Origin: Candidatus Saccharimonadota bacterium
GTDB lineage: Bacteria > Patescibacteriota > Saccharimonadia > Saccharimonadales > Saccharimonadaceae
Assembly (NCBI GenBank): GCA_017459845.1
Contig: JAFUCF010000028.1
Location: 1 to 33,419, forward strand
Reading direction: 5' to 3'
DNA length: 33,419 nt
Below the pieces are notes generated by a model. The model was not told where the DNA came from, did no database searches, and was given only the letters and a program-made list of their open reading frames with translations. This document shows, piece after piece, positions 1 to 33,419 of the stretch. How positions within the stretch are numbered: position 1 is the stretch's first letter; each line of letters opens with the position of its first letter. The translations under genes and the position numbers were made by a program.

Positions 1-45
1 GGCCAATTAATAGGAAGGAGAAACTAAAATGCTAAATATCCACAT

Positions 46-55
46 GGGGGGGGGG
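46..55. repeat. Poly-G tract (10 G) inside the predicted start of surface protein 1
   Basis: Ten consecutive G lie 17 nt after ATG 29, between a strong Shine-Dalgarno site (12-20) and the signal-peptide codons. Only lengths of 9 or 12 G join ATG 29 to the long frame; ten G causes a stop at 68-70. Homopolymer G tracts of this size are known slippage sites in phase-variable surface genes of other bacteria. Confidence 0.75.
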
Positions 56-101
56 TACACTATTAAATAAGAGAACCCCAAAAGTCTCTATTTTTGCCGT
101 T

Positions 102-2297
102 ATGGCATTTTTTGTGCCCCTAACCCTTGGTTTAGGATATGCCGCATACCAGTTTCTTTTTCCAGCTTCTTCCACTTCTGCTACCACAGTATCTGGTGCA
201 GAAGTTGGCCTTACGATTAAAGACTTTATTAAACTAGCTGTAGATACTAATAACTTAGTATTAGTAGATAGTAGTGGTAATACTATTATCTCCCCTTCCT
301 CTACCGGTACCATGATTACTGGAGACGTGAATGTAGCCGTTACTACTAATACTGCCCAAGGCTATTCTCTATCGGTTTATACAGAAGATAATAGTACTAG
401 TATGGTACATAGTAACAGTGCTAGCACCACTTCTCCTGTTACAGACGTTATAGCTTCTATAGACACTATTTCTGGCTATAATGCTGATACTGGCGCAGGG
501 GAGCTTTCTGCTAACACTTGGGGCTTTAGAAATAGAACAACATCTGGGCTTTCTAATTGGTTTGCCGTAGGGGAAAACGAGAGTAATGGTACAGTAATTG
601 CTAATACTAATACTGGCAATTCTCTTTACTGCGAAGCTTTATCTTATCCACTAGAAAGCACCAATTGTGATGCCGGCTCTTACGATACCCACAGTGTAAA
701 CTTTGGCGCTAAAGTAACTGATGCTATTGCTGCTGGTACTTATACTAATAATGTCGTCTTTTCTGCTGTAGCTAAATCCGAAGGTACTAGATATACTTTG
801 CAGTTTAATCCTAATGGTGGTAACAATACCATGGGCCCAAGAACAGTAGTAAAAGGCTCTACCCTGACACTCCCGACAAAAGGCTTTGTAAAGGAAGGTT
901 ACGTTATTAAAGACTGGGCTTTAACTCAAGCCGATGCCGAGGCTAAAACCGAGAACCCAAGTGCCACTACTACAAACCCTACTTATTCTGCTGGCCAAAC
1001 ATTAGAAGTAACCAACCTCCTCCTTGCCGCTACTGAAGCTGGGCAAGCTGTAGAGCAAAATGCTTTAATAAACCTTTATGCTATATGGGGTAACCAATTT
1101 AATATTACGCTTGCAAATGGTAATACTACGGCTATTAATACTCTAACCCCAGCTACTGGTTCTCATACTTATACATTAGGTAGTAGTGTTACCATTACTT
1201 GTACCCCAAACTCTGGTTACCATTGTACAGAATGGGTAAGTAGCAATACGAGCGCATTACCTAGTAAAACTGGTAATGAAACCGCTGGGGCTTTCTCCTA
1301 TACCTTCACCATGCCAGCAAATGATGTTACTTTAACGGCTAATGCCGCACCAAATACCTTTACCATTAACTATAATGCCAATGGTGGCTCTGGCACTACG
1401 TCTAGCCAAACTGCTACCTATGGTACTAATGTTAATTTAAGAGCTAATTCCTTTACCGCGCCAACTGGCAAGAAGTTTAAAGAGTGGAATACTAGTAGCG
1501 ACGGTAACGGCACTACTTATTCAGGCGGACAAACTGGCGTCTCCCCAACTGCCTTAAAGTCTAATGTTACCACCGTAAATGGCGGAAGTATTACCCTTTA
1601 TGCGATTTGGGAAGATACAGCTAAATACTTCCAAACTACCAACGTTTGTTCTACTCTCCCAACTGAAGACACCAGTATTTTGAGAGATAACCGCGACAAC
1701 CAAGATTACACCGTATACCGCTGGGGCTCTAGCGCACCATCCGGAATGAGTAACTACTGTATCATGACAAAAGACTTATCTCTCGGCTATTTCACTGGCG
1801 GTAGCACTACAGCAGGTGGCAACCTCAACCTCACTACCGACACTTCTGCTGCGGCTGGCACAATTACCGCGAGACCTAACGGTAGTGGCTGGAGCACTGC
1901 AAACTCTGATGACAACTTACAGTATCAGAACGGCCCACAATCTGGATATGAAGCCTACTCAAGCCACAGCTACTACAGCTTCGGCGCCGCCCAAAAGGTA
2001 TGTCCGAAAGGCTGGAGATTACCAACAAAGACAGAATATGATAATATCGCAACCTTTATGGGTGGTAACAGCTCTACAGGTTCCTCTAATATTAGAAAAT
2101 ACCCTTATAGCTTCGTCTACGGCGGCGGCTTCTACTCCGGCCGTTGGAACGGTGTTGGTAGCTACGGCTACTATTGGTCGTCTACTCAGAACAATAGCTA
2201 TTACAGTTACTACTTGCTCTTCTCCTCGTCCAGTTTGTATGCGCACTACCTCGATAAGTACGCCGGTATTTCAGTACGCTGCATAGCTAGTAGCTAG
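102..2297 (+). CDS. FISUMP / InlB-repeat surface protein 1 (probably out of frame with its true start)
   Basis: Predicted exported surface protein, possibly a cell-contact or ligand-binding adhesin; the ligand is unknown. From ATG 102 (731 residues) the protein opens with a hydrophobic stretch (residues 1-24). A beta-rich N-terminal domain (about 30-225) follows and is shared with the next gene. Then come three InlB-type repeats (about 230-503) with the usual YAIW ends. A C-terminal FISUMP domain (about 510-731) has CPKGWRLPT, YYWSS and SVRCI motifs. ATG 102 has no Shine-Dalgarno site. A strong one (AGGAAGGAG, 12-20) precedes ATG 29, but that frame stops at 68-70 because the tract at 46-55 has ten G. 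With nine G, ATG 29 would read straight into this frame and add the missing Lys/Arg-rich part of a signal peptide (NKRTPK). The deposited sequence therefore looks like an OFF phase variant. Codons are rich in Asn, Thr and Ser. Domain calls come from recognised motifs; function is inferred. Confidence 0.85.
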   Translation: MAFFVPLTLGLGYAAYQFLFPASSTSATTVSGAEVGLTIKDFIKLAVDTNNLVLVDSSGNTIISPSSTGTMITGDVNVAVTTNTAQGYSLSVYTEDNSTSMVHSNSASTTSPVTDVIASIDTISGYNADTGAGELSANTWGFRNRTTSGLSNWFAVGENESNGTVIANTNTGNSLYCEALSYPLESTNCDAGSYDTHSVNFGAKVTDAIAAGTYTNNVVFSAVAKSEGTRYTLQFNPNGGNNTMGPRTVVKGSTLTLPTKGFVKEGYVIKDWALTQADAEAKTENPSATTTNPTYSAGQTLEVTNLLLAATEAGQAVEQNALINLYAIWGNQFNITLANGNTTAINTLTPATGSHTYTLGSSVTITCTPNSGYHCTEWVSSNTSALPSKTGNETAGAFSYTFTMPANDVTLTANAAPNTFTINYNANGGSGTTSSQTATYGTNVNLRANSFTAPTGKKFKEWNTSSDGNGTTYSGGQTGVSPTALKSNVTTVNGGSITLYAIWEDTAKYFQTTNVCSTLPTEDTSILRDNRDNQDYTVYRWGSSAPSGMSNYCIMTKDLSLGYFTGGSTTAGGNLNLTTDTSAAAGTITARPNGSGWSTANSDDNLQYQNGPQSGYEAYSSHSYYSFGAAQKVCPKGWRLPTKTEYDNIATFMGGNSSTGSSNIRKYPYSFVYGGGFYSGRWNGVGSYGYYWSSTQNNSYYSYYLLFSSSSLYAHYLDKYAGISVRCIASS

Positions 2298-2500
2298 CGT
2301 AGCTAGCTTCTGGCTAGTGCCGCCCGCGTGGCTGGCGCCGTTTCCGCCGGGCGTCGCCTCGTAAACCAGAAGATTGCATCTTCTGGTTTTCTCGTCTCCC
2401 GCGGCGGTAAGTAGCGTCTTGCTCAGTTCCTTTGGCCCCTGCGGTGGTATACAGCTAGCGCTGCTTTCCGCCGGGTGCAGAGAAATTGTAAAAACTACAC
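2298..2500. other. GC-rich spacer between the two surface-protein genes
   Basis: I see no convincing gene here. Base composition is much richer in G and C than in either flanking gene. The spacer begins with overlapping copies of TAGCTAG and GCTAGC just after the stop codon. It carries two copies of TTTCCGCCGGG (about 2341 and 2466) and a 12-bp hairpin. A reverse-strand open frame across it has no ribosome site and no recognisable product. Confidence 0.5.
2363..2390 (+). terminator. Hairpin terminator after surface protein 1
   Basis: A perfect 12-bp stem (AAACCAGAAGAT with its complement at 2378-2389) and a 3-nt loop are followed by a short T run. It probably ends the first surface-protein transcript. 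Confidence 0.6.
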
Positions 2501-2530
2501 TAGACAAACCTTGACGGGGGGGGGTATAAT
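2501..2530 (+). promoter_or_regulatory. Promoter of surface protein 2 with a poly-G spacer
   Basis: TAGACA (2501-2506) and a perfect TATAAT (2525-2530) are separated by 18 bp. The last nine bases of that spacer are G. Losing one G would give the optimal 17 bp, and gain or loss of further bases would weaken the promoter. A second -35-like TTGACG at 2511 lies only 8 bp from the -10 box and is too close to be used. Confidence 0.7.
2516..2524. repeat. Poly-G tract (9 G) in a promoter spacer
   Basis: Nine G abut the TATAAT box of the second surface-protein gene. Because the tract lies between the -35 and -10 boxes, slippage there would change promoter spacing rather than reading frame. Confidence 0.8.
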
Positions 2531-2581
2531 GTTCTTATTAGGAACCCCAAAGGGTGCTTTGGGAGGTAAATTGGAGGCAAA

Positions 2582-5101
2582 ATGAAGAATAACGATAAAA
2601 GTAACCAAGTAAATCAAGTAAAGCAAGGCGCATCTCGCAATACCATGGAAAGTATCTTCCAGTGTATAGCGGGTAAACGTCGGCAGATATGCTTGAACTA
2701 CGCGATAAGTACTAAACAGAAAGTACGTTCTAGCACTATACGGTTTAGCATTCATCAGGGAGCTCAAGTGCCTCAAAAACATAGCAGTAGGCTTTTTAAA
2801 GCCTTTTTCTTTGTTTCTCTTGGGCTCCTTACCTCCCAATTGTTTATTCATTCCGCTTATGCCGCATCATATGTAGATGTTTCTAGTAATGGTGATGGTA
2901 CTAGTGGTTCTGGCGTAGTAAGACTGGGTAGAATTAGTCCATCTAGTACTGGTACTCAAGCCACAGGAAGTGATACTTTAATTATCCATACAGACTGTGC
3001 TGCAGGCTACAAGGTCTATGTCTCTAGCCAAGAAAACCAATCTACTAGCCTTGTTAATAGTAACGCAACTACACCAGAAAACCCAAGCGCTAAAGACCTT
3101 ATCACTGCCGCATCTAATACCCTAGCAGAAGGAGTATCGCCTAGTACTCTTTCTTCTAACACCTGGGGCATTAATGGTAATAGTACCGAAGCCGGAAATG
3201 GTCTATACTATGGTTTACCTTCATTCGAGAATAGTACAGCCTTCCCACTTATTACTATGTCTAATGTAGCAGAAGAAAGTACTGTACCAATCTACTATGG
3301 CGTGAAGGTAGATACCAGCATTAATCCTGGTACTTATTCTGGTAGTGTACTATATACAGTACTTATCAATAATAGCTGTCTAGATTATACCGTAGTCTTT
3401 AATCCAAATGTAAACTCATCATCAACTTCAGAAATTACTGGGACTATGAGCGACCAATCCATTATGTATGGTGAGACTACAGCTTTAAGCCCAAATGCTT
3501 TCTCCCGTTCTAATTACAATTTCCTTGGCTGGTCTACTTCCAGTACTGGTAAGACTGGTACGGTAGTTAATGGCGTTGGTACAACTGCCGATGTAGACTA
3601 CGAAGACGAAGCAGACGTCTTAAACCTCGTCTCTGGCGGTGGGATTGTTACGCTTTATGCGATTTGGGAAGAAATTATCCCTACTCGTATTTCAGAAATG
3701 ACTACTATGCAACAAATGAATAGTGCTATTTGTGCTAATTCAAGCATTGGTGAAAACAAAGTGGTAACCGACGTAAGAGATAATAGCACTTATCGTATTA
3801 ATAAGCTAAAAGATGGTAACTGTTGGATGGTAGAGAACTTAAGAATTACCAACAAAGTCTTAGACAGCACTACCTCAGACCTAGCCGATGGTACTACCTT
3901 TACCGTACCAGCAAGTACTAAACAAGCCTTCACGGAAAGTTTCGCTGGTGTAACTCCACGCATGGCACTATCAGATAATACAAGTTATGGCGGCTATTAC
4001 AACTTCACTGCCGCCACGGCTGGCACTGGTAACGGTTACAACCAAGGTACCACTTCCGGCACATACTCTATCTGTCCGAAGGGCTGGACGCTCCCTACCA
4101 AGGATAACTTTGTAAGCCTAGATAAAGCATTTGGCTACAGTGGTGAGAACCGTACTGGCGGCACTGCCCAATGGAACGCTAGCTATGCTAATACAAACTA
4201 CTCTGCAGGCTATCCTGGTATGGCGCTAGCAGGTAGGTATTACTCAGATTACCCTAACCTCTATTCCGGCCAGAGCGCGGCCTATTGGTCTTCCACGACA
4301 GCTAGTACAACGCACGCGTACTACCTGGACTTCGGTACGGGCAGTACTTACCTGTATCCGCAGAACCAGGTCAGTAAGTTCCTCGGCGCCTCTGTCCGCT
4401 GCATCGTAAAACCAGACACCATGCAAAACCTTAACTGTAACACTATTAATACTGGCACAACTGTAACTCTTAAAGACACTCGTGATGAACAAGACTATAC
4501 CGTCTATCGTTTCCCAAATGCTGGTACAGCCGGGAGTAGTTATCCATCTAGTATGGCGGGATACTGCCTTATGACCAAAGATTTATCTCTTGGCTACGTC
4601 ACCGGTGGTTCAATGACGAAGGGGGAAGATTTAGTCTTAACGGCCGACACTTCTGCTGCGGCCGGTACAATTACCGCTAGAACGGACAAAAGCAACTGGT
4701 CTACCACGAATTCCGACGATAACCTCCAGTACATTAACGGGCCAAAATCTGGTAGTGAAGCCTATTCAAGCCACAGCTACTACAGCTTCGGCGCTGCCCA
4801 AAAGGTTTGCCCGAAAGGCTGGAGATTGCCAACACAGACGCAATATAACAATATCGCAACCTTTATGGGTGGAAATAACTCTACTGGCTCCTCTACGATT
4901 AGGAGTGCTCCTTACAACTTCGTTTTTGGCGGCGGCTTCGGCTCCGGCGGTTGGAACGATGTTGGTAGCGAGGGCTACTATTGGTCGTCTGCTCAGTACA
5001 GTAGCGCTAGCGCCTACTTCTTGGACTTCCATTCGTCCAATTTGTACACGTACTACAGCAGTAAGTACAACGGCATATCAGTACGCTGTATAAGCAGCTA
5101 A
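2582..5101 (+). CDS. FISUMP / InlB-repeat surface protein 2 (two FISUMP domains)
   Basis: Predicted secreted or surface-anchored protein of 839 residues, paralogous to the preceding gene. From ATG 2582 (GGAGG at 2573) there is an unusual polar leader of about 70 residues, then a clear signal peptide (h-region 71-90, cleavage after AYA at 94). Next come a beta-rich domain shared with the paralog (95-265), one InlB-type repeat ending in YAIWE (about 266-363), FISUMP domain 1 (about 365-600) and FISUMP domain 2 (about 605-839). Both FISUMP domains carry CPKGW, YWSS and SVRCI motifs. An alternative start, GTG 2768 behind AGGGAG (2757-2762), would give a conventional signal peptide and 777 residues. 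Domain 2 is nearly identical in DNA to the single FISUMP domain of the first gene except in a C-terminal block of scattered codon changes. Role as adhesin or ligand binder is inferred. Transcription probably depends on a promoter with a poly-G spacer. Confidence 0.88.
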   Translation: MKNNDKSNQVNQVKQGASRNTMESIFQCIAGKRRQICLNYAISTKQKVRSSTIRFSIHQGAQVPQKHSSRLFKAFFFVSLGLLTSQLFIHSAYAASYVDVSSNGDGTSGSGVVRLGRISPSSTGTQATGSDTLIIHTDCAAGYKVYVSSQENQSTSLVNSNATTPENPSAKDLITAASNTLAEGVSPSTLSSNTWGINGNSTEAGNGLYYGLPSFENSTAFPLITMSNVAEESTVPIYYGVKVDTSINPGTYSGSVLYTVLINNSCLDYTVVFNPNVNSSSTSEITGTMSDQSIMYGETTALSPNAFSRSNYNFLGWSTSSTGKTGTVVNGVGTTADVDYEDEADVLNLVSGGGIVTLYAIWEEIIPTRISEMTTMQQMNSAICANSSIGENKVVTDVRDNSTYRINKLKDGNCWMVENLRITNKVLDSTTSDLADGTTFTVPASTKQAFTESFAGVTPRMALSDNTSYGGYYNFTAATAGTGNGYNQGTTSGTYSICPKGWTLPTKDNFVSLDKAFGYSGENRTGGTAQWNASYANTNYSAGYPGMALAGRYYSDYPNLYSGQSAAYWSSTTASTTHAYYLDFGTGSTYLYPQNQVSKFLGASVRCIVKPDTMQNLNCNTINTGTTVTLKDTRDEQDYTVYRFPNAGTAGSSYPSSMAGYCLMTKDLSLGYVTGGSMTKGEDLVLTADTSAAAGTITARTDKSNWSTTNSDDNLQYINGPKSGSEAYSSHSYYSFGAAQKVCPKGWRLPTQTQYNNIATFMGGNNSTGSSTIRSAPYNFVFGGGFGSGGWNDVGSEGYYWSSAQYSSASAYFLDFHSSNLYTYYSSKYNGISVRCISS

Positions 5102-5113
5102 CACTAAAAATAT

Positions 5114-5145
5114 AAAAGAAAGCGCTCCTTAGGCGTTTTCTTTTT
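5114..5145 (+). terminator. Terminator 1 after surface protein 2
   Basis: A 12-bp stem (5114-5125 with 5133-5144, one G-T pair), loop TCCTTAG and a T5 tail lie 13 nt after the stop codon. Confidence 0.75.
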
Positions 5146-5188
5146 GTGGAGATTTTACTGTTTAAATCTTTAAGGCTTAAAAAATATA

Positions 5189-5219
5189 AAAAGAAAACAC
5201 TTCTTAGATGTTTTCTTTT
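5189..5219. terminator. Terminator 2, bidirectional, between surface protein 2 and proS
   Basis: A perfect 11-bp stem (AAAAGAAAACA with its complement at 5209-5219) and a 9-nt loop end in T runs on both strands, so it can also end the convergent proS transcript. Its sequence and flanks resemble terminator 1, which suggests an old tandem duplication of about 70 bp. Confidence 0.75.
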
Positions 5220-5240
5220 AGAGAGATTTAGATTTGCCGT

Positions 5241-6464
5241 TTAAAACTTCAGGTCACTAAGCGGGATTAGCTTGGTTTCGCCAGTTTGGCGGTTGGTGAG
5301 CTCGGCGGAATTATCAGCGAGGGTTTTGTCAGAAATAACTAGGCGGAAAGGCAGGCCGATGAGCTCGGCGTCTTTAAACTTCTCGCCTGGGCGAGCAGAG
5401 GTATCATCATAAAGAATTGTCTCGCTATTTTTAGCCTCGTATTCTTCTGCGAGCTTTTCTGCTTCATCGCCAATGGCGATAAGATAATATTTATATGGCG
5501 CGATATTCTCTGGCCAGACAAGGCCTTTATCATCGGCGTATTTTTCGGCGATGACGCCCATAACGCGGGAGATGCCAATACCGTAACAACCCATAAAGAC
5601 CGGCCTGCGCTCGCCATCTTTGTTGGTATATTCTAACCCTAACGGCTCGGAATACTTATATTTTAGAGTAAAGATGTTCCCTACTTCTGCAGCGCGAGCG
5701 GATTTTAGATCTTCTTTTTTAACGCCAAGCTCGTCTAGGACCTCTGGGAGTAAGACCTCCTCGTTTAAGACGACGGATTTATCTTTGTTGAAATAGATGG
5801 TATCCTCGCCTACGTCTAGGATAGTCTGAAACTCATGAGAGAATTTAGCAAAAATCCCGCCAGAGGCAAAAGTCTCGTAGGTGCAATCGCCTAAGCCAAG
5901 ACGCTCGTAAATCCGTTTGTAGGCAGCTTCTGCTTGATGATAAAACTGTTCATGACTCTCCTCGTCTGGCGAGAAAGAGTATAAATCTTTCATTAAAAAC
6001 TCGCGTGTGCGCAAGATGCCGGATTTTGCGCGGAGCTCATTTCTAAACTTTGTCTGGAATTGGTAGGCGTAGACTGGTAAATCTTTGTAGCTTTCTATAT
6101 AAGTACGCATTAAGGTAGTAATTGGCTCCTCATGGGTGGGCGCGAGGCCTAATTCCCCGCCGGCAGAAAGCTCGGTTTTAAACCAAATGTCTACCTCTTG
6201 GTCGTCAAAACGATTGGTTTTCTTCCAGGGCTCGGGATTTTGGAGGGCGGTCATCTGGAGCTCTTCGCAGCCGATTTTGTTTAGCTCTTCACGGACGATG
6301 GATTTAATATTCTCTAGTACCCGGAGGCCCAAGGGTAAGAAATCGTAAAGCCCGGCCATCTCTTTGTGGACGAAACCGGCGCGGATTAAATACTGGGCAG
6401 ACTTTGCTGACTCGTCTTTAGGGGCGGCACGCAAAGTTTTAACAAAAGATTTGGAACGTTTCAT
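5241..6464 (-). CDS. proS: Prolyl-tRNA synthetase, short form without editing insertion
   Basis: Charges tRNA-Pro with proline in the cytoplasm. The 407 residues show the class II core: motif 1 region around 38-60 (LPLGLRVLENI), the THEE proline-site motif at 110-113, motif 2 at 138-161 (FRNELRAKSG...LMKDLYSF) and motif 3 at 291-307 (GCYGIGISRVMG). A C-terminal anticodon-binding domain follows from about 318. Bacterial enzymes of the ProS type usually carry a large YbaK-like editing insertion between motifs 2 and 3 and are about 570 residues. Here only a short linker occupies that place, so misacylated Ala-tRNA-Pro would need a separate deacylase. The start at 6464 is set by an extended -10 box six nucleotides upstream and the absence of a ribosome-binding site. 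Confidence 0.97.
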   Translation of the reverse strand: MKRSKSFVKTLRAAPKDESAKSAQYLIRAGFVHKEMAGLYDFLPLGLRVLENIKSIVREELNKIGCEELQMTALQNPEPWKKTNRFDDQEVDIWFKTELSAGGELGLAPTHEEPITTLMRTYIESYKDLPVYAYQFQTKFRNELRAKSGILRTREFLMKDLYSFSPDEESHEQFYHQAEAAYKRIYERLGLGDCTYETFASGGIFAKFSHEFQTILDVGEDTIYFNKDKSVVLNEEVLLPEVLDELGVKKEDLKSARAAEVGNIFTLKYKYSEPLGLEYTNKDGERRPVFMGCYGIGISRVMGVIAEKYADDKGLVWPENIAPYKYYLIAIGDEAEKLAEEYEAKNSETILYDDTSARPGEKFKDAELIGLPFRLVISDKTLADNSAELTNRQTGETKLIPLSDLKF

Positions 6465-6470
6465 AGGGGT

Positions 6471-6479
6471 ATTATAGCA
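6471..6479 (-). promoter_or_regulatory. Extended -10 promoter of proS (leaderless)
   Basis: TGCTATAAT on the minus strand ends 6 nt before the ATG, so transcription should begin at or next to the start codon. No Shine-Dalgarno site can fit. Confidence 0.75.
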
Positions 6480-6482
6480 TAA

Positions 6483-7208
6483 TTACATGGCGATGAAAAG
6501 GAGATAGAAGGCAATGGCGTTTTTTAGAATATGTACTAGCGTGCCGGCGTAAATTGTGCCGGTGATTTCTCTCAGAGAACAGAGGACAACAGAAGTAGCA
6601 AAGACGTTGACCGCTACATTCCACTGGCCGTGTAAAAAGGCAAAAAGCAGCGAGGTAAGCAACATGGCTACCGGCATATTAATATGCTTGCGGAGCCGGC
6701 CATAAAGAAAGCCACGGAAGATAATCTCCTCGGCAATTGGCGCAACGATTGCGATAATGATGAAGGCTAAGATTTTATCCCCTGCGCTATAAAGGTCGGT
6801 GTAGCCAACTTCTTGGGCCTCAGCGGCGTTGAACCATGAGAAAAGAAGCGTAAATACCTCAACTAGCGCGGCGCCAAGCACGAGCTGGGCGATGAAACCA
6901 ATAGGGCTAAGTAAAATATCCGTCCAGGTAGGGAGGCCTTTTAAGCCTAACTCCTCGCGGGAGGTTTTGGCAAGTAGAGGGTTCTTTTCTAGAGATGGAA
7001 ATTTTTTGCGTAGCAAGGCTGGTATGCCAAGCATGATGGCAATGGCAACAATGTAAACAATAGTAGAATAAAGCGATTGGATAATTGTGCCAGGATTTAG
7101 ATTTAGGGTATTTACAAGCCAAGTAAAACCATAATAACAAACGAATTCTGCCGCATACATACATAGCCACACCCAAGCGACTAAACCGATTGCTAATATG
7201 ATTGTCAT
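6483..7208 (-). CDS. CPBP family intramembrane metalloprotease
   Basis: Membrane-embedded protease-like protein of the CPBP (CAAX/Abi) family, 241 residues with about six hydrophobic segments. Three family motifs are visible. EEIIFRG (Glu160, Glu161, Arg165) is motif 1. FAFLHG with His193 is motif 2. HILKN (His226, Asn230) is motif 3. These glutamates and histidines are the expected metal ligands and catalytic residues, so the protein looks active. Substrate is unknown; relatives mature peptides or protect against bacteriocins. The gene sits between proS and rseP on the same strand but has its own extended -10 box 6 nt before the ATG, so it is probably a separate leaderless transcript. Confidence 0.9.
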   Translation of the reverse strand: MTIILAIGLVAWVWLCMYAAEFVCYYGFTWLVNTLNLNPGTIIQSLYSTIVYIVAIAIMLGIPALLRKKFPSLEKNPLLAKTSREELGLKGLPTWTDILLSPIGFIAQLVLGAALVEVFTLLFSWFNAAEAQEVGYTDLYSAGDKILAFIIIAIVAPIAEEIIFRGFLYGRLRKHINMPVAMLLTSLLFAFLHGQWNVAVNVFATSVVLCSLREITGTIYAGTLVHILKNAIAFYLLFIAM

Positions 7209-7214
7209 GTGATT

Positions 7215-7223
7215 ATTATAACA
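7215..7223 (-). promoter_or_regulatory. Extended -10 promoter of the CPBP gene (leaderless)
   Basis: TGTTATAAT on the minus strand lies 6 nt before the start codon. No ribosome-binding site is present. Confidence 0.7.
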
Positions 7224-7243
7224 TAATTAGTACATAGATTGCG

Positions 7244-7406
7244 CATAGACAGCGTTTGGTATTTTAGTATAAGGATAACTCGCGTCCGATTTAAGATAGA
7301 TTTTTAGCAGGAGCTGCGCCGCGGACTTTCGCGTGACTCGCCTCTGTAAAAATCTATTTAAAATCGGGCTCGTTAAATTATGCTAAAATACCAAGCGCAG
7401 TCTATG
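7244..7406. repeat. Long imperfect palindrome between CPBP and rseP
   Basis: Arms of about 60 bp (7244-7305 and 7347-7406) are complementary: CATAGAC...TTGGTATTTTAG on the left matches CTAAAATACCAA...GTCTATG on the right. Differences include T-G pairs that keep RNA pairing. The right arm ends exactly at the rseP stop codon, so it may form a large 3' hairpin on the rseP transcript. It lacks a terminal T run. Confidence 0.75.
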
Positions 7407-8684
7407 CTAGAATAATCGGATGACGTCTAGGACGGTGATTAGGGCGATTAGGATTAAGAGTACGGTAAAGGCGCGGGCGACAATTTTTTCTTCAATTTCT
7501 TTGGTGAGCTCTTTTTTACGGAGGCGGAAAATAGCAATGAGTAAGAAGCGGCCGCCGTCTAGAGCCGGGATTGGCAAGACGTTCATACAGGCAAGCGAAA
7601 CGGAAATAAGCGCAGCTAGAAAGAGGATGTTAGAAAAGCCAGTATCTACAAAAGCTGGGAATAGAACACCTAGTATCCCGACTGGCCCAGAAACAGAATC
7701 GCCGGCGGCGCCGATGGCGGTCTTACCCTCTTCGCGAGTGGTCTCGTCTGGACTAAATTGTTTGAAGATGCCAGAAAAGAGATTATAAACTGCGGTGCCT
7801 AGGCCTTTGTAAGTTTCTCCGGTAAGCTGAATGGTGGTAGCGGCACCAACGATTGGCGCAGACCAAGTGGAACGATAGAGCGCTTGGTCTTTTTGTTGCA
7901 TGGAGATGCCTAAGGCATAGGTAGCATCCTTCCCCCCTAGCTCTACTTTAATATTTTCTGTTTTGCCATCGCGCTCTACGCCGTATTCTACCGTTTCGCC
8001 GCGGTGGGCCTCGTTTTCAGAGATGAGAGTGCTAGTATCGCCAACCTCAGTAGTTTTACCGTTTACTGTGATACTTTTAATTTGATCATTCTCTTTTAAG
8101 CCGGCGCGGCTAGCCGGGCTATCGTCTAAGACCTTAGCTACGATGATTTTGCCGCTGCTGACGGAGACATCACTATCTATCTGAAATTGGTTTTCGATGA
8201 AATGTGGCATCCCCGTAAAAGCTAGAATAGTAAGGAGAATAAACGCTACTAGCCAGTTCATAGCGACGCCGGCAAAGAGGATTTTCGTCTTTTGCCAGAA
8301 GGATGCCTGGCCAAAAGATTCGGGGCGCTTATCACTATCCGATTCCCCCTTCATGGCGCAAAAGCCACCGATTGGTAAGAAGTTTATGGAGAAGATTAGC
8401 TCTTTTTGCTTTTTGCCCCACTCGCCTTTCGGGAATGGCAGCCACTTTTTAGGACGCTTTTTGTCAAATTTTTTGCCAGCTTTTTTGGCGGCTTTTTTCT
8501 CCTTTTGCCACTTGGTATATTCTGGGTTTTTAACCCAAGCTTTGGCACGCGGCGGGAAGCCAATACCAAACTCCTCCACCCAGACGCCGTTCCTACGCGC
8601 GGCAATGAAGTGGCCAAACTCGTGGGCGACAACCAAGCTCATTAAAACAATTAAGCCAATAATTACACCTAAAACAATATTCAT
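7407..8684 (-). CDS. rseP: RseP-type site-2 protease (M50 metalloprotease with PDZ domain)
   Basis: Intramembrane zinc protease that cuts membrane-anchored regulators or leftover signal peptides. The 425 residues hold HEFGH at 21-25 in the first membrane segment (zinc ligands His21 and His25, catalytic Glu22). A PDZ domain lies near 165-250, and the second motif, NVLPIPALDGG (Asp376), sits in a late membrane segment. An unusual Lys-rich stretch (about 47-96) lies between the first helix and the conserved FLPIGGF loop and looks like a cytoplasmic insertion. The start is fixed by an extended -10 box 6 nt upstream with no ribosome site. No anti-sigma factor partner is visible in this window. Family assignment is secure; the substrate is unknown. 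Confidence 0.95.
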   Translation of the reverse strand: MNIVLGVIIGLIVLMSLVVAHEFGHFIAARRNGVWVEEFGIGFPPRAKAWVKNPEYTKWQKEKKAAKKAGKKFDKKRPKKWLPFPKGEWGKKQKELIFSINFLPIGGFCAMKGESDSDKRPESFGQASFWQKTKILFAGVAMNWLVAFILLTILAFTGMPHFIENQFQIDSDVSVSSGKIIVAKVLDDSPASRAGLKENDQIKSITVNGKTTEVGDTSTLISENEAHRGETVEYGVERDGKTENIKVELGGKDATYALGISMQQKDQALYRSTWSAPIVGAATTIQLTGETYKGLGTAVYNLFSGIFKQFSPDETTREEGKTAIGAAGDSVSGPVGILGVLFPAFVDTGFSNILFLAALISVSLACMNVLPIPALDGGRFLLIAIFRLRKKELTKEIEEKIVARAFTVLLILIALITVLDVIRLF

Positions 8685-8690
8685 ATTATT

Positions 8691-8699
8691 ATTATAACA
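8691..8699 (-). promoter_or_regulatory. Extended -10 promoter of rseP (leaderless)
   Basis: TGTTATAAT on the minus strand lies 6 nt before the rseP ATG and abuts the long palindrome upstream. Confidence 0.7.
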
Positions 8700-8708
8700 T
8701 AATCATTT

Positions 8709-8838
8709 GGCAAATCGGCTCGTAACTTGGGTATTTTCGGGGCCTGCCCCAAAACACCCCATAAAATTCTTATAGGAATTTTATGGGGCCCTGTTTTGGA
8801 CCACCCGAAAATAGCCCTAAGTAGGTCACCGATTTGCC
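8709..8838. repeat. 130-bp palindrome upstream of rseP
   Basis: GGCAAATCGG at the left end pairs with CCGATTTGCC at the right end. The centre is a perfect 13-bp stem (8757-8769 with 8776-8788, loop TTATAG), and the intervening arms match with interruptions. No open frame was found in it. Confidence 0.8.
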
Positions 8839-8850
8839 GCTGATAGCTGG

Positions 8851-9032
8851 CCTAGAACCTAAGCGGGTGTGCTTGCTAGACGCTAGCCGCCGCCTGCTAC
8901 CGCCAAAAAATTACAACAAATAGCCTATCTTCAGAGCGCCTATGTTTGGGCGCTCCTCAGATAGGTATTAGTTGTAATTTTTGCGGGGCGGCTGACGCAT
9001 TGTCTAGCAAGCACGCCCGCTTAAGTTCTAGG
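8851..9032. repeat. 182-bp palindrome downstream of tsf
   Basis: The outer arms 8851-8881 and 9002-9032 pair almost perfectly (CCTAGAACCTAAGCGGG with CCCGCTTAAGTTCTAGG). Inner stems are 8905-8916 with 8971-8982, and 8924-8940 with 8948-8965. It starts 15 nt after the tsf stop codon and lies in tandem with the neighbouring 130-bp palindrome but differs in sequence. It could cap or end the rpsB-tsf transcript. Confidence 0.8.
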
Positions 9033-9047
9033 CTGCCCGGCAGCTGT

Positions 9048-9638
9048 TTATTCAGTTACGCCAAGCTCAATGCGCTTAAATTGCTTGACGGTGATGTTCT
9101 CACCGGTTTTGGCTATGGCATCTTTAATGAATTCTGCAACAGTCTTGGTGTCATCCAAGATATATGGTTGCTCCATGAGGACTTTGTCGGAGAAAGCCTT
9201 TTTGATTTGGCCTTCAATGATTTGGTCTTTCATTTTTTCTGGGCCCTTGAAGTTTTCTTCTAATTCTTTCCTCTTAGCGTTCATAACATCTTCTGGGATG
9301 TTTTCAGTAGAAACGTAGAGTGGAGCCATAGAAGCAACTTGCATAGCGATTTTGTGGGCGAGGTCTTTAAACTCATCGGTTTTAGCAACGAAACTGGTCT
9401 CGCAGTTAACTTCTACAATAGCGCCGATACGGCCATCGTGGACATAAGAATCGATTAAGCCTTCGCGAGTCTCGCGATCCCCGCGTTTCTCAGCCTTGGT
9501 GAGGCCTTTCTTGCGCATAGCTTCCAAAGCTTTATCGAAATCACCGTTTGCCTCTACGAGCGCTTGTTTAGCGTCTGTCAGACCGACGCCGGATAATTCT
9601 TTTAGTTTTTTAATTTCTTCAATAGAAATATTGGCCAT
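9048..9638 (-). CDS. tsf: Elongation factor Ts
   Basis: Guanine-nucleotide exchange factor that recycles EF-Tu. The 196 residues begin with the UBA-like N-terminal module (GVGLTDAKQALVEANGDFD near 17-35), followed by the core with GRIGAIVEVNCETSFVAK. It is the short form with a reduced core, well below the roughly 280 residues of the enterobacterial protein and close to the short Thermus-type proteins. The start has a strong AAGGAGG site. It lies 19 nt after rpsB and is surely cotranscribed with it. The usual next gene, pyrH, is absent; two long palindromes follow instead. Confidence 0.98.
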   Translation of the reverse strand: MANISIEEIKKLKELSGVGLTDAKQALVEANGDFDKALEAMRKKGLTKAEKRGDRETREGLIDSYVHDGRIGAIVEVNCETSFVAKTDEFKDLAHKIAMQVASMAPLYVSTENIPEDVMNAKRKELEENFKGPEKMKDQIIEGQIKKAFSDKVLMEQPYILDDTKTVAEFIKDAIAKTGENITVKQFKRIELGVTE

Positions 9639-9657
9639 TTTGCCTCCTTTTAATTAA

Positions 9658-10344
9658 TTATTTTTTTGCTGATTTGATAGCTTCTGTAAAGTAGCTGAGA
9701 TAAAGCTCTAGAGCCTTGACAGAGTTGTCGTTGCCCGGGATGACGTAATCAATGCCAGTTGGATCAACGTTGGTATCGCAGATGGCGATGACTGGGATGT
9801 TCAAAGTCTTAGCTTCTTTGATGGCATTTTTGTCCTGAACAGCGTCTAGGACGATAAGAGCAGCTGGCTGCTCGGCCATCTCTTTAATGCCGCCATAGCG
9901 AGTGTTTAAGAGATCAATCTCCTCTTGGAAGCGCTGGACTTCTAGCTTGTTATAGCGATTGGCGAGCTCGCCGGATTCCATGCGACGCTCTAAATCTTTT
10001 AGCTTCTTAATTTGGCGATTAACGGTCTCTACGTTAGTGAGAGTACCGCCAACCCAGCGCTCTGTAACATAAGGCATGTTTACAGATTCTGCAGCGGCTT
10101 TAACTAGCTCTTTAGACTGTTTTTGGGTGTCTACAAAGAGAATTTTTTTGCCACTTTTGGCAATCTCTGTGATTTTAGGAAGAGCCGCCTCGAAACCTTC
10201 GCAGGTCTTCTCTAGGTTAATAATATGTGCGCCGTTTCTGCGGCTGTGAATATATGGCGCCATTTTTGGGTGCCAACGGCTAGTTTTGTGCCCAAAGTGA
10301 GCGCCAGCTTCTAGCAAAGCTTTCATGTCAACTTTTACTGTCAT
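9658..10344 (-). CDS. rpsB: 30S ribosomal protein S2
   Basis: Small-subunit ribosomal protein S2, 228 residues, starting MTVKVDMKALLEAGAHFGHK. It shows the family signatures HFGHKTSRWHPKMAPYI near the N-terminus and KNAIKEAKTLNIPVIAICDT followed by a conserved Pro-Gly-Asn-Asp segment near the C-terminus. I chose ATG 10344 because a GAAAGGGAAA ribosome site precedes it and S2 homology begins there. An upstream in-frame ATG at 10485 would add 47 unrelated residues and would start upstream of the promoter. The gene is first in an rpsB-tsf operon with a strong promoter and a leader hairpin. Confidence 0.98.
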   Translation of the reverse strand: MTVKVDMKALLEAGAHFGHKTSRWHPKMAPYIHSRRNGAHIINLEKTCEGFEAALPKITEIAKSGKKILFVDTQKQSKELVKAAAESVNMPYVTERWVGGTLTNVETVNRQIKKLKDLERRMESGELANRYNKLEVQRFQEEIDLLNTRYGGIKEMAEQPAALIVLDAVQDKNAIKEAKTLNIPVIAICDTNVDPTGIDYVIPGNDNSVKALELYLSYFTEAIKSAKK

Positions 10345-10364
10345 ACAGTTTCCCTTTCTCTTAG

Positions 10365-10398
10365 GCTGCAGGTATTTAGTCAGGAAAACTCCTGCAGC
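10365..10398 (-). promoter_or_regulatory. Hairpin in the rpsB 5' leader
   Basis: A perfect 8-bp stem (10365-10372 with 10391-10398, GCTGCAGG/CCTGCAGC) encloses 18 nt between the promoter and the rpsB ribosome site. rpsB leaders in other bacteria bind S2 for autoregulation; similarity of this hairpin to those has not been shown. Confidence 0.5.
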
Positions 10399-10425
10399 TG
10401 TTTGATTAAAATTGATACTTAAAAG

Positions 10426-10454
10426 ATTATAGCATAGATTTTCCCTATTTACAA
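10426..10454 (-). promoter_or_regulatory. rpsB-tsf promoter
   Basis: On the minus strand, TTGTAA (10454-10449), a 17-bp spacer and TATAAT (10431-10426) preceded by TGC. The leader to the ATG is about 75 nt. Its -35 hexamer shares five bases with the rpmE -35 hexamer. Confidence 0.85.
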
Positions 10455-10476
10455 GGGGGGATTTCTTTGATATAAT
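10448..10476 (+). promoter_or_regulatory. rpmE promoter
   Basis: TTTACA (10448-10453), a 17-bp spacer and TATAAT (10471-10476) preceded by TGA. Only 11 nt separate the -10 box from the ATG, so the leader is at most a few nucleotides. Confidence 0.85.
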
Positions 10477-10487
10477 AGAGGACAATT

Positions 10488-10820
10488 ATGAGTAAAAGTG
10501 AAATTCATCCTAAAGATTATCGGCTTGTCGTGTTTTCTGACGAAGCTGCTGGCTTTTCGTTCTTAACTCGTTCCACAGCGAAAAGCGAAGAAACTATCAA
10601 GTGGAAAGATGGTAATGAATACCCGCTCGTAAAGATGCAGATTTCTTCTGCTTCCCACCCGTTCTTTACTGGCGAGGAAAAGATCATAGATACCGAGGGC
10701 CGCGTAGACCGCTTTAAAGCCCGTGCTGCTAAGGCAGCTGCTCTTAAGCAGACACTTGGCAACAAGGTAAAGAAGGCTGAAAAAGAAGCTGCTAAGAAAG
10801 AAGCCAAAGAGAGTAAATAG
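10488..10820 (+). CDS. rpmE2: 50S ribosomal protein L31, zinc-free (type B) form
   Basis: Large-subunit protein L31. The N-terminal 80 residues match the type B signature: [49 protein letters not shown] and [12 protein letters not shown]. The CxxC zinc pair of the type A form is missing. At 110 residues it is longer than usual because of a Lys/Ala-rich tail (about 85-110), probably rRNA-binding. It is transcribed divergently from rpsB and is followed by a terminator. Confidence 0.93.
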
Positions 10821-10826
10821 CTTTTT

Positions 10827-10854
10827 AAAAAAGTGCCACTCATGGCACTTTTTT
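10827..10854 (+). terminator. Terminator after rpmE
   Basis: An 11-bp stem (AAAAAAGTGCC with its complement), loop ACTCAT, and the T6 at its end. The frr -10 box begins immediately downstream. Confidence 0.85.
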
Positions 10855-10862
10855 GATATAAT
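10854..10862 (+). promoter_or_regulatory. Extended -10 promoter of frr
   Basis: TGATATAAT directly follows the rpmE terminator. The 27-nt leader carries a CGGGAG ribosome site before ATG 10890. No good -35 box is seen. Confidence 0.65.
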
Positions 10863-10889
10863 AGAATTAGTAATAATCGGGAGCACAAG

Positions 10890-11432
10890 ATGTTTGATAC
10901 TAAAGAAGAGCAAAAGAAAATGAACGAGGTATTAGAGCGCTTCATGGGCGAGATGAAAAAAGTCCGTACGGGGCGCGCACACCCGGATATGTTGGCTGGG
11001 GTAAAGGTTGAGGCTTACGGCCAGTGGATGCCACTAAATCAGGTAGCTAATGTAACAATTGGCGATGCAACGATGCTAGTGATTACTCCGTTTGATCCAT
11101 CTAATATTGCAAACATCGAGTCGGCTATCCGGGCTGATTCTACTTTGGGGCTCAACCCATCTGACGATGGCCGGATTGTAAGAGTGCCAATCCCGCCGCT
11201 GACGGAGGAGCGCCGCAGGGAAATCGTTAAGACGGCTTCTTCTAAGGTGGAGGAAGCTAAAGTATCCATTAGAAACGTACGCGAAGACGCAAGAAAAGAT
11301 ATTAAAGCTTTGGAGCTGCCAGAGGATGCAAAAAAGCGGGCAGAAAAAGAAATTGATGATCTTACCAAAGAATATACAGACAAAATCGATGCGGCTTTCA
11401 AAGAAAAAGAAGCCGATATTATGAAAATTTAG
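10890..11432 (+). CDS. frr: Ribosome recycling factor
   Basis: Splits the post-termination ribosome together with EF-G. The 180 residues match the full-length family: KVRTGRAHPDML near 25-36, ITPFDPSNIANIESAI, RIVRVPIPPLTEERRREIVK, and the C-terminal helix AEKEIDDLTKEYTDKID. In most bacteria the order is rpsB-tsf-pyrH-frr. Here frr has been separated from rpsB-tsf by rpmE and inverted relative to it, and pyrH is missing. A GGGAG site lies before the ATG. A bidirectional terminator follows. Confidence 0.98.
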   Translation: MFDTKEEQKKMNEVLERFMGEMKKVRTGRAHPDMLAGVKVEAYGQWMPLNQVANVTIGDATMLVITPFDPSNIANIESAIRADSTLGLNPSDDGRIVRVPIPPLTEERRREIVKTASSKVEEAKVSIRNVREDARKDIKALELPEDAKKRAEKEIDDLTKEYTDKIDAAFKEKEADIMKI

Positions 11433-11434
11433 CT

Positions 11435-11461
11435 AAAAATCGCCAAGTTTGGCGATTTTTT
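11435..11461. terminator. Bidirectional terminator between frr and the rhodanese gene
   Basis: Stem AAAAATCGCC with GGCGATTTTT, loop AAGTTT, T runs on both strands. Confidence 0.85.
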
Positions 11462-11473
11462 GATGCTAAAAGT

Positions 11474-12556
11474 TTAGAGTATGGCGTATTTAGAAATCCA
11501 TTCCTCGAGAAGTTTTTTATCATTGTAAATTGGGCCGTCGGCATCAGAATTAGCCTTGAGGGCGGCGGCTACTTTACCCTCCTTTAAAATGACGAGCGAT
11601 GGGTAATACGGGACATCGTCTTTTAGGGCGATCTCTTTAGCATCGGCCCACATCATACGATAGAACTTAGTATTGTTCTCAGCAGAGATTTCATCTATGA
11701 AGCCACGCATCCGCTCGGCGGTGACGCAGCCGGTTTGGTCAACAAAAATAAGGGCCGATTTTTTATCGGCGATGAGCTGTTCGTAGCCGGAGAGGCTGAG
11801 GTCTTCTACCTCAGCCTTGCCAACTGTCTTGGGCGTTAAAGTTTTAAAGTTTATTTCGTGGTATGGTACCTTCCAAAAAGCATAGTAGGTTTTGCCATCG
11901 GCAGTAGTCTCTTTAACTTGGACTTTATTCTCGCCCTCGTAGAACCAGTAGCCGCCGGTATCATAAATCTTGTTTTCATCCCAGCCGAGAGATACGAGCA
12001 ATTTCTTCATCATGCCAGAGTAGCCGCCACCGCCACACATCAAGAAAATGTATTTATCCTTTGGGAATAAATCTTCTAGTGCACGCATGGATTCTTGGTA
12101 GTTAGCCTTATAAGTACCATCGCTCTGTAGGGAGAAAAGAGTGGGGCCAGTATAGCCAGCACCAACAGACTCTGGCAAGCCAGTAACGGTGGCGATGTAT
12201 GGATATGGAACAACTTGAAAGCCCTTGATAAAGCCAGAGAGATAGCGATCTCCGCCGATGCTCTCGTAATTCCCCGGATCTTCTAGCATACGCAAATCCC
12301 AATAGACGGAATCGCTCCGACCAAGATATTTATCGATCGTAGACTCATTAATATTTTTGTCTATGCCTAATTCCCCACGCTGGCCCTCAGACAATTCTGG
12401 CTTTGGGAGTTCTGCTAAGACTTCGCGCCCGAGCCCGTTTTGGCCGACGGTGAGACCGAAGAAAAACATCGTCCCGGCGATAATTACAGCGACAACCGCC
12501 GCCACCGTTGAAATAATCCCCCAAGCTTTTTTATCGGTCATTTCATTTTCTGCCAT
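11474..12556 (-). CDS. Membrane-anchored rhodanese-like / thioredoxin-like fusion protein
   Basis: Predicted extracytoplasmic redox or sulfur-handling protein of 360 residues; its exact role is unknown. Residues 11-35 form a signal-anchor helix. A rhodanese-like domain spans about 80-215, with the YWDLR strand (Asp87) and an active-site loop LMCGGGGYSG (Cys174). The loop is glycine-rich and lacks the arginine typical of sulfurtransferases. A thioredoxin-like domain follows (about 255-360) with ALIFVDQTGCVTAERM (single Cys277) and a cis-proline-type YYPSLVI (Pro319). The second cysteine of a CxxC pair is missing, so ordinary dithiol chemistry is unlikely. The start has an AAGGAG site (12565-12570). 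It is divergent from a YbhN-like gene with interlocked promoters. Domain calls rest on motif recognition. Confidence 0.75.
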   Translation of the reverse strand: MAENEMTDKKAWGIISTVAAVVAVIIAGTMFFFGLTVGQNGLGREVLAELPKPELSEGQRGELGIDKNINESTIDKYLGRSDSVYWDLRMLEDPGNYESIGGDRYLSGFIKGFQVVPYPYIATVTGLPESVGAGYTGPTLFSLQSDGTYKANYQESMRALEDLFPKDKYIFLMCGGGGYSGMMKKLLVSLGWDENKIYDTGGYWFYEGENKVQVKETTADGKTYYAFWKVPYHEINFKTLTPKTVGKAEVEDLSLSGYEQLIADKKSALIFVDQTGCVTAERMRGFIDEISAENNTKFYRMMWADAKEIALKDDVPYYPSLVILKEGKVAAALKANSDADGPIYNDKKLLEEWISKYAIL

Positions 12557-12578
12557 CCCTATATCTCCTTTTGTATTT

Positions 12579-12607
12579 ATTATACACTACCTTGACCGCT
12601 TCGCCAA
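12579..12607 (-). promoter_or_regulatory. Promoter of the rhodanese-fusion gene
   Basis: On the minus strand, TTGGCG (12607-12602), a 17-bp spacer and TATAAT (12584-12579), then a short leader with AAGGAG. It overlaps the divergent promoter at 12592-12620. Confidence 0.7.
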
Positions 12608-12620
12608 GCCATACTATAAT
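12592..12620 (+). promoter_or_regulatory. Promoter of the YbhN-like gene (leaderless)
   Basis: TTGACC (12592-12597), a 17-bp spacer and TATAAT (12615-12620). The ATG is only 7 nt further on, so the message should be leaderless. Confidence 0.8.
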
Positions 12621-12627
12621 AATTTAT

Positions 12628-13656
12628 ATGGACAAAAAAACCGCAAAAAGGATGTTATTTAACGTACTGGTTTTTTTGGCTTTAATTGTGGCTACCTTTT
12701 GGTTTGTGTTTAAAGACCAAGATATCTCTAAAATCTTTGATATCACAAAAGACGCTAACCCCTACTTTTTATTGTTGGGCATTTTCTTTATGCTGATGTA
12801 TTTTGCGATGGAAGCTATCAATATTAAGAGCATCTTAAAGTCTTTTGGTAATAAGCTTTCTTTTCTTAAAGCCTACAAATTTACGATGATTGGGTTTTTC
12901 TTTGCGGCGGTTACTCCTAGTGCTACGGGTGGTCAGCCGATAGAGGTATACTATATGTCTAAGGAAAAAATCCCGGGGGCACATGGTGCTCTGGCTCTCT
13001 TAGTACAAGTGTGTGGAATCCAAGTGGCTACGATGATACTTGGCACGGTAAGTATGGCGCTTAACACTAATCTTTTAACAGGGCCGGTGCTTTGGCTCTC
13101 TATCATCGGGTTTGCAATTAATGGTATAGCTCTCGTCGCGATGTTAATATGTATTTTCAATAATAAATTTACACGCAAGCTTGTACATGGGTTTTTAAAC
13201 GTGTTGCAGCACGTAGGGATGAAGAAGATTAGTGAAAAGCGAGAATCGATAGATAAGAGTTTAGATCAATATGCGGATGGCGCTAAATATATGAAGGACC
13301 ATAAAAAAGAGTTTTTCATGGCGATGGTTAGAGTGTTTATTCAATTTTGTTTTTACTTCTCGGTGCCATTTTGCATTTACAAGGCGTTTGGACTAGAGGG
13401 GATGGGATTTTTCCAGATTTTTGCGCTGCAGGCAATTCTCTTTATGGCCACCAGCGCATTGCCGCTACCAGGCGCAATCGGGGCGAGCGAATCGGTGTTC
13501 TTAAGCCTCTTTGGTCTAGCCTTTGGTGCTGGCGAGATGCTACAATCTGCGATGCTGCTTAACCGTAGCATTACATTCTATCTCTTTGTGGTGGTGACAC
13601 TATTTGTTGTATTTATCAATATCGTGAGAATAAAAAATAGAAAAGCTGAGAAATAA
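12628..13656 (+). CDS. YbhN / MprF flippase-domain family membrane protein
   Basis: Polytopic membrane protein (342 residues, about eight helices) of the lysylphosphatidylglycerol synthetase transmembrane-region family. MprF uses this fold to flip aminoacyl-lipids. Recognisable family motifs are FFAAVTPSATGGQPIEVYYM near 93-112 and LPLPGAIGASESVFLSLFG near 280-300. No aminoacyl-transferase domain is attached, so any lipid or undecaprenyl-sugar substrate is unknown. I chose ATG 12628 rather than the open-frame extension to 12571, because the latter would start upstream of the promoter. The gene ends at a shared hairpin terminator. Confidence 0.88.
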   Translation: MDKKTAKRMLFNVLVFLALIVATFWFVFKDQDISKIFDITKDANPYFLLLGIFFMLMYFAMEAINIKSILKSFGNKLSFLKAYKFTMIGFFFAAVTPSATGGQPIEVYYMSKEKIPGAHGALALLVQVCGIQVATMILGTVSMALNTNLLTGPVLWLSIIGFAINGIALVAMLICIFNNKFTRKLVHGFLNVLQHVGMKKISEKRESIDKSLDQYADGAKYMKDHKKEFFMAMVRVFIQFCFYFSVPFCIYKAFGLEGMGFFQIFALQAILFMATSALPLPGAIGASESVFLSLFGLAFGAGEMLQSAMLLNRSITFYLFVVVTLFVVFINIVRIKNRKAEK

Positions 13657-13666
13657 TTATCATCAA

Positions 13667-13691
13667 AAAATCGCTGGAACCCAGCGATTTT
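13667..13691. terminator. Terminator between YbhN-like gene and the 85-residue orphan
   Basis: Stem AAAATCGCTGG with CCAGCGATTTT and loop AAC. The T6 run lies on the minus strand, so it works best for the minus gene, with weaker action on the plus strand. Confidence 0.75.
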
Positions 13692-13697
13692 AAGAGC

Positions 13698-13955
13698 TTA
13701 AGCAACTAGATACCAGTAAAGGCTCTTAGAGTCAAACTCTAGGCGGTGGTGCCTTCTGCCAACCATTACGTCAAAGAAATGGCGGGCGAAGTTGCCGTCA
13801 AAGCAGACTTTTGCTTCTAGAAGTTCGGTGACTTCTTCGACCTCTTGTACTCCGCGACGCTTGAATGAAAGCGGCTCGCACGGAGTCATCTCGTAGCCAA
13901 AGAGGGCCATGACTTCTACACGCTCTTTTGTATTATTAATATTAAAGTTTTTCAT
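13698..13955 (-). CDS. Small orphan protein, 85 residues
   Basis: I do not recognise a family. The protein is soluble and mixed-charge, with MALFGYEMTPCEPLSFKRRG near 16-35, EVEEVTELLEAKVCFDG near 37-53 and an aromatic tail SKSLYWYLVA. There is no signal peptide and no membrane segment. It is likely real. It has a good ribosome site (AGGAGTT, 5 nt before ATG 13955), its own extended -10 box at 14095-14103, a leader of about 130 nt with a stable hairpin, and a terminator. The long leader is unusual in this window, where most messages have none, and suggests post-transcriptional control. Confidence 0.7.
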   Translation of the reverse strand: MKNFNINNTKERVEVMALFGYEMTPCEPLSFKRRGVQEVEEVTELLEAKVCFDGNFARHFFDVMVGRRHHRLEFDSKSLYWYLVA

Positions 13956-13983
13956 AAGTAACTCCTAAATTAGATTTCTAGAA

Positions 13984-14034
13984 GTCATTTATGTGAGCCT
14001 GATTTATTGGCTCCTGGCTGAGAGTATAAATGAC
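13984..14034 (-). promoter_or_regulatory. Structured 5' leader of the 85-residue orphan
   Basis: A 9-bp stem (GTCATTTAT 13984-13992 with ATAAATGAC 14026-14034) encloses a second 5-bp stem (GAGCC with GGCTC, 13995-14013). It lies 29 nt upstream of the start codon. No known riboswitch class was recognised. Confidence 0.5.
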
Positions 14035-14094
14035 GATACTAACAGCTTTAAACTTTTTTCATCGCCAGTGACCGAAGTATAACGAGATAGTTTT

Positions 14095-14103
14095 ATTATA
14101 TCA
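14095..14103 (-). promoter_or_regulatory. Extended -10 promoter of the 85-residue orphan
   Basis: TGATATAAT on the minus strand, about 140 nt before the ATG. It defines a long leader. Confidence 0.6.
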
Positions 14104-14125
14104 TGCTTATGGCCTTTTGGGCATA

Positions 14126-14151
14126 AAAAAGCGGGGCAGTAACCGCTTTTT
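14126..14151 (-). terminator. Terminator after the LiaF-like gene
   Basis: A 9-bp stem (AAAAAGCGG with CCGCTTTTT) and a T-run on the minus strand lie directly after the stop codon. Confidence 0.75.
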
Positions 14152-14152
14152 A

Positions 14153-14881
14153 TTAATCCTTTTTGGCTTTCTTGGCTTTGTCGTCTATAGAGATACCGCC
14201 AAAGCCACCAGCGGCATCAATGTAGATGGTATACTTGGCCTTATCGCTGTTGCCCTTGCGGTCGTCTGAAACACCGCCAAAGACGAAGCCAGACCGTGTC
14301 TTGATTTGGACGTTTTCTGGTACTTTAATATCAATCCCACCAAAGAGGCAGAAAGCATTAATGACAGTGTCTTTAGTGAAGATAGCATTTCTAAGGTCTA
14401 GGCCGGCCCCGCCAAATACAGCTACGAGATTAGCGCCAGAGAAATTTTCATTATTGTATACGCGATCACTGCCAGAAAAGACGGCGGTGAGATTTTCCAT
14501 TTCTTTGTTGGCGCTCTCGCCCTTTAAGGTAGCAATTTTCCTCTCTACCTCTTTGTCGCTTTTGGTATGAAAGACGGTTTTAACAATGATGGATAAGCCA
14601 ATGGCTACTAGAACAATGCCAAGAATAACCTTCCAGGCGACGTCATAAGAAAAAACGTCTTGCGCGGCCAAGAGAAAAACAACGCCAGCGGCTAGAAAGG
14701 CGAGGCTAGAGATTTTCTCTTTTTCTGTAAAGATGCTAATAAAACTTGGGACAATGATAAACAATGTCCACCACCCTTTGAAGAAGATATCTATATTAAA
14801 AATGCCAAGAGCGTTGCCGCCGAAAATCACGCCAAGTGCGATAATTGCGAGCCCCCAGATTACAGGTGTAACTTTTTTCAT
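14153..14881 (-). CDS. LiaF-like membrane protein (cell-wall-stress response family)
   Basis: Membrane protein of 242 residues. The first 110 residues form four hydrophobic helices (LiaI/LiaF N-terminal type region, VIWGLAIIALGVIFGGNALG). A linker follows, then a beta-helical C-terminal domain of the LiaF/YvqF kind, with repeated motifs NLTAVFSGSDR, LVAVFGGAGLDLRNA, FCLFGGIDIKVPEN and SGFVFGGVSDD. In Firmicutes, LiaF restrains the LiaRS envelope-stress system; no histidine kinase or regulator gene is adjacent here, so that role is not supported. AAGGAG precedes the ATG by 5 nt, with an extended -10 box upstream. Confidence 0.85.
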   Translation of the reverse strand: MKKVTPVIWGLAIIALGVIFGGNALGIFNIDIFFKGWWTLFIIVPSFISIFTEKEKISSLAFLAAGVVFLLAAQDVFSYDVAWKVILGIVLVAIGLSIIVKTVFHTKSDKEVERKIATLKGESANKEMENLTAVFSGSDRVYNNENFSGANLVAVFGGAGLDLRNAIFTKDTVINAFCLFGGIDIKVPENVQIKTRSGFVFGGVSDDRKGNSDKAKYTIYIDAAGGFGGISIDDKAKKAKKD

Positions 14882-14904
14882 ATAAACTCCTTTTTAATGG
14901 TTTT

Positions 14905-14913
14905 ATTATAACA
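14905..14913 (-). promoter_or_regulatory. Extended -10 promoter of the LiaF-like gene
   Basis: TGTTATAAT on the minus strand. A short leader of about 17 nt contains AAGGAG. Confidence 0.65.
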
Positions 14914-14936
14914 TAGTTGCGTGGTGTAGGTAAGCA

Positions 14937-14990
14937 GATAGAACCATGGTTTGTCCGCTTTGCGGCCAGACCTCTGTTATTTGGAGCTCG
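14937..14990. repeat. 54-bp direct repeat, copy A
   Basis: Matches copy B at 15006-15059 at 51 of 54 positions, with a period of 69 bp. It contains CCATGG, an inverted repeat CCGCTTTGCGG, and ends in GGAGCTCG. Confidence 0.85.
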
Positions 14991-15005
14991 ATAAGAAAAT
15001 TTACG

Positions 15006-15059
15006 GATAGAGCCATGGTCTGTCCGCTTCGCGGCCAGACCTCTGTTATTTGGAGCTCG
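15006..15059. repeat. 54-bp direct repeat, copy B
   Basis: Second copy; the three differences from copy A fall in and near the small hairpin CCGCTTCGCGG. Two copies only, with no evenly sized unique spacers, so not a CRISPR array. Confidence 0.85.
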
Positions 15060-15063
15060 CAGT

Positions 15064-15167
15064 AAGCAGCTTCGCTGCTTCTCGCAGTATTCTGCGAACA
15101 AAAATAAGAGAGCAAGCTCTCTATTTTTATTCTCGAATACTGCTCTGAAGAAACCTTCGGTTTCTTC
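15064..15167. repeat. Nested hairpin cluster downstream of tRNA-Val
   Basis: Five stems are packed together: 15064-15070 with 15074-15080; 15083-15087 with 15092-15096; 15084-15092 with 15135-15143 (GCAGTATTC/GAATACTGC, enclosing the next, alternative to the previous); 15100-15113 with 15116-15128; 15147-15155 with 15159-15167. No gene is visible. Confidence 0.7.
15100..15128 (-). terminator. Likely terminator of tRNA-Val
   Basis: A 13-bp stem with one bulge ends in TTATTTTTG on the minus strand, about 55 nt after the tRNA 3' end. Confidence 0.55.
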
Positions 15168-15183
15168 CTGCTCGCAAATGCCG

Positions 15184-15260
15184 TGGTGGTTCCTACAGGG
15201 CTTGAACCTGTGACCTCACGAATGTGAATCGTGCGCTCTAGCCAACTGAGCTAAGGAACC
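15184..15260 (-). tRNA. tRNA-Val (anticodon CAC), CCA encoded
   Basis: The minus strand folds as a complete tRNA. The acceptor stem GGTTCCT pairs with AGGAACC, then discriminator A and an encoded CCA. The D arm is AGCTCAGTTGGCTAGAGC. The anticodon stem CACGA/TCGTG holds loop TTCACAT, anticodon CAC, reading GTG (valine). The T arm is ACAGGTTCAAGCCCTGT. Its promoter is the palindromic -10 region shared with prfA. Confidence 0.93.
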
Positions 15261-15269
15261 CTAAAAATG

Positions 15270-15285
15270 TGCTATAATTATAGCA
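15270..15285. promoter_or_regulatory. Palindromic bidirectional promoter for prfA (+) and tRNA-Val (-)
   Basis: TGCTATAATTATAGCA is a perfect 16-bp palindrome that gives an extended -10 box (TGCTATAAT) on each strand. On the plus strand it ends 6 nt before the prfA ATG. On the minus strand the start point would be about 10 nt before the mature tRNA. Confidence 0.75.
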
Positions 15286-16328
15286 TGGATTTAAAGAAAT
15301 TTGAAGATGAGAAAGCTGAGATAACGGCGTTTCTGGCGGAGCCGGACGCATATGCCAAGCCGGATTTCGCAGCGAAATCTAGGAGGCTGTCTGAACTAGA
15401 TGACATTTTGGCCACCGCGCGCGAAATTGAAAAAACCAGGCAGGCAATACAAGAGGCAGAGACGCTTTTGTCTGATGCAGAGCTTGGCGAGCTAGCAAGA
15501 GCAGATTTGAACGAGCTTAGCCAAAAGTTGCCTGAGTTGGAAGCTAAACTAGACGAGCTTTTAATCCCGCGGGATCCGCAGGATGATAAGCCGGTGATTA
15601 TTGAAATCCGGGCTGGGGCCGGGGGTGATGAGGCATCGCTTTTTGCGGGCGAGCTTTATCGGATGTACTGCCACTTTGCGGAGGCTCATGGCTTAAAGGT
15701 AGAGCTGGTCTCGCAAAATGAAAATGAAGCCGGCGGGATGAAAGAAGTGATTTTTCGGGTTTCTGGCGATAGGCCGTATGGGCAATTAAAATTTGAAGGT
15801 GGCGTACACCGGGTGCAGCGTGTGCCAGTAACAGAGAGCCAAGGCCGTATCCATACTTCTACCGCTACGGTAGCGGTTTTACCAGAGGCGGAGGAATCGG
15901 AATTAGAGATAAAGCCAGAAGATTTAAGAATTGATATCTACCGCTCTGGTGGGCATGGTGGGCAAGGAGTGAATACGACGGATTCTGCGGTGAGAATTAC
16001 CCACCTCCCAACGGGTATCGTTGTGGCGATGCAGGATGAGCGTTCGCAGCAACAAAACCGTGTGAAAGCGATGAATATTTTGCGCTCGCGGCTTTTAGAA
16101 AAGCAGAAGGAAGAAGAGATGAAATCTGCCTCGGCGGCGCGCAAGTCTTTGATTGGTACTGGGGATAGAAGTGAGAAAATTCGGACGTATAATTTCCCAC
16201 AAGATCGGGTGACGGATCATAGAATTCATTACTCGCGCTCTAATATTGGAGCGGTGATGGACGGAGACATCGAGGATATTATTACAGAACTGATTAAACA
16301 CGAACGCGAGTTAAATACGGCAGAATAA
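15285..16328 (+). CDS. prfA: Peptide chain release factor 1
   Basis: Releases the finished peptide at UAA and UAG. The 347 residues show the RF1 layout: N-terminal coiled-coil domain (1-95), [15 protein letters not shown] near 110-124, and the region [20 protein letters not shown]. Here the usual PAT stop-recognition tripeptide reads PVT (181-183). The catalytic GGQ is at 225-227 in [21 protein letters not shown] chose ATG 15285, six nucleotides after the -10 box; an upstream ATG at 15267 would precede the promoter. prmC, which modifies this GGQ glutamine, starts 3 nt after the stop, so the two form an operon. Confidence 0.97.
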
Positions 16329-16331
16329 TTT

Positions 16332-16994
16332 ATGAGTAAAAATATCCCAAAGGCTTATGAACTGGGCTATCAGGATTTTTACGGGCGGGATTTTAAAGTT
16401 TCACCAGATGTCTTGATACCCCGCCCCGAGACCGAGCAACTGATTGATGATGTATTGAGATTATCAGGTAAGGCAATTTTGCCAGGCGTGAGGGCTACGA
16501 AAAGAGTACTTAAAGAGCATCCTTTAATAATAGACGTGGGGACAGGTTCTGGTTGCATAGCAATTACTCTGTCGTTGGAACTTTTAGAAGCTAAAATATT
16601 AGCGTGCGATATTTCTGATAAAGCATTAAAAATTGCAGAGGAAAACAATCAAAAACTTGCTGGTAGGGTAGTATTTTTTAAGTCTGATTTACTAGAAAAC
16701 TACCATGGTGCTGAACCAGACGTGGTAGTAGCGAACTTACCATACGTTGATAAAAAATGGGAATGGTTAGACAGAGAGGCTCTTGCGGCAGAGCCAGAAC
16801 TGGCGCTTTATGCGGAAGAAAATGGGCTAGCGCTAATTAAAAAAATACTAAGCCAAATATATGAACGCGGGTGGAAATCTTACGTAATTTTAGAGATGGA
16901 CACTTCTGAACAAGATGAGATAATAAGCTATGCAAAAGGTCTAGGCTTTAGCCATAAAAGGACGGATGGATTTGTCGTGGAACTAAAAAAGTAG
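16332..16994 (+). CDS. prmC: Release-factor glutamine methyltransferase, shortened form
   Basis: Methylates the GGQ glutamine of release factors using S-adenosylmethionine. The 220 residues begin near the end of the usual N-terminal domain: FYGRDFKVSPDVLIPRPETE (16-35) is the conserved linker. Then comes motif I DVGTGSGCIAI (68-78), motif II ACDISDKAL, and the substrate motif as NLPY (135-138) in place of the usual NPPY. Normal family length is about 280 residues, so most of the N-terminal helical domain that contacts the release factor is missing. The 3-nt gap from prfA shows cotranscription and supports the assignment. Base composition is more A+T-rich than prfA. Confidence 0.9.
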   Translation: MSKNIPKAYELGYQDFYGRDFKVSPDVLIPRPETEQLIDDVLRLSGKAILPGVRATKRVLKEHPLIIDVGTGSGCIAITLSLELLEAKILACDISDKALKIAEENNQKLAGRVVFFKSDLLENYHGAEPDVVVANLPYVDKKWEWLDREALAAEPELALYAEENGLALIKKILSQIYERGWKSYVILEMDTSEQDEIISYAKGLGFSHKRTDGFVVELKK

Positions 16995-17016
16995 CCCGCC
17001 AAGCGGGCTATTTTTT
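16992..17016. terminator. Bidirectional terminator between prmC and htrA
   Basis: Stem TAGCCCGC with GCGGGCTA, loop CAA, T6 on the plus strand and T6 on the minus strand. It overlaps the htrA stop codon. Confidence 0.85.
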
Positions 17017-18235
17017 ATTTCTTGGTGGAGGTTGGGTAGGCCTCAAGTTGGACGTTTAGGTTTAATTCCCCGCCATTTCTTAAAATATGAAGTTGGATGG
17101 TATCACCTACGGCGTATTCACCAATTAAGGCAACGAGGCTGCCGGATTTGCCGATTTCTACGCCGTTAACGGCGGTGATGATGTCGCCAGATTTAACACC
17201 AGCCTTGTCGGCAGGAGAATTTTTGACGACGGCAGAGATGGACGAATCGTCACTATAAACGTAACAACCAGATTTAGATGAGAGATTGTAGGTATCGGCC
17301 ATATCTGGAGTGATGCTTGGGCAATATAATCCAACATATGCACGCTCTGCTACGCCATTACTAATGATGCGCTTTAGCATACCTTTGACGGTGGAAATAG
17401 GAATAGCAAAGCCAATGTTGTTGGCTGCGGTGGTGGCGACGTTTAAGCCGATGACTTGACCGGCGGCATTAACGAGCGGGCCACCAGAGTTACCGCTATT
17501 GATGGCGGCATCGGTCTGGATTAAATCGGTTAATCTCTCGTAGGCAGAGCCGGTAGAATCGGATGCTACAATTGAACGGTTAAGGCCGGAAATAATACCT
17601 TCTGTAACGGTATTTTGGAACTGACCTAGAGCGTTGCCGATAGCAATTACCTGTTGGCCAACGTTGACGGTTTTAGAATCGCCAAGTGTGACAGCCGGTA
17701 AGTTAGAAACATTCTCGATTTTAATAAAGGCAACATCGTTGATTGGATCTGCGCCGACGACCTTGACGTTTTCAAAAGTGGTACCATCATCCAAGATAAC
17801 GTTTACCTTGTTAGCGCCATCTATGACGTGCTTATTAGTAAGAACGTAGCCATCTGCTGTGACTATCATGCCGGTGCCAGCGGCAGTACTAGTAGAACTT
17901 TGGCCAAGCCAACTTAAGGTGCGTGTCTCGGTAGTGATAGATACTACACTCGGAGATACCTTGTTGGCCACATCTGCGATGGAGCCGTCGGTAAAATTGT
18001 TAATAGAGTTGCCATCTGCGGTGGAGCCCCAGGTGATGCGAGCACTGCTATTATTGTAATTGTAAATGGAGAAAGCAAGCGCAAAAACGCTGCAAACCGC
18101 CGTGACACATGCAATGGTAAGCACAATTAAGTGAAAATTATTACTAGTGGCGCTTAAAGTGCGCTTGCCAGAGGCGTTTTCTTTCTTTGGCTTTGCTGCG
18201 ACTTTTTTTGTTGATACTTCATTAGTTTCGTCCAT
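17015..18235 (-). CDS. htrA: HtrA/DegP-type serine protease with PDZ domain
   Basis: Extracytoplasmic protein quality-control protease of 406 residues. A cytoplasmic Lys-rich tail (1-30) and one signal-anchor helix (about 35-57) hold it in the membrane. The trypsin-like domain shows the full triad: His136 in TNKHVID, Asp167 in INDVAFIKI and Ser250 in SGNSGGPLV. One PDZ domain covers about 305-400 (PADKAGVKSGDIITAVNG). This resembles the single-PDZ, membrane-anchored HtrA/DegS group. The start has AGGAGT 6 nt upstream. It follows the orphan membrane protein gene by 15 nt and is probably cotranscribed with it. Confidence 0.95.
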   Translation of the reverse strand: MDETNEVSTKKVAAKPKKENASGKRTLSATSNNFHLIVLTIACVTAVCSVFALAFSIYNYNNSSARITWGSTADGNSINNFTDGSIADVANKVSPSVVSITTETRTLSWLGQSSTSTAAGTGMIVTADGYVLTNKHVIDGANKVNVILDDGTTFENVKVVGADPINDVAFIKIENVSNLPAVTLGDSKTVNVGQQVIAIGNALGQFQNTVTEGIISGLNRSIVASDSTGSAYERLTDLIQTDAAINSGNSGGPLVNAAGQVIGLNVATTAANNIGFAIPISTVKGMLKRIISNGVAERAYVGLYCPSITPDMADTYNLSSKSGCYVYSDDSSISAVVKNSPADKAGVKSGDIITAVNGVEIGKSGSLVALIGEYAVGDTIQLHILRNGGELNLNVQLEAYPTSTKK

Positions 18236-18250
18236 ATATTACTCCTTTCT

Positions 18251-19048
18251 TTATAAATGAAACTTTGGATCGCTGAAAAATACTATTATTACAAAAATAA
18301 TTAGTAAACTAAAGGTGGTAGGGGCGATAATCTCATTTTTCTTGAGTTCGCCAGCATTTTTGATGAGGGATCGATAAACACTAGCAAATGCGAAAGCAAA
18401 AACGGTGAGCACAATGGCAAGTTGCGGGATGACGATGCCGGTAGGAGTCTCAAGATTGTTCCCGATTTCGTAAACTTTGAGCCACGAGTGAAAAACCCAG
18501 GCGATTTCTGCACAAATAAGACCGCAAGTAAAAGTGACGAGGCCGAAATTATTGTCATCCGTTTGGACGAGGACGTGGCGGGCGGCAGCCCAGCCAATAA
18601 ATAAAGTAGCAAGCACTAGGACACTAGAATCATAAGTAGCGGAGAGTAATACGGCGGCAGTAGTACCAAAGAATACGGCGGTAAGAGCTTGAGCGATAGT
18701 AGCACGCTCGGTAGAGCGCGGCTTTAGGACGATGAGCCAGATGGTGTATAGCACGGCTAAAATGTAATCAATAAGCAAAATGGATGTACCGGAACAGTAG
18801 GCAATCAGAACAAAAGAAAAACCCACGATTAAATCTACTAGGCTAGACTTGATGTTGAGCAACCAGTAGCGAGGGCGGACGGCAAAGATGCGCCATTTAG
18901 AGACAATAACTAGTAAAAAGCCAAGGATAAACGAGCCGGTAATGGCGGTAAGAAGAATAGAGCCAACACCAAGTAGGACATTGAGCAATACATGCAGAAT
19001 TGTACTTATGATGTTGCGACTTTTTCTAATGAGAATGTAATCAGCCAT
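18251..19048 (-). CDS. Orphan polytopic membrane protein
   Basis: I do not recognise a family. The 265 residues form about seven hydrophobic helices: about 15-55 (two), 70-110 (two), 122-155 (two), 162-180, 206-228 and 243-262. A conserved-looking cytoplasmic Lys/Arg start (ILIRKSRN) precedes them. No catalytic motif is evident. It lies directly upstream of htrA on the same strand and downstream of lepB, so an envelope role is a reasonable guess only. The start is set by an extended -10 box 9 nt upstream; there is no ribosome site. Confidence 0.8.
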   Translation of the reverse strand: MADYILIRKSRNIISTILHVLLNVLLGVGSILLTAITGSFILGFLLVIVSKWRIFAVRPRYWLLNIKSSLVDLIVGFSFVLIAYCSGTSILLIDYILAVLYTIWLIVLKPRSTERATIAQALTAVFFGTTAAVLLSATYDSSVLVLATLFIGWAAARHVLVQTDDNNFGLVTFTCGLICAEIAWVFHSWLKVYEIGNNLETPTGIVIPQLAIVLTVFAFAFASVYRSLIKNAGELKKNEIIAPTTFSLLIIFVIIVFFSDPKFHL

Positions 19049-19057
19049 ATTGTTTTT

Positions 19058-19066
19058 ATTATATCA
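19058..19066 (-). promoter_or_regulatory. Extended -10 promoter of the orphan membrane protein-htrA unit (leaderless)
   Basis: TGATATAAT on the minus strand, 9 nt before the ATG. Confidence 0.65.
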
Positions 19067-19091
19067 AATTTAGACTTAATTTAAAATAAAA

Positions 19092-19742
19092 TTAGAAGAA
19101 ACGCATGGTGTTAAACGGGAAAAGCCGCAGGAGTACAGGGCCAACAATTCGGCAAAATGGAATAGTGCCAAGGCCGTTGCGCGAATCATAGGAATGAACA
19201 CCCTCGCGATTATCGCCGGAGACGAATAATTCCCCCTCTGGGACGACGGTATCTACCTCGCCAGAAGTGTTAGCTTTTGGGCCATCCGTATCAGATACGC
19301 GAGTTTCAACATCTGGTTGGAAGCCATTGGGATGTTCGTCGTTATAAACGGTGAGAGTGCCATCTTTTACGGTGACACGCTCGCCTGGAAAAGCGATAAC
19401 CCGTTTAATAATATATTGATCATCTACGCCGCTTTGGACGCTACAGGTTAGCGGGCCATCGGCTGGACCGTTGGCAAAGACAATGATTTGCCCGCGAGAT
19501 GGGATATACTCGTTTCCTAGGAAATGTTCCCATGTAACTGGTAAGCGGTTAACAATGACGCGGTCGCTCTGGTGGAGTGTGTTCTCCATAGAGATACCAA
19601 CTACGTTGTATGAACGAAAGACGTAAGCATTAAGACCAAGTGTGCCGACAATGACTGCAACTACAAAAAGCACGAGGCTCAAAATGTCTTTAGCTAAAGG
19701 ATGTTTTTCTAAAATATTAATTTTGAGATTGGAGTTATCCAT
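19092..19742 (-). CDS. lepB: Signal peptidase I
   Basis: Removes signal peptides from exported proteins at the outer face of the membrane. The 216 residues have one anchor helix (about 18-40), the catalytic serine in VVGISMENTL (Ser51), the general-base lysine in YIIKRVIAFPG (Lys113) and the conserved box SGDNREGVHSYDSRNGLG near the C-terminus. The usual SMxPTL motif reads SMENTL. I chose ATG 19742, behind a TACAAT box; the open frame runs back to 19865 inside dus but those 41 residues are not signal-peptidase-like. Likely substrates in this window include the second surface protein. Confidence 0.95.
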   Translation of the reverse strand: MDNSNLKINILEKHPLAKDILSLVLFVVAVIVGTLGLNAYVFRSYNVVGISMENTLHQSDRVIVNRLPVTWEHFLGNEYIPSRGQIIVFANGPADGPLTCSVQSGVDDQYIIKRVIAFPGERVTVKDGTLTVYNDEHPNGFQPDVETRVSDTDGPKANTSGEVDTVVPEGELFVSGDNREGVHSYDSRNGLGTIPFCRIVGPVLLRLFPFNTMRFF

Positions 19743-19749
19743 AACAATT

Positions 19750-19758
19750 ATTGTACCA
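19750..19758 (-). promoter_or_regulatory. Extended -10 promoter of lepB (leaderless)
   Basis: TGGTACAAT on the minus strand, 7 nt before the chosen ATG, between lepB and dus. Confidence 0.55.
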
Positions 19759-19770
19759 TAGTTTACGAAA

Positions 19771-20706
19771 TTACGCGAAATAAGTTTGGATAATCTCGCG
19801 GAGTTCACTGGTAGATTTGGCGCCCATGAGGGTGTTTCTGAGCTCCGCCGAACCAGGTTGCCCATGGAAGTAAACCTTGAAGAAGTGTTTCAAAGTTTCG
19901 TAAGGCAAGCGACTAGATTTATCGTAGAGAGACAAATGATATAAGAATAAACCTTTAAGCTCGCCCGTGGTTGGCTCGTGGTTGGTAAAGCAGTATGGAT
20001 TATCAAAAACTCCGCGCCCAATCATGAAGCCGTCTACACCGGGATATTTAGCTTTGAGCTCTTGGGCGTGGGCCTTATTTTTGATATCGCCATTGATAAT
20101 TAATTTGGTACCTGGCGCGATTTCATCGCGGAGTTTGATTATTTCTGGGATAAGCTCATAATGGGCGGGGACTTTACTCATTTCTTTGCGCGTTCTAAGG
20201 TGCACGGTGAGCGCGGCTAGATTTTGTTCTAGCAAAATAGATAGCCAGGTTTGATATTCTTCTAGATAAGTAAAACCTAGGCGGGTTTTAACAGACACGG
20301 GGAGGCTAGTATTATCCTTGGCGCGTTTAATACATTCTACGGCGAGCTCTGGAGTTTTTATCATGGCGGCGCCGCCACCGGCTTTGTTGACATGCTTGTC
20401 TGGGCAGCCCATGTTGATATCTAGGCCGTCAAAACCAAGCCCTTCTAGGGCGCTAGCCGTTTTGGCAAAATGCTCTGGGTTCTTCCCCCAAATTTGAGCC
20501 ACGATAGGGTTTTCGCCTGGGCCGATTTCTAAACGCTCTAAAGCGTTATCGCGCCCCTTTTCTGAGGCATAGCTGGAGACGTTGGTAAACTCTGTAAAAA
20601 ATACATCGGGCCGGCCGGCTTTTAAGATGACTTGGCGAAAAACTAAATCCGTCACGCTCTCCATTGGCGCAAGGATTAAAAACGGGCTTTTTAACTCATT
20701 CCACAT
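19771..20706 (-). CDS. dus: tRNA-dihydrouridine synthase
   Basis: Flavoenzyme that reduces specific uridines in tRNA D loops. The 311 residues form an FMN-binding TIM barrel and a helical C-terminal domain. Visible motifs are LAPMESVTDLVFR (FMN site, 12-24), FTEF (37-40) and the catalytic loop GLDINMGCPDKHVNKAGGGA with Cys101. SVKTRLG and the phosphate-binding IIGR-like segment (MIGRGVFDNPY) come later. Which uridine it modifies cannot be told from sequence alone. It is divergent from gpsA with only 36 bp between the start codons. Confidence 0.96.
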   Translation of the reverse strand: MWNELKSPFLILAPMESVTDLVFRQVILKAGRPDVFFTEFTNVSSYASEKGRDNALERLEIGPGENPIVAQIWGKNPEHFAKTASALEGLGFDGLDINMGCPDKHVNKAGGGAAMIKTPELAVECIKRAKDNTSLPVSVKTRLGFTYLEEYQTWLSILLEQNLAALTVHLRTRKEMSKVPAHYELIPEIIKLRDEIAPGTKLIINGDIKNKAHAQELKAKYPGVDGFMIGRGVFDNPYCFTNHEPTTGELKGLFLYHLSLYDKSSRLPYETLKHFFKVYFHGQPGSAELRNTLMGAKSTSELREIIQTYFA

Positions 20707-20713
20707 GTAGAAT

Positions 20714-20722
20714 ATTATATCA
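20714..20722 (-). promoter_or_regulatory. Extended -10 promoter of dus (leaderless)
   Basis: TGATATAAT on the minus strand, 7 nt before the dus ATG. Confidence 0.7.
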
Positions 20723-20727
20723 TGCGG

Positions 20728-20736
20728 TGGTATAAT
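20728..20736 (+). promoter_or_regulatory. Extended -10 promoter of gpsA (leaderless)
   Basis: TGGTATAAT, 6 nt before ATG 20743. The dus -10 box lies within the space where a gpsA -35 spacer would be. Confidence 0.7.
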
Positions 20737-20742
20737 TATCCT

Positions 20743-21543
20743 ATGAATGTTACGTTTTTGGGAGCGGGTTTATATGGCGAGGCTTTGGCTAAGTTAGTTG
20801 AGATTAATGACCATGAAGTAAAGTTTTATGATCCGTATAGATTTCCGGAGATAGAGCTAAAAGATGCTGTGCGGGATGCTGATGCACTAGTTTATGTGGC
20901 GCCTGCACACGCCTACTCGGATATTTTGCCGGGGTTGCCTAAGGATAAGCCTTTGATACTGGCGAGCAAGGGGTTTGTTTCAATGCAGCCGTTTAAAGAG
21001 TTCACCGATTTTTCTGTTTTGGGCGGGGCCGCTTTTGCAGAAGATATTATGACCGGTAAGCCGCAGATTGGGCCGGTAATTAGGCTAACGGCTTCTTCAG
21101 AATTATCTGAGCAGCTCTTTACGACGGATTTTGTTTGGGTGGAATATACAGAAGATACTAAGGGTATAATGCTTTGTGGCGCGTTAAAAAATGTTTATGC
21201 GATTGGGGCGGGGATTTATTTAGAGGTTAATAACCCAGAGCCGTATTTTAAGCAGGCTTTTGATGAAATGCGAGATATTATAGAGCTAAACGGATGCAAA
21301 AGAGAGACAGCCACGCTTTCTTGCGGGCTACCGGATTTGATTATGTCTAGTAGCTCGGATGGGCGCAATTTTCGTTTTGGGGATGAAATTCGCAACTTCC
21401 CAAATAGTAAATTAGAGCCCGTGGGTACGGTAGAGGGCGTAACGGTAATTCAGTCGCTGGCGGATTTCCCAGATTTTAAGGTGCCAAGCTCGGCCAAGCT
21501 TTTTAAAGAAATTGTGAAAGGAGTAATAAATGCCACCCAATAA
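20743..21543 (+). CDS. gpsA: NAD(P)-dependent glycerol-3-phosphate dehydrogenase
   Basis: Makes sn-glycerol-3-phosphate from dihydroxyacetone phosphate for phospholipid synthesis. The 266 residues show the Rossmann motif FLGAGLYG (5-12) and the catalytic-lysine segment GALKNVYAIGAG. The C-terminal helical domain ends early: typical bacterial enzymes are about 330 residues, so this is a reduced form. The start at 20743 follows the -10 box by 6 nt; the open frame from 20722 would begin upstream of it. The last 14 nt overlap the helicase gene, whose ribosome site lies inside gpsA, so translation is probably coupled. Confidence 0.92.
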   Translation: MNVTFLGAGLYGEALAKLVEINDHEVKFYDPYRFPEIELKDAVRDADALVYVAPAHAYSDILPGLPKDKPLILASKGFVSMQPFKEFTDFSVLGGAAFAEDIMTGKPQIGPVIRLTASSELSEQLFTTDFVWVEYTEDTKGIMLCGALKNVYAIGAGIYLEVNNPEPYFKQAFDEMRDIIELNGCKRETATLSCGLPDLIMSSSSDGRNFRFGDEIRNFPNSKLEPVGTVEGVTVIQSLADFPDFKVPSSAKLFKEIVKGVINATQ

Positions 21544-24500
21544 ATTGCAAAAACAAGCGATTGAATATCTCGAGGGCCCGCTCCTTGTCATTGCCGGGCC
21601 GGGCACGGGCAAAACTCAGCTTTTATCTAAAAAAGTTGAGTATATTTTGAACGAGACAGATGATAATCCAGAGAATATTTTGTGTTTAACATTTACAGAA
21701 TCGGGGGCACAGAATATGCGGGATAGGCTATTTAGCATGATCGGTAAGGCGGCGGCAAAGGTACAAATTCATACTTATCATGCTTTTGGCTCGGATATTT
21801 TGGCGGAGTATCGCAAATTTACCACGGAATATATACCGAATTTAGATAGCCCGATTGATGCGGTGTCGCAGTATAAGCTAATAAAAGAAATTCAGAATAA
21901 TTTGGATAGTAATGATATTTTGCGTGGGGATAGTGTTTCGGATATTATCTCTACGATTGCATCGGCTAAATCGGCTAGGTTAACCGCGGACGATTTAGAA
22001 AAAATTGGGCGTATTAACCTTGAGATTGCAACGGAAATGGGGCCAGAGCTCTCACATATTATGGATGGTCTGACGGGCAAGAACTTTCGCTTTAAGTCAG
22101 CGATGGAAGAAATCTATGGTCCAGCGCGTGAGGCTTTGGCTAAATATGTTTCTGATGAGCCGTTGGCACCGGGGGTATACCGTGAGGCGAATATTTACCT
22201 ATTTGAGCTAAATCAGATTATTGAGGATGAGGAGCTAAAAGAGAAGCCGTCGGTTTCCCCGCTCTCGCGTTGGAAGGATAAACGGTTTGAGAAAGATGAA
22301 AATGGCAACTATCGGCTAAAAAACGTGGTGGCAAATAAGAAGTTAATTAGCTTGGCAAGAGTGATGCGAACTTACAATGAGCGTCTGGTGGCAGATGGAT
22401 TATTTGATTATGCTGATATGATTGAGCAGGCGATAGCGTTCTTAAAACAAGATGCGGCCTTTAGGGCAACGCTTTCAGAAAGATATCGTTATATTTTACT
22501 TGATGAGTTCCAGGATACCAATCCATCTCAGGCTGAACTAATCTATCTTTTAACGGATTATGAAAAGCCCTTGGTGATGGCGGTAGGTGATGATGACCAG
22601 GCGATTTTTGAATTTCAGGGGGCGAATGCATCCAATTTTATTGAATATCAAAATCACTACAATGCGAAGGTAATTACGCTAAAAGAAAACTATCGTTCTA
22701 CGGCAGAGATCTTAAAACTCTCACGTAAGATTGCCGATCAGCTAGAAAGCAGTTTTGCCAAGATGTATAACATTGATAAAAACTTGGTGGCCGAGCGCGA
22801 GTTTGACACTAAGGCGATAGAGCGGCACGAATTTCTATCTTCTGATGGTGAATATTATTGGGTGGCAGAAAAAATTGCCGAGCTGGTGAAATCTGGTGTG
22901 CCGCAAAAAGAAATTGCAATTATTGCGCCAAAGCATAAATACATTGCGCCGGTGCTCCCTTATCTTAAAGCGCATGATGGTGTTTATGTGGCTTACGAGA
23001 AACGTGATAATTTGTTTTTAGACCGCCAGGTAGGAGAGATTATTACGTTGGCAAAATTTATCCAGGGCGTGGCGGACAATCAGCCGGTAGAGCATATGAT
23101 TTTACCAATTTTATCATTCCCTTGTTTTGGGATTTCGCCACTTTCGGCAATTAAGGCGGCAAGACGCGACAATAAAAAGGCGGCGCTAGATTATTTCACA
23201 GAAGCAGACGACGAGAAGATACAAAGCTTGGGTGGGCTTCTAGCGGCACTAATACAAAAATCTCATGAAGCGCCGCTTGAGCTAATGCTAGATTATATCG
23301 TGGGTACGGTAGAAGTGGCGGATGGGTTGAAATCACCGTTCTTAGATTATTATACTAAGGAGCAGCCAGATTATGCAGAGTTCTCACTATATGAAAACTT
23401 GAATGTGCTGAGGTCGGCGCTTTCTGGCTATTTGAAAAAGGTGGAACAGCCGAAGCTTCTTGATTTGGCGCGCTTTGTGATGGACTATGAGGAGGCGGAT
23501 GTTGCGCTGGCGAATACTAGCCCATATAGCGAGGCGGATGATGCGGTGCAAATTTTGACGGCGCACAAGTCTAAAGGCCTAGAGTTTACATATGTTTTTA
23601 TGATTGCGGTAGATGATATGTCTTGGGGTAAGGGCAAAGGTAACAACAATTTGTTGGTTTTGCCGGTAAACTTGGCGCAGATTCGTCATACGGGCGTGAC
23701 GGATGATGAAAGGTTGAGGCTACTCTTTGTCGCAACCACGAGGGCAAAAGCTAACCTAATTATGACTAATGCCTTAACGGATTTTGCCGGCAAGACGCCA
23801 AAGCGTCTAGAATATTTAGAGGAGCATGAAGAAGATGGCAGGCTAGTCTCTCCATTTGTGGGCGAGGTTTTTACGCACTATGATGATTTGGAGGAGGCGA
23901 AAAAACAGACGGATTTGCGCCTTTCTTGGATTGCGGCTTATAAAAATATGACGCCAGATTTGATGCCGATTTTAAAGAAGCGAGTGGAGAATTACCATTT
24001 GACAGCGTCAGATCTTACTTCGTTTATTGACGTTCGTTATGGTGGGCCGGCGGAGTTTTATAAGACTAAAATTCTGTTGGCTCCGCGCGAGCCGGCGGAT
24101 AGCTCGGTAATTTTTGGTACGCTTATCCATGCGGTATTTGAGAAAGTTACGCGAGAACACATTAGCGATGAGGAAGCAATTGAGTTTTTCCGCTCGGAGG
24201 CGATAAACCAGCCAGTATCATCAGAAGACCAAAAATTTATGTTGGAGCGTGGCACGGTAGCGCTAGAAAAAAGCCTGAAAAAGTTTGGGCCAATCCTCAG
24301 GGCGAAAAATGCTTTTGCGGAGATCAGTTTCTTCTCGGAGCATTTACAAATCGGCGATGTGCCAATTACGGGCGTGGTAGACCATATTAATATTGATGAA
24401 GAAACTAAAACTATCGAGCTTTATGATTTTAAAACTTCTAATTTCCACTTGGATAAATGGGACGCCAACGACACACTATATAAATACAAAATGCAGCTAG

Positions 24501-24817
24501 GGGTTTATAAATTATTACTTAATCTTTCGCCGGCTTATGCTAAGTATAAAGTAGCGCGGGGGCATATTCTCTTTGTGAAGCCAGACGGGTATGATGAGGT
24601 GCACGACAAAGTATATGAATTTAATGATAAGGACGAAACTGAGCTAAAGCGGTTGATTTCGGCGGTTTATCACGAGATTGTAAGTCTGGATTTTGTGAAT
24701 GATGCAGAATTATTTATAGAAAAGGACAAGACTAAGGGGTTGAAAGATATCAAAGAATTTGTAAAGAAACTAATAGAAAAAGATACGGAGTGTAGGGGCT
24801 TAGCAGATTTTAGTTGA
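21530..24817 (+). CDS. UvrD/PcrA-type helicase fused to a RecB-like nuclease domain
   Basis: Predicted DNA repair helicase-nuclease of 1095 residues. The superfamily 1A core shows Walker A GPGTGKT (23-29), LCLTFTESGAQNMRDR (motif Ia), LLDEFQDTNPSQ (motif II, near 325), GDDDQAIFEFQGA (motif III) and VQILTAHKSKGLEF (motif V), with LLFVATTRAK (motif VI). The C-terminal part from about 815 is a PD-(D/E)XK nuclease of the RecB/AddB kind: FGTLIHAVFEKV, ITGVVDHI (Asp951) and YDFKTSN (Asp966, Lys968). No iron-sulfur cysteine cluster is seen. Helicase plus nuclease suggests double-strand break processing, as in RecB- or AddA-like enzymes; no RecC or AddB partner is in the window. AAAGGAG precedes ATG 21530. 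Confidence 0.94.
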   Translation: MPPNKLQKQAIEYLEGPLLVIAGPGTGKTQLLSKKVEYILNETDDNPENILCLTFTESGAQNMRDRLFSMIGKAAAKVQIHTYHAFGSDILAEYRKFTTEYIPNLDSPIDAVSQYKLIKEIQNNLDSNDILRGDSVSDIISTIASAKSARLTADDLEKIGRINLEIATEMGPELSHIMDGLTGKNFRFKSAMEEIYGPAREALAKYVSDEPLAPGVYREANIYLFELNQIIEDEELKEKPSVSPLSRWKDKRFEKDENGNYRLKNVVANKKLISLARVMRTYNERLVADGLFDYADMIEQAIAFLKQDAAFRATLSERYRYILLDEFQDTNPSQAELIYLLTDYEKPLVMAVGDDDQAIFEFQGANASNFIEYQNHYNAKVITLKENYRSTAEILKLSRKIADQLESSFAKMYNIDKNLVAEREFDTKAIERHEFLSSDGEYYWVAEKIAELVKSGVPQKEIAIIAPKHKYIAPVLPYLKAHDGVYVAYEKRDNLFLDRQVGEIITLAKFIQGVADNQPVEHMILPILSFPCFGISPLSAIKAARRDNKKAALDYFTEADDEKIQSLGGLLAALIQKSHEAPLELMLDYIVGTVEVADGLKSPFLDYYTKEQPDYAEFSLYENLNVLRSALSGYLKKVEQPKLLDLARFVMDYEEADVALANTSPYSEADDAVQILTAHKSKGLEFTYVFMIAVDDMSWGKGKGNNNLLVLPVNLAQIRHTGVTDDERLRLLFVATTRAKANLIMTNALTDFAGKTPKRLEYLEEHEEDGRLVSPFVGEVFTHYDDLEEAKKQTDLRLSWIAAYKNMTPDLMPILKKRVENYHLTASDLTSFIDVRYGGPAEFYKTKILLAPREPADSSVIFGTLIHAVFEKVTREHISDEEAIEFFRSEAINQPVSSEDQKFMLERGTVALEKSLKKFGPILRAKNAFAEISFFSEHLQIGDVPITGVVDHINIDEETKTIELYDFKTSNFHLDKWDANDTLYKYKMQLGVYKLLLNLSPAYAKYKVARGHILFVKPDGYDEVHDKVYEFNDKDETELKRLISAVYHEIVSLDFVNDAELFIEKDKTKGLKDIKEFVKKLIEKDTECRGLADFS

Positions 24818-24842
24818 CAAAATACGGTGTTATTTGTATAAT
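24814..24842 (+). promoter_or_regulatory. Consensus promoter of the zinc-ribbon miniprotein
   Basis: TTGACA (24814-24819), a 17-bp spacer and TATAAT (24837-24842): a perfect match to the housekeeping consensus. It begins within the helicase stop codon. Confidence 0.9.
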
Positions 24843-24877
24843 AGTAGCACGTCATAGCCAGTGAGGGGGTGATATGG

Positions 24878-25054
24878 ATGGCTACGTATTGTTGCCCAAG
24901 ATGTAAGAGACCGTATCCATCGCAAAGCGAAGCGAATAGATGCGGTTGCGCACAACGTGTAAAATGCCCGGCTTGTAACGGGACTGGCGTACAATATGGG
25001 ACGAAAATCCCTTGCCACCGTTGCGGCGGTGCAGGCACCGTGTTCTTGCAGTAA
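24878..25054 (+). CDS. Zinc-ribbon miniprotein with DnaJ-like cysteine repeats
   Basis: A 58-residue protein with four cysteine pairs or near-pairs: CCPRC at 5-9, CGC near 25-27, CPACNGTG and CHRCGGAG. The last two are the CxxCxGxG repeats that bind zinc in DnaJ and relatives, so this is a free-standing zinc-finger module. Function is unknown; single modules like this can bind RNA, DNA or partner proteins. ATG 24878 is preferred because an almost perfect Shine-Dalgarno sequence (AGGGGGTGAT, 24864-24873) sits just before it. A GTG at 24869 would add three residues but lies inside that site. It is driven by a perfect consensus promoter and followed by a strong terminator, so high expression is likely. 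Confidence 0.8.
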   Translation: MATYCCPRCKRPYPSQSEANRCGCAQRVKCPACNGTGVQYGTKIPCHRCGGAGTVFLQ

Positions 25055-25072
25055 GAATTGTTCTTTTGTTTT

Positions 25073-25098
25073 AAAACGGGGCTTTTGGCCCCGTTTTT
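25073..25098. terminator. Bidirectional terminator between the zinc-ribbon gene and the methyltransferase gene
   Basis: Stem AAAACGGGGC with GCCCCGTTTT, loop TTTTG, T runs on both strands. It overlaps the stop codon of the minus gene. Confidence 0.9.
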
Positions 25099-26353
25099 AC
25101 TTGGCCTTTAAGATTACGAGGTTTTCTAAATGCGGAGTGCGGGGGAAAAAATTGAAAGGCTGGATTTTAATAATATTATATTTTTCTGTTAGGATTTTGA
25201 TGTCGCGGGCTTGGGTAATAGGGTTGCAGGAAAGATAGATAATAGTAGCTGGGAGCGTTTTAAGTAGTTTTTCTGTTAGTTTAATATCTAGGCCGGCGCG
25301 GGGCGGATCAACAATGACGGTTTGGTCGGACTTGATGAAATCTGTTACATCTTCAGACTTAGCAAGGAAGGCGTTTGGTATTTTTGACATCGGGGCCTGC
25401 CTCGAAGAAAAATCCTTAAAGGTAGTATTGGTCTCACTAACATTTAGTAGACGAATATTTCTTTCTAGCTCGGCGAAGGCGGATTTGTCAATCTCTACCA
25501 GTGTAAGGTTTTTGTCTTTGGCAATGGAGAGGCCAATAGTGCCGACGCCAGCGTAGAGATCTAAGACATTTTCGGTAGTGACGTATGGCATGATTTCTCG
25601 TAAAACCATTTCGTAAACTGGGAGGTTGATTTGGAAAAATCCGTTAGGCGAATATGAGTACTCGCGGCCAAGGATGGTATCGGTGAGATTTTGGAAGGCT
25701 GGGTGTGGCTGGTGGTTCTCATATAAGCCGCCTGAGACTTTGCCGTTTTGGTTGGTACGGAGCAGTAATGATTGGTAGGCACGGCCATCGGCGTGGCGAG
25801 CATTGAGCTCGGCGACAATCTCGGTCGCTTTCTGAAAAATCTCTGGGCGCTCTATGCTGGAGCTGTCTACTTTGATTTTGCGGTGAGTACCGCGTTTATG
25901 AAAGCCTAGATGGAGCTTTTCGTCGGAATAGTCATAATACAAGGAATATTCCATTTTATTGCGGTAGAAAAAATCTTGAGCATCTGTAGATACTTGGGTT
26001 TTAGATATGTCTAGCAAATTTGGTACGTCTTGTTGTCGAAAGATTTCCGTTAGTAAAAGAGATTTTTGCTTTAACTCATAATCGTAATCCATGATTTGCC
26101 AGGGGGAGGTGGAAAGATAGCAAGGATCTTTAGGCTGGATGCGATGCTTTGAGGGTTGTGCTATTTCCAGGGCAGTGGCTTCAAAGTAATGCGATTTTTG
26201 TTTGGTGATTTCATATTTTGTAATAATTTCACCAGGGAGGGCGTTCCAAAAAAAGCCTTTGATGCCGTCTTTCATAGTAGCAATCCCTTGGCCGCCGGGT
26301 ACAAGCTTTTCTATTTGAGCGGGATTATCTGAGATTATTTGCGGAAGCTTCAT
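25097..26353 (-). CDS. TrmA/RlmD-family RNA uridine-5 methyltransferase
   Basis: Adds a methyl group to C5 of uridine in rRNA or tRNA. The 418 residues start with a TRAM-like RNA-binding region (1-60, LVPGGQGIA...), then a central domain, then a Rossmann methyltransferase domain: DLYAGVGTIGLSIA (SAM site), VDPPRAGLD (substrate and base motif), and YLSCNPITQARD with nucleophile Cys376. Only one cysteine (in DPCYLS) remains of the four that hold an iron-sulfur cluster in RlmD, so it probably lacks the cluster. Whether it modifies 23S rRNA or tRNA cannot be told. I chose ATG 26353, 6 nt after a TATAAT box. Confidence 0.93.
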   Translation of the reverse strand: MKLPQIISDNPAQIEKLVPGGQGIATMKDGIKGFFWNALPGEIITKYEITKQKSHYFEATALEIAQPSKHRIQPKDPCYLSTSPWQIMDYDYELKQKSLLLTEIFRQQDVPNLLDISKTQVSTDAQDFFYRNKMEYSLYYDYSDEKLHLGFHKRGTHRKIKVDSSSIERPEIFQKATEIVAELNARHADGRAYQSLLLRTNQNGKVSGGLYENHQPHPAFQNLTDTILGREYSYSPNGFFQINLPVYEMVLREIMPYVTTENVLDLYAGVGTIGLSIAKDKNLTLVEIDKSAFAELERNIRLLNVSETNTTFKDFSSRQAPMSKIPNAFLAKSEDVTDFIKSDQTVIVDPPRAGLDIKLTEKLLKTLPATIIYLSCNPITQARDIKILTEKYNIIKIQPFNFFPRTPHLENLVILKAK

Positions 26354-26359
26354 GGGGAT

Positions 26360-26387
26360 ATTATACAAGAAATTGGTGTTTTTACAA
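26360..26387 (-). promoter_or_regulatory. Promoter of the methyltransferase gene (leaderless)
   Basis: On the minus strand, TTGTAA (26387-26382), a 16-bp spacer and TATAAT (26365-26360), 6 nt before the ATG. Confidence 0.75.
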
Positions 26388-26430
26388 GATATGCCGATTA
26401 AGGCTGGGCAAGCCTAGTCCTTTGTTTGAA

Positions 26431-27012
26431 CTAGAGTTCATAAATTTTTATCTCAGAGTTTGGGTGGGTGAAGCTATTCATGGCTTCTGCATCTGTAATA
26501 TTGTTTGTAATAATAAAAAGACAGCGCGAAATAAAGGAGTGTGTAATAAGTAGGATTTCCCCACCGTCCGGGTACGCGGCTCTTAAATCTTTCAAAAAAC
26601 TTTTCACTCGTTCTAAGCCAGACAAAAGAGTTTCGGCGCCACTGCTCATATGGGTGACTTCTAGAGAATTCCAGAGCGGTTGCTCCCAAAGCTCGTCTAT
26701 AGTGTAATTTTCAAGCTCCCCGAGGTCTCGCTCGGCAAGACGATTATCGTAAATTGGCGTATATTCTGGCGCGACGATTTGGGCTGATTCTACACAACGT
26801 TTCATCGGCGAGGCATAAACGGCGTTAAAAAGATGAAGCTTTGAGCCTAACGATTTAGCTTGGAGATGGAGTAAATCGCCTCGCACTTTGAGCATTTGTT
26901 CGCGGCCGTTTTCAGTTAGACTGTCTTCCGAACGGCCAGTGACGACACCCGTGAGATTAGCTGGAGTTTCGCCATGACGGACGACAACTAATCTTAACTT
27001 TTTTGCGCTCAT
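26431..27012 (-). CDS. Histidine phosphatase family protein (phosphoglycerate-mutase-like)
   Basis: Cytoplasmic phosphohydrolase or mutase of 193 residues. The catalytic motif VVRHGET with His13 lies at the N-terminus. The second half has YASPMKRCVESAQIV, LAERDLGELENY (acid residue region) and the second histidine in EILLITHSFISRC. It is shorter than the cofactor-dependent glycolytic mutase (about 250) and resembles the CobC/GpmB-like phosphatases. Substrate is not predictable. ATG 27012 is preferred to 27030 because the latter would overlap the -10 box. Divergent from the ABC transporter gene with only 18 bp between start codons. Confidence 0.9.
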   Translation of the reverse strand: MSAKKLRLVVVRHGETPANLTGVVTGRSEDSLTENGREQMLKVRGDLLHLQAKSLGSKLHLFNAVYASPMKRCVESAQIVAPEYTPIYDNRLAERDLGELENYTIDELWEQPLWNSLEVTHMSSGAETLLSGLERVKSFLKDLRAAYPDGGEILLITHSFISRCLFIITNNITDAEAMNSFTHPNSEIKIYEL

Positions 27013-27016
27013 ATAG

Positions 27017-27026
27017 TATAATTCTA
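27017..27026. promoter_or_regulatory. Overlapping divergent -10 boxes of the phosphatase and ABC genes
   Basis: TATAAT (plus, 27017-27022) and TAGAAT (minus, 27026-27021) share two base pairs. Each lies exactly 8 nt from its ATG (27031 and 27012). Both messages should be leaderless. Confidence 0.7.
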
Positions 27027-27030
27027 ACAT

Positions 27031-27801
27031 ATGGGAAAAGTTATTGAAGCAAAAAATTTAACGAAAATATATGGGAAGAAATCAGCAGCTTTTACGGCGC
27101 TTGATGGGATTAATCTAGATATTAACGAGGGAGAATCGGTGGCGATTGTGGGGAAATCTGGCTCCGGTAAGTCTACCTTGATGCATCTTTTGGCGCTGCT
27201 TGATACGCCAACGAAGGGCACGATAGAAATTGATGGCCAGAATGCTACTAAGCTCTCAAAAAGACAACTGAATAAACTGCGTAATTCGCGGTTTGGGTTT
27301 GTATTTCAGCAATTTTTCATGAATGCAAACGATACGGTACTTGAAAATGTAATTTTGCCGCTTAAAATTGCCGGGGTTTCGCGTTTTAAACGTAAGAAAA
27401 TGGCGCTAGAGGCTTTAAAAATTGTGGATTTAGAGTCAAAGGCGAAGAACAAATCTACAGACCTTTCTGGTGGGCAGAAACAGAGGGTTTGTATTGCACG
27501 GGCGATTGTTAATAATCCAAAAATTATCTTTGCAGATGAGCCGACGGGTAACCTAGATTCGGCGACGGGCGATAAAATTACAGACCTTTTATTCGCGCTG
27601 AATGAAAAACGCGGGGTGACGTTGATTATTGTTACGCACGACGAGGATTTGGCAAAGCTTTGTAAAAGAATCGTCAGAATCTCTGATGGTAAAATTATTT
27701 CTGATAGCGCGGTGCGGAAGGATGCACAAGCAAAGGCATCAGAGCGGCGCGAAAAAGAGGCGGCAAGAGTAAAAAGAGCAAATGAAAAGGAGGCAAAATA
27801 A
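27031..27801 (+). CDS. ABC transporter ATP-binding protein (MacB/LolD type)
   Basis: ATPase of an exporter-like or mechanotransmitting ABC system, 256 residues. It shows Walker A GKSGSGKST (41-49), Q-loop FVFQQFFM, signature LSGGQKQRV (about 147-155), Walker B IIFADEPTG and the switch histidine in IIVTHDED. After residue 225 there is a highly charged Lys/Arg/Glu/Ala tail of about 30 residues not usual in the family, perhaps a coiled-coil contact. The permease gene starts in the TAATG overlap at its end, with AAGGAGG inside this gene, so the two are cotranslated and act together. Confidence 0.95.
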   Translation: MGKVIEAKNLTKIYGKKSAAFTALDGINLDINEGESVAIVGKSGSGKSTLMHLLALLDTPTKGTIEIDGQNATKLSKRQLNKLRNSRFGFVFQQFFMNANDTVLENVILPLKIAGVSRFKRKKMALEALKIVDLESKAKNKSTDLSGGQKQRVCIARAIVNNPKIIFADEPTGNLDSATGDKITDLLFALNEKRGVTLIIVTHDEDLAKLCKRIVRISDGKIISDSAVRKDAQAKASERREKEAARVKRANEKEAK

Positions 27802-29111
27802 TGAAACTTTTAGATATTATCTCCTCGGCTAATTCAAATTTATTTAGGAATAAGACGCGGACGTTCTTAACGATTTTAGCGGTCTTTATTGGTAGTTTTA
27901 CAATTATCTTAAACTCGGCGATTAACTCTGGAGTAAATGATTTTATCGACCGCCAGGTAGAAAGTGCGGGCGGCGATGGCTACTTGGAAATTATGACGAC
28001 CGAGGCGGTAGATACATTTTCTTCCATGATGAACACCTCTGAGGTGCAAGAATACAAAGAAAAAAGTAGTAACGGGCAGAATTCATCATACATCACGGAT
28101 GAGCAAATTGAAAAAGCTAGTAAAATCCCGGGCGTAGAATCGATAGATTTGATTTATTTTGCGACGCCAGAATACGTCACAAAAAAGGGCTCGGACAAAA
28201 AGTATGCAGTTACGAGTTTAAATTTGATGCCACGTGGCAATGTCAATTTAGACGTAACGGCAGGGCGCAAGCCGGATTCTACATCTAGCGAGCCAGAGGT
28301 GGCGCTAACAGAGGCGTATGTAAAGGCTTTGGGATATAATAGCGACGAGGAGGCTATTGGCGAGACGGTTACCTTTGCGGTGCCGAATACCATTGCGTGC
28401 TATACAGCAGTAAAACGTGAAGATTGTCTAAAATTTGTGGATGCAAAGGTAGTGGCAGTACAGGCCCCGGGCGTGATGGCGACTGGCGGGATGCGGGCCA
28501 ATTTAGCACTAAATGATGCGATTTACCAGCTTTCTACGGAGGGGATGCCAGAAGAAACTAAGCGCCATGCCTTCCAGGCGACCGCCCAAGTAGAGCCAAA
28601 TAAAGTGGATGAGATAAAGGAAGAACTAAAGAAAATTGGGCTAATTGCCATGACAATTGATGACGAGGTGGGGATGATTAGAACGTTCTTTGATGCAATC
28701 TTAGTAGTCTTTAGCATCTTTGGTGCAATTGCTCTAATTGCCGCCTCGATTGGCATTATTAATACCCTGTTTATGTCGGTACAAGAGCGCACGCGCGAGA
28801 TTGGCTTGATGAAAGCAATGGGGCTTTCTAACGCTAAAATCTTCTTGAGCTTTTCTTGCGAAGCGATTTTACTTGGGTTCTGGGGCTCAGTATTTGGCAT
28901 TGCCGTCTCTATGGCGATCGGCTTAATTGGCAATGAAGTGGCTCACCAGACGTTCTTGGCAGATTTCCCAACGTTTGACCTGGTAAAGTTTAACCCGCTA
29001 AATATGCTAATCATTACCTTGATTATCATGTTCATCGCTTTTCTTGCGGGGACTTTACCAGCCCGGCGGGCGGCTAAGAAAAACCCAATCGACGCGTTGA
29101 GATACGAGTAA
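27801..29111 (+). CDS. ABC transporter permease (MacB/FtsX family)
   Basis: Permease of 436 residues that partners the preceding ATPase. One N-terminal helix (about 20-40) is followed by a large extracytoplasmic MacB-type domain (about 45-285). Three C-terminal helices follow (about 290-320, 345-375 and 395-420), with the conserved coupling segment QERTREIGLMKAMGLS. It ends with LPARRAAKKNPIDALRYE. In Gram-positive-like cells such pairs export peptides or transmit envelope signals; no membrane-fusion protein is encoded nearby. The extracytoplasmic domain holds two cysteines (IACYTAVKREDCL) that could form a disulfide. Confidence 0.93.
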   Translation: MKLLDIISSANSNLFRNKTRTFLTILAVFIGSFTIILNSAINSGVNDFIDRQVESAGGDGYLEIMTTEAVDTFSSMMNTSEVQEYKEKSSNGQNSSYITDEQIEKASKIPGVESIDLIYFATPEYVTKKGSDKKYAVTSLNLMPRGNVNLDVTAGRKPDSTSSEPEVALTEAYVKALGYNSDEEAIGETVTFAVPNTIACYTAVKREDCLKFVDAKVVAVQAPGVMATGGMRANLALNDAIYQLSTEGMPEETKRHAFQATAQVEPNKVDEIKEELKKIGLIAMTIDDEVGMIRTFFDAILVVFSIFGAIALIAASIGIINTLFMSVQERTREIGLMKAMGLSNAKIFLSFSCEAILLGFWGSVFGIAVSMAIGLIGNEVAHQTFLADFPTFDLVKFNPLNMLIITLIIMFIAFLAGTLPARRAAKKNPIDALRYE

Positions 29112-29113
29112 TT

Positions 29114-29141
29114 AAAAGCGGGGGTATCCACCCCGCTTTTT
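29114..29141 (+). terminator. Terminator after the ABC transporter operon
   Basis: Stem AAAAGCGGGG with CCCCGCTTTT, 7-nt loop, T5 end. Confidence 0.85.
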
Positions 29142-29143
29142 GA

Positions 29144-29172
29144 TGTACAGAAAAGCATAAACGGTGTATAAT
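29144..29172 (+). promoter_or_regulatory. Promoter of the 963-residue orphan (leaderless)
   Basis: TGTACA (29144-29149), a 17-bp spacer and TATAAT (29167-29172), 8 nt before ATG 29181. No ribosome-binding site is present. Confidence 0.65.
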
Positions 29173-29180
29173 ATAAGCAT

Positions 29181-32072
29181 ATGCCGAGATATCAGACCTA
29201 TGGTCAGTATGACGCTAAAACAGATGAGTTTCCGGATAGTGCGGAGAAGGTTTTGCGTGCAAATGAGGAGGCGGCGAGCGACGATATTTATAATGATGAC
29301 GGCGCGCTTAATGATGGCATAGGCAACAATGGTGAGAAGCCTGGCGTTGAAGAACAGACTAAAACTAGCACGGCAGAGCGGGCTAATAAGAGAGAGGGGT
29401 TGTATCGTGGTGCGGTAGAAGCGGCAGTGGCGCTTAATGGGGCTAAGGGTAAGAGCAGCGGCGGGAGCTTTATGAAAACGCGCGTCCCGATTTTTGCGAT
29501 TATTGCGATAATCGGCGGTATGTTGGTTGGCGTGGGGTTTTCACAAGTGATGATGCCCTTCCACGTGATTGAGTCTTTGACGGAAATGACAGATGGCTCG
29601 TTTACGGCGCGGTCGGCTAGGATGCCGAAATTAGTACGGTGGATGTTTAATATGGAGGGGGAAACTAAATACACTACCGAGATTAAAGGGTTGTTTGGTT
29701 CTTCTACGACGAGATTTCGGCGCTCAGTAAACTCCGAGCGGACTAAAAGTAGACTGGCTGCAGAAGGTGTAGAGGTGGACACGAGCGGGGGAAATACCGT
29801 ACTTAAATACCGGCAAGCCGATGGTACAGTGCGCACTGTGACGGCGGATGAGTACGCTGCGGTCTATAGAGAGGATGCAGAATTTAGAAACAAAATGAAC
29901 CGGGGGGCGCGAAGTTTTTTGGGTAGAATTGCGGCGCACATCGATGTCACGGTGGCAAACTTTTTAAATAGCCATAACCTAACGAAAAATCTATTTGCGG
30001 GGTGGATAAACAAGGTCTATGATGCGGAGGGGCAGACGGCGCGGCTGCATGATGTGATTGAAGCTAGAAAGCCAACTACGGCTGGAAATATAGATGAGCA
30101 AACGGCCAAAACGGTTGGCGATGAAAGTGGCACAGAAACTGTGCCGGGCGAACAAAGGAAAATTAGTGCTGGCCAAGACGCTGATACGCTGCGTAGAAGT
30201 TATGCTGATATGATTAACGACATTGCGGGGATTACGACGAGTGCGGTTTGTGGGGCGGCGGCAGTGGCGTCGGCGGTGACGGCGGCGAAGCTGGTAATTG
30301 CTTTTGAGAATGCAAGAGGCGCGTTTTCGGCGTTAGCCGAATCGGTGGATAAGGTGAAGGCTGGGTATGGGAATGAATCTCCGATTAATGCCTCGGCTAA
30401 TTTGATGGTACAAAAAGATAGTAATGGGCTGACGATGCTCCAGTCTGAGCAAATGAAATGGGCTCTCTCGGGCGGAATATATACTCCAAATAAGGAAGCA
30501 GAGGATGTAAAACTATTTAGCACAGATGCAATTATGAAAAGCGATTTGCTAGGCGGGATAAGCACGAGCGCTAATATGATTATGGGTTGCGCGATTGCCA
30601 ATATAGCGACGGCGGCAGTTTCTCTTGTGGCGAATATTGCTACGCTCGGCACGTTCTCTGTCGGGAAGCTTGCGATTAGTATTGGGGTTGGCGTTGGGGC
30701 TTCTGTTGCAGTAAGTGCCCTGACAGAAATGTTAGTTAAAAATGCAAAATCGGATTTTTGTACAGAAGTAGCTGGGCCAAATAGTGGTGCATGTGTGTAT
30801 CTTGGCGCGGTCAAATATAATGGTGGTAATTTCCAAGAAGGTGGTGGTACTCCGGCAACAAAGGCTAAGGCGGAGGAATTCTTTGATAGCTATAAAGTGG
30901 CATTAGCGGATGAGGCAGAGTTAGTACGCGAGACAAAAAATCCGTTTGATACATCTTCTTCACACACATTTCTTGGCTCGATTATGTCTAAACTATCATT
31001 ACTGGCCATAGAAATGCCGAGCCTGACTTCTGCCGCCTCAGCGCTGACTAATTTAGCGACGGCGTCATTTTCTAGTTTGATGCCAGCGGCTTCGGCGGTA
31101 GAGAAGGTATCTTATTTTGCCAACCAAATGCGAGATGATTGTGAAAACTTAAAGTTTGGTAGTATTCAGGCGATTGGCGATGCGTCTTGCGAGGTGCTTT
31201 ATATTACGGATCAAGAGGCCTCGCGCGCATTAGATCCAGAAGAAGTGTTTGTATTCTTAAATAATAATGGCTCCTTCAAGAAAGATGCTAATGGCAATAT
31301 ATTGAAACAAGATAAAAATGGGAAGTCTACTGATTCTGCGGATGGCGTAGAAATAATAGAGCCAGATTCCATGCTTGGGAAGTTTATTGCTTATTGCGAT
31401 TATCGCAGTTCCCCGTTTGGGCAGATAGACCAAAATATTATGACCGCCGAATCGCAAACTACAGATAGTACGGTACTTGGTGGGTTGCTTAATGCCATCC
31501 CGATTCTTGGTGATATTTTACAAATATTTGAGGGTGAAAAACAAATCGTGACAATTGGCTGGAGTTCCGGTGCAAACTGTGTAGCGCGCGGCGAAGCTCA
31601 AGATAAAAAATTAGAGGTTGTATCACTAGATTCGAATGGCGAAGCAACAACGAGCTTCACAGACATTAATCTTGAGTCTTGGGATGAATTTATGAAGTAT
31701 GCTCAAAGCTATGTAGCGGACGATCGTTATATGCAAACTTCTTCGCAAGATTACATCTCGCCGGTACAGCTGTTTGCCGAAGAACAAGGGCTGGTAGTAT
31801 CGGATAACGAGTTATCTTTTGTGGACTATCTTGCGAAATACACGGGCTATACGCCAGAAAATATGCAGATTGCGCTGAATGAGGTGGAATATTGGGCTTA
31901 TATCGCACAATATGAGCCAGAGGGTAAGGGGCCGCTTGTAGCACCAGAGGCTGAGGATGCTATATACGATTTTAGTAATCCAGAAGTCTTTGAAGAGTAT
32001 ACGTATGTTGCCGTACGGCCGGAGTATGTGGTGTACGATGAAACGCGGAATCGAACAATTATGACGGCGTAA
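29181..32072 (+). CDS. 963-residue orphan membrane protein
   Basis: I do not recognise a family. Residues 1-95 are acidic and polar, probably cytoplasmic. Residues 102-125 form a membrane helix (RVPIFAIIAIIGGMLVGVGF). Residues 130-345 are polar and probably extracytoplasmic. Alanine/glycine-rich hydrophobic segments follow at about 351-375, 462-488 and 495-517 (VGKLAISIGVGVGASVAVSA), with a further one near 770 (LLNAIPILGDILQIF). The remaining C-terminal part is polar, Asp/Glu-rich and contains several cysteines (DDCENL, ASCEVL, AYCDYR, GANCVA) that could pair outside the cell. The mixture of a single anchor, long soluble parts and internal hydrophobic clusters recalls secretion-channel or contact-dependent proteins, but this is only an impression. 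It is transcribed alone from a leaderless promoter. Confidence 0.85.
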   Translation: MPRYQTYGQYDAKTDEFPDSAEKVLRANEEAASDDIYNDDGALNDGIGNNGEKPGVEEQTKTSTAERANKREGLYRGAVEAAVALNGAKGKSSGGSFMKTRVPIFAIIAIIGGMLVGVGFSQVMMPFHVIESLTEMTDGSFTARSARMPKLVRWMFNMEGETKYTTEIKGLFGSSTTRFRRSVNSERTKSRLAAEGVEVDTSGGNTVLKYRQADGTVRTVTADEYAAVYREDAEFRNKMNRGARSFLGRIAAHIDVTVANFLNSHNLTKNLFAGWINKVYDAEGQTARLHDVIEARKPTTAGNIDEQTAKTVGDESGTETVPGEQRKISAGQDADTLRRSYADMINDIAGITTSAVCGAAAVASAVTAAKLVIAFENARGAFSALAESVDKVKAGYGNESPINASANLMVQKDSNGLTMLQSEQMKWALSGGIYTPNKEAEDVKLFSTDAIMKSDLLGGISTSANMIMGCAIANIATAAVSLVANIATLGTFSVGKLAISIGVGVGASVAVSALTEMLVKNAKSDFCTEVAGPNSGACVYLGAVKYNGGNFQEGGGTPATKAKAEEFFDSYKVALADEAELVRETKNPFDTSSSHTFLGSIMSKLSLLAIEMPSLTSAASALTNLATASFSSLMPAASAVEKVSYFANQMRDDCENLKFGSIQAIGDASCEVLYITDQEASRALDPEEVFVFLNNNGSFKKDANGNILKQDKNGKSTDSADGVEIIEPDSMLGKFIAYCDYRSSPFGQIDQNIMTAESQTTDSTVLGGLLNAIPILGDILQIFEGEKQIVTIGWSSGANCVARGEAQDKKLEVVSLDSNGEATTSFTDINLESWDEFMKYAQSYVADDRYMQTSSQDYISPVQLFAEEQGLVVSDNELSFVDYLAKYTGYTPENMQIALNEVEYWAYIAQYEPEGKGPLVAPEAEDAIYDFSNPEVFEEYTYVAVRPEYVVYDETRNRTIMTA

Positions 32073-32074
32073 AA

Positions 32075-32095
32075 AGAGCCGCTTTTTGCGGCTCT
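32075..32095. terminator. Bidirectional terminator between the 963-residue orphan and the GGDEF gene
   Basis: Stem AGAGCCGC with GCGGCTCT, loop T5. The T tail is better on the minus strand. Confidence 0.75.
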
Positions 32096-32107
32096 CTAAG
32101 GTACTTT

Positions 32108-33172
32108 TTACATCCGATTTCTGCGATCGTTCTTTTCTTTGCGGTAATATTCTGCTTTCTTTTTATACATCATGGTTTCTGCGTTATGGATTAAGGTAGT
32201 CATAGACAGACGATCTATTTTGCAACTATCCCATCCGACTGAAATGTGATACCCCTTGCTTTCAATGTTTGCGACGAGTATTCTGACTTCGGCTTTGATA
32301 TCGTCACAATCGGGGATGAAAATGACAAACTCGTCGCCGCCAAAGCGATAAGAGTATTTCTTGCCGAATACCTCAACGATGCTCCTAGCAATACATTTTA
32401 GGAGCTCGTCGCCATACTTATGCCCGCGTATATCGTTTAGCCGTTTTAAGCCATTAGCATCTACGTAGACACAAGAAAGTGAATGGTCACATTGCTCTGG
32501 GATAGTGTAGAGATCTAACTCGTAAGCGTTGCGGTTGTTAAGCTCCGTGAGCTTATCAATACGGCTAACTTTTTTGAGTTGGGCTTCCATGATGTATCCT
32601 TTTACTTTAATGCGAGCGACAATGGTGCCGCTAGTCATGCCAAGTATGCCGAAGATTATTGCATCGATAATGTCATTCCCGAGTACGTTTCCAGTTTTAT
32701 ATTTAAGACATAAAACTATAAATACGAAAACGTGAATGACAATTACTAAAACCGAATGAATCGGCCGATGCACAAATAACATCGGTAAGAATACTAGCAT
32801 TACCATAAAGGTAACCGTTTTTTGGTCAGGATCAGTTATTGTACCGATTATTATTCCGTAGGTGAAGAAAATGAAATAAGAGATATAGACTAGTGGCATG
32901 ATTAAAACGCTATATCTCTTGGTAAACAATACTGAAGTAAGGAAGAGCGCAAAAGATACTAATGCGCCAATTCCATAAGCCGTTTGGTTCATGCGGACGC
33001 CCTCTACGAACATGGCAGAGATAAACATTGCGGTGATAAGGATGACAGCAAGAAATGAAACGGTGTTGACCATGATTCGGTTGTCTTCGTTACTTCTTGG
33101 AATTACAGTTTCTTCGTACTCTTTTCGATCTACTCCTGCGAAAAGAATTAAGTTTTTAAATTTTTCATGCAT
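32108..33172 (-). CDS. Membrane-bound GGDEF protein (diguanylate cyclase)
   Basis: Predicted to make the second messenger cyclic di-GMP. The 354 residues have about six membrane helices (34-56, 65-84, 89-110, 119-135, 140-157, 168-188) forming a sensor-like bundle. A short linker helix and a GGDEF domain (about 203-345) follow. Seen in the domain: DKLTELNNRNAYELD (206-220), metal-binding Asp238 in VYVDANGLKRLND, and the signature RFGGDEF with GGDEF at 278-282, all intact, so it looks active. The RxxD inhibitory site that should lie five residues before GGDEF is absent. It has a normal promoter, a leader and AAGGGGG before the ATG. No phosphodiesterase or PilZ receptor is in the window. It neighbours a probable insertion sequence. 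Confidence 0.92.
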   Translation of the reverse strand: MHEKFKNLILFAGVDRKEYEETVIPRSNEDNRIMVNTVSFLAVILITAMFISAMFVEGVRMNQTAYGIGALVSFALFLTSVLFTKRYSVLIMPLVYISYFIFFTYGIIIGTITDPDQKTVTFMVMLVFLPMLFVHRPIHSVLVIVIHVFVFIVLCLKYKTGNVLGNDIIDAIIFGILGMTSGTIVARIKVKGYIMEAQLKKVSRIDKLTELNNRNAYELDLYTIPEQCDHSLSCVYVDANGLKRLNDIRGHKYGDELLKCIARSIVEVFGKKYSYRFGGDEFVIFIPDCDDIKAEVRILVANIESKGYHISVGWDSCKIDRLSMTTLIHNAETMMYKKKAEYYRKEKNDRRNRM

Positions 33173-33232
33173 TTAAACCCCCTTTGCAGATATGGATGTA
33201 AAAGAACAAAGGGCCTTTTAAGCCCGTAGTTC

Positions 33233-33261
33233 ATTTTAGCATGAAAAGAATAAAAAGTAAA
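33233..33261 (-). promoter_or_regulatory. Promoter of the GGDEF gene
   Basis: On the minus strand, TTTACT (33261-33256), a 17-bp spacer and TAAAAT (33238-33233). The leader of about 55 nt begins with a small GGGC/GCCC hairpin. Confidence 0.65.
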
Positions 33262-33283
33262 GTACTTTTGGGGCATATTGTTA

Positions 33284-33332
33284 TTAACTTATGATAATGT
33301 CACCATATATATTAACTTATTAAAATGTCACC
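33284..33332. mobile_element. Probable left end of an insertion sequence (tandem terminal repeats)
   Basis: Two 21-bp direct repeats (33284-33304 and 33312-33332) match at 19 of 21 positions and both end in ATGTCACC. An inverted copy of that end, GGTGACAT, lies at 33383-33390 at the start of the following open frame. Multiple subterminal repeats of this kind are typical transposase-binding sites. The other end lies beyond the window. Confidence 0.5.
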
Positions 33333-33388
33333 CTCCACTAGTTAAAATATTATTTAGAACATTAACTAATAATTAGCAGAAAGGTGAC

Positions 33389-33419
33389 ATGGAGACATTA
33401 TACACCATGAATGAATTAA
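33389..33419 (+). CDS. Start of a probable transposase (partial, runs off the window)
   Basis: Only ten codons are visible, METLYTMNEL, beginning 57 nt after the second terminal repeat. ATG 33407 in the same frame is an alternative start, with GGAGA upstream. The short MNEL-type opening resembles helix-turn-helix transposases that begin just inside the terminal repeats, but ten residues cannot identify a family. Confidence 0.35.
   Translation, partial: METLYTMNEL

Follow-up and report, generated by a model that had tools for sequence, protein, structure and literature searches.

A Putative Poly-G Contingency Switch at the Start of a Saccharibacterial Surface-Protein Gene

A tract of ten G residues near the start of a surface-protein gene in a Saccharibacterium very likely controls translation of that protein as a slipped-strand contingency switch. 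The tract lies at positions 46–55 of the stretch of DNA analyzed here (the window), which is 33,419 nucleotides long and constitutes a complete contig (C17; JAFUCF010000028.1) of assembly GCA_017459845.1. The anatomy of the locus, its reading frames, the differences in tract length among paralogs, the recurrence of such tracts in the genus, and the failure to detect mismatch repair genes are shown below. The elements at the start of the window are these:

13–20, forward strand: predicted Shine-Dalgarno sequence GGAAGGAG for the ATG at 29, inside a block conserved across all paralogs of this leader (leader A)
29–31, forward strand: ATG29, start of the full-length (ON) frame, conserved in six paralogs and in frame in those on contigs C9, C20, and C33
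46–55, forward strand: G10 tract; the ON length is G9, coding for Met-Gly-Gly-Gly ahead of the signal sequence
56–165, forward strand: n-region (NKRTPK) and hydrophobic signal or anchor of the ON protein; the homologous region is coding in C9, C20, and C33
68–70, forward strand: TAA closing the OFF frame, in frame with ATG29 at G10
102–2297, forward strand: 731-codon surface-protein frame encoding repeats of the Flg_new and Flg_new_2 families (InlB B-type) and, at the C-terminus, a Fib_succ_major domain

The tract begins 17 nt past the A of ATG29 and thus qualifies as a homopolymer of at least eight residues in the 5′ coding region. As assembled, translation from ATG29 gives a product of 13 residues, MLNIHMGGGYTIK, before the stop. 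Removal of one G joins ATG29 to the 731-codon frame, giving a 755-residue protein (MLNIHMGGGTLLNKRTPKVSIFAVMAFFVPLTLGLGYAA...) whose N-terminus, MLNIHMGGGTLLNKRTPKVSIFAVMAFFVPLTLGLGYAAYQFLFP..., comprises a basic n-region followed by a hydrophobic stretch; addition of two G residues gives the same frame, and addition of one (G11) leads to a stop within a few codons, at about 12 residues. A change of a single unit toggles between full-length and truncated products (G9 versus G10 or G11), as a translational switch demands. The long frame itself contains no ATG, GTG, or TTG between its upstream TAA (33–35) and ATG102, and no ribosome site was found upstream of ATG102.

A preliminary description, made from the sequence alone, had reported a strong ribosome site and ATG29 followed by ten G residues and then a stop, the joining of ATG29 to the surface-protein frame upon loss of one G or gain of two, ATG102 as the only start in the long frame and one without a ribosome site, and the supply by the joined frame of an otherwise missing Lys/Arg part of the signal peptide. 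All of these points held (ribosome site at 13–20, ATG at 29, tract at 46–55, and TAA at 68), the Lys/Arg part being the NKRTPK n-region of the ON protein. Its statement that the window was captured in the OFF state also holds for the sequence as assembled. The window starts only 28 nt ahead of ATG29 (45 nt ahead of the tract), however, and contigs C8 and C41 end in copies identical to its first 134–135 nt, so that the G10 tract sits in a stretch common to three contig ends. It may possibly derive from a shared assembly node, and its length is less certain here than in the C9 and C20 copies.

The genome is represented by a 737-kb assembly of 41 contigs, 97% complete, in which the first 135 nt of the window occur six times. 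Two copies of leader A, on C9 and C20, carry G9 and are in frame (ON), with open frames of 677 and 499 amino acids; those of the window and of the C8 and C41 ends carry G10 and are out of frame (OFF). In the C33 copy, ATAGGGAGCGGT replaces the tract with the G9 frame kept, and the sequence reads unbroken as MLKIHIGSGTLLGKRISKVSIFAVMAFFVP...; over the leader coding stretch this copy differs from the G9 copies by point changes only, without indels or stops, as expected of translated sequence. We infer that its tract has decayed, leaving the gene locked ON. Leader-A homology begins just upstream of the ribosome site and the promoters further up differ among copies, indicating that ribosome site, ATG29, tract, and signal sequence form a conserved unit. 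Because C8, C41, and C17 overlap at contig ends, the distinct G10 copies number one to three; tract-bearing leader-A genes in the genome number at least three, perhaps five.

Paralogs that are in frame at G9, out of frame at G10, and decayed in the G9 frame are predicted by a translational tract read from ATG29, and not by a start at ATG102. The conserved out-of-frame layout across homologs that would mark a programmed frameshifting gene is not seen, as the C9, C20, and C33 copies are in frame unshifted. The preliminary description had proposed translational ON/OFF phase variation and had asked for comparison with other strains. No second strain could be compared; tract lengths do differ among homologs, with G9 and G10 among the paralogs of one genome and both ON and OFF lengths in sister species, and these support the proposal, switching itself not having been observed.

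A second tract, of transcriptional type and beyond the region (11–104) covered by the preliminary finding, precedes the next gene of the window:

2501–2506, forward strand: −35-like TAGACA, separated by 18 nt from the −10 box; three of the five paralogous leaders have TTGACA here
2516–2524, forward strand: G9 tract in the −35/−10 spacer, whose length is 9 + n
2525–2530, forward strand: −10 box TATAAT, directly after the tract
2546–2563, forward strand: predicted 5′ UTR hairpin CCCAAAG-GGTG-CTTTGGG; the sequence differs in the C9 paralog, which also folds
2582–5101, forward strand: 839-amino-acid surface protein with Fib_succ_major in two stretches and a Flg_new match just under cut-off

The promoter (2501–2530; TAGACA-18-TATAAT) matches 11 of 12 consensus positions, and its homopolymer lies between recognizable −35 and −10 boxes, as required of a promoter-spacer tract. 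This leader (leader B) is found in five paralogous copies (C7, C9, C12, C17, and C35), each composed of TTGACA or TAGACA, nine nucleotides, G9 or G10, and TATAAT; four have G10 (a 19-nt spacer) and one has G9 (18 nt). Conservation starts at the −35 box in copies with unrelated flanks, and the predicted 5′ UTR hairpin follows the promoter in four of the five, the C7 copy carrying one change and folding differently. Tracts of G8, G9, and G10 correspond to spacers of 17, 18, and 19 nt; by analogy with porA, fetA, and opc, length should tune transcription, for which there are no expression data. A TTGACG at 2511, directly before the tract, was considered as the −35 box and dropped, since its spacer would be only 8–9 nt and conservation already sets in at the TTGACA/TAGACA further upstream.

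Copies of leaders A and B are about 87–100% identical over most of their length, their flanks and 3′ domains are diverse, and contigs break there. Relatives of these surface genes often lie at contig ends (C2, C4, C5, C8, C15, C33, and C34), suggesting that the true repertoire is probably larger than that assembled.

In profile searches, Fib_succ_major (PF09603) scored 45.2 and 83.1 bits in the two proteins of the window, against a gathering cut-off of 33.9, and the first protein (102–2297) also exceeded the Pfam cut-offs for Flg_new and Flg_new_2. By Pfam score the window proteins thus resemble known proteins of the Fib_succ_major (FISUMP) and Flg_new (InlB B-type repeat) kinds; we assign them no function beyond adhesin-like. 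When the Fib_succ_major domain was modeled from three sequences of the window, the mean pLDDT was 33, and no fold is claimed. The surface location of both proteins is an inference resting on signal sequence and domain types.

Runs of G or C in the window have lengths of 1–6 and then of 9 and 10, with none of 7 or 8. Across the genome, G runs on either strand are bimodal, numbering 3, 1, 4, and 7 at lengths 7, 8, 9, and 10. A first-order model predicts about 2.8 runs of nine or more, against 11 observed, a modest excess of only about four times simple expectation in one genome. The position of the tracts is stronger evidence than their number: 10 of the 11 fall in leaders A or B, two recurrent gene-start contexts. 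The eleventh, a G9 (G000:C38:40535–40543; locus L040), lies upstream of the gene for a 111-amino-acid protein containing the DNA-binding domain of LexA (PF01726). A TATAAT is found 3 nt downstream of this tract, and the protein is little more than the LexA domain; a poly-G-spaced regulator promoter at this locus, if real, could vary a regulon.

No MutS_I domain was found over cut-off in this genome or its relatives (60 searched), and no MutL domain was found in this genome; control profiles for the repair search were positive in 11 of 14 genomes. This agrees with a published report of no evidence of MutS or MutL in Saccharibacteria (PMC8406219). Loss of mismatch repair raises homopolymer slippage in other bacteria. 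With MutS and MutL not detected, the tracts should be unstable, slippage being largely uncorrected by that pathway.

Tracts of nine or more G residues are present in 59 of 100 genomes of the same genus (this one included) and absent from the other 41, a patchy distribution. Among the 71 tracts of the genus that were read, a TATAAT-like hexamer stands immediately after the run in 24 when the G strand is considered, and in none when the C strand is. At least 13 further genus tracts lie before or inside a signal sequence, at both ON and OFF lengths, coding for Gly-Gly-Gly(-Gly). One sister species (G132) has three paralogs, one with G10 in frame and two with G11 out of frame, and another (G032) has a G9/G10 paralog pair; in a sister species, one gene with a poly-G-spaced promoter (L206) likewise encodes a Fib_succ_major protein. 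A search of 120 relatives for orthologs of the N-terminal region gave a best non-self match of about 33% identity, and none was close enough for gene-by-gene comparison of tract lengths. Candidatus Saccharibacteria isolate RGIG5751, from sheep ileum (L095), has a promoter match at 1672–1698 with the same position and sequence as one in a genome of the same genus (G028:C15:1672–1698), and its release factor shares 75% identity with the one encoded in the window genome; from the RGIG5751 match we infer that the window's genus belongs to the Saccharibacteria and has gut members.

These observations suggest the following mechanism. At G9 (or G12), ribosomes starting at ATG29 would read through Gly-Gly-Gly, the Lys/Arg n-region, and the signal or anchor into the adhesin-like body (ON); at G10 or G8 they would halt within a few codons (OFF), the window showing an OFF length. 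Gain or loss of one G during copying would flip the protein between the two states. In the five leader-B genes, including that at 2582–5101, G9 or G10 spacer length would instead tune transcription. Switching within a population, surface location, and any role in contact with the host bacterium are inferred, no reads or second strain being available. A weak terminator-like hairpin (5 pairs) with a T run was also noted in the signal-peptide coding region of the C20 paralog (L036:5816–5828), at a place corresponding to about 95–112 of the window, just past the OFF-frame stop; possibly, untranslated RNA in the OFF state terminates there.

Several other explanations can be considered. The G10 could be an assembly or sequencing artefact, the true tract being always G9, the gene constitutively on, and the length miscalled at a collapsed repeat. 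The start of the contig 45 nt before the tract and the identity of its first 134–135 nt to two other contig ends favor this, but G10 is also assembled away from such ends (C9:3158 and C12:1641), separately assembled genomes of other species also show a mixture of ON and OFF lengths, and even at G9 a tract of 9–10 nt would remain at a frame-critical point; we regard an artefact as unlikely. Still less credible, and in our judgment very unlikely, is a start at ATG102 or a nearby noncanonical codon, with the ATG29 frame irrelevant. In its favor, no standard start precedes ATG102 in the long frame, but this codon lacks a ribosome site, the resulting protein would be without the Lys/Arg n-region, and the C9, C20, and C33 copies are open from the ATG29 equivalent, with C33 showing divergence but neither indels nor stops in that part.

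Homopolymer runs can promote slippage, and RNA polymerase or ribosomes might slip on the G run such that G10 yields a fixed low level of full-length protein without genetic switching. The differing tract lengths of paralogs and other species, some of them in frame, and the loss of the tract with retention of the frame in C33 make this improbable as the sole explanation, although such slippage could conceivably coexist with genetic switching. The main role of the leader might alternatively be to let surface-protein copies recombine, by gene conversion or cassette exchange, with the G tract incidental; the high identity of leaders A and B (about 87–100%) amid diverse flanks and 3′ domains, and the contig breaks, are consistent with this. 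Recombination leaves unexplained both the frame-critical or spacer-critical placement of the tract and its recurrence at equivalent points in unrelated leaders from other species, and we doubt that it is the main role, though it may act in addition to switching.

The slipped-strand switch that we favor is of a known kind. Translational poly-G contingency loci include Neisseria hmbR and hpuAB and Campylobacter surface genes (PMC3786947, PMC8355987), which share with the present locus a G tract in the coding region, a one-base frame toggle, a surface gene, and occurrence several times per genome. Here, in contrast, the tract encodes Gly-Gly-Gly and is located within the signal peptide or immediately ahead of it, the lineage is one of Patescibacteria without detectable MutS or MutL, and switching has not been demonstrated. 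Neisseria porA, fetA, and opc have a poly-G or poly-C promoter-spacer layout (PMC2791445) resembling leader B, in that surface-protein genes have their −35 and −10 boxes separated by a homopolymer whose length alters the spacing; leader B differs in having a conserved leader (TTGACAAACCTTGAC-Gn-TATAAT) and a predicted 5′ UTR hairpin common to paralogs, its effect on expression being inferred. Local repeat hypervariation in a CPR bacterium has been described for a Gracilibacterium gene, discussed with slipped-strand mispairing (PMC6851277), but there it involves 9-mer repeats within one gene, as opposed to ON/OFF poly-G tracts in many genes. The preliminary description knew of no such case in this lineage, and our search, limited to open-licence PMC papers, likewise found no description of poly-G phase variation in Saccharibacteria or CPR; in that literature neither the occurrence in this lineage nor the gene count nor the pairing of two designs seems to have been described.

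A bolder reading, which we consider likely, is that one family of Saccharibacteria has clade-wide poly-G phase-variable genes, mostly secreted or surface, in the absence of mismatch repair, built in two ways, with the tract in the signal peptide or in the promoter spacer. If true, such a set would be a main generator of surface differences between cells of these host-dependent bacteria, and it might also govern which host bacterium they choose and how they attach to it. Saccharibacteria live on other bacteria and have genomes of about a megabase or less with few regulators; random switching of many surface proteins would account for the way a clone hedges host contact and phage or immune exposure, and the loss of MutS and MutL in the lineage would gain a functional consequence. 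Metagenome reads already available could be used to tabulate tract lengths and relate them to host association. For annotation, assemblies at OFF length likely yield wrong start calls or pseudogene labels for such genes.

Beyond the genus, we searched for the promoter pattern, which permits spacers of about 6–19 nt and excludes longer ones. Across 393 genomes of the order there were 80 matches outside this genome, against 2 for the reversed pattern; spacers were 14–19 nt in 73 of the 80 and tracts 9–10 in 60. The pattern occurs in 37 of the 393 genomes and 14 of 156 genera of the order (this genome included) and is sporadic across the phylum (18 of 287 genomes drawn). A broad scan of named genomes returned poly-G-spaced promoters in many phyla, including Clostridia, Selenomonadaceae, Streptobacillus, and Helicobacter, along with at least two Saccharibacteria, showing that such promoters are not peculiar to this lineage. 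In other uncultured gut lineages (Clostridia, Bacilli, and Selenomonadaceae) and in Streptobacillus, a G tract lies between TTGAC and TATAAT (L044–L120), several times before genes for secreted proteins. Many poly-G-spaced surface-protein promoters in other species of the genus have in common a 5′ UTR motif, ATAAAGGTTATACA (L202, L205, L234, L242, L244, and L245; L053). In one genome (G142; L192, L244, and L245), runs of N adjoin very long G tracts (G11–G20), as if mixtures of lengths had broken the assembly.
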